This document shows positions 1 through 64,000 of a DNA stretch of 64,000 nt, piece by piece. The notes beneath the pieces are model-generated. The model had not been told where the DNA came from, did no database searches, and worked only from the letters and a program-made list of their open reading frames with translations. Origin of the DNA: Chryseobacterium limigenitum (lineage in GTDB: Bacteria; Bacteroidota; Bacteroidia; Flavobacteriales; Weeksellaceae). Both the position numbers and the translations under genes were made by a program. Within the stretch, counting starts at the first letter, position 1; each line of letters begins with the position of its first letter. The DNA lies in contig NZ_FPKW01000008.1 of NCBI RefSeq assembly GCF_900114875.1, forward strand, positions 62,001 through 126,000. The letters run 5' to 3'.

Positions 1-41
1 CTAGGATCAAACCAATTAAAAAACAAAAATGATTTAAAAAA

Positions 42-1013
42 ATGGCAAGAGGATTTAGACAAAAAATTCGACAGAAAAACACTGAAAATAGTGGTTTTGG
101 GAGCAGCGCTTCCGGAAGATTCATTAATAAGGACGGGCTTCCGAATGTTCAGAAAAAAGGAGTGAATGTCTTCAATAAATTAAGCTGGTATCATACGATG
201 CTCAATTTATCGACATTTCGGTTTCTGACATATCTTATTGTTGCGTATATTTTGATCAATATCATTTTTGCGATGATCTATTTTTTGATTGGAGTAGAGC
301 ATCTTACCGGAATTGATAAAAGCGATCCATTAAATGAATTTATTGATGTGTTTTTCTTCAGTTCACAGACTTTTACTACTGTTGGATATGGAAGAATTGC
401 TCCGGTTGGTTTTACAGCGAGTCTTGTAGCGACTTTTGAAGCTTTTTTGGGATTGCTTACCTTTGCCATTGCAACAGGTTTATTTTACGGTAGATTTTCG
501 AGACCGAGAGCTTATTTGAGATTTTCTGACATCACGGTAATTGCTCCCTTTCAGGATAAGACTGCTTTGATGTTTAGATTGGCGCCGTATAAAAATAATG
601 CATTAACGGATGCCGAAGTTATTTTGTCAACGGCAATTGAAGTGATTGAGGATGGTGTGGCGAAGAATAATTTTTACAGATTAGATACTCAATTAGGTAA
701 GATCAATACCTTGGCGCTCAATTGGACGGTTGTGCATAAAATAGACGAAAACTCACCATTTTATGGTTTCTCTGAAGATGATTTTAAAAATATTAATATT
801 GAAATTATCGTTCATGTGCGTGCATTTGATGAAGTGTTTTCAAATACGGTGGTTCAGCGATCTTCGTATGTTTCGAGAGAAATTGTTTATGGAGCGAAAT
901 TTACCACAATGTATTATCCAAGCAAAGAAAATCTGACGACCGTTTTAGATTTGGATAAAATTAATGAATATCAAAAAGTAGATCTTCCCATTTTAGAGGA
1001 AGAGCAATTATAA
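42..1013 (+). CDS. KirBac-like inward-rectifier potassium channel
   Basis: 323-residue two-TM potassium channel. Seen: a basic cytoplasmic N-terminus, TM1 near residues 60-83, a pore helix near 98-111, the selectivity filter TVGYG at 113-117, TM2 near 122-150, then a soluble beta-rich C-terminal half (157-310). This is the order of bacterial Kir (KirBac) channels, whose C-terminal domain is a cytoplasmic immunoglobulin-like gating domain. The protein would form a tetramer in the inner membrane and conduct K+. The filter is intact, so a functional channel is likely. The ATG of the next gene follows the stop codon directly, so the two genes are probably co-transcribed. Only 41 bases precede it here, so its promoter cannot be judged. 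Family assignment is confident; rectification and the gating ligand are unknown. Confidence 0.9.
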   Translation: MARGFRQKIRQKNTENSGFGSSASGRFINKDGLPNVQKKGVNVFNKLSWYHTMLNLSTFRFLTYLIVAYILINIIFAMIYFLIGVEHLTGIDKSDPLNEFIDVFFFSSQTFTTVGYGRIAPVGFTASLVATFEAFLGLLTFAIATGLFYGRFSRPRAYLRFSDITVIAPFQDKTALMFRLAPYKNNALTDAEVILSTAIEVIEDGVAKNNFYRLDTQLGKINTLALNWTVVHKIDENSPFYGFSEDDFKNINIEIIVHVRAFDEVFSNTVVQRSSYVSREIVYGAKFTTMYYPSKENLTTVLDLDKINEYQKVDLPILEEEQL

Positions 1014-1502
1014 ATGAACTTAGAATTTTACAAGAAACAGGCTTTACTGAAACAGAAAGAGCATAAAAAATTTCTGGACGGATTAAAGAAAAAACCGCCC
1101 AAGAATCTCGATTATGTTGTTCAGGAAACCCATGAAGAAGTTTTTGAAAAGATAGATTGTCTGCAATGTGCTAACTGCTGCAAAACTACAGGACCTTTAT
1201 ACACGGAAAAAGATATTGAAAGAATTTCAAAACATCTTCGTATGAAATCTGCTGATTTCGAAGCTAAATTCCTGCGTGTAGATGAAGATGATGATAAAGT
1301 TTTACAAAATCTGCCATGTTTTTTTCTGAATGGTGATAATACATGTTCAATTTATGATGTTCGACCTAAAGCCTGTAGAGAATATCCCCACACAGATCGT
1401 AAAAAGATTTATCAGATCAATGATTTAATGATGAAAAATACCGTAATCTGTCCCGCTGCCTTTGAGTTTGTGGAAAGAATTATGAAAAATTTAGAGAAAT
1501 AA
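1014..1502 (+). CDS. YkgJ-family Cys-cluster (zinc/iron-chelating) protein
   Basis: 162-residue cytosolic protein of the YkgJ/UPF0153 family. Eight cysteines have the family layout: C49, C52, C55 and C56 in a C-x2-C-x2-CC cluster, then C102, C111, C121 (in a PKACREYP context) and C146. Family members are thought to coordinate zinc or an iron-containing cluster; the biochemical role is unproven. The first 30 residues are a lysine-rich helix. The start codon abuts the stop of the KirBac gene with no gap, which suggests translational coupling. No signal peptide or membrane segment is visible. Confidence 0.85.
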   Translation: MNLEFYKKQALLKQKEHKKFLDGLKKKPPKNLDYVVQETHEEVFEKIDCLQCANCCKTTGPLYTEKDIERISKHLRMKSADFEAKFLRVDEDDDKVLQNLPCFFLNGDNTCSIYDVRPKACREYPHTDRKKIYQINDLMMKNTVICPAAFEFVERIMKNLEK

Positions 1503-1621
1503 TTTATAATCCCAATTCGTCTTAAAGAGTTATAAAGTACGTTAAATAAAGGTTTTAGATATAATATTAATGAAAAGTGGGTCGTTTTAAAAATATTAAA
1601 CAACCATTTAAAATTTATATT

Positions 1622-1948
1622 ATGAAAAAGTTAATTTTAACAGCAGCGTTCACATTAGTCGGAGTAATCGCTGTATCGGCTCAAACGGTAACTCAAAAGC
1701 CGGCGGAGACTAATAATCAAACGTCAGCTCAGGCTCAAGGATCTTGGAACTCAGGTGCTGCTGCACAAGGAGCGACAGCAACGACACCAAGCACAACAAC
1801 AGCAACGACAACAATAGATGGTGCCGCAACTACGGCAACTACAGCAGATGCGACAGCAACGGTAACAGCTGATACAAGCATAGAGGCTACGAAGTCGGCA
1901 GACGCAACAAAAGAAGAGAAAAAATCTAAAAAGAAAAAGGCAAAGTAG
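1622..1948 (+). CDS. small Ala/Thr-rich exported protein
   Basis: 108-residue protein with a clear signal peptide (MKKLILTAAF, hydrophobic core, cleavage near VSAQ). The mature part is low-complexity, rich in Ala, Thr, Gln and Asn, and ends in a Lys-rich tail (KEEKKSKKKKAK). An in-frame GTG 45 bases upstream gives a longer reading frame, but the ATG at 1622 places the signal peptide at the N-terminus and is preferred. No catalytic motif or known domain is visible. Such sequences are common as periplasmic or surface proteins in Chryseobacterium-like bacteria, without assigned function. A good terminator follows at 1972-2002. Confidence 0.7.
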   Translation: MKKLILTAAFTLVGVIAVSAQTVTQKPAETNNQTSAQAQGSWNSGAAAQGATATTPSTTTATTTIDGAATTATTADATATVTADTSIEATKSADATKEEKKSKKKKAK

Positions 1949-1971
1949 AGAATAGTCTCTTGTAATCAATG

Positions 1972-2002
1972 AAAATCCTGGAATGTTATGTTTCAGGATT
2001 TT
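1972..2002 (+). terminator. rho-independent terminator after the Ala/Thr-rich gene
   Basis: Nine-base stem AAAATCCTG / CAGGATTTT with a 13-base loop, running into a T tract (total seven Ts). It ends the transcript of the preceding gene and isolates the LytTR gene downstream. Confidence 0.75.
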
Positions 2003-2056
2003 TTTGTAATTATGTGTAAATAATTAATAACTAAATAATAGCCATTTTCTTATTGC

Positions 2057-2797
2057 ATGAAAAAACTAAACCCGTCGATTAAGCATCATTTACTAATAGG
2101 AATCTTCCTCAGTATCTGGCTTTTTATCTTTGCTTTTTTTATAAGGCCATTTGACGATGGAACGCTAAGTTTTAAAGTATGGATTCTTATCAGTGTTGGA
2201 TTTAGCTTCATTGCATTTCTATGTTATGGCGTACTTGCTTTGCTTCAAAAAAAGCTTTATCATAAACGCTCAAAATGGAATGTTGGACTTGAGATTACAA
2301 GCCTTATTTTCTTTCAATTCCTTTTTTGTGTGTTTACTTTTTGTTTCTACAAAAGTCCGGTATTACATGGAGGATATGCTTTTTTTACATTTTTTAAGAT
2401 GATAATTCTTAAATCGGCTTTGATATCTACACCTATAATAATTTTGGCAAGAATATATGCTGTTACATTAATTCCTGCAAAAGATGATAATATTATTATT
2501 AGAGGAGATAATAAGTTGGATATTTTAAAAATAAGAAAAGATGATTTGATCTGTGTTTCAAATTCGCAAAATTATGTTGAGATCTTCTTTATAGATGGTA
2601 GCGAGCTAAAAACGAAACTCATCCGAAGTACGCTTAAAAAAATTCAGAATGATTTTGATTTTTTAATCCAAATTCATCGTTCACACTTAATAAATCCATC
2701 ACATTTTAAGGCCTGGAAAAATCAAGATACCATTTCTCTTACTCAAATTGAACTTCCTGTCTCTAAAAATTATAGAGAGCATTTATTGACTTTGTAA
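2057..2797 (+). CDS. membrane-bound LytTR-family transcriptional regulator
   Basis: 246-residue one-component regulator. Seen: four hydrophobic segments (about 12-30, 41-63, 79-98, 108-136) followed by a C-terminal LytTR DNA-binding domain from about residue 150, with the family features VSNSQNYVEI and the closing IHRSHLIN ... LPVSKNYRE. There is no receiver domain, so the sensing input, if any, is the membrane region. LytTR proteins bind pairs of direct repeats about two helical turns apart; such a pair lies immediately downstream at 2805-2833, in front of the amidohydrolase gene at 2903. That makes the amidohydrolase the obvious candidate target. The ligand is unknown. Confidence 0.88.
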   Translation: MKKLNPSIKHHLLIGIFLSIWLFIFAFFIRPFDDGTLSFKVWILISVGFSFIAFLCYGVLALLQKKLYHKRSKWNVGLEITSLIFFQFLFCVFTFCFYKSPVLHGGYAFFTFFKMIILKSALISTPIIILARIYAVTLIPAKDDNIIIRGDNKLDILKIRKDDLICVSNSQNYVEIFFIDGSELKTKLIRSTLKKIQNDFDFLIQIHRSHLINPSHFKAWKNQDTISLTQIELPVSKNYREHLLTL

Positions 2798-2804
2798 TTT
2801 TTCT

Positions 2805-2833
2805 GTACCTAAAACGGCGTATTTCGTACCTAA
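2805..2833. promoter_or_regulatory. candidate LytTR operator: direct repeat GTACCTAA x2
   Basis: GTACCTAA occurs at 2805-2812 and again at 2826-2833, exactly 21 bases apart and so on the same DNA face. Both copies are preceded by TT plus two pyrimidines. LytTR regulators typically bind 9-bp direct repeats separated by 12-13 bp, which this spacing fits. The site begins 8 bases after the LytTR gene and lies about 70 bases before the amidohydrolase start. Binding is inferred. Confidence 0.55.
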
Positions 2834-2902
2834 TCCCCATTTTTACATAGTTTTAGTGAGTTTTTGTATTTATTTTGTTTTTCAAATTAAACGAGATAAT
2901 TT

Positions 2903-4423
2903 ATGAAAAAACGATGGATCAAGAGAATTTTGTATTCAGTTATGGCATTATTAAGTATTCTTATCTGTACTTTTATTTGGGCTGATCATGAATTAAATAA
3001 AGTCATGGGAAAGTCTACTAAGAATATTGATATTTCTTCAATTATTAAACCATCTAAAATACTTCAGATAAGAAATGTAAACGTTCTGTCAGAAGATTGC
3101 AGTCATTTTATTAAAAATCAAAATGTACTGATTAAAGATGGCGTGATTATTCAATTAAGTGAAAATCTAACTATAAATAAAGATGCTGCTATTATTGACG
3201 GCAAAGATCAATATCTGATTCCGGGTTTGGTAGACAGCCATGTCCATTTAAAAGAAAGTAAAAATGATCTGTTTTTATATTTGGCGAATGGCGTTACTTA
3301 TATCAGAGAAATGGCGGGACAACCTGTTGTTTTAGAATGGCGAAAATCAATTCAAAGAAATGGTCTAGGTCCGCGAATGTTTATTGCTTCTCCACCAATA
3401 TATAGTGAGAGCGGATTGATGGGTTATTATTATGGCTGGACAAGAAAATCTATCAACTATTCAAATAAAAAAGATGCTAAAATAGCAATTAAAAAAATTC
3501 ACAAACAAGGCTATGACGCTATTAAAATGTATGGTTTTGTGAATCCGGAAATGGTTAAAACAACCAATGAGATTGCTAAAGAAAATAATATTCCGGTGAT
3601 TGGCCATATACCTTTAGTTAATTTAGAAACCTTTTATAGTTCAGGCCAAAAAGAAATAGCTCATATCGAAGAGCTCACCGTTAAAATTATTGATGAGTTT
3701 GGAAAGCCAATTTCTAAAAATTCCAAAGAATATCTTGCATTTTTAAAAATACGTTCAGTTCAGATTGCTAAAAAATTAAAAGAGAATAATATAAGTGTTA
3801 CTTCAACGGTTGGGTTGTGTGAAAGTTTTGTAGGGCAAAGATTTAATTTAAAATCTAAACTTAAAGAAGTAGAATTAAAATATGTCAATCCCAAAATTAT
3901 TGAAGGAACTCCGCTTTATAAGATGGGTTGGTTGCCCGGTAAAAACGGATATGAATATGATGGAAAAGATGAACTCGGAGCAAGAAGATCGTCGTTAATT
4001 TTTTGGAAAACCTATGTAGAAGCCATACATATCATGACAAAGGTTTTGGTAGACCATAAAGTTCCCATTATGGCTGGAACAGATGCTAATGTACCCGTTT
4101 CCGTCCCCGGGTTTTCTCTTCATAATGAGTTGGAATCTTTATCTAAATCCGGAATGAGCAACTCACAAGCTATATATTCTGCAACGGTTGCGCCGGGCAA
4201 TTGGATGAAAAGTAAGACAGGAAAAATAAAAGTGGGGTACTATTCAGATTTAGTATTACTTAGAAAGAATCCGTTAGAAGATATTAAGAATACAAAGACT
4301 ATTGAATATGTATTTTTTAATAAATATGCCATAAACAAAAACCAAATCAAAACTATTTTGAAAGCTATAGAAGATGCTAATAAAGAAAACAGAAGCATTA
4401 AAATTGATGAATACTTACAATGA
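2903..4423 (+). CDS. membrane-anchored amidohydrolase-superfamily metal hydrolase
   Basis: 506-residue protein with an N-terminal signal or anchor (residues 7-27), then an imidazolonepropionase/prolidase-like amidohydrolase fold. Metal-site residues visible: HVH at 113-115 in the strand-1 motif GLVDSHVH, K208 (IKMYGF; possible carbamylated lysine), H235 (VIGHIP), H254 (IAHIEE) and D394 (MAGTDANVP). The C-terminal part has the usual return to the small beta domain (GKIKVGYYSDLVLL). This superfamily hydrolyses amide or ester bonds in cyclic amides, dipeptides and similar compounds; the substrate cannot be read from sequence. Export suggests it acts in the periplasm. It follows the LytTR gene with a candidate operator between them. 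Confidence 0.85.
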   Translation: MKKRWIKRILYSVMALLSILICTFIWADHELNKVMGKSTKNIDISSIIKPSKILQIRNVNVLSEDCSHFIKNQNVLIKDGVIIQLSENLTINKDAAIIDGKDQYLIPGLVDSHVHLKESKNDLFLYLANGVTYIREMAGQPVVLEWRKSIQRNGLGPRMFIASPPIYSESGLMGYYYGWTRKSINYSNKKDAKIAIKKIHKQGYDAIKMYGFVNPEMVKTTNEIAKENNIPVIGHIPLVNLETFYSSGQKEIAHIEELTVKIIDEFGKPISKNSKEYLAFLKIRSVQIAKKLKENNISVTSTVGLCESFVGQRFNLKSKLKEVELKYVNPKIIEGTPLYKMGWLPGKNGYEYDGKDELGARRSSLIFWKTYVEAIHIMTKVLVDHKVPIMAGTDANVPVSVPGFSLHNELESLSKSGMSNSQAIYSATVAPGNWMKSKTGKIKVGYYSDLVLLRKNPLEDIKNTKTIEYVFFNKYAINKNQIKTILKAIEDANKENRSIKIDEYLQ

Positions 4424-4456
4424 AAAAATATATTTGTCAATCAGATAAAAATAAAA

Positions 4457-4482
4457 AAAGCGTTGAAATAAATCAACGCTTT
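4457..4482 (+). terminator. terminator of the amidohydrolase gene
   Basis: Ten-base perfect stem AAAGCGTTGA / TCAACGCTTT with a 6-base loop, followed by a T/C-rich run, 33 bases after the amidohydrolase stop codon. Confidence 0.7.
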
Positions 4483-4539
4483 CTCCTTTCACTTTTTACT
4501 TTTTTCCCATTTATAACCCCGAGAACAGGCTGTATCAAA

Positions 4540-4566
4540 AAAGGTCGGGAAATTTTCCCGACCTTT
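4540..4566 (-). terminator. gdhA terminator hairpin
   Basis: Near-palindrome with stem AAAGGTCGGG / CCCGACCTTT just past the gdhA stop codon. Read on the minus strand it is followed by a run of six Ts. Together with the hairpin at 4457-4482 it separates two convergent genes. Confidence 0.75.
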
Positions 4567-4572
4567 ATATTT

Positions 4573-5931
4573 TTATACTACTCCTTGAGCCAACATTGCT
4601 TCTGCAACTTTCACGAAGCCGGCGATATTTGCGCCTTTTACGTAGTTTACATAGCCGTCTTCCTCTTTTCCGTAGTCTCTACAAGCTTTATGAATTCCGA
4701 TCATAATTTCTTTCAGTCTAGCGTCAACTTCCTCAGAAGTCCAGTTTAGACGGATAGAGTTTTGAGTCATTTCTAATCCTGAAGTAGCTACACCACCCGC
4801 GTTAGACGCTTTGCCAGGAGAGAATAATACTTTATTGTCTAAGAAATAGTTGATCGCATCTAGTGTAGAAGGCATGTTTGCAGCTTCAGTTACACAAAGA
4901 CATCCGTTTTCAACCAATAATTTAGCATCTTCTAAGTCTAACTCGTTTTGAGTTGCAGAAGGGATGGCAACATCACACTTCACTTCCCAAGGACGTTTTC
5001 CGGCAAAGAACTGTGCAGAAGGATATTTTTTAGCATAATCCTCAGCTCTGTTGTTTCCTGAATTTCTAAGCTCTAATAGATAATCGATTTTTTCTCCATC
5101 GATTCCGTCTTTATCATAAATGTAGCCATCTGGTCCGGAAATAGTTACTACTTTTCCTCCTAGTTCAGATATTTTTTTGATAACTCCCCAAGCCACGTTT
5201 CCGAAACCTGAAACACTTACCGTTTTATCTTTGAAAGTTTGACCGATCGTTTTAAGCATCTGCTCAGCGAAGTATACAACACCGTAACCTGTAGCTTCAG
5301 GACGGATCAATGAACCACCGTAAGCAAGCCCCTTACCTGTAAGAACTCCCGTAAACTCGTTTCTGATTTTTTTGTACTGTCCGAATAAATATCCGATCTC
5401 TCTTGCTCCAACTCCGATATCTCCTGCAGGAACGTCAGTTTCAGGACCGATATGTTTACATAATTCTGTCATGAAAGCCTGGCAAAAACGCATAACTTCC
5501 ATATCAGATTTTCCTTGTGGATCGAAGTCTGAACCTCCTTTACCACCTCCCATCGGAAGAGTAGTTAATGAGTTTTTGAATACTTGTTCGAAAGCTAAGA
5601 ATTTAAGAACTGACAAGTTTACCGTAGGATGGAAACGGATTCCTCCTTTGTATGGCCCGATCGCAGAGTTCATCTGAATTCTGAAACCTCTGTTTACCTG
5701 GATTTCTCCTTTATCGTCAACCCATGGAACTCTGAAAATAATGATTCTTTCAGCTTCCGCCATTCTTTCTAGAAGTTTCATTCCCGTATATTCCTTCTTG
5801 GTCATAATAAACGGAATTACAGTCACAGCAACTTCTTTTACAGCTTGTAAAAATTCTGGCTCGTTAGGGTTTTTTGCCTCTATTTTTGCAATAAACTCCT
5901 GAATTTTCTGGTCAATATTATATTGTTCCAT
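4573..5931 (-). CDS. gdhA: NADP-type glutamate dehydrogenase
   Basis: 452-residue hexameric-type glutamate dehydrogenase (E. coli GdhA has 447): 2-oxoglutarate + NH4+ + NAD(P)H to glutamate. Visible motifs: PYKGGIRFHP at the substrate site, PMGGGKGGSDFDP around the catalytic lysine region, DVPAGDIGVG, and a Rossmann fold with SGFGNVAWG. It should be a main entry of ammonia into amino acids. The frame could open 54 bases upstream, but a Bacteroidota promoter at 5958-5987 places transcription start inside that extension, and the ATG at 5931 (MEQYNIDQ) matches the family N-terminus. It is monocistronic, with its own terminator at 4540-4566. Confidence 0.96.
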   Translation of the reverse strand: MEQYNIDQKIQEFIAKIEAKNPNEPEFLQAVKEVAVTVIPFIMTKKEYTGMKLLERMAEAERIIIFRVPWVDDKGEIQVNRGFRIQMNSAIGPYKGGIRFHPTVNLSVLKFLAFEQVFKNSLTTLPMGGGKGGSDFDPQGKSDMEVMRFCQAFMTELCKHIGPETDVPAGDIGVGAREIGYLFGQYKKIRNEFTGVLTGKGLAYGGSLIRPEATGYGVVYFAEQMLKTIGQTFKDKTVSVSGFGNVAWGVIKKISELGGKVVTISGPDGYIYDKDGIDGEKIDYLLELRNSGNNRAEDYAKKYPSAQFFAGKRPWEVKCDVAIPSATQNELDLEDAKLLVENGCLCVTEAANMPSTLDAINYFLDNKVLFSPGKASNAGGVATSGLEMTQNSIRLNWTSEEVDARLKEIMIGIHKACRDYGKEEDGYVNYVKGANIAGFVKVAEAMLAQGVV

Positions 5932-5957
5932 ATAGTAAGGTTGAATATTATTGTCAA

Positions 5958-5987
5958 CAAATTTAATTTTTTTTTCGAAATTCACAA
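5958..5987 (-). promoter_or_regulatory. Bacteroidota-type promoter of gdhA
   Basis: On the minus strand TTG (5985-5987), a 19-base spacer, then TAAATTTG (5958-5965), matching the Bacteroidota primary sigma consensus TTG / TAnnTTTG. Transcription would start near 5951, about 20 bases before the preferred gdhA start. Confidence 0.6.
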
Positions 5988-6121
5988 TACCTTATTTGAT
6001 AATTGCTGAAAATTTAATAATAACGGGGTGAAATATTATTAAATCCATAATTTAGGTTTAAATATTGTTGAAAATTAAATGTTATGTATGAAATAATGCA
6101 ATATTAAGAAATAGTTAAATC

Positions 6122-7231
6122 TCAAATTGCTGCAAATTGTCTCCCGGAATACGATTTCACTTTCCCCAAAAGCTCTAATTCTAAAATTACAGGCAAAATT
6201 TTATGTGAAGGCAACGATATTTTCTGAGCAAGATCATCCAAACTTATTTGTGGATTTTTAATAATAGAATTATAGATTAGTGTTTGATTTTCAGTTAATT
6301 GAATGTTTTCTTCACTGCGTGGAAATAATTCCTCGTTTTTATAAAACGACTTATTAAAATCTAATGAATTAATAAGATCTTTAATCGTTGAAATAGCACT
6401 CGCTTTGTGCTGAAAAATCAGATGATTGCATCCCTGACTGTATTTGTCGGTGATTTTCCCGGGAAGGGCAAAAACTTCTCGGTTGTAATTATTGGCAAAT
6501 GTTGCGGTGCTTATTGATCCTCCTCCAAAAGCAGTTTCTACAACTATTGTTGCTGGAGAAATTCCGGCAACGACTCTGTTTCTTTGGATGAAATTTTCTC
6601 TGTCCGGTTTTCTTGAAGAATTGAATTCTGTAAATAAAGCGCCATTATTTTCAATAATTTTTTCAGATAGTTTTCTGTTTTTAGCAGGATACAAAAGATG
6701 AAATCCATGCGCCAAAACCGCAACTGTAGCTATTTGATTTTGAATAGATTGCTCATGAACTTCTTTGTCGACTCCCAACGCCAAGCCACTCACGGAAATG
6801 TAATTGTTCGATCTTGTTTCTTCAAAAAAATCCTGTATAAATTGTTTGCCGTAAAGCGACATGTTTCTTGTTCCTACAACACTCACTGTTTCTAAGGAAT
6901 CATCAAAGTTTCCTTTTTGATAAAGAATAGCCGGAGCATCATCACATTCATTCAATAATCGTGGGAGTTGATTGAGATGTCTTAATCTTATCTTAATTTT
7001 ATTGTTTTCGCAAAATTTCAGTTCATTTTCTGCAAATTCCAAATAAGCAGGGTTTCCAATTTCTGAAACTGTTTTTCTGCCAATGCCGTCTACTTTATTA
7101 TATTCTTTTTTTGCATTTTCCCAAACGTTTTTCGCGGTTCCAAATGCCCGGACGAGCTTGAGAAAATTAATATCACCAATAAGATTACATTCGCGTAAAG
7201 CAATGGAGTAGAGTTGTTCTTCAGAATACAT
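6122..7231 (-). CDS. dprA: DNA-processing protein DprA/Smf
   Basis: 369-residue DprA: binds incoming single-stranded DNA and loads RecA during natural transformation. Seen: an N-terminal SAM/HhH-like region with VDGIGRKTV, the central Rossmann-like DNA_processg_A domain with VVGTRNMSLYG and SGLALGVDKEVHE (family: GSR and SGxAxGID motifs), NRVVAGISPATIVVETAFGGGS, and a C-terminal winged-helix-like DprA_WH domain (about the last 60 residues). The longer frame begins with TTG at 7252; the ATG at 7231 (MYSEEQLYS) is preferred. It lies 37 bases after the rhomboid gene on the same strand, so they may share a transcript. Confidence 0.93.
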   Translation of the reverse strand: MYSEEQLYSIALRECNLIGDINFLKLVRAFGTAKNVWENAKKEYNKVDGIGRKTVSEIGNPAYLEFAENELKFCENNKIKIRLRHLNQLPRLLNECDDAPAILYQKGNFDDSLETVSVVGTRNMSLYGKQFIQDFFEETRSNNYISVSGLALGVDKEVHEQSIQNQIATVAVLAHGFHLLYPAKNRKLSEKIIENNGALFTEFNSSRKPDRENFIQRNRVVAGISPATIVVETAFGGGSISTATFANNYNREVFALPGKITDKYSQGCNHLIFQHKASAISTIKDLINSLDFNKSFYKNEELFPRSEENIQLTENQTLIYNSIIKNPQISLDDLAQKISLPSHKILPVILELELLGKVKSYSGRQFAAI

Positions 7232-7268
7232 TTGTGTTGTTTTATCTCGCAAATGTAAAAAAATAGTT

Positions 7269-8036
7269 TTATTTTTTTCTTAATTCATCCAAATGATCCC
7301 AAATATCACCTCTTTTTTTATAAGGTAATTCTAAGAAATCATCGGGATGGTTTTCTTTGTATTCCTGCCAAAGTTTATCGTCTTTTTCGCTGTAATAATT
7401 AGGAAATTCCCAAATGTATTTTTTCTTTTTCTCACCCACTTTTTTAAAAGCAAAAGCAATGATACTTCCTACAACCGCGCCGGAAAGATGTGCCTGCCAA
7501 GAAATTTTGCTTGGTTCCTGCAGATTGTAGAACATTTCTTCAGGAAACATTCCCCAGATTAAACTTCCATAATATAAAACGACTAATAAAGAGATTGTCA
7601 AAAGTTTCATCTCCCATTTAAAAACACCGCTGAAAAAAAGGAAAAAAGCCAAAACATACACCACACCGCTTGCTCCAATGGTACATGTATAAATATATTC
7701 GCCCGTAACGATATCAACCGGAGGCAACAGCCAAACCAATAAACCTGTGGCCAGCCAGCCTAAAATAAAGACTTTATTGGCAACTAAAGGATAGAATTGA
7801 TATAAAAGAAACATCAGCACTGCCATAGGAATTGAGTTTCCTATGATATGATCCAGGTTTCCGTGTAAAAGGGGAGAGGTGATGATTCCTAATAAACCTT
7901 CCGGTAATAAAGGAATGATCGCTCCAAAGCAACTTTCAAAAAAGCCCTGCATCTGTAAAAAGTAGCCGAACCACATTGCTGCAAGCATTAGCAAAGGGGT
8001 TACGACAGCTCTTTTGGAAATTACATTTTTAAACAT
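7269..8036 (-). CDS. rhomboid-family intramembrane serine protease
   Basis: 255-residue polytopic protein with a six-TM rhomboid core. The catalytic dyad is visible: Ser123 in GASGVVY and His183 in the SWQAHLSGAVVG segment. The conserved HGNLDHIIGN motif (near 58-67) supplies the His/Asn oxyanion region. Rhomboids cleave transmembrane substrates inside the bilayer; the substrate is unknown. The C-terminal about 50 residues form a charged cytoplasmic tail (KKVGEKKKKYIWEFPNYY ...). Probably co-transcribed with dprA. Confidence 0.92.
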   Translation of the reverse strand: MFKNVISKRAVVTPLLMLAAMWFGYFLQMQGFFESCFGAIIPLLPEGLLGIITSPLLHGNLDHIIGNSIPMAVLMFLLYQFYPLVANKVFILGWLATGLLVWLLPPVDIVTGEYIYTCTIGASGVVYVLAFFLFFSGVFKWEMKLLTISLLVVLYYGSLIWGMFPEEMFYNLQEPSKISWQAHLSGAVVGSIIAFAFKKVGEKKKKYIWEFPNYYSEKDDKLWQEYKENHPDDFLELPYKKRGDIWDHLDELRKK

Positions 8037-8252
8037 GGGTATTTTATGTCAAATGAAAAGCCAATGATAAATTTCGGAAAATTTGGCGATGATTTTATTG
8101 ATTCTCAATTATTTTAAGACAAAACGCTATGATTTTAATCAGTTTTAAAATTTAAACATTTTTTTTTGTCACTGAAATTTACAAACTGGCTTAGTTTTAG
8201 TATGTTAATGCTGAAAAAATACGGTGTTGAGAAGATTCATGCTGGGACAGGC

Positions 8253-8284
8253 TTGTTTCAATCATGATTATATTGATATTTTTG
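8253..8284 (+). promoter_or_regulatory. Bacteroidota-type promoter of the first DUF3078 gene
   Basis: TTG at 8253-8255, 21-base spacer, TATTTTTG at 8277-8284 (consensus TAnnTTTG). Predicted start near 8291, giving a short leader before the ATG at 8304. Confidence 0.6.
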
Positions 8285-8303
8285 TAAATGAAAATCTTAA
8301 AGA

Positions 8304-9230
8304 ATGAAGAAGTTTTTATTGATTCTTTCCGGTTCTGTTGGATTATATGCAAAAGCTCAGGAAGAATTAAAGAAAGATACGATTGTAGCAGATACAGTAA
8401 AGCACTGGTCTGTTTTAGGTAAAAATTCATTGATGTTTAATCAGGCTGCCTTTTCAAACTGGGTCGGCGGTGGAGCTAACAATGTTGGTTGGCTTGCCGG
8501 AACTGATTACAACATTACATATGAAAAAGGCAAAGATCTCTGGGAAAATATTATTGTTTTAAATTACGGACAAAATAATACCCAAGGTATCGGAACTAGA
8601 AAGACTCAGGATGTTATTAATGTTTCTACCAATTATGGAAGGCAGTTTTCAAAAAGCTGGTATCTGTCTGGTGGTGCGAGTTTACTTACCCAATTTGCAG
8701 CTGGATATGAGGATGGAAATAACCCTGAAGCAAAGAAAATATCCAATTTTATGGCTCCCGGATATCTAAACTTTGGTTTGGGTATAACATATAGGCCAAA
8801 TGATAATCTTACCGTTACACTGCGTCCTGCCAATGCGAGATGGACTTTGGTCCTGGATAAAGAGCTTCAGCTTGCAGGAAATTATGGTTTGAAACAAGAC
8901 GGAGATTCCTCTTTATTACAGTTCGGTTTTCTTGGGACAGCTTTGTATAAAGTGAAATTGATGGATAACGTGAGCCTTACAAATACAGCTTCCGTATTCT
9001 CAAATTATCTGGATCATCCAGATAGATTAGTTCTTGCTTATGGAGCCGTTCTGAATTTAAAGGTGAATAAATTTTTATCTTCAAATATAACTGTAGACGT
9101 TCTGTACGATCATAATCAGATTCAAAAAACGCAATTGAAGCAGACGTTAGGAATTGGTCTTGCTTACACTCTTAATAATGGTGTAAAAAAATCTAGCAGG
9201 ATAGACAGCCAATGGTGGCTTAAAAAATAA
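8304..9230 (+). CDS. DUF3078 secreted/outer-membrane protein, copy 1
   Basis: 308 residues with a signal peptide (MKKFLLILSGSVGLYAKAQ). The mature part is beta-rich with alternating aromatic/polar strands and a conserved NWVGGGANN motif, typical of the DUF3078 family of Bacteroidota, which resembles a small outer-membrane beta-barrel; function unknown. It is followed by a close paralogue at 9461-10384 in the same direction, with very similar length and long shared blocks, which indicates tandem duplication. Each copy has its own TAnnTTTG promoter, and this copy has its own terminator (9252-9277), so they are separate transcription units and not an operon. Localisation is inferred. Confidence 0.85.
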   Translation: MKKFLLILSGSVGLYAKAQEELKKDTIVADTVKHWSVLGKNSLMFNQAAFSNWVGGGANNVGWLAGTDYNITYEKGKDLWENIIVLNYGQNNTQGIGTRKTQDVINVSTNYGRQFSKSWYLSGGASLLTQFAAGYEDGNNPEAKKISNFMAPGYLNFGLGITYRPNDNLTVTLRPANARWTLVLDKELQLAGNYGLKQDGDSSLLQFGFLGTALYKVKLMDNVSLTNTASVFSNYLDHPDRLVLAYGAVLNLKVNKFLSSNITVDVLYDHNQIQKTQLKQTLGIGLAYTLNNGVKKSSRIDSQWWLKK

Positions 9231-9251
9231 AATACTGGAAATGGTAGATCT

Positions 9252-9277
9252 AAAGCAATTCAGAAATGGATTGCTTT
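9252..9277 (+). terminator. terminator of DUF3078 copy 1
   Basis: Eight-base stem AAAGCAAT / ATTGCTTT, 10-base loop, followed by more Ts. Located 22 bases after the stop codon. Confidence 0.65.
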
Positions 9278-9404
9278 TTTAATTTTAAATACATTTTATT
9301 TTTAAGTAGCTTTAAGTTTGGGCTTTAAGATTTGCATTAAACCAGATTTAACGTTCAGACAAATAAAGTGTTATGTGGTGAATAGTTATGTCAAAAATAA
9401 GTGA

Positions 9405-9439
9405 TTTGTTTTTTAACAAAAATTATATTTATACTTTTG
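9405..9439 (+). promoter_or_regulatory. Bacteroidota-type promoter of the second DUF3078 gene
   Basis: TTTG at 9405-9408, 23-base spacer, TACTTTTG at 9432-9439. The ATG follows at 9461. It shares only the promoter elements with the region upstream of copy 1, so I cannot see whether the duplication included the promoter. Confidence 0.6.
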
Positions 9440-9460
9440 TGTTAATAAAATTATTCAACT

Positions 9461-10384
9461 ATGAAAAAAGGTTTATTATTAATTTCCATTTCTCTTGGAA
9501 TAAGCGCGGTTGCACAAGAAACAAAAGCTGATGCGCCAGTGGTGGATACTACAAAAGCATGGTCTATTCAGGGGCAAAATACTTTAATGCTGAATCAGGC
9601 TGCCTTTTCAAATTGGGTAGGCGGAGGAGCCAATAACGTTGGCTGGCTTGCCGGAGTTAATTATAACATGACCTACGAAAAAGGCAAAGATCTTTGGGAA
9701 AACATCGTAATTCTTGGCTATGGACAGAATAATACGAAAGGTGTCGGCACAAGAAAAACACAGGACGTTATTAATCTTTCAACAAACTACGGAAGAGAAT
9801 TTAGAAAGAACTGGTATCTTTCCGGAGGTGCGAGCTTACAGACTCAGTTTGCGGGAGGTTATGAAGATGGAAACAATCCGGATGCTAAGAAAATATCCAA
9901 TTTTATGGCTCCGGGATATGTGAATATTGGAGCTGGTGTAACGTACCGTCCTAATGATAATTTTACGATGACGCTTCGTCCTGCCAATGCAAGATGGACT
10001 TTCGTATTGGATAAAGACTTACAATATGCCGGAAGTTATGGTTTAAAAAATGACGGAGATTCTTCACTTTTCCAGTTCGGATTCTTGGGAACAGCAATTT
10101 ATAAAGTGAAACTGATGGAAAATATTAATCTTACAAACACAGCTTCGGTATTTTCAAATTATCTGGATCATCCTGAAAGATTAGTTCTTGCTTACGGCGC
10201 TGTTCTGAATATGAAAATTAATAAGTTTATCTCATCAAATATTACATTGGATTTAATGTACGATCATAATCAGATTCAAAAAACGCAGCTAAAGCAGACT
10301 TTAGGCGTTGGTTTTGCATATAATATTGATAACGGCAGAAAACGTTCTGATAAAAAAGATAATCAATCTTGGATGAAGAAATAA
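9461..10384 (+). CDS. DUF3078 secreted/outer-membrane protein, copy 2
   Basis: 307 residues; signal peptide MKKGLLLISISLGISAVAQ, then the same DUF3078 beta-rich body as the preceding gene, with shared blocks such as SNWVGGGANNVGWLAG, YEKGKDLWEN, KKISNFMAPGY and LRPANARWT. Differences concentrate in the signal peptide, the first mature residues and the C-terminal tail. No enzyme motif is visible. The convergent sufD gene lies on the other side of a strong bidirectional terminator. A short heptad-like array begins 3 bases after the stop codon (10388-10422). Confidence 0.85.
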   Translation: MKKGLLLISISLGISAVAQETKADAPVVDTTKAWSIQGQNTLMLNQAAFSNWVGGGANNVGWLAGVNYNMTYEKGKDLWENIVILGYGQNNTKGVGTRKTQDVINLSTNYGREFRKNWYLSGGASLQTQFAGGYEDGNNPDAKKISNFMAPGYVNIGAGVTYRPNDNFTMTLRPANARWTFVLDKDLQYAGSYGLKNDGDSSLFQFGFLGTAIYKVKLMENINLTNTASVFSNYLDHPERLVLAYGAVLNMKINKFISSNITLDLMYDHNQIQKTQLKQTLGVGFAYNIDNGRKRSDKKDNQSWMKK

Positions 10385-10387
10385 ATA

Positions 10388-10422
10388 GGTGAATGGTAAA
10401 TTTTGCTTCGCAAGTGAATTGT
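10388..10422. repeat. degenerate heptad array after DUF3078 copy 2
   Basis: Seven-base units GGTGAAT, GGTAAAT, TTTGCTT, CGCAAGT, GAATTGT starting 3 bases past the stop codon. Only the first two units are clearly related, so this is the weakest of the four heptad-periodic stretches in the window. Confidence 0.35.
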
Positions 10423-10457
10423 CCATGTAAAAGCAATAAAATCAGCCACTTTAAATA

Positions 10458-10488
10458 AAAAAAGCACTTCAAATTGAAGTGCTTTTTT
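10458..10488. terminator. bidirectional terminator between DUF3078 copy 2 and sufD
   Basis: Thirteen-base perfect stem AAAAAAGCACTTC / GAAGTGCTTTTTT with a 5-base loop. The A and T runs at either end give a U tract in both directions, serving both convergent genes. Confidence 0.85.
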
Positions 10489-10503
10489 ATGATCAATTTA
10501 TTT

Positions 10504-11811
10504 TTAGAACTCTATGTCTACGTTTAGTTTCTCTGCCAAAAGCTTTGAAACTTTCTCTTTAAGAGGTTCAATATCGATATTCTGCATCGCATCATTTGCA
10601 AACGCATATAACAATAAAGCCTGCGCTTCTTTTTTAGAAATACCTCTTGCTCTTAGATAAAATAATGCATCCTCATTCAATTGTCCAACCGTACAGCCGT
10701 GAGAACACTTCACATCGTCTGCGAAAATCTCCAACTGAGGTTTTGTATCAATTGTAGCTCCTTCGTTTAACAAAACATTGTTATTTTGCTGATAAGCATT
10801 CGTTTTCTGAGCGATCTTATCAACGAAAACCTTTCCGTTAAATACGCCGTGCGCATTATCTTTGAAAATACCTTTGTAATTCTGGTAACTTTCACAGTTG
10901 GGTGTCTTATGATGAACCGCCGTGTGGTGGTCTACCAATTGGTCTTTCCCAATAATTGTGATTCCGTTCATGAATGAATTAATGTTTGATCCATTATGAA
11001 TAAAATCCAGGTTATTTCTAACCAATTTACCTCCGAAAGTGAACGTGTTAACTGTTGTTAAACTGTCTTTTTCCTGCTTTGCGAAAGTACTGTCAACAAG
11101 ATAAGACGTATCATTATCGTTTTGAAGTTTGTGCCAATCTGCTTTTGCATTTGGATACGTGAAAATCTCCGTTACAGAATTTGTTAATACAAATGTATCA
11201 TCAAAATTGTGGTGACTTTCGATAATTTCCACTTTTGCTCCATCTTCTACGATCAACAAATTTCTTGTGTTGTAGAAAGTGTTTTCTTCTTGATTTTGAG
11301 AGATATAGAAAACATGGATTGGTTTTTCAATCACTACATTTTTCGGAACTTTCAGAAAGAAACCGTATTTGCAATATGCAAGATTTAAATCTGTAAAAGC
11401 CGAATTTCCGTCAGCAATTGTATTAAAATATTTCTCAAAAACTTCTTTGTGGTTCTCGTCATTCAAAGCGTAATTAAATGATAAGAATTCTACATTTTCG
11501 ATAGAAACTTTAGATAATTCTTTATGAAGTTTACCGTTTACAAAAACGATCCAGTCAAAATTTTCTTCCCCTAAATGCAGTTCGTCGAATTGCTCTTTGG
11601 TGATATTGTGACTTTCTTTCGGGAAAAAGTTATAGTTTTTCTCCGTGATCTCTTTGATGTTGGTATATTTATATTCTTCGTCTTTTTTGGTAGGAAAACC
11701 AATGCTTTCAAACTTTTGAAGAGCAGATTTTCTATCTTCATCCAGAAATCTGTGACGAAGACCTTCCAAAAATTCACCGTGGTTGTCAATAATTTGATCG
11801 TATAAAGCCAT
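10504..11811 (-). CDS. sufD: Fe-S cluster assembly protein SufD
   Basis: 435-residue scaffold subunit that partners SufB and SufC in de novo iron-sulfur cluster assembly. The C-terminal half is a right-handed beta-helix ending with the family segment FADDVKCSHGCTVGQL ... FYLRARGI. The frame extends upstream to a GTG at 11832 and an ATG at 11829; the ATG at 11811 (MALYDQIIDNHGEFL) is chosen because it gives the compact N-terminus I expect for this lineage, but the upstream starts cannot be excluded. It is the last gene of the sufA-like/sufB/sufC/sufD cluster, 119 bases after sufC. Confidence 0.94.
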   Translation of the reverse strand: MALYDQIIDNHGEFLEGLRHRFLDEDRKSALQKFESIGFPTKKDEEYKYTNIKEITEKNYNFFPKESHNITKEQFDELHLGEENFDWIVFVNGKLHKELSKVSIENVEFLSFNYALNDENHKEVFEKYFNTIADGNSAFTDLNLAYCKYGFFLKVPKNVVIEKPIHVFYISQNQEENTFYNTRNLLIVEDGAKVEIIESHHNFDDTFVLTNSVTEIFTYPNAKADWHKLQNDNDTSYLVDSTFAKQEKDSLTTVNTFTFGGKLVRNNLDFIHNGSNINSFMNGITIIGKDQLVDHHTAVHHKTPNCESYQNYKGIFKDNAHGVFNGKVFVDKIAQKTNAYQQNNNVLLNEGATIDTKPQLEIFADDVKCSHGCTVGQLNEDALFYLRARGISKKEAQALLLYAFANDAMQNIDIEPLKEKVSKLLAEKLNVDIEF

Positions 11812-11930
11812 TACTGCGATTTCGGCCATCACACCTTTTTTATATATTTGAATATTGTAATAATACTGCGGTTTTTCCGCTTTGTTTTTTAGTTAAAATT
11901 GATAAAATCTTAACTGAAAACTTTTTCTTC

Positions 11931-12674
11931 TTAATTAAGAAGCCAATCGTAACCTTTCTCTTCAAGCTCTAAAGCCAGAGATTTGTCTCCTGTTTTGATG
12001 ATCTTTCCGTCTGCTAAAACGTGTACAAAATCAGGTTGAATATAGTTAAGCAATCTTTGATAGTGAGTAATCAAAAGAACTGCATTTCCTTCGTTTTTGA
12101 ATGTATTTACTCCATCTGCAACGATTCTCAACGCATCAATGTCTAATCCTGAATCTGTTTCATCAAGAATAGCCAATTTTGGGTTAAGCATCATCATCTG
12201 GAAGATTTCGTTTCTTTTCTTTTCACCTCCTGAAAAACCTTCATTTAATGATCTTGAAAGGAAATCTTTTTTAATTCCCAATTGCTCAGATTTCTCACGA
12301 ATCATCGCTAACATTTCTTTTGCAGACATGTCTTCCAATCCGTTTGCTTTTCTGGTTTCGTTTAAAGCAGCTTTGATAAAGTTGGTTACAGAAACCCCGG
12401 GAATTTCCACAGGATATTGGAAAGAAAGGAAAATACCTTTGTGCGCTCTGTCTTCCGGAGCATCTTCAATGATGTCTTCTCCTTGAAAAAGAATTTCCCC
12501 GTCTGTAACTTCATACTCTTCTTTTCCTGCAATTACAGAAGAAAGAGTAGATTTTCCGGCTCCGTTTGGTCCCATGATCGCATGAACTTCACCCGGTTTT
12601 ATTTCGAGATTGATACCTTTTAAAATTTCTGCGCCATCTGCAATTTTGGCGTGCAAGTTTTTTATATTTAACAT
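11931..12674 (-). CDS. sufC: Fe-S cluster assembly ATPase SufC
   Basis: 247-residue ABC-type ATPase of the SufBC(2)D complex; it is soluble, not a transporter. Visible: Walker [10 protein letters not shown], the Q-loop region [12 protein letters not shown], the signature [10 protein letters not shown], Walker [13 protein letters not shown] and the switch His in [13 protein letters not shown] hydrolysis drives rearrangement of the SufB-SufD scaffold. It lies between sufB and sufD on the same strand, with spacers of about 120-150 bases on both sides. Confidence 0.97.
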
Positions 12675-12823
12675 ACTTTTAAATTTATCGCAAGGCTAGA
12701 CTAAGATTTTTTTAATCTCCTTTGCTAAACAAAGGCGCTAACGCTTATCAATGAAATACTATTTCTTTATTTTTTGTTTTAAACATTAAGAATTTATCAA
12801 ATAAAAACTTAATACTTATATAT

Positions 12824-14272
12824 CTATCCTACAGAACCCTCTAATGAAATTTCCAACAGTTTCTGCGCTTCAATAGCAAATTCCATTGGTAATTTATTTA
12901 AAACTTCTTTACTGAATCCGTTGACGATCAAAGCAATTGCTCTTTCAGTATCAATACCTCTTTGGTTACAGTAGAAAATCTGATCTTCACCGATTTTTGA
13001 AGTCGTTGCCTCGTGCTCTAACTGAGCCGTAGGATCTTTAATTTCAATATAAGGGAAGGTATGTGCACCACATTCGTTACCCATTAGCAAAGAGTCACAT
13101 TGAGAGAAATTTCTTGCTCCTTTTGCAGAAGGCATTACTTTTACCAAACCTCTGTATGAATTCTGAGATTTTCCTGCAGAGATTCCTTTAGAAATGATCG
13201 TTGATCTGGTATTTTTACCAATGTGGATCATTTTTGTTCCTGTATCTGCATATTGGTGATTGTTAGTCACAGCAATAGAGTAGAACTCACCAATTGAGTT
13301 ATCACCTTTCAAGATACAAGACGGATATTTCCAAGTTACAGCAGAACCGGTTTCAACCTGAGTCCAAGAGATTTTTGCATTTCTTTCGCAAAGTCCTCTT
13401 TTCGTTACAAAATTGAAAACACCTCCTTTTCCTTCTTCATTTCCCGGATACCAGTTTTGAACGGTTGAATATTTAATTTCAGCACCATCCATTGCAATAA
13501 GTTCTACAACAGCGGCGTGAAGCTGGTTTTCGTCTCTTGATGGTGCTGTACAGCCTTCAAGGTAAGAAACATAACTTCCTTCATCAGCGATAACGATCGT
13601 TCTTTCAAACTGACCTGTTCCTGCCTGATTGATACGGAAATAAGTCGAAAGTTCCATAGGACATCTTACGCCTTTTGGAATATAGCAGAAACTTCCGTCA
13701 GAAAATACTGCAGAATTTAATGCTGCATAAAAATTATCTCCTCTAGGAACTACTTTACCAAGATATTTCTTAACAAGATCCGGGTGATTTTTGATCGCCT
13801 CAGAAATTGAACAGAAAATAATTCCTTTTTCCATTAACGTGTCCTGAAAGGTCGTTTTAACAGAAACTGAATCTATTACGATATCTACAGCAACTCCTGA
13901 AAGTCTTTTTTGTTCTTCAATATTGATTCCTAATTTGGCAAAAGTTGCCAATAATTCCGGATCTACTTCATCTAAGCTTTCTAGTTCTGGCTTAGATTTA
14001 GGGGCTGCATAATATTTAATCGCCTGAAAATCAGGTTTTGTATATTTAATGTTTGCCCAATCAGGTTCTGTCATTTTCAGCCAGATTCTGAAAGATTCCA
14101 AACGCCATTCAGTCATCCATTCCGGCTCTTCTTTTTTAGCAGAGATGGCACGAACGATATCTTCATTTAAACCAATCGGGAAATCTTCATAATCGATCTT
14201 TGTTTCCCAACCGAATTCATATTTCTTATTTTCTAAATCGACTCTTAAGTCGTCTTCAGTGTATTTACTCAT
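12824..14272 (-). CDS. sufB: Fe-S cluster assembly scaffold SufB
   Basis: 482 residues, the normal SufB length. It forms the scaffold on which a cluster is built from SufS-derived sulfur. Conserved segments seen: [39 protein letters not shown] (with the conserved Cys), and the C-terminal [22 protein letters not shown] ... [23 protein letters not shown]. It has sufC downstream (149-base spacer) and the SufA-like gene upstream (82-base spacer that carries a heptad-periodic array). Confidence 0.97.
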
Positions 14273-14285
14273 TTTAATAGATTTT

Positions 14286-14357
14286 AGATGTTAAAATGCA
14301 GATGTTAAAATTTCGCAATATGCTAACTTCTAACCTCTAGTTTCTAACTTCTAATTA
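14286..14357. repeat. heptad-periodic array in the sufA-like/sufB spacer
   Basis: On the plus strand 14323-14357 reads as five contiguous 7-base units CTAACTT, CTAACCT, CTAGTTT, CTAACTT, CTAATTA; the last contains the stop codon of the SufA-like gene. Next to it AGATGTTAAAAT occurs twice with a 14-base period (14286-14297, 14300-14311). It fills most of the spacer inside the suf operon. Confidence 0.6.
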
Positions 14358-14684
14358 TAAAGAAAAACTCTCTCCACAACCACACGTTCTGGATGCATTA
14401 GGATTGTTGAAAACAAACCCCTTTCCGTTTAATCCTCCTGAATACTCAAGAATTGTTCCTGCTAAATAAAGGATAGCTTTTTTTTCAACAACAATTTTCA
14501 CATCATTGTCTTCAAAAATTTGATCTGTGTCTGCTTTTTGATTGTCAAATCCCAAAACATACTCTAAACCAGAACATCCTCCACTTTTCACCCCTACTCT
14601 TATATAATCTTCAGCAGGGTTGAAGCCATCTTCCGTCATAAGTTGGATAGCTTTTGCCTTTGCTTGGTCTGATACTTTTATCAT
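14355..14684 (-). CDS. sufA: A-type iron-sulfur carrier (HesB/IscA/SufA family)
   Basis: 109-residue A-type Fe-S carrier. The three ligand cysteines are present: C37 (GGCSGLEY) and the C-terminal pair C101 and C103 (RTCGCGESFSL). It accepts clusters from the SufBCD scaffold and delivers them to apoproteins. As first gene of the suf cluster it follows a TTTG / TAnnTTTG promoter (14713-14744). The SufA name is chosen from context; sequence alone would also fit IscA or ErpA. Confidence 0.9.
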   Translation of the reverse strand: MIKVSDQAKAKAIQLMTEDGFNPAEDYIRVGVKSGGCSGLEYVLGFDNQKADTDQIFEDNDVKIVVEKKAILYLAGTILEYSGGLNGKGFVFNNPNASRTCGCGESFSL

Positions 14685-14712
14685 TGTATTTATTTAGAAT
14701 GATTTAATCTTG

Positions 14713-14744
14713 CAAAAATACGAACTAATTTCCGCAATCTCAAA
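14713..14744 (-). promoter_or_regulatory. Bacteroidota-type promoter of the suf operon
   Basis: On the minus strand TTTG (14741-14744), 20-base spacer, TATTTTTG (14713-14720). Predicted start near 14706, about 22 bases before the SufA-like ATG. I see no IscR-like operator that I could defend. Confidence 0.6.
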
Positions 14745-14858
14745 TTGAAGATATCTATTTTAATGATTCTAATCTTATTAAGTTCATTATTGATATGATT
14801 GTTAATGTTAAAATTGTATAAATTTTCTATCCCCAATCGGGAAACTCTGTTTTTGATT

Positions 14859-14866
14859 TAACTTTG
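14859..14866 (+). promoter_or_regulatory. -7 element upstream of the GLPGLI pair
   Basis: TAACTTTG fits TAnnTTTG, 33 bases before the ATG at 14899. No TTG at the expected spacing upstream is visible, so only the -7 half is supported. Confidence 0.4.
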
Positions 14867-14898
14867 AATAGGATTTTTTATCTATAAAAGAAATAATA

Positions 14899-15837
14899 AT
14901 GAAAAAGAAACTTTTTGTTTTTTTAGTGTTGTTTTTAGTAACAATGTCTTACGCACAGACTACAAGATACATTTATGAAACTTCGGTGAATCCGGATTCG
15001 ATTAATCTGGTGAGTTTAAAGAACGAGAAAACATTTTTAGATATTAAAGGAAATCATTCTTTGTTTATCAGTGAAAATAAATTAATTAAAGATTCTTTAT
15101 TCTCAACATTTAAACTTGACGAAAAACAAGATATTAAAAAAGGAGAAAAAGATTTTTCGAAGCTTGGTATAAAAAAACATCTTGAGCCTACTTTTTTTGA
15201 ATATTACATTACTAAAGATATTCCCGGGCAAAAGGTTTATTATTATGATAGAGTAGTCGGGAAGCAAATTTATTATCAGGAAGACAGACCTTTAAAATGG
15301 GAGATAACTGATGTCACAGAGAAACAGAACGGATATCTGTCCCAAAAAGCAGTAGCCAATTTTGGAGGTAGAATCTGGACGGCATGGTTTACAAAAGACA
15401 TTGCTATTTCTGACGGCCCCTACAAACTTTCGGGATTACCGGGACTGATTGTGAAGCTAGAAGATGATAAAGGCGATTATAAATTTGATCTTATTAAGAA
15501 AATTATCGTTAAAAATGCTTTTGAAGAACCCATTAGTTCTGATGCTAAGCTAAGCACAAGGGTAAACTTTAATGGAGATAAAGCCGCATTGGAGCTGGAA
15601 TTTGTAAAAAACAAAAGGCTGGGTGGTAATGGAGAGGGGATGCAAGGTTTTAACGGCGGCGGAGGAAGACATGGCGCCGGAATGGGCGGTATGAGAGGCG
15701 GCAATCATTTAGGTGGTGGTGAAGGAATGTCTCACAGAGGAGGAATGGAGGGCAATAATCCATCGATGTCAAGCGCTAATACAGAAAATACTTCTTTTAA
15801 AAGCAGTATGAACCAAAACCCAATTGAATTAAAATAA
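14899..15837 (+). CDS. GLPGLI-family exported protein with Gly-rich tail, copy 1
   Basis: 312 residues with a signal peptide (MKKKLFVFLVLFLVTMSYAQ). The body carries the family hallmark SGLPGLIVKLEDDKGDYKFDL, the eponymous motif of this Bacteroidota-specific group, preceded by AWFTKDI. The last third is low-complexity and rich in Gly, Met, Asn and His (repeats such as GGGRHGAGMGGMRGGN), and it ends in NPIELK. Function is unknown; the family is predicted periplasmic or surface-exposed. A second member follows 8 bases downstream and ends in the same NPIELK, so the two form one operon from duplication. Confidence 0.88.
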   Translation: MKKKLFVFLVLFLVTMSYAQTTRYIYETSVNPDSINLVSLKNEKTFLDIKGNHSLFISENKLIKDSLFSTFKLDEKQDIKKGEKDFSKLGIKKHLEPTFFEYYITKDIPGQKVYYYDRVVGKQIYYQEDRPLKWEITDVTEKQNGYLSQKAVANFGGRIWTAWFTKDIAISDGPYKLSGLPGLIVKLEDDKGDYKFDLIKKIIVKNAFEEPISSDAKLSTRVNFNGDKAALELEFVKNKRLGGNGEGMQGFNGGGGRHGAGMGGMRGGNHLGGGEGMSHRGGMEGNNPSMSSANTENTSFKSSMNQNPIELK

Positions 15838-15845
15838 AATTTAAA

Positions 15846-16718
15846 ATGAAAAAAATAGGAATCATTGCTTTAGCACTGTTCATGCAGAACATCTATGCAC
15901 AAGCCAACAGATTTGTGTATCAGGTGACCATGAAGCCAGATGCAGCAAATAAAAACGATATAAAGACCGAAAATGCATATCTGGATATCTCAGCAGAAAA
16001 ATCTATGTTTTATTCTGAAAACAGACTGAAAAGAGATTCTATCATGCAGCAAAACTTTCAAAGCGGTGGTGCGAGAGGTTTTAACAGAGATCAAATGGAA
16101 GGGTTGCGTTCAAATATTAATTATTCAATAGAAAAAGATAAAATCAATCAAAAGACTTTTTTTAAAGACAGAATAGGCCGGGATAATTATTCTTACGAAG
16201 AAGATCGCCCCTTAACCTGGAAGATCCTTCCTGAAACCACAAAAATCGGAGAGTATAAAGTTCAAAAAGCTGAAACAGATTTCGGCGGCAGAAAATGGAC
16301 GGCTTGGTTTACAACGGATCTGCCTTATCAGGATGGGCCGTACAAATTTACGGGACTTCCAGGGTTGATCGTAAAAGTGGAAGATGCTCAGGGAGAGTAT
16401 TCTTTTGATTTAATGAAAAACTATAAAATTGCCGATTTCCCGACAATGAATCAGTTTGGGAATACCATTAAAGTAAAAAGAGCAGATTATTTAAAACAAC
16501 AGGAAAAATACAGAACTGATCCAATGTCATTCATGAGCCAACAAGGCGGAGGGTTTTCTCAGACCAGAATTGGAGGTAGTGGTATTGCTTCACCAAGATC
16601 AGGTGGAGGCGGTGGAGGCCGTGGCGGAAATCAAAATCCTGCCGAAATGAGAAAGAGAATGGAAGACAGAATAAAAGAGGAAGCTAAAAACAACAGCAAT
16701 CCGATAGAGTTGAAATAA
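15846..16718 (+). CDS. GLPGLI-family exported protein with Gly-rich tail, copy 2
   Basis: 290 residues; signal peptide MKKIGIIALALFMQNIYAQ. Same architecture as its neighbour: EEDRPLTWKI, FGGRKWTAWFT, DGPYKFTGLPGLIVKVEDAQG, then a Gly/Arg-rich linker (GGGGGGRGGNQNP) and the terminal NPIELK. The linker differs strongly between the copies whereas the core and last residues are conserved, so the linker may be a flexible spacer and the tail may be functional. Gene end coincides with a strong terminator (16722-16750). Confidence 0.88.
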   Translation: MKKIGIIALALFMQNIYAQANRFVYQVTMKPDAANKNDIKTENAYLDISAEKSMFYSENRLKRDSIMQQNFQSGGARGFNRDQMEGLRSNINYSIEKDKINQKTFFKDRIGRDNYSYEEDRPLTWKILPETTKIGEYKVQKAETDFGGRKWTAWFTTDLPYQDGPYKFTGLPGLIVKVEDAQGEYSFDLMKNYKIADFPTMNQFGNTIKVKRADYLKQQEKYRTDPMSFMSQQGGGFSQTRIGGSGIASPRSGGGGGGRGGNQNPAEMRKRMEDRIKEEAKNNSNPIELK

Positions 16719-16721
16719 AAC

Positions 16722-16750
16722 AAAACCCTGAAGAGCTTCTTCAGGGTTTT
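16722..16750. terminator. bidirectional terminator between the GLPGLI pair and the metallopeptidase
   Basis: Stem AAAACCCTGAAGA / TCTTCAGGGTTTT with a 3-base loop, between convergent genes. A and T runs flank both arms. Confidence 0.85.
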
Positions 16751-16770
16751 TAATTTTTATAAGGATCAAT

Positions 16771-17631
16771 TTATTTTAAAAGTTGATTGAAAGTATCACC
16801 TTGTCTGATATCTCCGGTAGTATAACCTTTCATAAACCATTCTTTACGCTGTGCAGATGAGCCGTGCGTAAAGCTTTCCTGATTCACATATCCCTGAGAT
16901 CGTTTCTGAATGTTATCGTCTCCAACGGCCTGTGCAGCTTCAATGGCAGACTCAATATCGCCGGGTTCTAAAATATGCTCTCTAGAATCTGTTTTCTTAG
17001 CCCAAACTCCGGCATAGAAATCAGCCTGTAATTCGGTTGCAACAGAAACTCTGTTCATTTCGGTTTCAGAATATCTTCCGCTTCTTCTTAAGGCATCAAC
17101 TTTTTGGGTGGTTCCTAAAAGCGTTTGCACGTGGTGACCAACTTCGTGTGCCAAAACGTAGGCAATTGTGAATTCGGTAACTTGGGCGCCAAATCTTTGC
17201 TGTAGTTCGTTAAAGAAACTCATATCCATGTAAACAGACTGATCTGCAGGACAATAAAAAGGTCCCATTGCAGATTGTGCAGTTCCGCATCCGGATTGAG
17301 TAGTTTCTGTAAAAAGAATGATCTTTGGAGGGGTATAAGTCATGCCATTTTCCTTGAAAACCTGATCCCATGTCAGGATATTCCATTTTCCCATCATATC
17401 TACCATTTCTCCAATTTTCTTGTCATTGGCACTTAATTCTCGTTGCTCGGTCTGAGTTTGTGGGGAAGACATGCTGCCAGAGCTTAATATACTTGAAGGA
17501 TCTCCTCCCAGAAAGAAGATGATAGCGGCAATAATTAAAGTTCCAAGTCCGCCGCCTACAATTGCACCGCCACTTCCACCGCCTCCGCGACGGTCTTCAA
17601 CGTTGCCACCTCTATCGTCTGTCCATTTCAT
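16771..17631 (-). CDS. neutral zinc metallopeptidase (YpfJ/KPN_02809 family)
   Basis: 286-residue membrane-anchored putative peptidase. Order: charged Gly-rich N-terminus (MKWTDDRGGNVEDRRG), one TM helix near 23-42, and a zinc-binding HEVGHH at 162-167 (H162, E163, H166), with a downstream ATELQADFYAGVWA helix expected to supply the third ligand. The family is annotated as neutral zinc metallopeptidase, but proteolysis has rarely been shown. The catalytic part probably faces the periplasm. It stands alone between a convergent terminator and the LTA-synthase-like gene. Confidence 0.88.
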   Translation of the reverse strand: MKWTDDRGGNVEDRRGGGGSGGAIVGGGLGTLIIAAIIFFLGGDPSSILSSGSMSSPQTQTEQRELSANDKKIGEMVDMMGKWNILTWDQVFKENGMTYTPPKIILFTETTQSGCGTAQSAMGPFYCPADQSVYMDMSFFNELQQRFGAQVTEFTIAYVLAHEVGHHVQTLLGTTQKVDALRRSGRYSETEMNRVSVATELQADFYAGVWAKKTDSREHILEPGDIESAIEAAQAVGDDNIQKRSQGYVNQESFTHGSSAQRKEWFMKGYTTGDIRQGDTFNQLLK

Positions 17632-17733
17632 AATGTGTTTAATTTTGTTCGTAAAGTTAAAAATATAAAATTAATATTAACATTAAATATTTACATGAAA
17701 AATTATCAATAAAAATATTTTCTGTAAGCAAAA

Positions 17734-19812
17734 TTAACGATTCAACTGATTGTTTTTTAACCAATAAGAAGTAGACTGATACGCGGAAATTGTTTCATCA
17801 ACAAGCTTTTGATTATGATCTTTTAAAATATTCTCGTCATAATAAATATTGAATTGAGGAGATAATTTACCAGGTTTCTGTTTCAAAGAATATTGTCTGA
17901 TAATTCTTACAGGCGAAATTATCGTTAAATGATCATCTTTCACAAATCCCAGATCCTGATATGTCGCAATATAAGCTTTAGGCTGAAATTCACTTTTTAA
18001 GACATCCTGACCTAAGAATTTAGATTGATAATTAAAATTCAATAGCCCAAAAACAGTCGGCATTACATCGATCTGAGACATCAGTTTATCAAATTTTTGA
18101 GGCTGAATAAATCCTTCAGAATAAACCATTGCCGGAATTTTATATTTATCCATAGGCAATTCCGTATCTCCTGCGCTGGAAGCACAATGATCGGCGATAA
18201 TAACGAAGACTGTATTTTTATACCAATCTTGTTTTTTAGCCATTTCGAAGAACTTTCTGAGCGAATAGTCGGTATATTTTACTCCGCCTTCACGGGATTT
18301 TGCATTTCCCGGAATATCAATTCTTCCTTCAGGATAAGTAAACGGTCTGTGATTGGAAACCGTCATCCAGTGATTAAAAAACGGCTTTCCTGATTTTGAT
18401 TCGGCATTCATCACCTGAATTGCTTTTTTAGCCATATCTTCATCGGCAACCCCCCAAACATTGGCAAAAGAAATTTCTTCGGGTTTAAAATTATCTCTGT
18501 CAACAATTCCATAACCATTTCCGGCAAAGAAATCCTGCATATTGTCGAAATAACTGTATCCGCCGTATAAAAACTTCACATCATACCCTTTAGATTTGAA
18601 AACACTTCCGGTCGTGAATTTATTCTTATTATTTTCTCTTTTAATGATACTTTCTCCGGCGGTTGGAGGAATACAAAGCGTCAATGCTTCCAAACCACGG
18701 ACGGTTCTGTTTCCTGTAGCATAAAGATTGGTAAACATCATCGATTTATCAGCCAGACTATCCAAAAATGGAGTCAGTTTTTTTGTGTTTCCGTAATGTT
18801 CCATAAAATCAGCAGAAAGACTTTCAATGGAAATTAAGACAACGTTTTTCTTTAATTCAGGTTGTTCAGAGGTAATATTTCTTGTTAAAGCCGGAGTAGA
18901 AAATTCACTTAAGAAATTCTTTTCGGCTAATTTTTGATCTATTTTAGGATAAAACTGGAAATAATCAAGTTCATTATGAGTAAATGCCCAATAGAACTTA
19001 GGTAATCCATTAGCTTCAATTTCTTCTGCGAAGACATTTGGAGAGGTAATTTTCGTTGTAAAACTTAATCCGAATAAGCTTACTGCAACCAATAGAATGA
19101 AAGATCCTAATAAAATGAATTTCTGTTTCAAGTTCGGAAGATCCAGAAGCTCCTTTCTTGTTTTTTTATAAATGAAGAATGTGATTGCAAGCCCAACAGC
19201 AAATATAGATAGGAATAAAGGAACAACAGGGTAACTTTCCATGATGTTTCCGATAACTTCGTTGGTATAAATTAGGTAATCTACAGCGATGAAATTGTAT
19301 CTCAAGCCAAATTCATTATAAAAGAAATATTCGCTTACCGCGTTGAAAATGATAATTACCGAATACAAAAACAATATGATGAAGTAAAGAACATTTCTGA
19401 TCTGAATCCTTTTGCCCGGTAAGAAAAGCATTAATCCAAAGAAAAGTATTTTTAGACCAATAAAAGCAAGGGCAATCTCTGCAATTGAGCCTCCGTATTG
19501 TTTGAAAATATTGTTTGGAATTACGAGTATGTAAAGGAAAATAAGCACGAGTATTCCTAATATGATATGTCCGTATGGCTTGTCATACTTTGAATTGGAC
19601 AGAAATAAAAAGTACAGTGCTAAGAAGACACTCGCAATGGTGAATACAAAGATGTCATTAATAATTCCGATCGATAGTACTTTAATTATCTCAAAAAATC
19701 CAAAACTTGCGGTTGTGATGGGATGAAATAAGAAGACGAGTCTTATAACTAATGAAACGATAAGGTAAAAAATACCTAAATATAAAAAAGGTTTAATTTT
19801 TTGGGTAATCAT
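17734..19812 (-). CDS. LTA synthase-family alkaline-phosphatase-fold membrane enzyme
   Basis: 692 residues: about seven hydrophobic segments in the first 250 residues, then a periplasmic sulfatase/alkaline-phosphatase domain. Metal and nucleophile positions are visible: E330 in VVLISIESLSADF, T370 in TGNRTVRGLEA (the nucleophile position in LtaS), and a C-terminal IIADHCAS with the Asp-His pair. LtaS homologues transfer phosphoglycerol from phosphatidylglycerol. This Gram-negative cell should not make lipoteichoic acid, so a phosphoglycerol- or phosphoethanolamine-transferase acting on glycans or lipid A is more likely (inference). On the minus strand TATCTTTG (19840-19847) lies about 28 bases upstream. 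Confidence 0.88.
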   Translation of the reverse strand: MITQKIKPFLYLGIFYLIVSLVIRLVFLFHPITTASFGFFEIIKVLSIGIINDIFVFTIASVFLALYFLFLSNSKYDKPYGHIILGILVLIFLYILVIPNNIFKQYGGSIAEIALAFIGLKILFFGLMLFLPGKRIQIRNVLYFIILFLYSVIIIFNAVSEYFFYNEFGLRYNFIAVDYLIYTNEVIGNIMESYPVVPLFLSIFAVGLAITFFIYKKTRKELLDLPNLKQKFILLGSFILLVAVSLFGLSFTTKITSPNVFAEEIEANGLPKFYWAFTHNELDYFQFYPKIDQKLAEKNFLSEFSTPALTRNITSEQPELKKNVVLISIESLSADFMEHYGNTKKLTPFLDSLADKSMMFTNLYATGNRTVRGLEALTLCIPPTAGESIIKRENNKNKFTTGSVFKSKGYDVKFLYGGYSYFDNMQDFFAGNGYGIVDRDNFKPEEISFANVWGVADEDMAKKAIQVMNAESKSGKPFFNHWMTVSNHRPFTYPEGRIDIPGNAKSREGGVKYTDYSLRKFFEMAKKQDWYKNTVFVIIADHCASSAGDTELPMDKYKIPAMVYSEGFIQPQKFDKLMSQIDVMPTVFGLLNFNYQSKFLGQDVLKSEFQPKAYIATYQDLGFVKDDHLTIISPVRIIRQYSLKQKPGKLSPQFNIYYDENILKDHNQKLVDETISAYQSTSYWLKNNQLNR

Positions 19813-19976
19813 CTGGCTGAATTATAAGTTGATTTTTCGCAAAGATACTTTTTGTTCACAATCAATTAGTAAAAAATCCGTAAACATCTTAATTATTAGG
19901 AGTTTTTTATCATTAAAAAATAAATATCTGAAGATAAAATCCGTTTGGATGCGGAAAACAAACGAGTTACCAATAA

Positions 19977-20005
19977 AAAAAGGACTATTACTTATAGCCC
20001 TTTTT
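19977..20005 (-). terminator. terminator of the TPR/ribH unit
   Basis: Imperfect stem AAAAAGG-A-CTAT / ATAG-C-CCTTTTT just beyond the ribH stop codon, with a T run on the minus strand. One internal mismatch lowers confidence. Confidence 0.5.
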
Positions 20006-20034
20006 GTTTTATGAATTTATAACGAATGTTAAAA

Positions 20035-20553
20035 TTATGAGTGTCCGAAACCTATATTTCCGGTTTTTTCAGATAAATTCTTTTTAAAATCTACCATTCT
20101 TAGTGCTGTAACCGCTGCTTCCACCCCTTTATTTCCAAGATCGCCGCCGCTTCTTGCGATAGACTGCTCTTTTGTGTCGTCTGTTAATACACAGAAAATA
20201 GTAGGAGTATCTGTTAAGATATTACAGTCTTTAATTCCCTGAGCTACTGCTGAGCAAACAAAATCAAAATGAGGAGTTTCTCCACGGATCACGCAACCAA
20301 TTGCAATTACCGCGTCGTATTTTCTTTCCTTGCAAAGCTGCATGCTTGCATAGTTAAGCTCAAATGCTCCCGGAACCGGGAAAAGTTTAATGTTTTCAGC
20401 TTTTACGCCTTCTTTTTCAAGGATTTCCAAAGCTGCATCACGAAGATTGTATGTTACAAAATCATTCCACTCAGAAAAAACAATGCCGATAGAAAAATCT
20501 TCGGCATTAGCTATATGAAGTGGCTTGTAATCGGATAGATTAACTGTTGCCAT
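20035..20553 (-). CDS. ribH: 6,7-dimethyl-8-ribityllumazine synthase
   Basis: 172-residue lumazine synthase: condenses 5-amino-6-ribitylamino-uracil with 3,4-dihydroxy-2-butanone 4-phosphate in the penultimate riboflavin step. Visible: VFSEWNDFVT, PGAFELNYA, IGCVIRGETPHFDFVC with the catalytic His, and GGDLGNKGVEAA. The C-terminus is slightly longer than the usual about 155 residues. It starts 3 bases after the TPR gene stop codon and is surely co-transcribed. No other rib gene and no FMN riboswitch is visible in the window. Confidence 0.96.
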   Translation of the reverse strand: MATVNLSDYKPLHIANAEDFSIGIVFSEWNDFVTYNLRDAALEILEKEGVKAENIKLFPVPGAFELNYASMQLCKERKYDAVIAIGCVIRGETPHFDFVCSAVAQGIKDCNILTDTPTIFCVLTDDTKEQSIARSGGDLGNKGVEAAVTALRMVDFKKNLSEKTGNIGFGHS

Positions 20554-20556
20554 TTT

Positions 20557-21264
20557 TTAGTAATATTTAGTCATTTCAATATAAGAATCAGACATTCCGT
20601 TGTCGTAGTCCTGATATTTTTCGTCAATTGCAGAGAAATATTTTTTAGCATCTGCATTTTTCTTTAATCCTAATGCCAAAATACCTGCCTTTCTTGTGAA
20701 ATAGTAAGTCGTGTAAGGATCATCAGATGCAGAAGATGCTTTGTCTAATAATGATAAAGCTTCATCATTTTTGTTAAGACCAGATTTTGCATCTGCCATT
20801 GCGCCATATTTCATCGCCATCAATGTTTTGTTATCAGATGAAAATTGATCTAAAAGATCATAAGCTTCCTGGAATTTTCCTTCTTTGAATTTTAATAAAC
20901 CAGCGTTGTATCCGGCAAGTTTACCAATATTTGTAGAAGAATAATCGTTATAAGTACCTACAAAACCCGGGTTTGCAGCAGATTTTCCTCCTAAAGCTTC
21001 TTTATCTTTACCTTCCATAAGATTTTTCTGAGCAGAAAGGAAAGTTTTCATAGCTTCAACATTTTTAGGAGCTACAATAAATTGCTGATAAGCGAAAAAC
21101 CCTAGAACACCTAAAACAAGTGCGCCAAAAACAATACCTAGAGGCTTTGAATATTTTTCAAGAAACCTTTCTGTGTTTAAAGCCTCTCTGTCAAGGTCTT
21201 TAAAAAACTCTACTGTTTCTTTACCTTCTTGCTCGTGCTGAGCATTCTTTGTAAGTTTTGCCAT
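20557..21264 (-). CDS. YfgM-like membrane-anchored TPR protein
   Basis: 235 residues: a short cytoplasmic N-terminus, one TM helix near 41-62 (LGIVFGALVLGVLGFFAYQQF), then a periplasmic helical region with tetratricopeptide-like repeats (KFKEGKFQEAYDLL, KSGLNKNDEALSLL, LGLKKNADAKKYF). The layout matches YfgM, a periplasmic chaperone-associated ancillary SecYEG component, but that function is not shown in Bacteroidota. It is directly upstream of ribH with a 3-base gap; this pairing has no evident metabolic logic. Confidence 0.8.
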   Translation of the reverse strand: MAKLTKNAQHEQEGKETVEFFKDLDREALNTERFLEKYSKPLGIVFGALVLGVLGFFAYQQFIVAPKNVEAMKTFLSAQKNLMEGKDKEALGGKSAANPGFVGTYNDYSSTNIGKLAGYNAGLLKFKEGKFQEAYDLLDQFSSDNKTLMAMKYGAMADAKSGLNKNDEALSLLDKASSASDDPYTTYYFTRKAGILALGLKKNADAKKYFSAIDEKYQDYDNGMSDSYIEMTKYY

Positions 21265-21397
21265 AAATTCTTAAAAATTGAACTGCAAATTTAATTGTTT
21301 CTGAATGATTTACAAAATACTTTGAGGGTATTATTAAACTAATTATTAATTCTTTACTCCAAATGTATTTTTATAATGCTTTTTACTATAATCAAAG

Positions 21398-21493
21398 ATG
21401 CTTCGACTCCGCTCAGCATGACATCTCTAATACGAACTGCTTTATTGTAACGGTCATTTTTTAGCGATGTCATGCTGAGCGGAGTCGAAGCAT
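21398..21493. repeat. perfect 28-bp inverted repeat (REP-like element)
   Basis: Arms at 21398-21425 and 21466-21493 are exact reverse complements over 28 bases (core CTTCGACTCCGCTCAGCATG), separated by 40 bases. The element fills the spacer between apt and the TPR/ribH unit. It is markedly more GC-rich than its surroundings. The core resembles intergenic palindromes that I recall recurring across Bacteroidota genomes. It could end transcription in both directions or be a mobile REP unit. Confidence 0.85.
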
Positions 21494-21507
21494 TTTTGTA
21501 TCATTAA

Positions 21508-22044
21508 TTAATATTCCAAAATATGATAGATCTCGGAGTTGAATTTTTTTAATTTTTCATCACCATTCAAACCCGTAAGACCGATCAGGAAGCTGAATTG
21601 AGTTACTGTTGCTCCTTGTTTTTCAACTAATTTAGCAGCAGCCTCCGTAGTTCCGCCTGTTGCCAAGAGATCGTCATGAATTAAAATTCTTTGTCCTTTT
21701 TTGATCTGTCCTTCGCGGGTTTCGATGACTGCACTTCCATATTCCAGATCATATTTTTCTGAAATGATAGGTGGAGGAAGTTTTCCTGCTTTTCTGATTA
21801 AAATAAACGGAACTTCTAATGCTACTGCAATGGCAATTCCGAATAAATAGCCTCGGCTTTCAATTCCGCAGACTGCATCTACTTTTCCTTTACTGAAAGC
21901 TACCAGATCTTTAATAACATCTTCGTAAAGTTTTGGATCTAAGAAAATAGGAGAGATATCTTTAAACTGAATCCCGGGAATCGGAAAATCAGGAATATTC
22001 TCAATCGTATCTTCTAGTTTTTTGATGAGTTCTTTTGAAGCCAT
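21508..22044 (-). CDS. apt: adenine phosphoribosyltransferase
   Basis: 178-residue purine salvage enzyme: adenine + PRPP to AMP + PPi. Diagnostic parts: the N-terminal IPDFPIPGIQFKDISPI segment, GIESRGYLFG, RKAGKLPPP, and the PRPP-binding loop ILIHDDLLATGGT. Its ATG abuts the stop codon of the upstream lipoprotein gene (TAA then ATG, no gap), so it is probably translated from the same message. PRPP would be supplied by Prs, encoded at 44945 in this window. Confidence 0.97.
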   Translation of the reverse strand: MASKELIKKLEDTIENIPDFPIPGIQFKDISPIFLDPKLYEDVIKDLVAFSKGKVDAVCGIESRGYLFGIAIAVALEVPFILIRKAGKLPPPIISEKYDLEYGSAVIETREGQIKKGQRILIHDDLLATGGTTEAAAKLVEKQGATVTQFSFLIGLTGLNGDEKLKKFNSEIYHILEY

Positions 22045-23241
22045 TTATGGGTTTATTTTATAGCTGGAAATTTTCCAGTCTCCGTTTACATTTTTAAGTC
22101 CGAAAGTTACCTTTAAAGAAGTTGTTTTTCCGTTTTTGTCGGTAACGTCGTAAGTTGCATTTACGCTTGCATTATTAGGGTTTGTAGCATTTGAACTGAT
22201 GTTTTTAACGCTTACATTTTTCACAGATCCAAAACCTGAAGTGGGGTTAGAGAAAGACTCGTAACTTCCCCAGTTTGGATTGTTTGAAGCATCAAATGCA
22301 GCTTTAAGGTTTTGAGAACTTACGTTATTTAAAAACTTCGTTACTGTATTTTTAGGATCTGCAACCGGCTGTTTTGGTGCTGCAGGAGTTGTCGTTGCTG
22401 CAGGATCTGTTGTTCCTGTTGGTGGAACTGTAGTCGTAGGATTATTAGGATCAATAACTGCAGGATCTTGATTTACCGCTGTAGAATCTACTTTTGGCGG
22501 TGCAGGAACTTTTAAAGCAGATGGATTAACATCCAGTCCGATTTTAGACATTTTGAAAGTCTTTGCAGTTGTTTTTACAGAAACCGTGATGTCAATTTTA
22601 TTGTCAACCACTTTTGAAGCAAGAAGTGATGAGAATTTCAGGTTAAATCCTTTGAAATTATTATCCTGCATCAGGTTTTTAGCGGTAGAAAGTCTTACTC
22701 CATTACTGAAAACTTCCAAAGTTGCTTCTAGACCGGCTCCGGTAAATGCAACAGGATTTCCTGCATTATCTACCAGTCTTGGAATGATCTGGATAGCAGT
22801 TGCGCCATTTCCATCGTCTGCAGAAGGTCTCGTGATGATGCTTAAAGAGCTTGCTTTAACATCGTTTGAATCGCTTTCTTTTGCTTTTTCATCACCGAAG
22901 ATATTCATTTCACCTAATGAAGGCGGGGCAGTACTTGCCCATTCGATACCATTTTTTTGAGCAACCTGATCGGCCATTGTCAAAATTTCGGGAACTTTTT
23001 TTCCGTTAATAAGCTTTCCAAGAGCTTTCAATTCGTTTACATCGCCATCAGCTTCTACTCCAAATGTTTTAAGAATATAAAGAGCTTCATTAAATTTTAT
23101 CTGTTTAATGGTTGGAAGGCTAGAAGTCATATCATTGATACTAGACTGCAAAGTTTGTGTACTTGTAGCATCTACATGATCTTTCTTACATGCCGTGAAA
23201 AGCAATAAGCTGAAAATTAGTAGAAAAGAAAACTTTTTCAT
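22045..23241 (-). CDS. lipoprotein with Pro/Thr-rich linker and NTF2-like C-terminal domain
   Basis: 398 residues from the ATG at 23241, which puts the lipoprotein signal MKKFSFLLIFSLLLFTAC at the N-terminus; the frame could open 48 bases earlier but that would bury the signal. After the lipobox Cys come a helical/beta region of about 230 residues without a family I recognise, a Pro/Thr/Ala-rich linker (DPNNPTTTVPPTGTTDPAA), and about 95 C-terminal residues that look like an NTF2/DUF4878-like cone (TVTKFLNNVSSQNLKAAFDA ... KNVNGDWKISSYK). Likely periplasm-facing and lipid-anchored. It abuts apt with no gap. Confidence 0.75.
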   Translation of the reverse strand: MKKFSFLLIFSLLLFTACKKDHVDATSTQTLQSSINDMTSSLPTIKQIKFNEALYILKTFGVEADGDVNELKALGKLINGKKVPEILTMADQVAQKNGIEWASTAPPSLGEMNIFGDEKAKESDSNDVKASSLSIITRPSADDGNGATAIQIIPRLVDNAGNPVAFTGAGLEATLEVFSNGVRLSTAKNLMQDNNFKGFNLKFSSLLASKVVDNKIDITVSVKTTAKTFKMSKIGLDVNPSALKVPAPPKVDSTAVNQDPAVIDPNNPTTTVPPTGTTDPAATTTPAAPKQPVADPKNTVTKFLNNVSSQNLKAAFDASNNPNWGSYESFSNPTSGFGSVKNVSVKNISSNATNPNNASVNATYDVTDKNGKTTSLKVTFGLKNVNGDWKISSYKINP

Positions 23242-23292
23242 GTTTTTTTGGTTTGCTACAAATTTAATAAAACCTTTACGAATAGACATTTT

Positions 23293-24309
23293 TTATTTTT
23301 TATTTTGTTGCTCTTTTAAATCATCTTTAAAAAACGAGCTAAAAACGTTCTGCATATTCGGAAAAGATGGTGATTCCCAGAATTTTGACTGATAATTGCT
23401 GTTATCTGTTCTGAATTTCACTTTTTCAATATCATTCTCGTTGCTGAAGTTTAATTCTGTAGGATAGAAATTGGTGTAAAGAATTAATTGATTGTAATCC
23501 GGTTCACTTTTATGCTTTAGCTTTAAAAAATTAATTTCATTGAATTCTAATAAATCACGCAATGTTTTTTTGCTTCCTTTTTCATAGGATAGATTTAAGA
23601 TGCTTTTAATGTCAAAAAATCTGTACCCGAACAACGCAAATTCTTTTTTCTGTAAAGCTTCGCCTGTAATTTCGATTTGATCTTTCTGGTCGCCTTTCAA
23701 TTCTTTAATGGTTGATCTTTTACTTTTATAATCTAAAATATTTCCCGCTTCTTTTAAGTCCGGAACTTCAAGTGTTGAATCGTAATCCCACATTGCAGTC
23801 TGCTTTTTTTCAAACTTTACATCTTCCAGTTTGTAGATTCTGTATTGCTCAACATTTGTACTTTTCAGTTTCTTGGTTTTATTATCAAAAATGTAAGTGA
23901 CGATTCCGTCTGTGTAGCAATTTAATTTGTTGTTGATGGTTACATACGAGTTGAAATTTCCTTTTACAAAAATATATTTTGCAGGCTTATTATTTTTGAT
24001 AACTACTGCTTCGATATCTTTTACTCTGTCATTGATCTTTATGACGTCTTGAGCAAAATCCGAATAGGAGAGAGTCGCAACCGAAAAATTGTCATAGATA
24101 ATCTGGAATTTTTCCTGAGAAGGGTCTATAGACTTTCTATCTATTTTTCCATCAATATCAGAAAAAGCAAGAATGCTTCCGTCTTTTCCAAAAACTGAAA
24201 CTTTGGGAAGTGGCTTATTAGTTTTTTCAGAAACAAAAGTAACAGACTGCGCATTGATCAAGTGAAATGCAAAAACGAATAGAATATAAAACAGATAACT
24301 TTTTTTCAT
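23293..24309 (-). CDS. secreted protein with carboxypeptidase-regulatory-like N-terminal domain
   Basis: 338 residues; signal peptide MKKSYLFYILFVFAFHLINAQ. Residues about 22-95 look like the carboxypeptidase-D regulatory-like beta sandwich found at the N-terminus of many Bacteroidota surface proteins (SEKTNKPLPKVSVFGKDGSILAFSDIDGKID). The rest is beta-rich without catalytic motifs that I recognise. There is no T9SS sorting domain and no TonB plug, so it may be a periplasmic or outer-membrane-associated accessory. The downstream lipoprotein gene starts 51 bases later. Confidence 0.7.
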   Translation of the reverse strand: MKKSYLFYILFVFAFHLINAQSVTFVSEKTNKPLPKVSVFGKDGSILAFSDIDGKIDRKSIDPSQEKFQIIYDNFSVATLSYSDFAQDVIKINDRVKDIEAVVIKNNKPAKYIFVKGNFNSYVTINNKLNCYTDGIVTYIFDNKTKKLKSTNVEQYRIYKLEDVKFEKKQTAMWDYDSTLEVPDLKEAGNILDYKSKRSTIKELKGDQKDQIEITGEALQKKEFALFGYRFFDIKSILNLSYEKGSKKTLRDLLEFNEINFLKLKHKSEPDYNQLILYTNFYPTELNFSNENDIEKVKFRTDNSNYQSKFWESPSFPNMQNVFSSFFKDDLKEQQNKK

Positions 24310-24399
24310 AATAATTTTTTAATAGTTATATAACCAATCTAATAATAAGACGAAACAATTTTAAAAAAGTTGCCCGAAATGATGAATTCATTCCATAAA

Positions 24400-24430
24400 A
24401 AAAGACTGATTAATTAATAATCAGTCTTTT
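24400..24430 (-). terminator. terminator of the act (Alternative Complex III) operon
   Basis: Thirteen-base perfect stem AAAAGACTGATTA / TAATCAGTCTTTT with a 5-base loop, followed on the minus strand by seven Ts, 24 bases after the actF stop codon. It shows that the operon ends here. Confidence 0.85.
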
Positions 24431-24454
24431 AAAGTTTTATTTTGTTACAAGTCC

Positions 24455-25786
24455 TTAGAAAGGATACTCATAAATTTCAGATTCATGTAAGAATGGGTTA
24501 CCTGTAGGAATCAATTTAAGTTTAGCTAATGCAGAAAGCACTGTAAACATAAACAATCCAACTACAAATAATACAGCTCCTACTATTAGTAATAATACTT
24601 CCGGAGTGTTCCAGAAAGGTCCTACCGTTCCCGGCATTACCATATTAAAGTAATCTAATAAGTGACCTAAAATAACCACGATCGCCATTACTGTAACTAC
24701 TTTGTAGTTTCTCTTGATGCTGCTACTTACTAATACCAATAGTGGTAATAAGAAGTTGATGATCAACATTGGTAAGAAAGTAACACCATAGTGTTGGAAT
24801 CTTCCGAAGAAGTAGTTTACCTCTTCCGGTACGTTTGCATACCAATAAAGCATAAACTGTGCGAACCATGTGTATGTCCAAAGCATACTTGTAGCGAAAA
24901 GGAATACTCCTAAATCATGCAAGTGATTGTCATTGAACTGTGGTAAGAAACCATTTTTCTTAAGATAAACACTTAATAAAATGATAACAGCAATACCACT
25001 TGAAAGGCAGCTAACCATTGAATACCAGATATACATTGTAGAATACCAGTGAGGGTCAATAGACATCAACCAGTCCCAAGCCCAAGCTGCAGAAGCAAAC
25101 CCGAAGAATGCGATATATCCAACAGCCCATCTGTAAAGGAATTGATACTCAACTAAAGATTTTGTATCATCTACTTTTTTAGACTGTGCTTTCAATTTCC
25201 ATGCGAAGAATGATGCTCCGATTACGTAGATCAATGTTCTGATAGCATAGAAAGGAATATTTAAGAATCTTTTCTTTTCAAATAAGATCACATCAAAATG
25301 TGCAGAGTTTGGATCTGTTAAATCCGGATCCATCCAGTGGAATAGGTGACCTTGGTGGAAGATATTCAATAACATTAAAATTACCAAGATTGCACCACCG
25401 TAAGGGATGTAAGAAGCGATAGCTTCCATTACTCTTGTAATGATGATCGGCCATCCTGCGTGAGCAGCGTGCTGAATACAATAGAAAAATAATACCGCGC
25501 AGCTAACTCCAAAGAAAAATACAGCCACAAAGTGTATTGCCGCTAAAGGCTGATTGTGAATCTGTAGTTCTGCATGTTCCAAGTGAGCAGCGTGATCCTG
25601 AGGACCAATCATTTCACTTGAATGTGTAGGAGCAGTATGACCGGAAGCATGAACAGCTTCCATCATTTGTTCTATTCTTTCTGTGCTAATTCCTTTATTC
25701 AAGAAAAAACCAATACCAAACAGAACTAAACCTACAACAAGAAGTATTAGAGAAGTTGATTTTAATTTTGGTGAAAAACTATACAT
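24455..25786 (-). CDS. actF: Alternative Complex III subunit ActF (quinol:cytochrome c oxidoreductase membrane subunit)
   Basis: 443-residue polytopic subunit with about ten TM helices, the second large NrfD-like membrane subunit of ACIII. The His/Met-rich segment after TM1 (residues about 40-75: HASGHTAPTHSSEMIGPQDHAAHLEH) is a loop. The core contains WMDPDLTDPNSAHFDVILFEKKRFLN and WAWDWLMSIDPHWYSTMY, typical of this family. With ActC it forms the membrane core that couples quinol oxidation to electron transfer. Last gene of actABCDEF, 8 bases after actE. Confidence 0.93.
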   Translation of the reverse strand: MYSFSPKLKSTSLILLVVGLVLFGIGFFLNKGISTERIEQMMEAVHASGHTAPTHSSEMIGPQDHAAHLEHAELQIHNQPLAAIHFVAVFFFGVSCAVLFFYCIQHAAHAGWPIIITRVMEAIASYIPYGGAILVILMLLNIFHQGHLFHWMDPDLTDPNSAHFDVILFEKKRFLNIPFYAIRTLIYVIGASFFAWKLKAQSKKVDDTKSLVEYQFLYRWAVGYIAFFGFASAAWAWDWLMSIDPHWYSTMYIWYSMVSCLSSGIAVIILLSVYLKKNGFLPQFNDNHLHDLGVFLFATSMLWTYTWFAQFMLYWYANVPEEVNYFFGRFQHYGVTFLPMLIINFLLPLLVLVSSSIKRNYKVVTVMAIVVILGHLLDYFNMVMPGTVGPFWNTPEVLLLIVGAVLFVVGLFMFTVLSALAKLKLIPTGNPFLHESEIYEYPF

Positions 25787-25794
25787 TTCTTTTC

Positions 25795-26481
25795 TTATTT
25801 TTTAGTTTCGGTAGTAGTCTCTGTTGCAGCTGCAGCTGGTGTAGCTGCTGCGGGTGCTGCCGCTCCTTTTTTGAAGGCGCTCATCACATACATTGCAACT
25901 CTCCATCTGTCTCCAGCGTTAAGTTGTCCCGCATAAGATCCCATCGCATTTCTACCGTTTGTTAGTACATAATGAACAGACCCTACAGTAATTTCTCTAT
26001 CAGCATAGTTTGGTACACCAGAGAAAGCACCGCTTTGTACAATTGGTCCTTGTCCATCACCTCCTGTTCCGTGACATGCAGCACAAGTATGATCAAAAAG
26101 CATTTTTCCTCTTTCGATATCCTTAGCAGCATTTGCCGGATTTAAAGGAGAAGCGTTTAGCTTTTTAGATGCATCATAACCTGCGTTATATTCGTCTACA
26201 TTTTTTGGAAGTAAGCCTTCTTCAAAAACGCCATCTTTATTTTGAGCAACCGATCCTTCTACTGGAGCAAGACCTGTTGCAAAACTATTTTTAACAAATG
26301 CCGGAATTTCATTTTCATGATCTGAATACGCATCCTGAGCCTTCATCAATGGATCATAAGCTACAGGAAAGTACATATCCGGGAAATATACCAACGGAGT
26401 GTTTTCTTTCGGTCCGCAAGAATTAAGTAAAACTGTAGTTAAACCTAAAATTGCTGTAATTTTTAATACATTCTTTTTCAT
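25795..26481 (-). CDS. actE: Alternative Complex III monoheme cytochrome c subunit ActE
   Basis: 228-residue lipoprotein cytochrome: signal MKKNVLKITAILGL ... LLNSC with lipobox Cys22, a pre-domain, then a class I cytochrome c fold with heme motif CAACH at 133-137 and a likely axial Met in NAMGSYAGQL. The C-terminal 20 residues are an Ala/Thr-rich tail. In ACIII structures ActE lies on the periplasmic face and passes electrons onward from the pentaheme ActA. It starts 1 base after the actD stop codon. Confidence 0.93.
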   Translation of the reverse strand: MKKNVLKITAILGLTTVLLNSCGPKENTPLVYFPDMYFPVAYDPLMKAQDAYSDHENEIPAFVKNSFATGLAPVEGSVAQNKDGVFEEGLLPKNVDEYNAGYDASKKLNASPLNPANAAKDIERGKMLFDHTCAACHGTGGDGQGPIVQSGAFSGVPNYADREITVGSVHYVLTNGRNAMGSYAGQLNAGDRWRVAMYVMSAFKKGAAAPAAATPAAAATETTTETKK

Positions 26482-26482
26482 T

Positions 26483-27004
26483 TTAAGCGTCTTTAACAGT
26501 TATTTCTTCAACTCCGGTTTCAATAAGCAACTGCTTTACAGATTCTACATCTTCAGTTACAAACTCCATAAGGAATTTATCATCTGTAGTTCTAGGATCC
26601 GGGTTTTGTGCAGGAGCTCCGGGATACATTTTGTTTCTTACTAAGAAAGTTAATGACATCATGTGAGCAGCGCAGAAAACCATCAATTCAAACATTGGAA
26701 CTACGAATGCAGGCATGTTGTGCGCCCAGTCAAAAGCAGGTTTACCACCAATATTTTGAGGCCAGTCATGGTTCATTACGTACCAGGTAACTGTTGCACC
26801 AATAGTAACACCATAAAGTGCGTAGAAGAATGCAGCATCAGAGATTCTAGTTTTCTTTAAACCTAAAGCTTTATCTAGTCCGTGAACCGGGAATGGAGTA
26901 TAAACTTCGTTTATCGCAATCCCTTTATCGTTGAATGCTTTAACGCCGTTCATTAAATCGTCGTCATCAGCATAAAGTCCGTATACAATTTTAGTGGTGC
27001 TCAT
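26483..27004 (-). CDS. actD: Alternative Complex III subunit ActD (DUF3341)
   Basis: 173 residues from the ATG at 27004 (MSTTKIVYGLYADDDDLM), which fits the DUF3341 family; an in-frame start at 27031 lies inside the actC coding region and is less likely. Two TM helices are visible (about 57-78 and 96-125, FYALYGVTIGATVTWYVM and MPAFVVPMFELMVFCAAHMMSL). ActD sits against the ActC/ActF membrane core. Its start overlaps the 3' end of actC by 14 bases, an arrangement that favours translational coupling. Confidence 0.92.
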   Translation of the reverse strand: MSTTKIVYGLYADDDDLMNGVKAFNDKGIAINEVYTPFPVHGLDKALGLKKTRISDAAFFYALYGVTIGATVTWYVMNHDWPQNIGGKPAFDWAHNMPAFVVPMFELMVFCAAHMMSLTFLVRNKMYPGAPAQNPDPRTTDDKFLMEFVTEDVESVKQLLIETGVEEITVKDA

Positions 27005-28388
27005 CTCCTTCTTTTGCTTTATAAGTTTCACCTGAGATTTTCAGAATTGATTTCAATTCGGCCTGTGCAATTACAGGGAATGTTCTTGCGTATAATAAGA
27101 ATAATACAGAGAAGAATCCGATTGTTCCTAAGTATACACCCACATCAATGATCGTTGGCTTAAACATTGTCCAAGATCCAGGTAAGTAGTCTCTAGAAAG
27201 GTTGATAACGATGATATCAAAACGCTCGAACCACATACCGATGTTGATGATTAATGCAATAATAAATGTTGCAATGATATTTGTTCTTATTCTCTTGAAC
27301 CAGAATAGTGCAGGAATAATTAAGTTACAGCTAATCAATGCCCAGAACGCCCACCAGTAAGGACCGGTTGCTGCACCTGGAGAAAGATAAGTAAAGTCTT
27401 CAAATCTTGATCCTGAGTACCATCCGATGAAATATTCAGTTGCATATGCTACAGTTACCATACCACCTGTTAAGATGATTACGATGTTCATAATTTCGAT
27501 ATGATACATTGTAATATAGTCTTCTAAGTGACAAACTTTTCTAGCGATCAACAATAGTGTTTGTACCATTGCAAATCCTGAGAAGATTGCTCCAGCAACG
27601 AAGTAAGGAGGATAGATCGTAGAGTGCCATCCTTTAATAACCGAAGTTGCGAAGTCAAAAGATACGGTAGTGTGTACTGAGAATACAAGCGGAGTTGCCA
27701 AACCTGCAAGAACCAAAGAAAGTTCTTCGAATCTCTGCCAGTGTTTTGCTTTACCACCCCAACCGAATGCTAGGAATGTATAAATTTTCTTTGTCCAAGG
27801 AGTTTTTGCTCTATCTCTGATCATCGCAAAGTCAGGGATCAATCCCATGAACCAGAATACAGTTGATACTGAGAAATACGTAGAGATCGCAAATACGTCC
27901 CAAAGTAGAGGAGAGTTGAAGTTCCCCCAAAGAGAACCAAACTGGTTAGGTAAAGGGAAAACCCAATATCCTACCCAAACTCTACCCATGTGGATAACAG
28001 GGAAGATTGCCGCCTGAACAACCGCGAAGATAGTCATCGCCTCAGCTGAACGGTTTACAGACATTCTCCAACGCTGTCTAAATAATAATAATACTGCGGA
28101 GATAAGTGTTCCGGCGTGACCGATACCTACCCACCATACGAAGTTGGTAATATCCCAACCCCAGTTAATAGTTCTGTTAAGCCCCCATGCTCCAATACCT
28201 GTCCCGATAGTATAAGCGATACAGCCGAATCCGTAGATGAAAAGAACTAAGGCTGCATATAGTGATACCCACCATAATTTTCCTGCTCTTTCTTCGATAG
28301 GTCGTGCAATATCTTCTGTGATATCGTGATAAGTTTTGTGACCAATAATTAGAGGTTCCCTTATCGGAGCTTCGTAATGTCCTGACAT
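26991..28388 (-). CDS. actC: Alternative Complex III subunit ActC (NrfD/PsrC family quinol-binding)
   Basis: 465-residue NrfD-family membrane protein with about ten TM helices, the quinol-oxidising subunit of ACIII. Seen: N-terminal REPLIIGHKTYHDITEDIARP, GWDITNFVWWVGIGHAGTLISA (His in the quinol region), RWRMSVNRSAEAMT, and HMGRVWVGYWVFPLPNQFGSLWGNFNSPLLWDVFAI. It accepts electrons from menaquinol and passes them to the Fe-S clusters of ActB. Gene lies 25 bases after actB. Confidence 0.95.
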   Translation of the reverse strand: MSGHYEAPIREPLIIGHKTYHDITEDIARPIEERAGKLWWVSLYAALVLFIYGFGCIAYTIGTGIGAWGLNRTINWGWDITNFVWWVGIGHAGTLISAVLLLFRQRWRMSVNRSAEAMTIFAVVQAAIFPVIHMGRVWVGYWVFPLPNQFGSLWGNFNSPLLWDVFAISTYFSVSTVFWFMGLIPDFAMIRDRAKTPWTKKIYTFLAFGWGGKAKHWQRFEELSLVLAGLATPLVFSVHTTVSFDFATSVIKGWHSTIYPPYFVAGAIFSGFAMVQTLLLIARKVCHLEDYITMYHIEIMNIVIILTGGMVTVAYATEYFIGWYSGSRFEDFTYLSPGAATGPYWWAFWALISCNLIIPALFWFKRIRTNIIATFIIALIINIGMWFERFDIIVINLSRDYLPGSWTMFKPTIIDVGVYLGTIGFFSVLFLLYARTFPVIAQAELKSILKISGETYKAKEGDEHH

Positions 28389-28413
28389 TTTTTACCTATT
28401 TATTATTTAAACT

Positions 28414-31400
28414 TTATTTTTCTACTCTGTTTCTTACTTTAGTGTGATAGAACACGTTTGGTTTGGTTCCGATCTCTTCTAGTAAATAATATCTTCTGTT
28501 GCTAGAATATAATTTTCTAATTTCAGATTCTTTGTCATTCATGTCTCCAAACTTCATGGATCCTGTAGAACAAGCTGCTGCACAAGCAACCGATTCTTGG
28601 AATTCATTGTCTGTAACTCTTCTTCCCTCTTTTTTAGCCGTTAGAATAGTTGCCTGAGTCTTTTGGATACACATTGAACATTTCTCCATAACCCCTCTTG
28701 TTCTTACAACAACATCCGGGTTAAGAACCATTCTTCCTAAATCGTTATTTTGATTGAAGTCGAATTTATCATTCAGGTTATATGTAAACCAGTTGAAACG
28801 TCTTACTTTGTACGGACAGTTGTTTGCACAATATCTAGTACCGATACATCTGTTGTAAGCCATGTGGTTTTGACCTTGCTTACTGTGAGAAGTAGCCGCT
28901 ACCGGGCATACAGTTTCACATGGAGCGTGGTTACAGTGCTGACACATTACCGGTTGGAAAATCACATCAGGACTTTCGTTTGGCTCGATTAAGATGTTGT
29001 ATAAGTTAGGAACGTTAAGTCCTCTTTCAATACCTTCTTTAGTTTCGATCTTTTCTTTAGCAGAGTAGTAACGGTCAATTCTTAACCAATACATATCTCT
29101 GGACATTCTGATCTCTTCTTTACCTACAACAGGAACGTTGTTTTCTGCCTGACAAGCAATAATACATGCTCCACAACCAGTACAAGAGTTCAAGTCAACA
29201 GATAAGTTGAAGTGAGGGCCATCTGTATCATCGAATGCATCCCAAAGGTCAATTTTACCTGCTGGTAATGCTCCGCTGATCGTGTGGTACTCCAAAGGCT
29301 TGTTCCATCCTTTGTGCTCGTCATCGAATGCTACGTTGATATATTCAGCTAAAGGAACTTCTTTAGCAATCTCGTAACGTCCCATTAGAGTATTCTGAAG
29401 CTGAATACCTGCAAACTCATGATCTTCACCTGTTTTTTCGATCTTAGCGTTTGATACAACTAAGTTAGAACCATCAAATAAAGGATAAGCGTTTACACCC
29501 GTATCAGCAGTTGCCCCTGAGTTTTTCTTACCATATCCAAGCGCAAGACCAACTGATCCGTCTGCTTGTCCCGGTTGAATGAATACAGGAACGTCTTTTA
29601 TTGTTACTCCGTTTACAGTAAGGTTTACAATTGAACCGTCTAACTGCATTCTAGCATTAAGATCGTTTTCAATACCTAATCTTTCTGCATCTTTAGGAGA
29701 AATTGTCAAGTAGTTATCCCAAGACATTCTAGTGATTGGATCCGGTAATTCCTGCAACCAAGGGTTGTTTGCCTGAGTACCGTCTCCCATTGAAGTCTTA
29801 GTATATAATACCAATTCCAGATCAGAAGCTTTGAAGTTTCCTAATTCAGCAATAGCCTGAGCAGCATTTCCACCTGCATAAGACAAAGTCGTTGCATTAT
29901 TAGAAGGAACAATACCGTTATATAAAGCTTTGTTGAAAGAAGTCGCTCCTAAGATTGAAGCAGAACTAGCTTTTAAATAATCGTAGTAGTTATTAGCAGC
30001 GTTGTTTTTTCCGTTTTTCCAAACCAATAAAGATTCTTCGATCTGTCTTGATTTGTAGATTTTTTGGATTGTAGGCTGCATTAATGTATAAACTCCGGTC
30101 TGAGGTTCCATATCACCCCAAGATTCTAGCCAGTTAGCTACAGGAATTACAGCTTTCGCTGCTTTGTACATTTCATTTTTCTTATCTGCAACAGCAACTA
30201 CATAAGGAACCTTAGTTAAAGATTTCTTGAAATCTTCTCCTTTTGGATGAGAATAGATAGGATCTACGTTGTTTGTAATTAATACTCCAACTTGTCCTGC
30301 ATTTACCCATGTTAAGAATTCGTTATATCTTGCTTTGTCAAATTCTCTTAAGAAGTTTGCTTTACCAGTGAAAGCTACTGAACCTAATTTTTGGTTGATT
30401 AAGTGTGCAAGAACCTGAGCTCCTTTAGAACCGTCAGCCAATACAACAGCTTTGCTGCCTTTAGCCTGTAATTCTTTTACGATCTCAGAAGCAATCTTGT
30501 CAGAAGCAGCGCCTCCTCCTACGATTGCATTGTAAACTTCAACTAAAGTTTTGTTTACAGCACTTGGCTTTAATCTATATCTTGAGTCAGCATTAGCACC
30601 AGTTAAAGACATGTTTGATTCCACTTGGATGTGTCTCAACATGTTTGCTCCCGGTTTTCTTGCTTCTGCAAAAGAAGTTTCTAAGCTTCCCGCGTTGTAA
30701 TCTCCTAAGAAATCTGCCTGGAAAGAAACTACTAATTCAGAACCTTTAAGATCGTAAACCGGTAATGCTCTTTGTCCGAATACCTCCTGAGCAGCATCTA
30801 ATCCTGCAGAGTAAGGGAAAGCATCAAAAGTTACCAATTCAGCTGTAGGATATTTTGCTTTAAAATCAGCGAATAGCTTTTTGAAAGTTGGTGAAGCAAA
30901 AGATTGAGATAAAAGAACGATTTTCTTTCCTGCCGCTTTAGCTTCTTCTAATCCTTTAAGAACGAAATCATCTACTTTGTCGAAAGTTTCGTCTTTACCG
31001 TCTAGCTTAGGTTGCTTTACTTTATCATTATCATAAAGAGAAAGTACAGCTGCCTGAGCTCTAGCGTTAGTTTTACCTAAATCACCAGCTGCCGGGTTTG
31101 GATCAATTTTGATTGGTCTACCTTCACGAGTTTTTACTAAAACACTAGCGAAATCGAACCCATCAAAATATGTTGAAGCGTAGTAATTTGGAACCCCCGG
31201 AATAATATCGTGAGGTTTTACCACGTAAGGAATCGTTTTAATTACCGGAGCTTCACAAGCAGCAAGCGTTACCGCCGCTGTAGAGAATCCTAGTAACTTT
31301 AAGAAATCTCTTCTTGAAGTACTTGATCCGTTTTGTTCAGCATCTCCAAGGAAATCTTCTACCGGAATTTCTTCCTGAAACTCTTTCTGAGCCAGCTTAT

Positions 31401-31461
31401 TATTTAAAGCCGGGTCTTTAAGTTCATGAATACTTCTAAATTGTATTTTGTTTGAAGCCAT
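28414..31461 (-). CDS. actB: Alternative Complex III Fe-S subunit ActB (molybdopterin-oxidoreductase-like fusion)
   Basis: 1015 residues fusing a Mo-oxidoreductase-like N-terminal part with a ferredoxin-like C-terminal part. Near residue 50 a Tat-variant motif SRRDFLKLLGF precedes a hydrophobic stretch ending LAAC (C69), a lipobox-like Cys. In known ACIII the molybdopterin-like domain carries no Mo cofactor. The C-terminal part shows clustered cysteines for four Fe-S centres: SCTGCGACIIACQAENN, MCQHCNHAPCETVCP, RCIGTRYCANNCPYKVRRFNWF, and KCSMCIQ with CAAACSTG. These wire quinol electrons to the hemes of ActA. Second gene of the operon. Confidence 0.95.
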   Translation of the reverse strand: MASNKIQFRSIHELKDPALNNKLAQKEFQEEIPVEDFLGDAEQNGSSTSRRDFLKLLGFSTAAVTLAACEAPVIKTIPYVVKPHDIIPGVPNYYASTYFDGFDFASVLVKTREGRPIKIDPNPAAGDLGKTNARAQAAVLSLYDNDKVKQPKLDGKDETFDKVDDFVLKGLEEAKAAGKKIVLLSQSFASPTFKKLFADFKAKYPTAELVTFDAFPYSAGLDAAQEVFGQRALPVYDLKGSELVVSFQADFLGDYNAGSLETSFAEARKPGANMLRHIQVESNMSLTGANADSRYRLKPSAVNKTLVEVYNAIVGGGAASDKIASEIVKELQAKGSKAVVLADGSKGAQVLAHLINQKLGSVAFTGKANFLREFDKARYNEFLTWVNAGQVGVLITNNVDPIYSHPKGEDFKKSLTKVPYVVAVADKKNEMYKAAKAVIPVANWLESWGDMEPQTGVYTLMQPTIQKIYKSRQIEESLLVWKNGKNNAANNYYDYLKASSASILGATSFNKALYNGIVPSNNATTLSYAGGNAAQAIAELGNFKASDLELVLYTKTSMGDGTQANNPWLQELPDPITRMSWDNYLTISPKDAERLGIENDLNARMQLDGSIVNLTVNGVTIKDVPVFIQPGQADGSVGLALGYGKKNSGATADTGVNAYPLFDGSNLVVSNAKIEKTGEDHEFAGIQLQNTLMGRYEIAKEVPLAEYINVAFDDEHKGWNKPLEYHTISGALPAGKIDLWDAFDDTDGPHFNLSVDLNSCTGCGACIIACQAENNVPVVGKEEIRMSRDMYWLRIDRYYSAKEKIETKEGIERGLNVPNLYNILIEPNESPDVIFQPVMCQHCNHAPCETVCPVAATSHSKQGQNHMAYNRCIGTRYCANNCPYKVRRFNWFTYNLNDKFDFNQNNDLGRMVLNPDVVVRTRGVMEKCSMCIQKTQATILTAKKEGRRVTDNEFQESVACAAACSTGSMKFGDMNDKESEIRKLYSSNRRYYLLEEIGTKPNVFYHTKVRNRVEK

Positions 31462-31483
31462 TTATACTTCTAATTTTTAGTTA

Positions 31484-32845
31484 TTAATAATGACATTTAC
31501 CACACTCAAGACCTCCAATTGCGTCTACAGTAATTTTACCTCCGTCTTTAGGGTATTGCTTTTTAAGCTTTTCGTGTAGATTTTTGAAGTATTCTTTATT
31601 ATAACCGTTGTTCATGTCCACTTCAGTAGTTCTGTGACATTCAATACACCATCCCATTGTGAAGTCATTAGCCATTTGAACAACATTCATTGTATCAATT
31701 TTTCCGTGACAAGCTTTACAAACAACATCAATTTTGTTTGTTGGATTCTTTTTGTTGAAAGAATTAATGATTGCTTGTTCACCTGCTACTACGTGCTGAG
31801 AGTGATTAAAGTACACGAAATCCGGCATGTTGTGGATTCTCGTCCATTCAACTGGCTGAGTTTTACCTGTATACTGTTGTTTTGCAGGATCCCAACCTGT
31901 CGCAGCATAAATTTTCTGAATTTCTCCGTCGTAGAATGCTTTGTCTTTTCCAGGTTCCATGTAATGCTTAGCGTTGTATTCGGAAATCGTTCTGTGACAG
32001 TTCATACAAACGTTCATAGAAGGGATTTCAGATACCTTACCGTATTTAGCACTAGAGTGACATAACTGACAGTCAATTTTCTGTTCTCCAGCGTGGATTT
32101 TGTGAGAGAAATAGATAGGCTGTTCTGGCTTGTATCCTTTGTAAACTCCGATCCACATGATCCAGTTCCAAATTCCATAAGTTGCCAAAATAGCCAGGAT
32201 CGTTAATAATCCTTTACCTACATAATGGTATTTTTCATAGATTTCGCTGAAAGATTTAACTCTAGTTTCGTTAAGTCCAGCCAAGTCTTCAGATTGACCT
32301 AGTTTTACTAATTGTCTTAGTTTAATTAAGATCCAAACTAATAATGCCGCAATTGCAAGAAGTGAAATAATGACAACGCTAGTAGTCGTTTTGTCTGCAG
32401 GAGCCGCTGCTGCAGCGTCTGTGCCAGTAGCTGTTGTAGCAGCTGGTTCCGGTTCTGGAGCCGGAGGATTAGTTGTAAAAGCTAAAATATCATCAATATC
32501 CTTATCTGTAAGATTCGGAAACTGCAACATTTCAGTTTTATTGAATTTTTCGAAAATCTCATTCGCGTATTTATCCCCAGAAGCTCTAAGAGCTTTATTG
32601 TCTTTGATCCACTTGTGAAGCCAATCTTTGTCTACACCGCCTTCTGTCTTCACTCGTTCTACAACCCCTTTCAAAGGAGGTCCTATTACTTGTTTGTCCA
32701 GCGCGTGACATGCAGTACAATTCGCTTTGAAAAGTTTCTCTCCGTTTTTAGGATCGCCGTCTTGCCCGTAAATTGAAGCACTGGTTGATAGCAATAAGCC
32801 TATTGCGATCAACGTTTGTTTATAATGCTTTCTCCAACTAATCAT
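31484..32845 (-). CDS. actA: Alternative Complex III multiheme cytochrome ActA with extra N-terminal cytochrome c domain
   Basis: 453 residues. Signal peptide (about 1-27), a class I cytochrome c domain with CTACH at 43-47, a Pro/Ala/Thr linker (127-153), TM helices near 156-175 and 209-233, then a periplasmic multiheme region with five CxxCH motifs: CQLCH 259-263, CMNCH 280-284, CKACH, CIECH and the C-terminal CGKCH. Canonical ActA is pentaheme; the monoheme N-terminal module makes six hemes here and may act as an extra electron outlet (inference). First gene of actABCDEF; a TATTTTTG -7-like element lies on the minus strand at 32890-32897. Confidence 0.93.
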   Translation of the reverse strand: MISWRKHYKQTLIAIGLLLSTSASIYGQDGDPKNGEKLFKANCTACHALDKQVIGPPLKGVVERVKTEGGVDKDWLHKWIKDNKALRASGDKYANEIFEKFNKTEMLQFPNLTDKDIDDILAFTTNPPAPEPEPAATTATGTDAAAAAPADKTTTSVVIISLLAIAALLVWILIKLRQLVKLGQSEDLAGLNETRVKSFSEIYEKYHYVGKGLLTILAILATYGIWNWIMWIGVYKGYKPEQPIYFSHKIHAGEQKIDCQLCHSSAKYGKVSEIPSMNVCMNCHRTISEYNAKHYMEPGKDKAFYDGEIQKIYAATGWDPAKQQYTGKTQPVEWTRIHNMPDFVYFNHSQHVVAGEQAIINSFNKKNPTNKIDVVCKACHGKIDTMNVVQMANDFTMGWCIECHRTTEVDMNNGYNKEYFKNLHEKLKKQYPKDGGKITVDAIGGLECGKCHY

Positions 32846-32889
32846 TTAAATTATCTTATGTTAGTAAAATATTGAACCAATCAATCCCG

Positions 32890-32897
32890 CAAAAATA
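32890..32897 (-). promoter_or_regulatory. -7 element upstream of the act operon
   Basis: TATTTTTG on the minus strand, 45 bases before the actA start. No TTG at the expected distance, so only the -7 half is supported. Confidence 0.4.
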
Positions 32898-32980
32898 ATA
32901 TTTTTAACAGGAATTTAACGCCATAACGAGAGGGGAAAATATCATTTGTGGTTAATTTGTATTAATTCTAAATAACTCAG

Positions 32981-33012
32981 TTTGGTATAATTTTTTAATT
33001 TGTATAAATTTG
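32981..33012 (+). promoter_or_regulatory. Bacteroidota-type promoter of the SPOR-like gene
   Basis: TTTG 32981-32984, 20-base spacer, TAAATTTG 33005-33012; ATG at 33028. Both boxes match the consensus well. Confidence 0.65.
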
Positions 33013-33027
33013 CCGAAACAAGTTTAA

Positions 33028-33567
33028 ATGAAAAATTTAATCAAAATATTTTCAGTATTATCATTATTAGGGTTTTATAATATTGGAGCACAGCAGGTTG
33101 TGAAGAAAGATACTTTATCCGGAACAGAGTTAATCATGTCTATGGATCCGAAAGTGAGTGATGCTTTGGGGAGTTTGGAGGACAAATGTTCCAGAGTAGC
33201 AACAAATAATTCGTCAAGAGATAATGATGATGACACTTCTTATACGAAGCCAACAAAGATTTATGTTCCCAACAGAGAGCTTACAAATGCAGAAATTTGC
33301 AGAAAAAATCCTCGAATTTTAGGATATAAACTTCAAATTACGACTGTGAAGAGCAATGAAGAGGCTAATGAAGTGAAGTCTTATTTCAGAAGAAGATTCC
33401 CTAATTTGAAAGTTGAAACAGATGCTTCTTTAAGACCAAATTATAAAATCTTGGCAGGAAGTTACTTTACAAAACAAAGTGCGGCATCGGATCTTTCTAA
33501 GGTTAGAGAGTATTTTAAATCAGCAATTCCTGTGCAATACAGGATTTTCTGTGCAGAAGCAAAATAA
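33028..33567 (+). CDS. exported SPOR-like domain protein
   Basis: 179 residues with a signal peptide (MKNLIKIFSVLSLLGFYNIGAQ). The C-terminal about 85 residues (LGYKLQITTVKSNEEANEV ... YKILAGSYFTKQSAASDL ... VQYRIF) have the beta-alpha-beta-beta-alpha-beta pattern of SPOR domains, including the GSY-type turn. SPOR domains bind denuded peptidoglycan at division sites. The middle is a disordered Ser/Asp-rich stretch. It stands alone between the divergent act operon and a convergent membrane-protein gene. Confidence 0.75.
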   Translation: MKNLIKIFSVLSLLGFYNIGAQQVVKKDTLSGTELIMSMDPKVSDALGSLEDKCSRVATNNSSRDNDDDTSYTKPTKIYVPNRELTNAEICRKNPRILGYKLQITTVKSNEEANEVKSYFRRRFPNLKVETDASLRPNYKILAGSYFTKQSAASDLSKVREYFKSAIPVQYRIFCAEAK

Positions 33568-33589
33568 TTTTTTTAAAATATAAAATATC

Positions 33590-33613
33590 AAAGCTGAGAA
33601 TTTTCTCAGCTTT
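33590..33613. terminator. terminator between the SPOR-like gene and the convergent membrane protein gene
   Basis: Eleven-base stem AAAGCTGAGAA / TTCTCAGCTTT with a 2-base nominal loop (so the inner pairs open), followed on the plus strand by further Ts. Confidence 0.75.
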
Positions 33614-33615
33614 TT

Positions 33616-34890
33616 TTATTGATAATATTGATTTATAAACCAGAAAAATTCTGTCATTCTTAAATAATTATTGAAGGCTAAATAAGTAAATAAAACGCCT
33701 AAAATAACCGTTAGAAATGATAAAATTTTGGGTGATGATTTGTAAGAATAAAACAGCCATCCTAAGAGTAGCGGATAAACAAAAACGAAGTGACCGCCGT
33801 AGATGTAGGAGGTATGAAGTCCAAATCTCATAATGCAATGGATGATGATGTCAATGAAAAAAGAGATCATTAATATCTGAACAAATTTATTTTTGAAATT
33901 CCTAAAATAACTCCACAAAATCAATATCAAAAGTAAAGAAATAAATACATAAGGAATCCATGAAGTATAAACATCCATAAACAGACCTTTGAAATCGAAG
34001 CCTTTCATGTTGTGTTTATTACGGATGATAAAACTTGGAAATAAAATGTTGCCTCCAAAAAAATAAGATGAAATCATGTCCCAAGCCGGAGTTGATTTTA
34101 CATTGGAAAATTTTTCATATTGGCTATTGGTTTTCGAAAATATCGTTTTGTACTTAAAATCAATTCTGTTTAAGTATAATAATATGAAGCAGATGCTTGT
34201 TAATCCTACTCTTAAAACAGCATTTCCGAGTTTTTTCCAATTTTTGAAAAGTCCTTTTTCAAATGCTACTGGAATAAAAACTTTTACAATGTTTGTAACG
34301 GTAAGTCCGCCGATTGAAATTCCTGCTAAAATTAGTGGTATCGCCGGGATTTTTTCTTCTTTCTTAATTTTTACAGCTGCGTAATAATTAAATGAAGTCA
34401 GTAAAAATAAGGTGTACGTAAAGTTCTCCGGGGTAAAAGAAAGAATAATATTTGTTGAAAATATTCCAAAAAAGAGAGTTATTAATAGGCTAAAGAATAA
34501 GGGAAGGGTAATGATGTTTTTGAGGTATTTAAAAATCTGAACGATACTTAAACTGATAACTAAATTGCTGAACCAGGCTAGGGTAAGCCTGAATGTGTCG
34601 TTTGTTTTTCCATCTGAAATAAGTAAAGCCAATTCTCTTATCCAATTAAAAAAATAATAAGCTAAAGGATGTCTTTCGAAACTTCCACCTGTCATTATGA
34701 TTGAGCGGTTATCAAAGCTAAAATAAGCATCCCAGGGAATTCTGTCGTCAAAAATTATTCTGTAATTAAGCGCAATGTATGAACCCAAAATTCCATAGCA
34801 TATCAAGAAAAATGCAAAAATGCCCAATTCGATAAAGCTTGATGGAAATATTAATTTTAAAATATTAATTAATTTAGATTTGAAAGCCAC
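33616..34890 (-). CDS. polytopic inner-membrane protein, GT-C glycosyltransferase-like
   Basis: 424 residues with about ten TM helices. After TM1 there is a loop with RIPWDAYFSFD and SFERHPLAYYFFNWIRE, an Asp-containing first periplasmic loop of the kind seen in GT-C transferases; no closer family is recognised with certainty. It starts with GTG at 34890; the next in-frame ATG would remove TM1, so the GTG start is chosen. A TACATTTG -7-like element lies on the minus strand at 34908-34915, giving a leader of about ten bases. Substrate unknown; a lipid-linked sugar role is only inference. Confidence 0.7.
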   Translation of the reverse strand: MAFKSKLINILKLIFPSSFIELGIFAFFLICYGILGSYIALNYRIIFDDRIPWDAYFSFDNRSIIMTGGSFERHPLAYYFFNWIRELALLISDGKTNDTFRLTLAWFSNLVISLSIVQIFKYLKNIITLPLFFSLLITLFFGIFSTNIILSFTPENFTYTLFLLTSFNYYAAVKIKKEEKIPAIPLILAGISIGGLTVTNIVKVFIPVAFEKGLFKNWKKLGNAVLRVGLTSICFILLYLNRIDFKYKTIFSKTNSQYEKFSNVKSTPAWDMISSYFFGGNILFPSFIIRNKHNMKGFDFKGLFMDVYTSWIPYVFISLLLILILWSYFRNFKNKFVQILMISFFIDIIIHCIMRFGLHTSYIYGGHFVFVYPLLLGWLFYSYKSSPKILSFLTVILGVLFTYLAFNNYLRMTEFFWFINQYYQ

Positions 34891-34922
34891 TTGTTATCAA
34901 TTTTTTGCAAATGTAAAAATAA

Positions 34923-34947
34923 AAAGCTCACCAAATCGGTGAGCTTT
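34923..34947 (-). terminator. terminator of the T9SS cargo gene
   Basis: Ten-base stem AAAGCTCACC / GGTGAGCTTT, 5-base loop, minus-strand T run. It lies between the 34971-35816 gene and the GTG-started membrane gene. Confidence 0.8.
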
Positions 34948-34970
34948 AAAAAAGATTATATGGTGAATAA

Positions 34971-35816
34971 TTATTCTTTAATTACTTTTTCTGAAGTAGT
35001 TGTTCCGTCAGAGAATTCAACTTGTAATAAGTATCCTCCTTTTGGAAGAGAAGAGATGTCAACTCTGTCAGATGTTGATTTCAATACTGATTTTCCTGAA
35101 AAATCTAATATTGTTGAAGATTTTATCTTTTTATCAGTTTTGATGTTGATCTCTCCTTTTGTTGGGTTAGGGTAAATGTTTGTTGCTTTTAACTTTTTCC
35201 CTGCTTCATTAGTAGAAAGCGTAGTTGCCGTTACTGTTACATCATCTATTGAAACGCCATCTGCGTCATTTCCTGTATATTGGAATCTGATTTGAACGTT
35301 TGCTTGCCCAATGTATGGTGTTAAACTTATTTGTTTCGAGACAATGTTTTGGTTGTAAAGATCTGTATTGTCATTCCCATCTCCATCGTCCATAAAGCCT
35401 GCTTCACCATCTTCAGTCCATAGAGTGGTCCATGTTGTTCCTCCATTAGTTGAAATTTGTGCCAGTAAATTTCCAGCATCAAGCGCTATCATATATGAAT
35501 ATCCTACCACTGCTTTAAAGTTTAATGAGGGAGATGCTGCTCCAACTAAACTAAAAGAAGGGCTTACTAAATTAGCAGTATTTGCCTGAGCAATATAATT
35601 AATACCAGCTGATTTAGTTCCAGCAATTACAAAAGAAGATGCTCCAGTACCAAAAACGACAGGAGTAAAATCCCAAGGTCTTGATGTAACTGTGCTTGAT
35701 CTAGTCCATCCTGTTGGAGGAAATGTAGTCCCTTCAAAATTTTCTGATAATAATGTCTGGGCCTCTAAAGAAGCTCCAATAAACAATAAACTTAGAGATA
35801 GTAGAAGTTTTTTCAT
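34971..35816 (-). CDS. T9SS-secreted choice-of-anchor J protein (copy A)
   Basis: 281 residues from the ATG at 35816 (MKKLLLSLSLLFIGASLEAQ); an ATG 30 bases upstream would put ten residues before the signal peptide. The body is a choice-of-anchor J/MAM-like beta sandwich opening with SENFEGTTFPPTGWTRSS and containing IRFQYTGNDADGVSIDDVTV. The last about 75 residues are a type A sorting domain (ATNIYPNPTKGEINIKT ... GGYLLQVEFSDGTTTSEKVIKE) for export and surface attachment by the type IX system. Possible surface adhesin or glycan-binding protein; no catalytic residues seen. A relative is encoded at 48143. Confidence 0.9.
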   Translation of the reverse strand: MKKLLLSLSLLFIGASLEAQTLLSENFEGTTFPPTGWTRSSTVTSRPWDFTPVVFGTGASSFVIAGTKSAGINYIAQANTANLVSPSFSLVGAASPSLNFKAVVGYSYMIALDAGNLLAQISTNGGTTWTTLWTEDGEAGFMDDGDGNDNTDLYNQNIVSKQISLTPYIGQANVQIRFQYTGNDADGVSIDDVTVTATTLSTNEAGKKLKATNIYPNPTKGEINIKTDKKIKSSTILDFSGKSVLKSTSDRVDISSLPKGGYLLQVEFSDGTTTSEKVIKE

Positions 35817-35907
35817 GATATTTTTTATTTTATGTAAATATAACAAAAAAAGATTAATGATGAAAAAAACTCATTCTAAATACTATATTAATGGATTGTT
35901 GATAAAT

Positions 35908-37449
35908 TTAAGAACTGCACGAAAGCATCGAGCATCCGGAAATACCATCGTATTCTGATGGTCTTTTTATTGAAAATTCGGAATAAATTTCTTCATAAGA
36001 ATTTTTTAATGCTGTTATTAATTTATTAAGCATTTCAGGTTTTTCTAAATTAATTTCTTCGATACATTGATATAATAGAAAATTTCTTAAAATGAATTTA
36101 GGGTTTGTTTTTCTCATTAAGCTATTGGATTCTTCTTTTGAAATTAAATTTCTGCTAATTCTGGCTTTATAAGTAATTATGAAATCCTCAATTTTTAAGA
36201 GTTTTTCAGAGTCTAAAAAAATGTACGAAATACTTTCAAATGCATGTTTAATATCATTTTTATCATCAATTTTCTCTAATTGATTAAAAAACAGAGTGTA
36301 GTCCAGCTTTAATTCCTGCATGAGTCCCTGCCAGTTTGTGAAAAACTCTTCATCACCATCAAGTAATTGATCAAATCCGAATTTCTTACAAAGCATATTA
36401 TCGTGGGATTTCCAGAAATAGTCTCCAAACTCATTTAATGTTTTTTCCAGAAACTGTTCATCTTTTATGATTGGATGCAGCGCATTGGCCAATTGCCAGA
36501 GGTTCCATTGTGAAATTTGGCCTTGTTTTCCGAAAGCATATCTTCTTCCGGGTAGATCTGTTGTGTTGGGAGTGAAATTTAGATCATATTCATCCATCAT
36601 AGAATAAGGTCCATAATCTATGGTCAATCCTAAAATTGACATATTATCCGTATTCATTACCCCATGAACGAAACCAACTCTGAACCATTCGACCATAAGG
36701 TTAGCTGTCTTTTTACAAATACTTTCAAAAAAGTCTTTGTATTTTTGGATTCCTTCGGATTTGATTTCGGGAAAGTATTCATCAATGGAAAAATTAACAA
36801 GCTTTTCCAGAGTATCATATTCCTCTTGAGCAGACATCAATTCAAAATGCCCGAATCGAAGAAAACTTTCGGCTGTTCTTACAACAACTGCTCCTTTTTC
36901 TTTTTGAGGATTTCCGCTATACATCATGTCTCTTACCACGTCTTCTCCTGTAAAAGATAAACTTAATGCTCTTGTGGTAGGAACTCCTAAATGATACATC
37001 GCTTCACTCATTAAATATTCGCGAACAGAAGACCTCAACACGGCTCTTCCATCTGCATGTCTGGAATAAGGTGTTGCGCCAGCTCCTTTCCATTGGATTT
37101 CTGTCTTTTTACCGGAGGTATTTGTGATTTCACCGGCTAAAATTGCTCTTCCGTCACCTAATTGCCCTGCCCAGTTTCCAAACTGATGCCCTGCGTAAGC
37201 TGTTGCATAAGTTTGAATATTTTCAGGAAGATTATTTCCGACAAGAAAATCCAGATCTTTTTCTTCAAAATGGCCTAATCCTATTTCTTCCGAAAGCTTT
37301 TCATTAAAAATAATCAATTCAGGATTTTCAAAACCAACAGGATTTATAGTTGAAAATAAAACTTTAGGCGTATTTCTCTGAATGGTATTACCCGAAAAAT
37401 CTCCAGGAAAAATTTTTATAAAAGGTTGTTTGATGTTTTCGATATTCAT
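35908..37449 (-). CDS. selO: protein adenylyltransferase SelO (YdiU/UPF0061), Cys form
   Basis: 513-residue pseudokinase-fold AMPylator that transfers AMP from ATP to protein Ser/Thr/Tyr and is linked to oxidative-stress responses. Conserved parts: AYAGHQFGNWAGQLGDGRA, TEIQWKGAGATPYSRHADGRAVLRSSVREYLMSE (split here to its key words), HGVMNTDNMSILGLTIDYGPYSMMD (metal-binding NTDN and DYG). The C-terminus ends CSMLSCSS: Cys stands where eukaryotic SelO has selenocysteine in a CUSS-like end. A TAACTTTG element lies directly upstream on the minus strand at 37454-37461. Confidence 0.95.
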   Translation of the reverse strand: MNIENIKQPFIKIFPGDFSGNTIQRNTPKVLFSTINPVGFENPELIIFNEKLSEEIGLGHFEEKDLDFLVGNNLPENIQTYATAYAGHQFGNWAGQLGDGRAILAGEITNTSGKKTEIQWKGAGATPYSRHADGRAVLRSSVREYLMSEAMYHLGVPTTRALSLSFTGEDVVRDMMYSGNPQKEKGAVVVRTAESFLRFGHFELMSAQEEYDTLEKLVNFSIDEYFPEIKSEGIQKYKDFFESICKKTANLMVEWFRVGFVHGVMNTDNMSILGLTIDYGPYSMMDEYDLNFTPNTTDLPGRRYAFGKQGQISQWNLWQLANALHPIIKDEQFLEKTLNEFGDYFWKSHDNMLCKKFGFDQLLDGDEEFFTNWQGLMQELKLDYTLFFNQLEKIDDKNDIKHAFESISYIFLDSEKLLKIEDFIITYKARISRNLISKEESNSLMRKTNPKFILRNFLLYQCIEEINLEKPEMLNKLITALKNSYEEIYSEFSIKRPSEYDGISGCSMLSCSS

Positions 37450-37476
37450 GAATCAAAGTTATTAATAATAAAAGAA

Positions 37477-37504
37477 AAGACCTTCCAAATAATTGAAAGG
37501 TCTT
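37477..37504 (-). terminator. terminator after the PBP1A gene
   Basis: Stem AAGACCTT / AAGGTCTT (12-base loop with further partial pairing), ending the ricT-gldH-PBP1A transcript on the minus strand just upstream of selO. Confidence 0.6.
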
Positions 37505-37524
37505 GTGTATTTCTAAAAGAGAAT

Positions 37525-39906
37525 TTATTTATTAAAATCTACCTCATCTGAAGAATGTAGGTTTTCATTAACATTTTCATCTTTCTTTTGTGAATTGTTT
37601 TTAGGAGTATGATCTACAGGTTTCGGGTTTTTGATCTCGTCAATTGTTTGAAGACCCCCGTCATCACCATAACCTCCGCCAATACCTTTTAAGCCGGAAC
37701 ATCCGTCTTTCCAATCGGAAGGTTTTGTGAATTTATCGTCAGGTGATATTCCTAATGTTTTATCAGCCCAGACTTTCTTCATAAAGATTGCCCAGATTGG
37801 TAAAGCCATTTTTGCTCCCTGACCTTCTCCTGTTCCTAAGAAGTGGGTTGCTCTGTCTTCCCATCCAACCCAGGCTCCTGTTGCCAGTTTTGGAGTAATT
37901 CCCATAAACCAACCATCGGAGTTATTCTGTGTTGTACCTGTTTTAGCAGCAATTTCAACAGCTTTTGAGATTCCTCTTCTTCCTAGTTCGCCTGAAGCGG
38001 TTCCGTATTGGGCAACACCTTTCATTAATTCAATCATGGTGTAAGCATATAAAGGATTCATTACTTCTTTTGGCTCTACATTTACTTCTTTAATCACTCT
38101 ACCGTTGGCATCTTCAATTCTCCAGATCATTTCCGGTTTGTTGTGATTTCCGTAGTTGGCGAAAGTACTGTAAGCTCCAAGCATTTCATAGATTGTAATA
38201 TCTGATGAACCTAAAGCGATCGTATTGTTTCTTGGAATTTCTTCCGTTACCCCCAGATCTCTTGCTGTTTGAATTACGGCATCAACACCTGTCATTTCAA
38301 TAAGTCTTGCAGCTACAGGGTTTTGAGAGTTGGCTAGTGCATCTTTAAGAGTAAGCATTCCTCCTCTTCCCGGTACATGCCATCCTTTATGATCGTAAGT
38401 TCCGTTGGATACCGTTGAGCAAGGTGTCATTCCCAATTTCATAATAGCAGTTGCATATACGAAAGGCTTGAATGTTGAACCAACCTGTCTTTTTCCTTGT
38501 TTGATGTGATCATACTGGAAATGTTGCCAGTCGATACCTCCAACCCAAGCTTTAATTTCACCTGTTCCCGGAACCATAGACATCAAACCTGCCTGAGCAA
38601 TTTGTTTGTGATATCTGATAGAATCCCAAGGAGACATTTCAACTTCTTCTTCTCCGGCCCAAGTGAAACGTGAAGTTTTGATTGGTTTGTGGAATTCCAT
38701 CATGATTGAATCTTCAGGAACTCCGGCTGCCTTCAATTGTTTGTAACGTCCGGTTCTTTTCATCGCCTGAAGCATTACACTGTTGACCTGAGTATTTGTT
38801 AAGTAATAGAAAGGTCTGTTTTTTCTGCCTCTTTGCTCAGCATCAAATCTTTTTTGAAGATCTGTTAAGTGTTCTCTGATTGCATCTTCTGCATACTTTT
38901 GCATCTTAGAATCAAGAGTAACATATATTTTTAAACCATCTTTATAAAGGTTTAGTTTTTTACCTGTCTGCTTTTCGTAATCTTTAAGATAATTATCAAT
39001 TTCTTTTTTCAAATAAAATTTATAGTAAGCAGAATAATCGTCACTAATATTTTTAATTGGATGATAATCTAATGTAATCGGCGTACTAACAGCTTTATCA
39101 TAAGTTGCCTGATCGATATAACCTGTTTTCTGCATTTGCTCCAACACAACGTCTCTTCTCGTTTTAGCCCTGTCGATATTTCTCATAGGGTTATTCTTTA
39201 CCGGATTTTCCAGCATTGCTACGAACATTGCTGCTTCCGGAAGGGTAAGTTGAGATGTTTTTTTATTGAAATAGATTCTTGAAGCCATTTCAACGCCGTT
39301 TGCATTGTATAAAAAGTCGAATTTGTTGAAATATAAAGTAACAATCTCTTCTTTGGTATATCTTTTTTCAAGACTTACCGCAACAACCCATTCTTTTAAT
39401 TTCTGGAATGCTCTTTCAATTTTATTTTGAGATGCTCCATTGGTGAAAAGTAATTTTGCAAGCTGTTGAGTAATCGTAGAACCTCCGCCTCGTCCACCTC
39501 CGTAAACAACGGCTCTGGCAACTGACTGTAAATCAATTCCTGAGTGTTCTTTAAAACGCTCATCTTCTTTAGCCTGTAAAGCATAAACAAGATAAGGAGG
39601 AAGATCTTTATAGGTAATAGGCTGAGTTTTTTCTTTTTCAAACTTACCTAATAGCAAACCGTCAGCTGAATAAATTTCAGATGCAACGTAAATATCCGGA
39701 TTTTCAAGCTCTTTTACATCGGGCATTTCTCCAAGAAAGCCTTGAGAAACGGCAAAGAAAAGTCCTGAAATTCCTAAAACGACTGCAATGAGTCCAATCC
39801 AAATAAAGCTCACCCATTTTTTCCAACCGGTTTTTTTGCCATTTTTTTTGGGAGGAAGGGGGAATGTTTTTCCTTTGCTTCCTGCGTTTTGTTTGTTTAC
39901 TTCCAT
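37525..39906 (-). CDS. class A penicillin-binding protein (PBP1A-like)
   Basis: 793-residue bifunctional peptidoglycan synthase: one N-terminal TM helix (about 30-52), a GT51 glycosyltransferase domain with the catalytic EDERFKEHSGID motif and GGSTITQQLAK, then a transpeptidase domain with SxxK as STFKPF, SxN as SQN, and KTG as KTGTTQN. The C-terminal about 70 residues are hydrophilic (GGGYGDDGG ... NSQKKDENVNENL). It polymerises and cross-links glycan strands in the periplasm. The gene starts 6 bases after gldH, as third gene of ricT-gldH-PBP1A. Confidence 0.95.
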   Translation of the reverse strand: MEVNKQNAGSKGKTFPLPPKKNGKKTGWKKWVSFIWIGLIAVVLGISGLFFAVSQGFLGEMPDVKELENPDIYVASEIYSADGLLLGKFEKEKTQPITYKDLPPYLVYALQAKEDERFKEHSGIDLQSVARAVVYGGGRGGGSTITQQLAKLLFTNGASQNKIERAFQKLKEWVVAVSLEKRYTKEEIVTLYFNKFDFLYNANGVEMASRIYFNKKTSQLTLPEAAMFVAMLENPVKNNPMRNIDRAKTRRDVVLEQMQKTGYIDQATYDKAVSTPITLDYHPIKNISDDYSAYYKFYLKKEIDNYLKDYEKQTGKKLNLYKDGLKIYVTLDSKMQKYAEDAIREHLTDLQKRFDAEQRGRKNRPFYYLTNTQVNSVMLQAMKRTGRYKQLKAAGVPEDSIMMEFHKPIKTSRFTWAGEEEVEMSPWDSIRYHKQIAQAGLMSMVPGTGEIKAWVGGIDWQHFQYDHIKQGKRQVGSTFKPFVYATAIMKLGMTPCSTVSNGTYDHKGWHVPGRGGMLTLKDALANSQNPVAARLIEMTGVDAVIQTARDLGVTEEIPRNNTIALGSSDITIYEMLGAYSTFANYGNHNKPEMIWRIEDANGRVIKEVNVEPKEVMNPLYAYTMIELMKGVAQYGTASGELGRRGISKAVEIAAKTGTTQNNSDGWFMGITPKLATGAWVGWEDRATHFLGTGEGQGAKMALPIWAIFMKKVWADKTLGISPDDKFTKPSDWKDGCSGLKGIGGGYGDDGGLQTIDEIKNPKPVDHTPKNNSQKKDENVNENLHSSDEVDFNK

Positions 39907-39912
39907 TTATGA

Positions 39913-40377
39913 TTACGGTTTAGCCGTTTCTATTTTTACTCCAATATCTTCAATTCCGGGAAGAGCATCGTTTCTCATGGCTTGCACCACGCCGATCTCA
40001 TACTTGCCTTTCACAGGAAATTTGTAATTCAATTTATATTGAAAAAGCGTCTCCTTTGTGTCGCCAAAACCTGTACCAAGCCATTCTCCGTTTGGTTTTG
40101 CCAATACATAATTCAATGTGTCGGTTTCCTTTTTTTTATTCTGAAGATTGGTGAAATTTACAATAAATCTTATATTACTGTAAGGATAATCATTGTTATT
40201 TCTTACAACAAATATAATATTTTTAGGATTTTGCAGATCTGAAATTTCTAGATTAAATTTTTGTTCACTTTTCTTATTCCATTTATTATCAACAGAATTC
40301 ATGGTAACGTCCCCCTCGGCAGAAGAGTTACAGCTAAAGAAAAGGATAAGAGTTAATAATCCTAAAATTTTATGCAT
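39913..40377 (-). CDS. gldH: gliding motility lipoprotein GldH
   Basis: 154 residues, lipoprotein signal MHKILGLLTLILFFSC with the lipobox Cys at 16, then a single beta-rich domain (NPKNIIFVVRNNNDYPYSNI, LAKPNGEWLGTGFGDT, FPVKGKYEIGVVQAMR). GldH was identified in Flavobacterium johnsoniae as needed for gliding; it also affects T9SS-linked functions. Whether this organism glides cannot be told from one gene, since many non-gliding Chryseobacterium carry it. Its ATG overlaps the ricT 3' end by 8 bases. Confidence 0.92.
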   Translation of the reverse strand: MHKILGLLTLILFFSCNSSAEGDVTMNSVDNKWNKKSEQKFNLEISDLQNPKNIIFVVRNNNDYPYSNIRFIVNFTNLQNKKKETDTLNYVLAKPNGEWLGTGFGDTKETLFQYKLNYKFPVKGKYEIGVVQAMRNDALPGIEDIGVKIETAKP

Positions 40378-41797
40378 TATTATCTTTTTTTGGAGGAAAT
40401 TTCTTCTTGAATTTTTTCTTATTCGGGTTAGTTTGAGGCTTTTTTTCAGGATCCGCGCTTCCCTCTGCCTTTACTTTTTCTAACTGTGCTTTTGGCTGCT
40501 GAGGCGGCCTTTGCTGCTTTGGGTTGTTAGAATTGTTGGCATTCGGGTTCGGATTTTCTGTTCTTGCCGGTCTTTCAGATCTTTCCGGACGGTCAGATTT
40601 ATCAGCATTTTGAGGTCTGTCTGATCTTTCTGGCCTTGGTTTCCTTGGGCCTTGATTTTGGCTGTTTTGATTCTGATTTTGAGGTCTGTTTTTGTTAAAA
40701 CTTTTGTTTTTCTTCTCAAATCTGTCAACACTGTTCTCCTGAATAAGGTCAATCGTGTGCAAAGGTGCATCGGGTTGCTTAAGATCTTCAAGAGGAGGAG
40801 TTCTTTCTCCTTTTTTATTTTGTGCGATCAGCTTTTTAACCAAATCAATATCAAAATCATACCAAGCCATTGAGCTGTCTACATACGCAAACCACATTTT
40901 CTTTTTGAAAACGTCGATTTTGATACAAAAAGCTCTTCCTTTTTCTGTATCTAACACGGTAGAAGAAGAAGGGAAGTTGCTTAAAGCATCAAGATAACTG
41001 TCTAATTCATAATTAAGACAACATTTAAGCTTACCGCATTGTCCGGCCAGTTTTTGAGGATTGATACTCAATTGCTGATATCTTGCAACGTTGGTGTTTA
41101 CCGATCTGAAATCCGTTAACCAGGTTGAACAACATAGTTCTCTTCCACACGATCCGATTCCTCCGACTTTTGCAGCTTCCTGTCTGAAACCGATCTGTTT
41201 CATATCGATTTTAGTTCTGAAAGTTGAGGCGTAATCTTTAATTAACTGTCTGAAATCTATTCGATTATCAGCAGTGTAATAAAATGTAACCTTAGAGGCA
41301 TCTCCTTGATATTCAACATCCGTAACCTTCATTTCAAGGCCTAGTCTGTGAGCTATCTTTCGGGCTTCTATTTTTACGCTGTCTTCTTTTTTTCTAACTT
41401 CCTGCCAGACTTCAATGTCTTTTTGGTTCGCTAATCTATATATTTTAAGTGCCGATTCTTCAGAAGTTCTTTTCTTCTTCATCTGAATTTTCACTAATTC
41501 TCCGGTGAGACTTACCACACCTACATCATGTCCGGGACTTGATTCTACTGTTACTACGCTACCTATATGTAAAGGAACATTATTTACATTTTTATAAAAT
41601 AATTTTCTGTCATTTTTAAATCTAACTTCAACATAATCACACCTGTTAGATGCAGGATTATTGATGTTAGACAGCCAGTCGAAAACACTTAATTTATAAC
41701 TATTACCACAGGTATTTACACTTTCACAGCCATTCGCGGTTTTCTTGGGTCCGCAAGAATGTGCAGAATCGCCGGATGTTTTACATCCACAACTCAT
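40370..41797 (-). CDS. ricT: PSP1/RicT-family protein with long disordered tail
   Basis: 475 residues. The N-terminal about 40 residues are Cys-rich (MSCGCKTSGDS ... CGPKKTANGCESVNTCG); the central PSP1 domain (about 90-290) carries the RicT cluster RELCCSTWLTDF and AGQCGKLKCCLNYE, which binds Fe-S in the Bacillus RicT (YaaT) complex that tunes RNase Y. From about residue 350 the chain is disordered and Arg/Asn/Pro/Gln/Lys-rich, with imperfect RPERS-type repeats. RicA and RicF partners are not in the window. First gene of the unit with gldH and PBP1A; an isolated TAAATTTG lies on the minus strand at 41819-41826. Confidence 0.88.
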   Translation of the reverse strand: MSCGCKTSGDSAHSCGPKKTANGCESVNTCGNSYKLSVFDWLSNINNPASNRCDYVEVRFKNDRKLFYKNVNNVPLHIGSVVTVESSPGHDVGVVSLTGELVKIQMKKKRTSEESALKIYRLANQKDIEVWQEVRKKEDSVKIEARKIAHRLGLEMKVTDVEYQGDASKVTFYYTADNRIDFRQLIKDYASTFRTKIDMKQIGFRQEAAKVGGIGSCGRELCCSTWLTDFRSVNTNVARYQQLSINPQKLAGQCGKLKCCLNYELDSYLDALSNFPSSSTVLDTEKGRAFCIKIDVFKKKMWFAYVDSSMAWYDFDIDLVKKLIAQNKKGERTPPLEDLKQPDAPLHTIDLIQENSVDRFEKKNKSFNKNRPQNQNQNSQNQGPRKPRPERSDRPQNADKSDRPERSERPARTENPNPNANNSNNPKQQRPPQQPKAQLEKVKAEGSADPEKKPQTNPNKKKFKKKFPPKKDNNA

Positions 41798-41879
41798 ATA
41801 ACTTTTATTTGTTCTTGCAAATTTATATATTTTTATCTTTATGTAATTCTAAAAAATTCAAATATTCGTCAACATCATT

Positions 41880-42010
41880 GTTTAATATTAAACGAAAAAC
41901 TTGATTGGTCGGTAAAATGTTATTAAATGCTTAATAGTTATGTGTTTAAGGTCTATTTTCGTTAAAGTGTTATTTTAAACATAATTTTCTTTTGGCATAA
42001 TGTTTAAAAT
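41880..42010. promoter_or_regulatory. palindrome cluster upstream of the FadL/SGNH operon
   Basis: Three perfect inverted repeats within 131 bases: GTTTAATATTAAAC (41880-41893), TATTAA-ATGC-TTAATA (41921-41936), and ATTTTAAACAT (41972-41982) with ATGTTTAAAAT (42000-42010). The rest of the 276-base gap between ricT and the porin gene is AT-rich and shows only a TATATTTG -7-like element at 42047-42054. AT-only palindromes can arise by chance; operator function is inferred. Confidence 0.4.
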
Positions 42011-42073
42011 TTTAAGATTTATTAACAGGTGTAACTAAAATAATTTTATATTTGGGTTATATAATAATAGTCT

Positions 42074-43309
42074 ATGAAAAAAATATTAGTATCAACTGCT
42101 TTATTGGCGGGTGTTTTATCTTACGCCGGAGGCTTCAGAGTGTCTCTGCAAGGGGTAAAGCAATTGGCAATGGCACATACTAGTGCGCATGCTGAGGATG
42201 CAAGTGTGGCATTCTTTAACCCGGCAGGTATGTCGTTCATTCCTTCAAGACTGAGTATCTCAGTGGGAGCTTTTGCTGCAGGTAATAAAGTTACCTTCCA
42301 GAATACGAATACTCTGCAAAGCACAGAAACAGATAATCCTATCGGAACTCCTCTTTATGCAGCAATTGCTTATAGGCCGATCGATAAACTATCCGTTGGT
42401 TTCAGTTTTTCTACCCCTTTCGGAAGTACGATTAAGTATCCAAGTGATTGGGAAGGAAAAGAGATGGTTCAGAAACTTGAGCTGAAGGCGTTCTATTTTC
42501 AGCCAATGATTTCATATAAATTTAATGATTGGTTTGCTTTTGGTGCAAGTTATATCTATGCAAGAGGAGATGTAAAATGGGATAAGGCTATTACACAATT
42601 TGGAGGAGAGCTTAATCTTGACAGTAAGGCAAGCGGACATGGATACGGTTTTGGTTTCTATTTCAGACCAGATCCAAAGCTTGATGTAAGTGTTGCTTAC
42701 CGTTCGCCGGTTGATATGAAAGCTAAGGAGGGAAAGGCTACTTTCAGCTTCCCGACAGCTTCTATCTATCCGTTATTAGGTCTTGATGTATCAGGGAAGG
42801 ATAGCTTCTCTGCAACATTGCCTTTGGTGGAAGAGTATACTATTGGTTTGACGTATAAGATTACTCCAAAATGGTTGGTTTCAGCAGATTTCAACTACCA
42901 TGGATGGGAAAGATACAGTAAGTTGACGTTGGATTTTGGCAGTGCTCCTGTTGGAAATCAGCCATCAGATCCTACGGTTTCTGTTTCTCCTAAGAACTTT
43001 CACAACACGAAAACATTTAGGTTAGGAACTCAATATGCATTTACAGATAAGATCTTTGGTCGTCTTGGTGCTTATTATGATGAATCTCCATATACTGACG
43101 AAAACTTTATCCCTGAAACACCTTCATACAATACGTATGTTGTAACGGGTGGGGTTGGATTTAAACTAAAACAATTCGGAGTTGATGTTTCCGGAGGATA
43201 TGCAATGCCTCAGGCAAGAGACGTGAAAAATAGTTTACTTGGCTTCTATGGACAATCTACTGCAACTGCATTTTATGTAGGTTTAGGTTTATCTTATAAT
43301 CCTTTTTAA
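42074..43309 (+). CDS. OmpP1/FadL-family outer-membrane transporter
   Basis: 411-residue outer-membrane beta-barrel: signal peptide MKKILVSTALLAGVLSYAGGF, the FadL hatch-like start (AMAHTSAHAEDASVAFFNPAG), then amphipathic strands to a terminal aromatic (LGLSYNPF). FadL proteins carry long-chain fatty acids and other hydrophobic compounds across the outer membrane. Ten bases downstream lies an SGNH hydrolase gene in the same orientation, a pair that suggests uptake plus hydrolysis of an acylated substrate (inference). No own terminator separates them. Confidence 0.92.
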   Translation: MKKILVSTALLAGVLSYAGGFRVSLQGVKQLAMAHTSAHAEDASVAFFNPAGMSFIPSRLSISVGAFAAGNKVTFQNTNTLQSTETDNPIGTPLYAAIAYRPIDKLSVGFSFSTPFGSTIKYPSDWEGKEMVQKLELKAFYFQPMISYKFNDWFAFGASYIYARGDVKWDKAITQFGGELNLDSKASGHGYGFGFYFRPDPKLDVSVAYRSPVDMKAKEGKATFSFPTASIYPLLGLDVSGKDSFSATLPLVEEYTIGLTYKITPKWLVSADFNYHGWERYSKLTLDFGSAPVGNQPSDPTVSVSPKNFHNTKTFRLGTQYAFTDKIFGRLGAYYDESPYTDENFIPETPSYNTYVVTGGVGFKLKQFGVDVSGGYAMPQARDVKNSLLGFYGQSTATAFYVGLGLSYNPF

Positions 43310-43319
43310 TTGAAAGACT

Positions 43320-44858
43320 ATGAAAAAAATTATAATTTCTACAATCGCTATTTCCGCGTTACTTTTTACAACGAGTTGCGAACATGAATTTGATACAGAC
43401 GTAAAGGATGTTCAGGTTTCTAAAGGTGATGCCGATTTTACTAAGTATGTTTCTTTAGGAAACTCATTAACCTCTGGTTATAGAGACGGGGCTCTTTATA
43501 TTGATGGGCAAAATGAATCTTACCCTTCAATGATAGCTCAGCAAATGAAGCTTGCGGGGGGAGGAGATTTCAAACAGCCTTTAATGGCAGATAACAACGG
43601 AGGTCTTCTTCTGAATGTTGGTGCAAATGTACAGATTGCTAGTACAAAACTTTATATTGATAGCTTTATTGCAGGGGCTCCGGACATTAAAAATGCTAAT
43701 AATAACGTTGCAACAACTGTAACAAATACTGTTTTGGCAGGTCCTTTCAATAATATGGGAGTTCCGGGAGCAAAAGTTGCTCATTTGTTAGCTCCTGGCT
43801 ACGGAAACGTTTCGGGGGTTTTGCTAAAAACGGCTAATCCTTATTTTGTAAGATTTGCATCAAGTCCAACAACTTCGGTTATTGCTGACTTTAAAGCTCA
43901 AAATCCTACATTCTTTTCTTTATGGATTGGTAATAATGATGCTTTACTATACGCTTTGGCGGGTGCTGATAGTTCAGTAGAAACTTTAACGCCTCCGGCT
44001 CAGTTTGCCACGTATTATAATGCATTGATCGCCGAGATTGCTACTACAAATGCTAAAGGGGTTGTTGCAAATATTCCTAGTGTAACATCTATTCCTTCGT
44101 TAACAACGATTCCTACAAATCCTCTTACATCTGCTGTTTTAGGAAACGGAAATGTTGCTGCAGGTGAAGCGAATATTGATAATTTAAATACAAATCTTTA
44201 CGGACCATTAAATCAGATGCTAACGGCATTTGGAGCTGGAGATAGAATTAAACCTCTTTCTAAGACTGCTGCAAACCCGCTGCTTATCAAAGATGAGACT
44301 TTAGCTCCGTTAAATGCTCAGATCACTGCGGCAGCTACTGCTTCAGGAAATCCAACTTTAGTTGCTTTGGCTGCTTATCTTGGTGCAACATACGGACAGG
44401 CAAGACAGGCAAAAGCCGGAGATTTAGTGCCTTTAACTACAAAAGCCGAAATTGGTAAAACTGAACCAAGTGTTCCTGCTTCTTTATCGGCTAGAGGTAT
44501 TGCTTTTCCTTTTGCGGATAAATATATTTTGATTCCATCTGAAATTACAGAAATCAATACAGCTATTGATGCTTACAACGTAACAATTAAAGCTGCGGCA
44601 GCTTCAAAAGGTTATGCCTTTGTTGATGCTAATAAGAAAATGATTGAGCTTGGATCTCAGTCAGGAGTTTCTTGGGATGGTGTGAAGTATACTGCTAAAT
44701 TTGTTACGGGAGGTGCTTTCTCTTTAGACGGAGTACATCTTACGGGTAGAGGGTATGCAATTATCGCTAATGAATTTATTAAGTCAATAAATGCTACTTA
44801 TAAATCTACACTGCCATGGGTAGATCCTAATAAATATTCGGGCGTGAAATTCCCTTAA
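43320..44858 (+). CDS. SGNH/GDSL-family lipoprotein hydrolase
   Basis: 512 residues with lipoprotein signal MKKIIISTIAISALLFTTSC. GDSL-type blocks are visible: KYVSLGNSLTSGY (the catalytic Ser in GNSLT), a Gly in block II (NNMGVPGAK), GNND in block III with the Asn, and DGVHLTGRGY with the Asp-x-x-His dyad near the C-terminus. A large insertion (about 230-380) separates blocks III and V. Such enzymes are esterases or lipases. Secreted to the envelope and encoded with a FadL-like porin, it likely acts on acylated substrates outside the inner membrane. Confidence 0.9.
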   Translation: MKKIIISTIAISALLFTTSCEHEFDTDVKDVQVSKGDADFTKYVSLGNSLTSGYRDGALYIDGQNESYPSMIAQQMKLAGGGDFKQPLMADNNGGLLLNVGANVQIASTKLYIDSFIAGAPDIKNANNNVATTVTNTVLAGPFNNMGVPGAKVAHLLAPGYGNVSGVLLKTANPYFVRFASSPTTSVIADFKAQNPTFFSLWIGNNDALLYALAGADSSVETLTPPAQFATYYNALIAEIATTNAKGVVANIPSVTSIPSLTTIPTNPLTSAVLGNGNVAAGEANIDNLNTNLYGPLNQMLTAFGAGDRIKPLSKTAANPLLIKDETLAPLNAQITAAATASGNPTLVALAAYLGATYGQARQAKAGDLVPLTTKAEIGKTEPSVPASLSARGIAFPFADKYILIPSEITEINTAIDAYNVTIKAAAASKGYAFVDANKKMIELGSQSGVSWDGVKYTAKFVTGGAFSLDGVHLTGRGYAIIANEFIKSINATYKSTLPWVDPNKYSGVKFP

Positions 44859-44882
44859 TGAAAAGGAAAATAAAAACATATG

Positions 44883-44908
44883 AACCACAAGGAGTAATTC
44901 TTGTGGTT
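44883..44908 (+). terminator. terminator of the FadL/SGNH operon
   Basis: Nine-base stem AACCACAAG / CTTGTGGTT with an 8-base loop and a T7 run, 25 bases after the SGNH stop codon. Confidence 0.85.
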
Positions 44909-44914
44909 TTTTTA

Positions 44915-44922
44915 TAAATTTG
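44915..44922 (+). promoter_or_regulatory. -7 element upstream of prs
   Basis: TAAATTTG, 23 bases before the prs ATG and directly after the preceding terminator. No well-spaced TTG is visible. Confidence 0.4.
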
Positions 44923-44944
44923 CAAAATCTTTTAAAAAGTAAAA

Positions 44945-45883
44945 ATGGCCGATCAGTTAAGTTATCTATTTTCTACAAGAACGAGTAAGGTCTTGGCAGA
45001 AAAAATTTCCCAGTATTATGGGAAGGAATTAGGGAAAATCAACTTTCAGGAGTTTAGCGACGGAGAGTTTGAGCCTGTTTTAGACGAATCTGTAAGAGGT
45101 GGAAGAGTTTTCCTAATCGGATCTACGTTCCCTCCAGCAGACAATCTTTTAGAACTTCTTCTAATGATTGATGCTGCAAAAAGAGCTTCTGCGAAAAGTA
45201 TCACCGTTGTACTTCCGTATTTCGGACTTGCAAGACAAGACAGAAAAGACAAGCCAAGAGCGCCGATAGGTGCAAAATTGGTGGCTAATCTTTTAACTGC
45301 TGCGGGAGCAACAAGAATTATGACAATGGATCTGCATGCAGACCAAATTCAGGGGTTCTTTGAAATTCCTGTGGATCATTTGTATGCTTCCACTATTTTC
45401 GTAGACTATATAAGAGATCTGAACTTAGATAATCTTACGATTGCTTCTCCGGATATGGGAGGTGCAAAAAGAGCTAAAAACTACGCAGGCCACCTTGGTG
45501 CAGAAGTGGTAATTGCTTATAAGGAAAGAAAAAAAGCGAATGTAATTGAAGAAATGTTCCTTATCGGAGATGTAGAGGGCAAAAACGTTATCCTTATTGA
45601 TGATATGATCGATACTGCAGGAACGCTTTGTAAAGCCGCGGATATCTTAATGGAAAAGGGAGCAAAATCTGTAAGAGCAATGGCAACTCACGGAGTACTT
45701 TCAGGCAAGGCTTACGATAATATTGAGAACTCAAAATTATTGGAAGTTATTGTAACTGACTCAATTCCTGTGAAAAATAATTTGACAACTAAAATAAAAG
45801 TGCTATCTTGCGCCCCTCTATTTGCGGACGTTATGAAGATGGTTCACGAGCATCAATCAATTAGCAGTAAGTTTGTTATTTAA
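44945..45883 (+). CDS. prs: ribose-phosphate pyrophosphokinase
   Basis: 312-residue PRPP synthase: ribose 5-phosphate + ATP to PRPP + AMP, the precursor for nucleotides, His and Trp. Motifs: FSDGEFEPVLDESVRG, PYFGLARQDRKDKPRAPIGAKL, MDLHADQIQGFF, and the PRPP-binding loop VILIDDMIDTAGTL. Normal length and an intact active site. Followed by rplY 55 bases later, so they may share a transcript; in many bacteria prs and rplY are neighbours. Confidence 0.97.
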   Translation: MADQLSYLFSTRTSKVLAEKISQYYGKELGKINFQEFSDGEFEPVLDESVRGGRVFLIGSTFPPADNLLELLLMIDAAKRASAKSITVVLPYFGLARQDRKDKPRAPIGAKLVANLLTAAGATRIMTMDLHADQIQGFFEIPVDHLYASTIFVDYIRDLNLDNLTIASPDMGGAKRAKNYAGHLGAEVVIAYKERKKANVIEEMFLIGDVEGKNVILIDDMIDTAGTLCKAADILMEKGAKSVRAMATHGVLSGKAYDNIENSKLLEVIVTDSIPVKNNLTTKIKVLSCAPLFADVMKMVHEHQSISSKFVI

Positions 45884-45938
45884 TTGATAATTAGTTGTTT
45901 GCAAATTAAATTTTAAACAAATTTTTAAATTTTTATAA

Positions 45939-46583
45939 ATGAAATCAATTACAATTCAAGGTACAAAAAGAGAAAGCGTGGGCAAAAAGTCGACAAAAGC
46001 TTTACGTGATGCTGAATTAGTTCCTTGTGTTGTTTACGGAGGTGGCGAGCCATTGAACTTCTCTGCAGCAGAGAAAGCGTTCAAAGGTTTGGTATATACT
46101 CCTGAAGCACACACGGTATCTATTGAAGTTGACGGACAGGTAATTCCTGCTGTTCTTCAAGATATTCAGTTCCACCCAATTACGGACAGAATTATTCATG
46201 CAGACTTTTACAGATTATCTGACGATAAGCCAGTTGTTATGGAAGTTCCTGTAAGAATCACTGGTCGTTCTAAAGGTGTTGTAGCTGGTGGTGTTTTACG
46301 TCAGTCTTTCAGAAAATTGAAAGTAAAAGCTATTCCTGCAAACTTGCCAGACGAGATCGTAGTAGATATTACTTCTCTTAAAATTGGTAACAAACTTTAT
46401 GTTGGAACTATCAAAACTGAAGGTTATTCTTTCGTACACCCGGACAATGCAGTTGTAGTGGCTGTTAAGATGTCTAGAAATGCAGCGAAAGGTGGTGCAG
46501 TGGCAGATGATGACGATGAAGAAGAAGTTGTGGCTGAAGTTGAAGGAGGTGCTCCTGCAACCGAAGAAGCAGCGGCTGAATAA
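45939..46583 (+). CDS. rplY: 50S ribosomal protein L25 (Ctc form)
   Basis: 214 residues, so the long TL5/Ctc type with two domains: an N-terminal 5S rRNA-binding domain ([26 protein letters not shown] ... [14 protein letters not shown], with conserved residues for 5S binding) and a C-terminal beta domain. It ends in an acidic tail ([15 protein letters not shown] ...). Binds 5S rRNA in the large subunit. Downstream of prs; a terminator follows at 46608-46631. Confidence 0.96.
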
Positions 46584-46607
46584 GAAATTTCTTAATCACA
46601 ATATAAG

Positions 46608-46631
46608 ACCTGTCAATGTATTTTGGCAGGT
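46608..46631 (+). terminator. terminator of the prs/rplY unit
   Basis: Nine-pair stem ACCTGTCAA / TTGGCAGGT (one G-T pair), 6-base loop, then T6, 24 bases after the rplY stop codon. Confidence 0.8.
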
Positions 46632-46743
46632 TTTTTATTTTTAGATTAAATCTATAATCATGTTTATTCAATTTTCTTTCGAAAAAAAAGCCGTAAATTT
46701 GAAGTGTTCTAAATAAGAGCATTTTAATTTAAAATTTTAATAA

Positions 46744-47964
46744 ATGTTTGACATTCAAGAAATAAGAAGTCAGTTTACTATATTAAACCAGCAGGTGAAC
46801 GGTAAGCCATTAGTTTACTTAGATAATGCAGCAACGTCGCAAAAACCGAATTCAGTTTTAGAAGTTTGGACTCAATATTACACCGAGCTTAATGCCAATG
46901 TACATAGAGGAATTCATACATTAAGTCAGTTAGCAACAGAAGAAATGGAGCTTTCAAGAAGAAAAGTTCAGAAATTTATCAATGCTAAACATGATTTTGA
47001 AGTAATTTTTACAAAAGGGACAACAGAAGGATTAAACCTCATCGCGTATATTTTAACGCAGAAGCTTAAAAAGGATGATGAAATTATCATTTCTTATCTT
47101 GAGCATCACTCAAATATCGTTCCTTGGCAGTTGCTTTGCGAGAGAACGGGCGCAAAACTTCGTGTGATACCAATTGACGAAAATGGTATTCTTCAACTTG
47201 ATTATTTGGATCAATATTTAAGCGAAAAAACAAAAGTTGTTTCTGTAAATCAGGTTTCCAATGCACTAGGAATTGTAAATCCGATTGAAGAAATTATTGC
47301 TAAAACAAGAAAAAATTCTGATGCCTATATTGTAATTGATGGCGCTCAGTCGGCTCCGCATTTTACAATCGATGTTCAGAAAATGGATTGTGATTTCTTC
47401 GTCTTTTCAGGTCATAAAATGTACGCTCCGATGGGAACAGGTATTTTATACGGAAAACAGGAGGTTTTAGAAGATTTACCGCCATTTCATGGAGGAGGAG
47501 AGATGATCGCAACATGTTCTTTTGACGGAACTACTTACGCAGGTCTGCCTTTTAAGTATGAAGCCGGAACACCAAATGTAGGAGGAAATATTGCTCTTGG
47601 AGCTGCAATAGATTTTATTGGAAAAATAGGTCAGGCAACCATCCAAAATCATGAAAATGCTTTGTTAGAATATGCTCAAAGACAGTTATTGGAGATCGAT
47701 AGTCTAAAAGTTTATGGTGAAAAAGCCAACAGAACAGGGGTTGTTTCCTTTAATCTGGAAGGAACGGGGATTTCTTCTGATGTAGGGATGATTCTTGATA
47801 AAATGGGCATTGCTGTGAGAACGGGGCACCACTGTACACAGCCTATCATGGATTTCTTTAATATTGCAGGGACTGTGAGAGCGAGTTTCGCGATTTACAA
47901 TACTTTCCAGGAGATTGATTCTTTGGTGGAAGGGGTTAAAAAAGCACAGAGAATGCTTTCTTAA
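46744..47964 (+). CDS. sufS: cysteine desulfurase SufS
   Basis: 406-residue PLP enzyme of the type II (SufS) cysteine desulfurase group: takes sulfur from L-Cys as persulfide for Fe-S assembly. Seen: EVIFTKGTTEGLNLIA, YLEHHSNIVPW, DGAQSAPH, the PLP lysine in FSGHKMYAPMGTG, and the catalytic Cys in RTGHHCTQPIMDF, the short-loop SufS form. It lies about 32 kb from the sufBCD cluster in this window rather than inside it. A TAAATTTG -7-like element is at 46694-46701. No sufE or sufU partner is visible in the window. Confidence 0.95.
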   Translation: MFDIQEIRSQFTILNQQVNGKPLVYLDNAATSQKPNSVLEVWTQYYTELNANVHRGIHTLSQLATEEMELSRRKVQKFINAKHDFEVIFTKGTTEGLNLIAYILTQKLKKDDEIIISYLEHHSNIVPWQLLCERTGAKLRVIPIDENGILQLDYLDQYLSEKTKVVSVNQVSNALGIVNPIEEIIAKTRKNSDAYIVIDGAQSAPHFTIDVQKMDCDFFVFSGHKMYAPMGTGILYGKQEVLEDLPPFHGGGEMIATCSFDGTTYAGLPFKYEAGTPNVGGNIALGAAIDFIGKIGQATIQNHENALLEYAQRQLLEIDSLKVYGEKANRTGVVSFNLEGTGISSDVGMILDKMGIAVRTGHHCTQPIMDFFNIAGTVRASFAIYNTFQEIDSLVEGVKKAQRMLS

Positions 47965-47994
47965 AAGGCTTTAAATTATTTTAATTAAAATACG

Positions 47995-48020
47995 ATCGCC
48001 CCTTATTTTTGAGGGGTGAT
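47995..48020 (+). terminator. terminator of sufS
   Basis: Stem ATCGCCCCT / AGGGGTGAT (one G-T pair), 8-base loop, followed by T6, 31 bases after the sufS stop codon. Confidence 0.75.
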
Positions 48021-48142
48021 TTTTTGTTTCGTAAATGTGAATTATCTTATTTACAGTTAGTTATTGTTGATTTTGTTCTGATTATGCTTTATTTTAATTA
48101 ATTATTTTATAAATTTATCATAACCATACAAAATTAATAATC

Positions 48143-48961
48143 ATGAGAAAAATATTACTTCCATTAGTCTTGGCTTGCGGGATGGCCAATGCTCAATTGT
48201 TTTCAGAGAACTTTAATACTGGAACTTTACCTGCAGGATGGACGGTGAATAACCCCGACACGACCTATAATTGGGGAGTGGGAACTCAAACCGGATTTGC
48301 GTCATTTCCAACCGGAGCTGCTTTTTTTGATGATGACGATGTGGGGCCATCTGGTATAAACACCAATGCGAGATTGATTTCACCGGTTATTAACCTTTCG
48401 GCAGCTTCCAGCCCGAAATTGTCTTTTAAATATGCTAACCAGATTTATGACCTTGATTCAACCTTGAAAGTTGAGGCGTTTAACGGAACCTCTTGGGTTC
48501 AGGTATTTACTTTTTCAGGTGAAGCAGGGGTTTGGGATATTGATTTTAACACATTTGCCTATGTGCTTACTACTTATGCGGATGCTGCGAATATAGATTT
48601 AACGCCTTATGCCAATGCTAATTTCCAGCTTAGATTTGTATATGATGATGTGGGAGATTATTCGTATGGAGTAGTGGTAGATGATATTGTTATTTCGGCA
48701 ACAACTATATTGGGAACTTCGGAAATTTCAGCTTCTGATAATATCAAAGTATATCCAAATCCGGTAAAAGATGATCTTTTCATTAAGGCTGATGATTTAA
48801 AAAATGCTAAAATAAGCGTGATCGATATGTCAGGAAAAAAAGTGAAAACTTTCGAGGGAAAATCTGAAAAATACAACCTTTCTGATCTGCCAAACGGAGC
48901 TTATATGATCTTAATTGATAATGGAAAAGAAATCATAACAAAGAAAATTCTTAAAAAATAA
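48143..48961 (+). CDS. T9SS-secreted choice-of-anchor J protein (copy B)
   Basis: 272 residues: signal peptide MRKILLPLVLACGMANAQ, a choice-of-anchor J beta sandwich (SENFNTGTLPAGWTVNNPD ... FQLRFVYDDVGDYSYGVVVDDIVI), and a type A sorting domain (IKVYPNPVKDDLFIKADD ... LPNGAYMILIDNGKEIITKKILKK). It should be exported by T9SS and fixed to the surface or released. Same domain order as the 34971-35816 protein but clearly diverged. The Asp-rich segments (FDDDDVGPS) could bind Ca2+. No catalytic residues recognised. Confidence 0.9.
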   Translation: MRKILLPLVLACGMANAQLFSENFNTGTLPAGWTVNNPDTTYNWGVGTQTGFASFPTGAAFFDDDDVGPSGINTNARLISPVINLSAASSPKLSFKYANQIYDLDSTLKVEAFNGTSWVQVFTFSGEAGVWDIDFNTFAYVLTTYADAANIDLTPYANANFQLRFVYDDVGDYSYGVVVDDIVISATTILGTSEISASDNIKVYPNPVKDDLFIKADDLKNAKISVIDMSGKKVKTFEGKSEKYNLSDLPNGAYMILIDNGKEIITKKILKK

Positions 48962-48967
48962 CAATGT

Positions 48968-48990
48968 AAAGCCTTCAATTTGGGGGCTTT
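48968..48990 (+). terminator. terminator of T9SS cargo copy B
   Basis: Stem AAAGCC / GGCTTT, extended by G-T pairs, followed by T7; starts 7 bases after the stop codon. Confidence 0.6.
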
Positions 48991-49104
48991 TTTTATACAA
49001 TTAAATTCATTCTAAATAATAGATTTTAACAATACGTCAAATTTGATTTTTCGAGTCTGAGTTTATACTAATTCCAACTAATTTTGTTGCGTAAAATTTA
49101 TTTA

Positions 49105-49737
49105 ATGGAATTAATAGAAAAATTAAACTGGAGATTTGCCACCAAAGCAATGAACGGTCAAAAAGTACCTCAGGAAAAGGTAGATAAAATATTGGAAGCA
49201 GCAAGATTAGCTCCAACTTCCAGCGGATTGCAGCCTTTCGAGATCATTGTAATTACCAATCAGGAAGTGAAGGAACAGATCAAGCCACATGCTTGGAACC
49301 AACCACAGATCACGGATTGTTCGCATCTTTTAGTTTTCGCAGCTTGGGATAATTATACGGAAGAAAGAATTAATCGTATGTTTGATCTTACCAATGAAAT
49401 CAGAGGTTTCAAAAATGAAGGTTGGGAAAATTACAGACAAATGTTGTTGAGTACTTACCCTCAGAGATCTGCTGAAGAAAACTTCACTCATGCAGCAAAA
49501 CAAGCCTATATTTCTTTCGGAGCGGCAATTATTGCGGCAGCCTTTGAAGAAGTAGATTCAACGCCGATGGAAGGTTTTTCTCCGGAAGCTGTTGATGAGG
49601 TTTTAAACTTAAAAGAGAAAGGACTAAAAAGTGTTTTATTGTTGCCAATCGGTTACAGAGAAGCATCCAACGACTGGTTGGTGAATCTTGCGAAAGTAAG
49701 AAAGTCTAAAGAAGATTTTATTACAGAGATTAACTAA
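49105..49737 (+). CDS. nitroreductase-family NAD(P)H-dependent oxidoreductase
   Basis: 210 residues from the ATG at 49105; a TTG 21 bases upstream is part of a TAATTTTG promoter-like element (49079-49086) and is rejected as start. FMN-dependent nitroreductase fold of the NfsB type: LNWRFATKAMN, EAARLAPTSSGLQPFEI (FMN-binding Arg/Ser segments), QAYISFGAAIIAAAFEEVDSTPMEGF, and LLPIGYREASNDW. It reduces quinones, nitroaromatics or flavins with NAD(P)H in the cytosol. Single-gene unit with a strong terminator. Confidence 0.92.
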   Translation: MELIEKLNWRFATKAMNGQKVPQEKVDKILEAARLAPTSSGLQPFEIIVITNQEVKEQIKPHAWNQPQITDCSHLLVFAAWDNYTEERINRMFDLTNEIRGFKNEGWENYRQMLLSTYPQRSAEENFTHAAKQAYISFGAAIIAAAFEEVDSTPMEGFSPEAVDEVLNLKEKGLKSVLLLPIGYREASNDWLVNLAKVRKSKEDFITEIN

Positions 49738-49760
49738 TTATTATATATTTTATTCATAGA

Positions 49761-49793
49761 AAAATCCCTTTCAATTATTTTGAAAGGGATTTT
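49761..49793. terminator. bidirectional terminator between the nitroreductase and hemE
   Basis: Fourteen-base perfect stem AAAATCCCTTTCAA / TTGAAAGGGATTTT with a 5-base loop, between convergent genes. Near it AAACCTTGAAGGTTT (49808-49822) is a second small palindrome just past the hemE stop codon. Confidence 0.85.
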
Positions 49794-49836
49794 GTTTTAT
49801 GGGAATTAAACCTTGAAGGTTTCAATAATGTAAAGT

Positions 49837-50868
49837 TTAATTATTCGGTTTCCAATCTACAACAGCTCTAATAAAAGCTTCTGCATTTTCTACCGGGATA
49901 TTAGGTAAAATTCCGTGACCAAGATTCGCAATATATCTGTCTTTTCCGAAACGGTTGATCATTTCAGTCACCATTTTCTTGATCGTTTCAGGGGTAGAAT
50001 GTAATCTCGCCGGATCAAAATTCCCTTGAAGGGTCATTGTGTGGTTCGTCAATGTTCTTGCAAGTTCAGGCTTGATCGTCCAGTCAACACCTAAAGCCGA
50101 AACTTTAGACATCGTCATATCTTCCAAAGCGAACCAACATCCTTTTCCAAATACCACAACATGAGAAAGCGGACTTAACGCTTCAACAATCTGATTAATA
50201 TATTGCCAGGAGAATTCTTGATAATCATCCGGAGAAAGCATTCCGCCCCAAGAATCAAAGATCTGTACGGCAGAAACTCCTTTTTCTACTTTTCTTTTAA
50301 GATAAGCAATGGTAGTATCTGTGATCTTTTGAAGCAGTAAATGAGCTGCTTCCGGCTGTTGAAAACAGAAAGACTTTGCAATATCAAAAGCTTTGCTTCC
50401 TTTTCCTTCCACACAGTAGCAAAGGATTGTCCAAGGAGAACCTGCAAAACCGATCAGTGGAATTTCATTGTCTAATTTTATCAAAGTTAATTCAATGGCA
50501 TCAAAAACGTATCCTAACGTATCATTCACATCGGGAACTACCACATTTTGTACCTGTTCCATTGTTCTGATCGGGTTGTCTAGCCATGGGCCAACATTTT
50601 CCTTCATTTTAAAATCAATTCCCATTGCTTGAGGAACTACCAAAATATCAGAAAACAAAATAGCAGCATCCAAAGGAAATCTGCGGATTGGTTGTACTGT
50701 AATTTCAGAAGCTAATTCGGGAGTCTGACATCTCGTGAAGAAGTCATATTTATCACGAAGAGCAATAAATTCCGGCAAATATCTTCCGGCCTGTCTCATC
50801 ATCCAGACTGGCGGTCTTTCTACGGTTTCTCCGCGAAGTGCTTTTAAATATAGGTCGTTTTTAATCAT
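49837..50868 (-). CDS. hemE: uroporphyrinogen decarboxylase
   Basis: 343 residues; converts uroporphyrinogen III to coproporphyrinogen III. Signatures: [16 protein letters not shown] with the substrate-binding Arg, [31 protein letters not shown], and the C-terminal [18 protein letters not shown]. Last gene of the hem cluster, 48 bases after hemD. The remaining late genes (hemN or hemF, hemG or hemY, hemH) are not in the window. Confidence 0.97.
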
Positions 50869-50916
50869 AATTTATTAGACTATTACTGCCGTTCGTTACC
50901 TTCAGGCAATCACATT

Positions 50917-51600
50917 TCAAAGATTGATTTTAACGGTCTTTCGTATCAATTCAAAGATAGATACGAGACTGTTTCCCGCAGAAGTATAAATCTTCTCCTG
51001 GGTGTGTTTTCTTAGTTCGCGGGAAGTGGTTTCGCCGATCGAAAAAAGCGTCATTCCTTCCAAAGAATTCTGATTTGCAAAACTACGAACTCCACTTGGA
51101 CTAAAAAAAACTATAGCATGATATTTTTCAGGTACCAAAGGATTGATTTCTTCGGTATTATAAACAGTGACTTTATTGTATTTGATATTTTGCAACGGAA
51201 GTTCTTTATCGAGAACATCAATAGCTAAATTTCCGCAGAAATGAACAAATTGCTCGTGCTGACAATGAGTGATGATGAATTTTGAAAGTGTTTCGGCATT
51301 TTTTAATACTTTAAAAGTTCCAAAACCGTTTTTTCTTAGTTCTCTTTTTGTTTTTTCGCCAACACAATATATTTTATTGTAGTTTTTGGCTGTAAAATCT
51401 TCGTTGGGCTTAAATTGATTTTTAAAAAAGGAAATTACACCGTTCACACTTGTGAAAATAAGAGAAGAATTTTTTAAATCGAAAGAATTGACCCGAATAG
51501 AGTTGGTCTTAATAACCTCAACACAATCCACCAGAATATCCTCTCCTAGTTGCTGGGATAAAATTGATTGGTCTATGTTTTTGGTAAATAAAATTTTCAT
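50917..51600 (-). CDS. hemD: uroporphyrinogen-III synthase
   Basis: 227 residues, two-lobed HemD fold; closes hydroxymethylbilane with D-ring inversion. The family is poorly conserved; seen here are SLIFTSVNGVISFF, KIYCVGEKTKRELRKNGF, HFCGNLAIDVLDKELP and HAIVFFSPSGVRSF. Position after hemC and before hemE supports the call. Its ATG overlaps the stop of the upstream amidase gene in the pentamer TAATG, so the amidase and hemD are translationally coupled. Confidence 0.88.
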   Translation of the reverse strand: MKILFTKNIDQSILSQQLGEDILVDCVEVIKTNSIRVNSFDLKNSSLIFTSVNGVISFFKNQFKPNEDFTAKNYNKIYCVGEKTKRELRKNGFGTFKVLKNAETLSKFIITHCQHEQFVHFCGNLAIDVLDKELPLQNIKYNKVTVYNTEEINPLVPEKYHAIVFFSPSGVRSFANQNSLEGMTLFSIGETTSRELRKHTQEKIYTSAGNSLVSIFELIRKTVKINL

Positions 51601-52256
51601 TAAGGTCTGTCTTTTAAATGTAAATCGGTAACTAACAGTCTTACTTTTTTCATGAAATCTTTCCCCGGATCGTCTTTTATTGTAAAATAATTCGGGTCAG
51701 TTTCTTTCCAAAGTTTAGAATTTCTAAAGATACCATATTCTGAATGCCCTATTAAATATTCTATATCGTATTTTTTTGTTAAAAATCTAATTAACTGAGC
51801 GTTCGACGCAATTTGTTTTTCGGTGAGAGGTTGCTGTTTGCTTCCGATATTTTCAATGCCTATTGCACAATAATTAAGACCAATCGTGTGTCTTGCAAAC
51901 ATATTGGGCTCCATAAGTTGGTAAATGGTGCCGTCTCTGTCTACGATAAACTGGGAAGCAACATTTAATGTACTTTGTTTTTTTAAAACATTTCGGGCAG
52001 ATTCCAAATGGGTTTTATTGAAATACTTATAATTTGTTTCAACGGTTCCGCCTGCAGTATAGTGCAATACGATTATTTTAGGCGAAATAGTTGGAGTCTT
52101 TTGAACAATCTGATAATGATCCTTAAGATACTCCAAGCTTAGGCGGGCTCTTTCTGTGGAATAATCAATAGGCTTATTAATTATTTTAAATTCACTGGTT
52201 TGTGCCTTCGTAGAGCATGTTATCAATACGAATAAAGCGTAAAAAAGGTTTTTCAT
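51600..52256 (-). CDS. exported N-acetylmuramoyl-L-alanine amidase (Amidase_2/AmpD fold)
   Basis: 218 residues from the ATG at 52256, which places the signal peptide MKNLFYALFVLITCSTKAQ at the N-terminus. The amidase_2 zinc site is visible: first His in KIIVLHYTAGG, ARHTIGLNYCAIGIENIGS, and a later His in LIGHSEYG. It cleaves the amide between MurNAc and the stem peptide in the periplasm. It sits inside the heme operon, 10 bases after the DUF1287 gene and overlapping hemD by its stop codon. Confidence 0.88.
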   Translation of the reverse strand: MKNLFYALFVLITCSTKAQTSEFKIINKPIDYSTERARLSLEYLKDHYQIVQKTPTISPKIIVLHYTAGGTVETNYKYFNKTHLESARNVLKKQSTLNVASQFIVDRDGTIYQLMEPNMFARHTIGLNYCAIGIENIGSKQQPLTEKQIASNAQLIRFLTKKYDIEYLIGHSEYGIFRNSKLWKETDPNYFTIKDDPGKDFMKKVRLLVTDLHLKDRP

Positions 52257-52266
52257 AAAAAGTAGC

Positions 52267-52848
52267 TTATTTAGGGTATTGATAATGTCCTGTAATGGTG
52301 TATTTAAATAGTACATCTTCCACAACCTGTCCGCTTCCTATATTATGTACGATCAAAAACCTTTTTCCGTCGGCAGATTTTTTATTCACGACAATTCCAA
52401 TATGGGTTAGGTTGCCGGGTAAAACCCAAGTAACAATGTCACCCGGAATATAGAGGGAAGGATTGGTTTCAATTGATTTTACTTTTCCGAATTTAGAAAA
52501 GAAGACCATCAAATTAGGAACCCTTCTGTGATCAATATTGGTGTCGGGCTTTTTTAACTTCCAAGTCTTTGGGTATTTTGAGAAGTTTTTCTTCATATCC
52601 TCGTGCACTTCTTTTTGCAGATCAATACCTACTTTTCTGTAAGCTCTGATAACAACATCTGTGCATACACCTTTGTCCGAAGGAACGTCTCCATTGGGAT
52701 AGGGAAGGATAAAATAAGTAGGGTCGTAGGTGATTGTCTTATCTATAATCCCCAAAGCGGCGTTAGATAATTGAAGCGCAAATTTATTCTGTGCATTTGC
52801 AGTAAACACACAGAATACGAGAAGCAATAAAAGCAGAGGCTTTTTCAT
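52267..52848 (-). CDS. exported DUF1287 protein
   Basis: 193 residues from the ATG at 52848 (MKKPLLLLLLVFCVFTANAQ signal). DUF1287 has a Cys-His hydrolase-like look related to NlpC/P60-type folds: DVPSDKGVCTDVVIRAYRKVGIDLQ with the candidate catalytic Cys, NVMVFFSKFG-like spacing, and WVLPGNLTHIGIVVN with the candidate His. This suggests a peptidoglycan-related enzyme in the periplasm, but family function is not established. It lies between hemC and the amidase, all on one strand with short gaps. Confidence 0.85.
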   Translation of the reverse strand: MKKPLLLLLLVFCVFTANAQNKFALQLSNAALGIIDKTITYDPTYFILPYPNGDVPSDKGVCTDVVIRAYRKVGIDLQKEVHEDMKKNFSKYPKTWKLKKPDTNIDHRRVPNLMVFFSKFGKVKSIETNPSLYIPGDIVTWVLPGNLTHIGIVVNKKSADGKRFLIVHNIGSGQVVEDVLFKYTITGHYQYPK

Positions 52849-52894
52849 TTTTTTGTACTTAAAAATAGGAAGGTACAAATATGCTTAAAAGTTC

Positions 52895-53803
52895 TTAATA
52901 AGAAGCTTTAATTTCGGCCATCAATTCTTTTCCTCCGTTTTCGAGAACGATTTTTGCGAATTTTTCTCCAAAATTTTCAGACTCGTTATATTCGAAGTTT
53001 TCGTCTGTAGCAATACAGTTTTTACCGTCTAATGAACAAAGTGCTGCTTTGAAACGAATCTGATCGCCAAAAAATTCAGCAAAAGCTCCGATTGGTGCTG
53101 TACAGCCTCCTTCCAGAGTGCTTAGGAAATTTCTTTCGATCTCAACACAGATTTGCGTTGGTTTATGATTGATTGTACGTAGAATTTCGTTGATTTCTTT
53201 CTTGTCAGAATGTCCTGCAACAGCAATTACACCTTGTGACGCGGCGGGGATCATTAATGGAAGCATTTCATAATCAATGTCCATTTTCATTCTTTTGATT
53301 CCTGCTAACGACAAAATGGTAGCGTCAAAATCCTGATCTTCCAGTTTTTGAAGACGAGTTTGGATATTTCCACGAATATCTGAAAATTCAGCGTGAGGAT
53401 AGTTTCTTAACCAAAAAGCTCTTCTTCTCAAGCTGCTTGTTGCCAATTTCAACTCGTGAAACTCTTTAGTTTTAGATTCCTCCTTTCTTATTAATACATC
53501 CTGAGGGAAATCTCTTTCCAGATAAGCAATAAGCTCAACGTTTTCCGGGAGCAGTGTCGGTACATCTTTTAAAGAGTGAACCGCAATGTCGATCTCATCA
53601 TTTAATAATGCAACATCCAGATCTCTGGTAAAAACACCAGTAATTCCTAAAGAATAAAGGGGCTGATTGAGATTTTTATCGCCAGAAGAAACGATAGGTA
53701 CGATGTCGGTTAAATAATTATTGTTTTGTAGGTGCCTGGCAACCTCTCTTGCCTGCCAAAGTGCAAGTGCGGAATTTCTGGTTCCGATTCTAATGCTTTT
53801 CAT
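52895..53803 (-). CDS. hemC: porphobilinogen deaminase (hydroxymethylbilane synthase)
   Basis: 302 residues from the ATG at 53803 (MKSIRIGTRNSALALWQA); an ATG 24 bases upstream lies in the hemA coding end and is less likely. It joins four porphobilinogens. Seen: FTRDLDVALLNDEIDIAVHSLKDVPT, LATSSLRRRAFWLRNYP, SDIRGNIQTRLQKL, and the dipyrromethane-cofactor Cys in LEGGCTAPIGAFAE. It overlaps the 3' end of hemA by 14 bases. Confidence 0.97.
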   Translation of the reverse strand: MKSIRIGTRNSALALWQAREVARHLQNNNYLTDIVPIVSSGDKNLNQPLYSLGITGVFTRDLDVALLNDEIDIAVHSLKDVPTLLPENVELIAYLERDFPQDVLIRKEESKTKEFHELKLATSSLRRRAFWLRNYPHAEFSDIRGNIQTRLQKLEDQDFDATILSLAGIKRMKMDIDYEMLPLMIPAASQGVIAVAGHSDKKEINEILRTINHKPTQICVEIERNFLSTLEGGCTAPIGAFAEFFGDQIRFKAALCSLDGKNCIATDENFEYNESENFGEKFAKIVLENGGKELMAEIKASY

Positions 53804-55064
53804 TGAATTCGTTGTTTGGTTGTTCAACTAATATTTCGTGCATTAATTTACTAATTTCTTCGGCTTTCCAAGGATTATCGATGATATATTTTGCAAAACG
53901 ATTGGTGATTTTCTGGATCATTTTCTCAGAAAGCTCCATATCTGTGATGTTTATATATTTATTTTTTCTGTAAAAATTATGCATCTCGTTGCGTTCCATA
54001 TTCTTAAGAACGGCTTTGAAATGGTGAATGTTTGGTGCTAGTTTTCTCTTTTTTTCCCACTCAAGAAACTCTTTTGCCATTTCTTTGATAATAGATTTGG
54101 CTTTAGGAATCTCTTTTTCTCTCTGCTGAATAGTTTCCTGAATCTGTTTTGAAAGTTCATCAACATCAATTAAGGTTACATTTTCATTCGTCATAACATT
54201 TTTATCTACGTTATGAGGAATGGAAAGGTCGATAATTAAAGTTTCTTTTCCGTTCGGGAAATGGGAAGCATTGATAATAGGTTTCCTGGCTCCGGTAGCA
54301 ACGATAAGAATGTCTGTATTTTTCAACTCGTTGTCAAAATCGGCATAGTCAACATGCGGGATATTGTATTTTTCAGATATCTTTTCAGCTTTCTCCTGAG
54401 TTCTGTTTGCAATTTTTATTTTGGGCTGATAAACATGTTTTACAAGATTTTCAACCGTGTTTTGCCCGATTTCTCCAACTCCTAAAAGAAGAATATTTTT
54501 CTCCGTAATTCTTTTTTGACTGTTTAAAATATAGTGAACAGCAGCATAAGAAACGGAAGCTGCTCCATTGGAGATTCCTGTTTCATTTTTAATTCTTTTT
54601 GAAATCTGAATGGCAGAGTTGATAGCTCTTTCCAGATAAGGATTAGAATTTTGTCTTTCTTTTTTAAAACGGTTGTACGCTTTTTTGATCTGTCCGATGA
54701 TCTCGAAATCACCGATGATCTGACTTTCCAAACCTGCAGCAACTCTGAACAAATGCGTCAAAGCCTCTTCTTTGGTCAGAATATTAGCAAACTGAAGAAA
54801 ATCTGTGATGTTTACCCCAATCGTTTTACAGTATTCTTCGGCTACCAAAAGGTAATTCGGAGAAGTAGTGTAAATTTCGGTTCTGTTACAAGTGGAAACC
54901 ACAAAAGCATCGCCTAAATTTTCATCATGAATTCGGGAGACAAAATTTTTAATATTTTCATCAAAAAATGCAAATTTCCCCCGAGTTTCTCCATCAGCCT
55001 TTTCGTAGCTTATAGAAAGAACCGCAAAATTTGAAGTTTGATTGATATTGGAGTATTGTAACAT
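53790..55064 (-). CDS. hemA: glutamyl-tRNA reductase
   Basis: 424 residues from the ATG at 55064 (MLQYSNINQTSNFAVLSISY); a longer frame opens at 55100 but covers the TAAATTTG element at 55073-55080. HemA reduces Glu-tRNA to glutamate 1-semialdehyde, the first committed step of the C5 heme path. Catalytic Cys is in VVSTCNRTEIYT; NADPH-binding fold in NILLLGVGEIGQNTVENL; a long helical C-terminal dimerisation part follows. First gene of hemA-hemC-DUF1287-amidase-hemD-hemE. hemB and hemL are absent from the window. Confidence 0.96.
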   Translation of the reverse strand: MLQYSNINQTSNFAVLSISYEKADGETRGKFAFFDENIKNFVSRIHDENLGDAFVVSTCNRTEIYTTSPNYLLVAEEYCKTIGVNITDFLQFANILTKEEALTHLFRVAAGLESQIIGDFEIIGQIKKAYNRFKKERQNSNPYLERAINSAIQISKRIKNETGISNGAASVSYAAVHYILNSQKRITEKNILLLGVGEIGQNTVENLVKHVYQPKIKIANRTQEKAEKISEKYNIPHVDYADFDNELKNTDILIVATGARKPIINASHFPNGKETLIIDLSIPHNVDKNVMTNENVTLIDVDELSKQIQETIQQREKEIPKAKSIIKEMAKEFLEWEKKRKLAPNIHHFKAVLKNMERNEMHNFYRKNKYINITDMELSEKMIQKITNRFAKYIIDNPWKAEEISKLMHEILVEQPNNEFNEKH

Positions 55065-55464
55065 AAGCGTTGCAAATTTAACGCTTTTTTTATTAATCAC
55101 TTTCTGATAATGTATATGATAATTATCGTAAAAAACTATTTTGGGATACTTCTAAATAAACTTCGAATTAATGTGAAAAATTAAAAATCCGGATTTTATG
55201 CTAAAATAATTTCAGAGTTTAAATTGATGGTTTTTTAATAAGCTAATTTGCCTTTTCGTTATCAAAAAGCCTGCTGTTTTCATCTTCCTGCTTGTATTCA
55301 AAAGTATCTTAAACCTTATTTCACTTAAAGACTGTAATTGATTAATGCAAAAGTTAATAGAATATTAAAAAATTTAATAAAATTTTAACCAAATTATATG
55401 CTCGTGGAATTTCGTTAGTGATGTTAAATTTATATCTTTGTATTCTTAAAATCAGAAGAAAAAT
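55065..55464. other. 400-base divergent intergenic region, hemA / mreB
   Basis: AT-rich gap between divergent operons. It holds a TAAATTTG -7-like element for hemA (minus, 55073-55080), a weak GATAAT-type direct/inverted repeat (55106-55127), and the mreB promoter (55411-55440). No reading frame, RNA gene or terminator that I can support in the middle 280 bases. Confidence 0.6.
55411..55440 (+). promoter_or_regulatory. Bacteroidota-type promoter of the mre operon
   Basis: TTCG (55411-55414; consensus TTTG), 18-base spacer, TATCTTTG (55433-55440, fits TAnnTTTG). ATG of mreB at 55465. Confidence 0.55.
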
Positions 55465-56490
55465 ATGAGTTTATTCGATATGTTTACGCAAGAAATTGCG
55501 ATAGACCTAGGAACTGCCAACACGCTTATCATCCATAATAATAAAATTGTTATAGATCAGCCATCAATTGTTGCAATTGAGCGTTCTACCGGTAAACCGA
55601 TCGCGGTGGGTGAACAGGCAAAGCATATGCAGGGAAAAACTCATGAAGATATTAAGACGATCCGTCCCTTGAAAGACGGTGTAATTGCAGATTTTCATGC
55701 TTCTGAGCACATGATCAAGGAGTTTATCAAAAAAAATCCCGGGATCAAAGGACGATTTATTCAGCCGGCTTTAAGAATCGTTATCTGTATTCCGTCAGGA
55801 ATTACTGAGGTTGAAAAAAGAGCGGTAAGAGATTCTGCGCAAAAAGTAAATGCAAAAGAAGTAAGGTTGATTTACGAACCAATGGCAGCTGCAATAGGAG
55901 TTGGGATTGATGTTCAGAAACCTGAAGGAAATATGATCATCGACATAGGTGGCGGTACTACAGAGATTGCTGTGGTAGCTTTAGGAGGCATTGTTTGTGA
56001 CAAATCTGTGAAAATTGCAGGCGACGTATTTACAAATGACATTGCTTATTTCCTGAGAACACACCATAACCTTTACATCGGAGAAAGAACAGCTGAAAGA
56101 GTGAAAATTGAAGTTGGTTCTGCTGTTGAGGATCTTGATGTTGATATTGAAGATATCCCGGTACAAGGTAGAGACCTTATCACGGGTAAGCCAAAAGAAA
56201 TTATGGTTGGCTATAAAGAAATTGCTCGTGCGCTGGATAAATCGATCATAAGAATTGAAGATTCTGTAATGGAAACTCTTTCTTTAACACCTCCGGAATT
56301 GGCAGCCGATATCTATAAAACAGGTATTTATCTTGCTGGTGGTGGTGCTTTATTGAGAGGTTTGGCAGACAGACTGCACAAAAAGACAGGTCTTCCTGTT
56401 TTCGTGGCAGAAGATCCGTTAAGAGCTGTAGTTCGCGGAACGGGTATTGCGCTTAAGAATATGGATAAATTCAATTTCTTAATTAAATAA
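55465..56490 (+). CDS. mreB: rod shape-determining protein MreB
   Basis: 341-residue bacterial actin homologue; filaments beneath the membrane guide lateral wall synthesis. Actin-fold nucleotide motifs: EIAIDLGTANTLI (phosphate 1), NMIIDIGGGTTEIAVVALGG (phosphate 2), and YLAGGGALLRGL (adenosine). First gene of a tight mreB-mreC-mreD-mrdA-rodA cluster that encodes the elongasome core. Confidence 0.97.
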   Translation: MSLFDMFTQEIAIDLGTANTLIIHNNKIVIDQPSIVAIERSTGKPIAVGEQAKHMQGKTHEDIKTIRPLKDGVIADFHASEHMIKEFIKKNPGIKGRFIQPALRIVICIPSGITEVEKRAVRDSAQKVNAKEVRLIYEPMAAAIGVGIDVQKPEGNMIIDIGGGTTEIAVVALGGIVCDKSVKIAGDVFTNDIAYFLRTHHNLYIGERTAERVKIEVGSAVEDLDVDIEDIPVQGRDLITGKPKEIMVGYKEIARALDKSIIRIEDSVMETLSLTPPELAADIYKTGIYLAGGGALLRGLADRLHKKTGLPVFVAEDPLRAVVRGTGIALKNMDKFNFLIK

Positions 56491-56517
56491 TTTTAACTTT
56501 TACGACACTTTATCTGA

Positions 56518-57372
56518 ATGGGATTTTTGCTGAGATTATTTTCGAAGAACTCTCTTTTTGTCTTCTTTATTTTCTTGCAAATCATTGCTCTGGTTCTGAT
56601 ATTCTCTAAGAATGCCATGCAGAGATCCTGGGTTGCAGGCCAGTCGGCTGCGTTAAACTCTAGGGTTTCCGGATATATTGATGAGGGAGTTACTTATCTT
56701 AAGCTAAAACAGGTCAACGAAGATCTTGTAGCTCAAAATAAGGCTCTGATGGTGGAACTCTATGGAAAAGAGGGCGCCAAGAACCCGGTATTCAGAAAGG
56801 TTCATGATACTTTAGGAGGAGGACAGATTTATACATTTGTAGACGGAGAGATCGTTTTCAACAGTATTAATAGAAGAAACAACTATTTTACCATCAACCG
56901 TGGTAGAAGAGACGGCGTTTATCCTCAAATGGGAGTTATGGCTCCGAGAGGTATTGCGGGAATCGTTATTAATTCTACAGATAATTACGCATTGGTTCAG
57001 TCTGTTTTAAGTGTAAATACAATCAGAATTAATGCAGCTCTTAAAAACTCAGGATATTTTGGAACTTTAACATGGAATGGAGATAATTCCCGTGTGATGC
57101 ATTTGGCAGACGTTCCTAAATATGTGGCTTTGAAAATTGGAGACAGCGTTGTAACAGACGGCAAGTCGGCAATTTTTCCTAAAGGAGTTATGATTGGTAC
57201 AATTGCGGGTTATTCCGTTGATAATAAAACAGGTTTTTGGGATATTTCGGTTGAGCTTAGTGAAAAAATGGGGGCTCTGAATAAGATCTTCGTTGTTAAA
57301 AACCTTAAGAAAGCTGAAGTACAAAAGATTCAGGATACAATGCAAGCTGTAATAAAAAAGGAAAATGATTAG
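56518..57372 (+). CDS. mreC: rod shape-determining protein MreC
   Basis: 284 residues: one N-terminal TM helix (about 10-30), a coiled-coil segment (about 50-85, VTYLKLKQVNEDLVAQNKAL), then the periplasmic MreC beta-barrel domains (INRGRRDGVYPQMGVMAPRGIAG and GDSVVTDGKSAIFPKGVMIG). Links MreB to PBP2/RodA in the periplasm. Starts 27 bases after mreB and overlaps mreD by 8 bases. Confidence 0.95.
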   Translation: MGFLLRLFSKNSLFVFFIFLQIIALVLIFSKNAMQRSWVAGQSAALNSRVSGYIDEGVTYLKLKQVNEDLVAQNKALMVELYGKEGAKNPVFRKVHDTLGGGQIYTFVDGEIVFNSINRRNNYFTINRGRRDGVYPQMGVMAPRGIAGIVINSTDNYALVQSVLSVNTIRINAALKNSGYFGTLTWNGDNSRVMHLADVPKYVALKIGDSVVTDGKSAIFPKGVMIGTIAGYSVDNKTGFWDISVELSEKMGALNKIFVVKNLKKAEVQKIQDTMQAVIKKEND

Positions 57373-57871
57373 CAGGACTTTATTTACGGACATATTAATC
57401 ATGATATTTCTTGTTGCATTACAGATCTTTGTATTGAACAGGATCGTTATTTTCGGAAAATATACTCCGGTGTTATACCCTGTGTTTGTTATGTTTTATC
57501 CTTTTTTCAGAAATAAATATCAATTTTTAGCTTTAAGTTTCTTAATTGGGCTTTCTGTTGATGCATTTTTGTCCACATGGGGGATCAATGCATTTGCAAC
57601 CACTTTGATCGCTTATTATAGAACCTTGATTTTCAGAACATCTACAGATACTTCTACAGACTTTTTCTCTTTTCAGTCCCTTCAATGGGCGCAGTTTTTA
57701 GTGTTTCTGTTTTCAAGTATATTCTTGCATCAACTTTTCGTACAATATATTGAATTCTTTAAGTTTAGCAGAATTTTTGAAATATTGCTTAATGTATTGG
57801 TAACAAGCATAATTTCATTTATATTTATCGTTATTTACGCATTAATATTTAAAATCAAACAAAAAGTTTGA
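57365..57871 (+). CDS. mreD: rod shape-determining protein MreD
   Basis: 168-residue hydrophobic protein with about five TM helices, the integral membrane partner of MreC. Sequence conservation is low in this family; the call rests on size, topology (LPVFVMFYPFFRNKYQFLALSFLIG-like helices) and the fixed gene order between mreC and mrdA. It overlaps mreC by 8 bases, and its TGA stop overlaps the TTG start of mrdA. Confidence 0.88.
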   Translation: MISRTLFTDILIMIFLVALQIFVLNRIVIFGKYTPVLYPVFVMFYPFFRNKYQFLALSFLIGLSVDAFLSTWGINAFATTLIAYYRTLIFRTSTDTSTDFFSFQSLQWAQFLVFLFSSIFLHQLFVQYIEFFKFSRIFEILLNVLVTSIISFIFIVIYALIFKIKQKV

Positions 57872-59898
57872 ACACACGTTATTTAAAAATCTTTTCCGCC
57901 CTTGCTATAATCGCTCTAATATTTGTGGCGAGACTTGCTTATTTGCAGTTGTTTACCGACCGCTATGCACTTAATGCGGCCAATACTTCCATTAAAACGG
58001 AGTACGTTATTCCTCAACGAGGCGTAATTTTCGACAGAAACGGTAAAATTATGGTGGGTAACCAGCCGGCTTATGAGATTTCGTTTACTCAGGCCTTAAT
58101 GAAACCTGATTTTGATACTTTGGCTTTCTGTAGCTTAATGAAAATCAGCAAAAATGATTTCATTAAGAGGATTAATATCATTAAAAAAGAAAAATATTAT
58201 TCTAAGCTGACTCCGATGACTTTTTTGAAGGACCTCAGCAGAGAAGATATTGCCAGAGTACAGGAAATTATATTTAAATATCCTGCATTCAGTATTGTTT
58301 CAAGACCTCAGCGTCAGTACGAAGTTTCTACTTCCGGAAATCTTTTGGGATACACAAGTGAGGTGAATGAAAGAGATATTAAAAAAGATTCTACGTACTA
58401 TTTACCTGGAGATTTTGCAGGAAAATCCGGAGTTGAAAAATCGTATGAAAAAGAACTTCGTGGAATAAAGGGAATTAAATATATTCAGAAGGATATCAGA
58501 CTTAGAAATATTGGTCCTTATAAAAATGGAACTTTAGATAAAGATGTGGTAACAGGTAAAGACATTACACTTACCATTGATTATGACCTTCAAAGAATGG
58601 CCGAAGAAATGCTTGTGAATAAACACGGAGCCATCGTTGCCATAGATCCAAATAACGGTGAAATTTTAACCTTAGCAACCGGCCCGGATATCGATCCGAA
58701 TGTTTTCACAGGACCCAATAAGTCTAGAAATTTATACGCTTTATCGAAAGATACGCTTTACGAAAATAAACCAACTTTTGACAGATCTCTTCAGGCAGCT
58801 TATCCACCGGGGTCGACATTCAAATTATTGACGGCTCTTTCGGCAATGCAGATGGGAGTAATGGATGAAAATACAGTATTTCCTTGTGGAGGAGGGTTTA
58901 ATTACAGAGGTTTAAGAATTAAAGGGCACGGAGGAGCAGATCCTTTGATACCGGCAATACAGATTTCAAGTAACTGTTATTTTTCATATGCTTATTTGGC
59001 TATTATGAATAAATATCCGGGAAACCCATCAAAAGGAGTTGATGAATGGAAAAAAATCCTAAACAGCTTTGGAGTAGGAGAATTCTTAAACAATGACTTA
59101 GCTGTTGGTGCAAAAGGCAGAATCCCTTCCGGTGAGTTTTATGAAAAAAGAATGCAGTCCATCTATAAAGCAAGCGGTGCTAAGAAAGATCCTAAAAACT
59201 GGGATGCTTTGGCGACCGGGGCAGTTTTCAACGGAATGGGGCAGGGAGATGTTTTAGTAACACCTTTACAATTGGCCAATTATGTGGGAGCTATTGCTAA
59301 TAAAGGTTGGTATTACACGCCTCATATCGTAAAAGCAATTGATGGAAAACCAAATCCTGACAAAAGATTTAAAACTAAACATAAAACACTTGTTGATCCA
59401 AAACACTTTGAGCCCGTTCTGAAAGGAATGGAAGCCGTAGTTTTAAGAGGTACAGCAAGAGGATTAAAATCAAATGATTTTACACAATTAGCAAAAACAG
59501 GTACCGCACAGGTTCCTCAGGGAAAAGATAACTCGATTTTCGTGTTGATCGCTCCGGCTGATAAACCTAAAATAGTTGTTGTTGCTGTAATGGAACACGC
59601 TGGCTTTGGAGCAACTTGGGCCGGTCCTGCCTGTACGGTAATTGCTGAAAAATATATTACAGGAGATGTAAAGAGAGAAAATCTTTACAAAAAGATGATC
59701 ACTTCAAGCTTTATGCCTGAATATAAAAGACAGTGGGTAGCAGATTTGAAACGTAAAGGATTGTATGTAGATCCAAAACCGGATTCTGTAAAATTGAAAA
59801 AAATTCAGGACAGCCTTAATTTTATTAAAGAACAGAAAGCAAAACTGCAGAAAAAGATAGACGAAGAAACCAAAAACATCAAAGCCACGAAGCAATGA
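57868..59898 (+). CDS. mrdA: penicillin-binding protein 2 (elongation-specific transpeptidase)
   Basis: 676-residue class B PBP that cross-links peptidoglycan with RodA. Starts with TTG (57868-57870) in a TTGA overlap with the mreD stop; the TTG directly precedes the signal anchor (NTRYLKIFSALAIIALIFVARLAYLQ) and the next ATG lies far inside the protein. Motifs: dimerisation region PQRGVIFDRNGKIM, SxxK as STFK in AAYPPGSTFKLLTAL, SxN as SSNCYF, KTG in LAKTGTAQVP. The C-terminus has a charged helical tail beyond the usual end. Confidence 0.95.
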   Translation: MNTRYLKIFSALAIIALIFVARLAYLQLFTDRYALNAANTSIKTEYVIPQRGVIFDRNGKIMVGNQPAYEISFTQALMKPDFDTLAFCSLMKISKNDFIKRINIIKKEKYYSKLTPMTFLKDLSREDIARVQEIIFKYPAFSIVSRPQRQYEVSTSGNLLGYTSEVNERDIKKDSTYYLPGDFAGKSGVEKSYEKELRGIKGIKYIQKDIRLRNIGPYKNGTLDKDVVTGKDITLTIDYDLQRMAEEMLVNKHGAIVAIDPNNGEILTLATGPDIDPNVFTGPNKSRNLYALSKDTLYENKPTFDRSLQAAYPPGSTFKLLTALSAMQMGVMDENTVFPCGGGFNYRGLRIKGHGGADPLIPAIQISSNCYFSYAYLAIMNKYPGNPSKGVDEWKKILNSFGVGEFLNNDLAVGAKGRIPSGEFYEKRMQSIYKASGAKKDPKNWDALATGAVFNGMGQGDVLVTPLQLANYVGAIANKGWYYTPHIVKAIDGKPNPDKRFKTKHKTLVDPKHFEPVLKGMEAVVLRGTARGLKSNDFTQLAKTGTAQVPQGKDNSIFVLIAPADKPKIVVVAVMEHAGFGATWAGPACTVIAEKYITGDVKRENLYKKMITSSFMPEYKRQWVADLKRKGLYVDPKPDSVKLKKIQDSLNFIKEQKAKLQKKIDEETKNIKATKQ

Positions 59899-61124
59899 AA
59901 TGGACAGAGGGAATAGATAAATTGGGTCTTGGTTTATACTTCATGCTTTGCATTTTTGCTATTGCGAATATTTACAGTGTTGACCAGAAATTAGGCGAAA
60001 AACAATTGGTTTTCTTCGGCATTTCTGTATTTGTAGGGCTTATTATCTTTGTCGGAAGAAGTAAGTTTTTCGAAAACATGGCAGGCATTTTTTATATCGG
60101 CGGAGTCTTATTGCTTATTGGTCTTTTTCCTTTTGGGAAAGAAATTTTAGGACAGAAAAACTGGTATAAATTCGGAAGTTTTACCATGCAGCCTGTAGAG
60201 TTTGCAAAAATTGGGACGACGCTTATGGTGGCCAATTATGTTTCCGGACCGGATTTTAATTTAAGTAACAGAAGGTCTCTTTTAACAATATTAGGTATTA
60301 TAGCGATTCCTGCGGTTGTTGTATTGGCAATTCCTGATGTGGGTTCATTATTGGTTTTTACAGCATTTTTCATTGCTTTATACAGAGAGGGATTAAGCGG
60401 TTTGCTTTTCGGTATCGGATTTCTTTTTGCAGGAGTTTTCTTGGTGTCTTTAGCTATAAACCCTATTTACGTTGTTGTCGCTATTTTAGTAATTGCAGCA
60501 GGGTGGATTGCAATGAATTACTATAAAATGTCTTGGAATGTAATTTCCATTGCGAGTATTATTGGATCTATTGTTTTATTATGCGGATTAGCTTTTGGAT
60601 CACCATACATCTTAGAGAAACTTCCAAAACACCAGCGAGAAAGGATTGAAGTTCTTTTTAAAGGTGAAAAAGCATTTAGAGACACTTCCGGTTACAACTT
60701 GTTATATTCTAAAACAGCGATCGGCTCAGGGGGAATCTTAGGTAAAGGGTATCGTGAAGGTTCTGTTACCCAAGGAAAATTTGTTCCAGAACAGGAAACG
60801 GATTATATTTTCTGTACGGTGGGTGAGGAATGGGGCTTTGTAGGCAGTGCAGTTCTTGTGCTTTGCTATATGGTTTACATTGGAAGGATCTATTATCTTG
60901 CTGAACAACAAAAATCTGTATTTAACCGCGTTTTCGGGTATTGTTTTGCTTCGATTCTGTTGATGCACTTTACGATCAATTTAGGCATGGTTATGGGGCT
61001 TTTTCCGACTGTTGGGATTCCGTTGCCTTACTTTAGCTATGGAGGAAGTTCATTGTTGGCCTTTTCTATCATGACTTTTATTTTCTTTAAATTAAATTAT
61101 GCCGATAAAAACAGCTTGGTTTAA
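59895..61124 (+). CDS. rodA: peptidoglycan glycosyltransferase RodA (SEDS)
   Basis: 409 residues, ten TM helices, SEDS-family glycan polymerase that pairs with PBP2. Conserved parts: GQKNWYKFGSFTMQPVEFAKI, the catalytic-region Asp in AIPDVGSLLVF, GSGGILGKGYREGSVTQGKFVPEQETDYIF, and GIPLPYFSYGGSSLLAFS. Its ATG overlaps the mrdA stop codon (ATGA). Last gene of the elongasome operon; no clear terminator is visible, but a heptad array starts 3 bases past the stop codon. Confidence 0.97.
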   Translation: MKWTEGIDKLGLGLYFMLCIFAIANIYSVDQKLGEKQLVFFGISVFVGLIIFVGRSKFFENMAGIFYIGGVLLLIGLFPFGKEILGQKNWYKFGSFTMQPVEFAKIGTTLMVANYVSGPDFNLSNRRSLLTILGIIAIPAVVVLAIPDVGSLLVFTAFFIALYREGLSGLLFGIGFLFAGVFLVSLAINPIYVVVAILVIAAGWIAMNYYKMSWNVISIASIIGSIVLLCGLAFGSPYILEKLPKHQRERIEVLFKGEKAFRDTSGYNLLYSKTAIGSGGILGKGYREGSVTQGKFVPEQETDYIFCTVGEEWGFVGSAVLVLCYMVYIGRIYYLAEQQKSVFNRVFGYCFASILLMHFTINLGMVMGLFPTVGIPLPYFSYGGSSLLAFSIMTFIFFKLNYADKNSLV

Positions 61125-61127
61125 GCG

Positions 61128-61155
61128 GGAAGTTTGAAGTTGGGTGCCGGAAGTT
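61128..61155. repeat. heptad-periodic array after rodA
   Basis: Units GGAAGTT, TGAAGTT, GGGTGCC, GGAAGTT, starting 3 bases after the rodA stop codon. Further on, ATAATCCG / AAATCCG (61193-61211) is a short imperfect direct repeat. Confidence 0.5.
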
Positions 61156-61245
61156 TACAAATATTCCGTTAATTTTTAAGTTTAAAATCTACATAATCCG
61201 TGAAATCCGCGGAACATTAAATCATTAATAAAACCCACACGCTTT

Positions 61246-61827
61246 ATGAAAGAAGCATACATTCTTGACCAGAATTTCGAAAATACAGATTTTGGGAAAT
61301 CTCCATTGGAAAAAGGTGAATATGAAAACTGTACTTTCCTCAATTGTAATTTTGAATATACAAATCTCTCTGATTTTAAATTTACAGACTGTGAGTTCAT
61401 CGGATGTAACTTAAGCATGGCAAAGCTTTCTAATACTGCTTTTCGCGACGTAATTTTCAAAGGATGTAAAATGTTCGGACTTCAGTTTAGTGATTGCAAT
61501 GAATTTGGATTGTCATTTAAATTTGACGAATGTTCTCTTAATAACTCAACCTTTTATAAAACGACAATCAAAAAGACGCTTTTCAAAAATTCAAAATTAA
61601 TTGAGGTTGATTTTGAAGAATGTGATCTTTCAAACTCAGTATTTACAAGCTGTGATCTTGCAGGAGCTGTATTTGTGAATGCGAACCTTGAAAAAGCAGA
61701 CTTCAGGACTTCTATCAACTATTCCATAGATCCGAATACTAATAAGCTTAAAAAGGCAAAATTCTCACTTTCTGAAGTGCATGGTCTCTTGTATAAGCTC
61801 GATATACAAATAGAGAGAAACAGCTAG
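61246..61827 (+). CDS. pentapeptide-repeat protein
   Basis: 193 residues made almost wholly of A(D/N)LxX-type pentapeptide repeats forming a right-handed quadrilateral beta helix (NCTFLNCNFEYTNLSDFKF, FIGCNLSMAKLS, LAGAVFVNANLEKADF). Cytosolic, no signal peptide. The family includes Qnr-type proteins that mimic DNA and protect gyrase, but this one lacks features that I could tie to Qnr. Function unknown. It may be read through from rodA, as no terminator separates them. Confidence 0.88.
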   Translation: MKEAYILDQNFENTDFGKSPLEKGEYENCTFLNCNFEYTNLSDFKFTDCEFIGCNLSMAKLSNTAFRDVIFKGCKMFGLQFSDCNEFGLSFKFDECSLNNSTFYKTTIKKTLFKNSKLIEVDFEECDLSNSVFTSCDLAGAVFVNANLEKADFRTSINYSIDPNTNKLKKAKFSLSEVHGLLYKLDIQIERNS

Positions 61828-61865
61828 TTTTAGAAGTTAGATACTAGAAAATAGAAGTTAGTATT
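61824..61865. repeat. heptad-periodic array after the pentapeptide-repeat gene
   Basis: Six contiguous 7-base units CTAGTTT, TAGAAGT, TAGATAC, TAGAAAA, TAGAAGT, TAGTATT; the first unit contains the TAG stop codon. The unit TAGAAGT is the reverse complement, in shifted register, of the CTAACTT units at 14323-14357. Confidence 0.6.
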
Positions 61866-61936
61866 AGAGATACTAAAATTTCTCTTCTCTGAAAAGAATG
61901 GATTTCAAATCAACGAAAACCTCATCGACAATAAAA

Positions 61937-61961
61937 AAGCCATCAAAATTTTTGATGGCTT
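61937..61961 (-). terminator. terminator of the NlpC/P60 gene
   Basis: Eleven-base stem AAGCCATCAAA / TTTGATGGCTT, 3-base loop, with a T6 run on the minus strand, 26 bases past the stop codon. Confidence 0.8.
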
Positions 61962-61986
61962 CATTATTTAAATCAATTATTTAAAA

Positions 61987-62697
61987 TTAAAAACTTGTTG
62001 CGGTTGTCGCTGTTGTTGCAGCTAGGTTGTTGTAAGCTTCTCCGTTTTCGTTGATTATTCTTTTTGCGAATCTGAACTTAGGTCCCCAATAAGAATCATT
62101 AAGAGAAGAGATCATAACACCTTTTGAAGTGGCTGCATGGATGAATTTGATTTCACCTTCTTCAGAAACACTTTCTACAATACCTACGTGAGAAATTCTT
62201 CTGCCGTGAGAAAAGAAAATCAAATCTCCTTTCTGAAGGTTTTCTTTCTCGATTTTTTCTCCTTCCTGAGCCTGAGAAGCCGCTACTCTTGGTAAGCTAA
62301 GTCCTGCTGCTGCCCCGAATACAGAAAGCACAAAAGCTGAACAATCTATACCGTTTCTTGTCATTCCTCCATATCTGTAAGGAGTTCCCAGGTATGTTTC
62401 AGCTTCCGTTAGGATATTGTCTATTGTTTTATTGTATTTAACGACTTTAGCAATGCCTGCATTTTTGATAGAATTTTTTGCATTTGCTATAGATGCCGCT
62501 TTTTCTGCCAGAAAAGAATTGATAAGTCTTTGCTTATCCTGCTCCATTTTGTTGGTATCCAGTGAAGCTAGTTTGGCATCTGTTTTGTATTCTTTAGAGT
62601 AAGTTGCTGGTTTTGAAACTACATAATTTGTAACGCAAGATTGTAGTGAGACTGTAGAAACTAAAGCTACTAAATAAGACAAAACTCTTTTCTTCAT
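61987..62697 (-). CDS. NlpC/P60-family lipoprotein (C40 peptidase)
   Basis: 236 residues from the ATG at 62697; another ATG lies two codons upstream and cannot be excluded. Lipoprotein signal MKKRVLSYLVALVSTVSLQSC, a helical spacer (KMEQDKQRLINSFLAEKAAS), then a C-terminal NlpC/P60 domain: catalytic Cys in NGIDCSAFVLSVFG, His in SHVGIVESV and a third polar residue in KFIHAATSKGV. It cleaves peptide stems of peptidoglycan (typically gamma-D-Glu-diamino acid bonds). A TACTTTTG -7-like element is on the minus strand at 62746-62753. Confidence 0.93.
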   Translation of the reverse strand: MKKRVLSYLVALVSTVSLQSCVTNYVVSKPATYSKEYKTDAKLASLDTNKMEQDKQRLINSFLAEKAASIANAKNSIKNAGIAKVVKYNKTIDNILTEAETYLGTPYRYGGMTRNGIDCSAFVLSVFGAAAGLSLPRVAASQAQEGEKIEKENLQKGDLIFFSHGRRISHVGIVESVSEEGEIKFIHAATSKGVMISSLNDSYWGPKFRFAKRIINENGEAYNNLAATTATTATSF

Positions 62698-63033
62698 ATA
62701 CATATTTATTACCGTTTTAAAGGGATATTTATTTCAAAAGCCTTACAAAAGTAGAGATTCCAAACAAAAGGAGCCCGATATGATTATTATCAGGTTCTGC
62801 ATTTAACATATTTTAACATATTGTTTAGGTATGTTAAAGAAAAACAATCTGCTATGTCCCATTTTTGGTGGATGTGCGGTTTTTTTTATTAAGATTCTTT
62901 AACATAATAATTGATATTTCCTTTATTAATCATAGGTGAGTTTTTAAAACTCCAATTTTCAGACTGTTAACAAAACAAAAAAAACTCCCCGGAAAAAACC
63001 GGAGAGTTTAACTAATATGGAACTTTACAGATG
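62698..63033. other. 336-base intergenic region, NlpC/P60 / glutamine synthetase III
   Basis: Contains the TACTTTTG -7-like element (62746-62753, minus), three direct copies of TTTAACATA (62802-62810, 62812-62820, 62898-62906) and one inverted copy (62830-62838), and the terminator at 62982-63009. Nothing coding seen. Confidence 0.6.
62982..63009 (-). terminator. terminator of the glutamine synthetase III gene
   Basis: Stem AAACTC-C-CCGG / CCGG-A-GAGTTT (one internal mismatch), 6-base A loop, followed on the minus strand by a run of Ts. Confidence 0.75.
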
Positions 63034-64000
63034 TTATCTTGTAAATAACATTTCTCTATATTTCGTCATTGGCCAAAGCTCATCATCAACCATCATTTCT
63101 AGATCATCAGAAGCTTCTCTGATCGGATCAAATAATGGAATTACGTTTTTGCAGTAAGTTTCTGCTTGCTTTTGGCTGTCAGATGTCGCTTTTGCAGCTT
63201 CTCTTGCTTTCATAAGATCCTCAACACCTAATTTAATTTTAGAGATGTTTTCAGAAATTTGAGTAATTAAACTCATTTGTTCTTTCGCTAATTTCTTGAA
63301 TTCTTTATCTTCAAAAATTTCCTTAAGACCTTTTACGTTCTCAATTAATCTGTTTTGATAATTTAGAGCAGAAGGAATAATGTGGTTTCTTGCGATATCG
63401 CTTAAAACTCTTGCTTCAATATCAATAACGGTAGAATATTTTTCTAATTTGATCTCGTTTCTAGCTTCAACTTCTCTGTGAGTGAAAATTCCCATTTCCT
63501 CATAAAGATCAACAAACTTCTGATCCATTTCCTGCTTAAGAGCTTCCGGAGTAGTTTTTAAGTTGTTCAATCCTCTTTTTTCAGCTTCTTTTGCCCAGTC
63601 GTCAGAATATCCGTCACCTTCAAACATAATGTTTTTAGACTGCTTGATGTATTCTCTTAGTACATTGAAAATAGCTTCGTCTTTCTTCAATCCTGTTTCA
63701 ATTAAAGCATCAACTTCTTTTTTGAAGTCGTTTAATTGTTTTGCAGCAATTGTATTCATTACCGTCATAGATTCTGCGCAGTTTGCAGAAGAACCTACTG
63801 CTCTGATTTCAAATTTATTTCCTGTAAATGCAAATGGAGACGTTCTGTTTCTGTCAGTGTTATCTAATAGAATTTCAGGAATTTTTCCAACTACATTTAA
63901 TTTTAGATCTGTTTTTTCGTCCGGAGAAAGTTTTCCTTCAGTTACTTTTTCCAATTCTTCCAATACTCTGAACAACTGACTTCCGATAAATACAGAAATA
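63034..64000 (-). CDS. glnN: glutamine synthetase III, C-terminal part (cut by window end)
   Basis: About 322 C-terminal residues; the frame stays open to base 64000 (it reads SVFIGSQLFRVLEEL at the edge), so the gene continues beyond the window and the internal TTG at 63975 is not its start. GSIII is about 700-730 residues in Bacteroidota. Key segments: LDNTDRNRTSPFAFTGNKFEIRAVGSSANCA, part of the ATP/glutamate site, MFEGDGYSDDWAKEAEKRGLNN, and a long helical C-terminus ending WPMTKYREMLFTR. It makes glutamine from glutamate, ammonia and ATP. Confidence 0.93.
   Translation of the reverse strand, partial: ISVFIGSQLFRVLEELEKVTEGKLSPDEKTDLKLNVVGKIPEILLDNTDRNRTSPFAFTGNKFEIRAVGSSANCAESMTVMNTIAAKQLNDFKKEVDALIETGLKKDEAIFNVLREYIKQSKNIMFEGDGYSDDWAKEAEKRGLNNLKTTPEALKQEMDQKFVDLYEEMGIFTHREVEARNEIKLEKYSTVIDIEARVLSDIARNHIIPSALNYQNRLIENVKGLKEIFEDKEFKKLAKEQMSLITQISENISKIKLGVEDLMKAREAAKATSDSQKQAETYCKNVIPLFDPIREASDDLEMMVDDELWPMTKYREMLFTR

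Follow-up and report, generated by a model that had tools for sequence, protein, structure and literature searches.

Why is the gap between two genes of a suf operon filled with degenerate seven-base units, and what kind of element do these units make up? The gap in question lies in a 64,000-nucleotide stretch of the Chryseobacterium limigenitum genome (referred to below as the window), where an 82-nt intercistronic spacer (14273-14354, minus strand) separates an upstream cistron coding for a SufA/IscA-like Fe-S carrier (14355-14684, minus strand; PF01521, E 2.4e-16; TIGR00049, E 1.8e-31) from the downstream cistron sufB (12824-14272, minus strand; TIGR01980, E 3.4e-190), whose start codon abuts the spacer. 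A first-pass annotation had described five contiguous heptads ending exactly in the stop codon of the SufA-like gene, with a 14-base-periodic repeat beside them, and had ascribed these and similar stretches to a recurrent process that generates 7-mers at gene ends.

The sufA-sufB spacer consists of two facing heptad arms

The array, CTAACTT CTAACCT CTAGTTT CTAACTT CTAATTA, occupies 14323-14357; read on the minus strand, its final three bases give the stop codon of the SufA-like gene. This part of the description is borne out both by TRF, which reported 14323-14354 with period 7 and a score of 43, and by shuffling: the best lag-7 score in the 82-bp spacer was matched by 0/5000 dinucleotide shuffles, as compared with 3837/5000 for lag 6 and 2082/5000 for lag 8. 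The 14-base periodicity of AGATGTTAAAAT (14286-14311) is also real, being matched at lag 14 by 1/5000 shuffles, but it does not represent a separate kind of repeat, as this segment is a portion of a second arm, TAGATTT TAGATGT TAAAATG CAGATGT TAAAATT on the plus strand (14278-14312), which faces the first.

The spacer is thereby made up of two inverted heptad arms facing one another across a 10-nt loop region (TCGCAATATG on the plus strand, 14313-14322), in which the five heptads at 14323-14357 (minus strand) provide the 5' arm of a suf-mRNA hairpin and 14278-14312 (minus strand) its 3' arm. Folded in the suf sense, the spacer RNA reaches -20.0 kcal/mol, with a mean of -9.2 (sd 2.4) for shuffled sequences and 0/500 of them as low. 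Complementary ends that form a stem are also a feature of 23S rRNA intervening sequences (IVS), whose associated protein, S23p, is a pentameric four-helix bundle (PF05635). The window spacer sits between sufA and sufB, not inside a 23S rRNA gene, and no S23p profile match was found in the 82 bp between its flanking genes. No Rfam family reached its gathering score anywhere in the window.

Two candidate functions were rejected by inspection. An intrinsic terminator does not fit the mid-operon position, nor the absence of a U-run after the hairpin, which is followed by AATCTATTAAA before sufB begins. An all-frame stop cassette was suggested by TTAGANN/CTAANNT, which gives TAG or TAA in every frame; GGAAGTT and ACCAAAC units lack such stops, which therefore cannot be the general reason for the units.

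Degenerate heptad arrays are frequent between tandem genes

Similar heptads had been pointed out at three other sites in the window, and these fared unequally against 2000 shuffles. The array just after the pentapeptide-repeat gene (61828-61861, plus strand) reads TTAGAAG TTAGATA CTAGAAA ATAGAAG TTAG, the reverse complement of the suf unit; it stood up (20/2000), with a second arm that is partial at most. A one-armed array after rodA, GGGAAGT TTGAAGT TGGGTGC CGGAAGT TTA (61125-61162, plus strand), proved weak (43/2000), its unit resembling that of a solo pair elsewhere in this genome (G000) at C10 260202-260296. The segment that follows the second DUF3078 gene, GTGAATN / TTTGCTTCGCAAGTGAATT (10385-10430, plus strand), had no significant lag 7 (657/2000) and is a member of a dispersed family.

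Lags were scored genome-wide on a sample of 864 kb of the 4.70-Mb genome (18%), in which simple ORF calls defined 491 gaps of 30-400 bp. Lag 7 was the most frequent period (46/491 gaps at threshold), with 26 gaps at lag 8 and 6-19 at each other lag from 4 to 13; under a stricter threshold the counts were 20, 13 and 0-5. Units vary by site (TTAGANN, TTGATAA, TTAGGNN, TTGGAAG, ACCAAAC and octads such as AATGTAGC), and the claim of a common period with site-specific unit sequences holds for these recurrent arrays. The exact triple unit CTAANNTCTAANNTCTAA was found 18 + 22 = 40 times in this genome against 0 + 1 for a reversed-pattern control, and 1667 times against 396 in 60 genus genomes, 43 of which exceeded their own control.

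Array-bearing gaps lay between tandem genes in 57/70 cases and between divergent genes in 6/70, compared with 344/491 and 70/491 for all gaps. Where a tandem gap combined a lag-7/8 array with a fold of z < -2 (28 gaps), the array began at most 9 nt from the upstream stop in 14 and ended at most 12 nt from the downstream start in 17. The reported anchoring at stop codons is right in so far as the arrays hug gene ends, but the next start codon is equally near. A stop-codon process as the generator did not survive the analysis, since the suf array has a facing arm with which it pairs, arrays fill the stop-to-start gap and, at the suf junction of other species, repeat-built arms surround an S23p gene.

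Chance in a DNA of A+T-rich composition might be invoked for the two weak sites among the four first listed (43 and 657 of 2000 shuffles). Given the 0/5000 shuffles at the main site, the genome-wide excess and the S23p flanks described below, the probability of this explanation is close to negligible, and for the sufA-sufB spacer itself it is refuted.

A classical MITE or REP-type repeat, moved by a transposase such as RAYT and unrelated to S23p, would be expected to leave dispersed copies. A dispersed relative of at least 35 bp was present for 111/491 gaps, several of which belong to other repeat families, and for some units, copies of ~70-110 bp that are about 70-90% identical make up dispersed families. 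Against such an origin, the TTAGANN solos have a common unit, not one common sequence, an unsystematic look identified no target-site duplication or transposase-matching ends, and one dispersed family takes in an arm of an S23p gene (L218), so that we consider a transposase-moved repeat very unlikely. Beside L218, AATGTAGC-type octad hairpins and other small repeats are clustered in neighbouring gaps (G000 C17:374500-383000), and copies of these repeats are dispersed in close relatives at ~70-90% identity.

S23p genes occupy the same junction in relatives

The sufA-sufB junction region was matched in all 118 genus genomes searched, and the spacer was read in 70 of them, this genome included. 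These 70 form a non-random set, comprising 50 (4 with split matches) and 20 picked for split matches, with a few further split ones left out. Spacers were short (65-86 bp) in 46/70 and long (191-493 bp) in 24/70.

The short spacers fold consistently, with energies below the shuffle mean in 46/46 and z < -2 in 44/46 (mean z -4.3). Their folds contain 61 helices of 5 bp against 28.7 in mononucleotide shuffles and 51 2x2 loops against 8.6; in this genus, pairing tends to involve a constant pentamer (TTAGA/TCTAA or TCAGA/TCTGA) and to leave the two variable bases in small loops. As a point against the element reading given below, covariation was modest, two-sided changes being seen in 3/21 pairs in each of two alignments.

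Scanning all 70 spacers with our own S23p profile revealed an S23p gene between repeat-built arms in 18/70 genomes; 6/24 long spacers gave no match, which counts against the association. Since 61 of the loci later scanned had gone into building this profile, the matches support identity, not independence. A representative from one genome (G024) matched PF05635 (E 1.5e-29) and TIGR02436 (E 7.2e-30), together with the PDB entries 2rld and 2gsc. By eye, the 18 genes fall into three types (A, 10; B, 5; C, 3), several of them broken, which differ by ~39% (A-B) and 49% (A-C) in nucleotides, and each type, from intact to broken copies, has arm units of its own.

The spacer states are interleaved on a tree built from the flanking gene ends, implying at least 16 changes, with at least 9 for the short form forced by well-supported branches. 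Distances between type A S23p genes track those of their flanks (rho 0.77, pairs of 10 genomes), which suggests a long vertical residence of this type, with losses or replacements. The idea that the short form is simply a current full allele minus its S23p gene was not supported: it is not merely type A without the gene because period and arm units differ, full arms having a period of 8 (lag-8 identity 0.50, lag-7 0.38) and short spacers one of 7 (lag-7 0.52). Unrelated arms can, moreover, occur at this site in sister species. Both the period difference and the unrelated arms speak against a simple relationship between the two forms.

Alternatively, the short spacer would be a domesticated intercistronic RNA hairpin unrelated to S23p that stabilises the mRNA, lets sufA and sufB be expressed at different levels or insulates their translation, with S23p elements merely inserting in or near it. 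The short form does have its own period and units, and a stable fold has been kept in 44/46 short spacers despite sequence drift. This explanation leaves aside the matching arms at S23p genes of many unrelated sites (25 site clusters, see below) and the separate arm units seen by eye for each suf-site S23p type, and we rate it as unlikely. On the evidence of its fold, of the relatives and of the S23p flanks described below, we consider it likely, though far from certain, that the window spacer is a solo form, lacking S23p, of an intercistronic element with the architecture of the 23S rRNA IVS.

Inverted heptad arms tend to flank S23p genes in this genome and in other phyla

PF05635 genes number 0-18 per genus genome (present in 59/60) and were found in 116/148 genomes of a phylum sample. 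This genome has six, one with an internal stop. Inverted arms were significant at five of them, being matched by 0 or 1 of 1000 shuffles; four of these five have lag 7 and the other lag 8. L217 (C45:110718-111017) is a counterexample, its flanks showing neither significant inverted arms (202/1000 shuffles) nor a lag-7 or lag-8 signal. On both sides it has direct copies of a dispersed repeat, GTGAATN/TTTGCTTCGCAAG, of the family to which the DUF3078-site segment belongs.

Across the window's phylum (93 loci), lag-7 identity upstream and downstream of S23p was 0.356 and 0.381, compared with 0.271 at 400-700 nt away. These loci form 25 site clusters, and taking one locus per cluster gave 0.37 and 0.39 against 0.263. 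For 30 loci in 14 genomes of cyanobacteria and other phyla the values were 0.457 and 0.469 against 0.285, the 20 genomes sampled from other phyla being heptad-rich by selection and non-random, with 6 lacking a PF05635 match. The lag spectrum of S23p flanks showed harmonics at 14 and 21. The 400-700 nt control was used in place of one based on neighbouring genes; because such genes border the very gap under test, they contaminated the control in an earlier test of 61 intact-ORF loci (of 64; lag-7 identity 0.42 and 0.41).

The two flanks are also complementary to each other. The median duplex energy of true arm pairs was -35.4 (n=87) against -24.8 for swapped arms (n=513) at the phylum loci, and -44.4 (n=30) against -29.0 (n=235) in other phyla. 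Similarly, an arm alignment score of at least 24 was reached by 29/61 true pairs, as compared with 4.1% of 898 swapped pairs and 5/99 neighbour genes. The excess of inverted heptads at S23p flanks is one that holds on average, with about half of the 61 loci staying at or under this threshold, which weighs against a strict rule. The arms at L360 and L369 look near-perfectly complementary.

The genes themselves lie between co-oriented neighbours, both being in the S23p orientation at 45/51 loci with callable neighbours. Purifying selection acts on them, with median dN/dS values of 0.06-0.13 across five sets that represent four sites. Recent jumps between sites were not seen, as no cross-site pair among the 93 S23p loci exceeded 73% nucleotide identity. 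Nor was there support for unit sequence being set by S23p type across sites (rho 0.05, with 65/500 permutations as high).

A few loci deserve description in their own right. By eye, L216 (G000 C17:317951-318268) is a heptad-armed S23p element located between what seem to be the two halves of metH (methionine synthase), so that such elements may separate or split genes. Also by eye, S23p recurs at one junction before a nadD-like start (L214, L222, L224, L228, L230, L233 and L236); in Flavobacterium columnare the gene order is guanylate kinase, four helix bundle protein and nicotinic acid mononucleotide adenylyltransferase (PMC5524665). Arms at L255, L251, L267 and L272 look to have a period of 8, which was computed for L218 and for the full suf alleles, indicating that the period is not strictly fixed.

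Relatives' S23p loci also map to three S23p-less sites in the sampled DNA of this genome, the bounds of which were set after the sequences had been seen. Heptad hairpins lacking S23p are present at two of these: C10 260202-260296 has clear heptads (lag 7, 0/2000 shuffles; fold, 0/300), and C17 302028-302111 is moderate (20/2000; 10/300). At the third, C17 392764-392810, lag 7 was not significant (206/2000; fold, 6/300), a point against. With the window spacer included, heptads occur at three of four S23p-less sites, a small number. No clean empty site was found, the apparent gap in the one region compared holding another arm, and no target-site duplication was established for these elements.

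Other observations at solo arrays tell against a link with S23p. In the 10 relatives' loci examined for the pentapeptide-repeat gene, no S23p gene was found after it, and in other genomes none of 80 loci with long exact CTAANNT arrays had S23p within 400 bp. Across 60 genus genomes, CTAANNT and S23p counts correlate weakly (rho 0.37, p 0.003, uncorrected for relatedness).

Relation to known heptamer repeats and intervening sequences

Cyanobacterial STRR heptanucleotides are 7-nt tandem repeats in intergenic DNA, for which we know of no arm pairing or gene link. The window spacer shares with SSR, LSSR and STRR arrays the presence of tandem 7-nt units in intergenic DNA, but not their near-perfect head-to-tail iteration in one direction, its units being degenerate and its second arm facing the first. 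If the arrays were nonetheless ordinary heptanucleotide SSRs, they would reflect polymerase slippage in tolerant intergenic DNA, with no element involved; Mrazek et al. have put forward such an origin for long SSRs (cited in PMC4679880 and PMC4692102). The commonness of lag 7 in the genome sample, the variable length of the short suf spacer (65-86 bp) and the existence of perfect arrays in other families would all be compatible with slippage, as would the TAACTGA arrays, which were one-directional and away from S23p in the loci read. By itself, however, slippage does not produce a facing complementary arm, does not concentrate arrays around a single gene family across several phyla and does not place several S23p lineages at one junction. 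It is disfavoured by the paired arms, and we think it an improbable account of the spacer.

TAACTGA direct repeats are intergenic heptamers of Beggiatoaceae, Cyanobacteria and some Bacteroidetes, and in Elizabethkingia and other Bacteroidetes other heptamer direct repeats occupy the same regions (PMC4679880). They differ from the arrays described here in having one fixed unit, mostly in one direction and, in Beggiatoaceae, mostly before start codons (PMC4679880). In our analysis TAACTGA arrays faced one another in 0/30 loci and were near S23p in 0/30 (several loci overlap); triple arrays numbered 171, 590 and 569 in three cyanobacterial genomes (G298, G299 and G309), against 0 for the reversed pattern. 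They seem to be another class.

GGGAATC in Xanthomonas and GGGGA(T/C)T in Nostoc are likewise intergenic 7-nt units, found mostly between aligned genes and near one neighbour, with 70 and 75 inverted GGGAATC pairs in two Xanthomonas genomes and few in Nostoc (PMC4692102). That study concerns G-quadruplexes, and its main text does not contain the terms 'S23', '23S', 'helix bundle' or 'intervening'. We found GGGAATC units flanking an S23p gene in Moorena too (L386).

In the 23S rRNA IVS of Leptospira and Coxiella, an S23p gene is enclosed by stem-forming inverted repeats; in that of C. burnetii, tandem heptamers come just before the S23p start, with an RNase III cut at the first repeat, and excision by RNase III is known for rRNA IVS (PMC4990558). 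By contrast, the elements described here lie between protein genes and not in rRNA, with no S23p in the window copy; heptads or octads make up the two arms, and units differ per site. S23p is under purifying selection here, whereas in C. burnetii it has been called expendable (PMC4990558). S23p of these elements belongs to the family, PF05635, to which Avd of diversity-generating retroelements is homologous (PMC10053308).

Several parts of the picture are thus already known: heptamers beside S23p in one instance (PMC4990558), inverted pairs in Xanthomonas (PMC4692102) and heptamer-rich regions in Bacteroidetes (PMC4679880). The single C. burnetii 23S IVS case is the closest precedent for a heptamer-S23p link in the sources covered (PMC4990558). 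A full-text search, outside which most subscription journals fall, returned no statement that we recognised as linking S23p genes in general with inverted heptad arms.

A possible S23p-associated element embedded in operons

If the window spacer is the solo form of an IVS-like element, the full form would have two facing arms of degenerate 7-nt (sometimes 8-nt) units that bracket an S23p gene. The element would be co-transcribed with its host operon and its arms would pair in the mRNA, by analogy with the 23S IVS (PMC4990558). RNase III or another RNase may then clip the stem, as in the 23S IVS, and clipping of this kind would leave the flanking cistrons separated and little harmed. Since the protein does not predict which unit is found from site to site, S23p could bind the arms by shape and period and not by the sequence of their units. 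As for the origin of solos, we would guess that they arise by S23p loss, spread as non-autonomous copies, or both, with tandem slippage and arm-to-arm copying perhaps keeping the units alike.

A broader proposal, which we put forward tentatively, is that S23p and its paired heptad arms constitute a cross-phylum, operon-embedded selfish (or domesticated) element that is marked by period and symmetry, not by sequence. Part of the heptamer repeats of Bacteroidota, Xanthomonas and Nostoc might then represent such arms, whether or not they enclose the gene, and S23p, as an Avd-like pentamer, might make, copy or guard the 7-nt arms. Such a link would tie bacterial heptad repeats, long noticed and unexplained, to one widespread gene family and, if true, would bear on why 7-mers dominate bacterial intergenic repeats and on the role of the common S23p or 'four helix bundle' genes outside rRNA.

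For annotation, spacers of this kind carry a warning, as they can be structured elements and not random tandem repeats. A further structured repeat of the window, at 21265-21507, is a dispersed palindrome of ~110-130 bp (ATGCTTCGACTCCGCTCAGCATGACA ... reverse complement) that has a REP-like look and seems unrelated to the heptads; at least 11 other gaps in the genome sample hold relatives of it, all in one cluster of 18.
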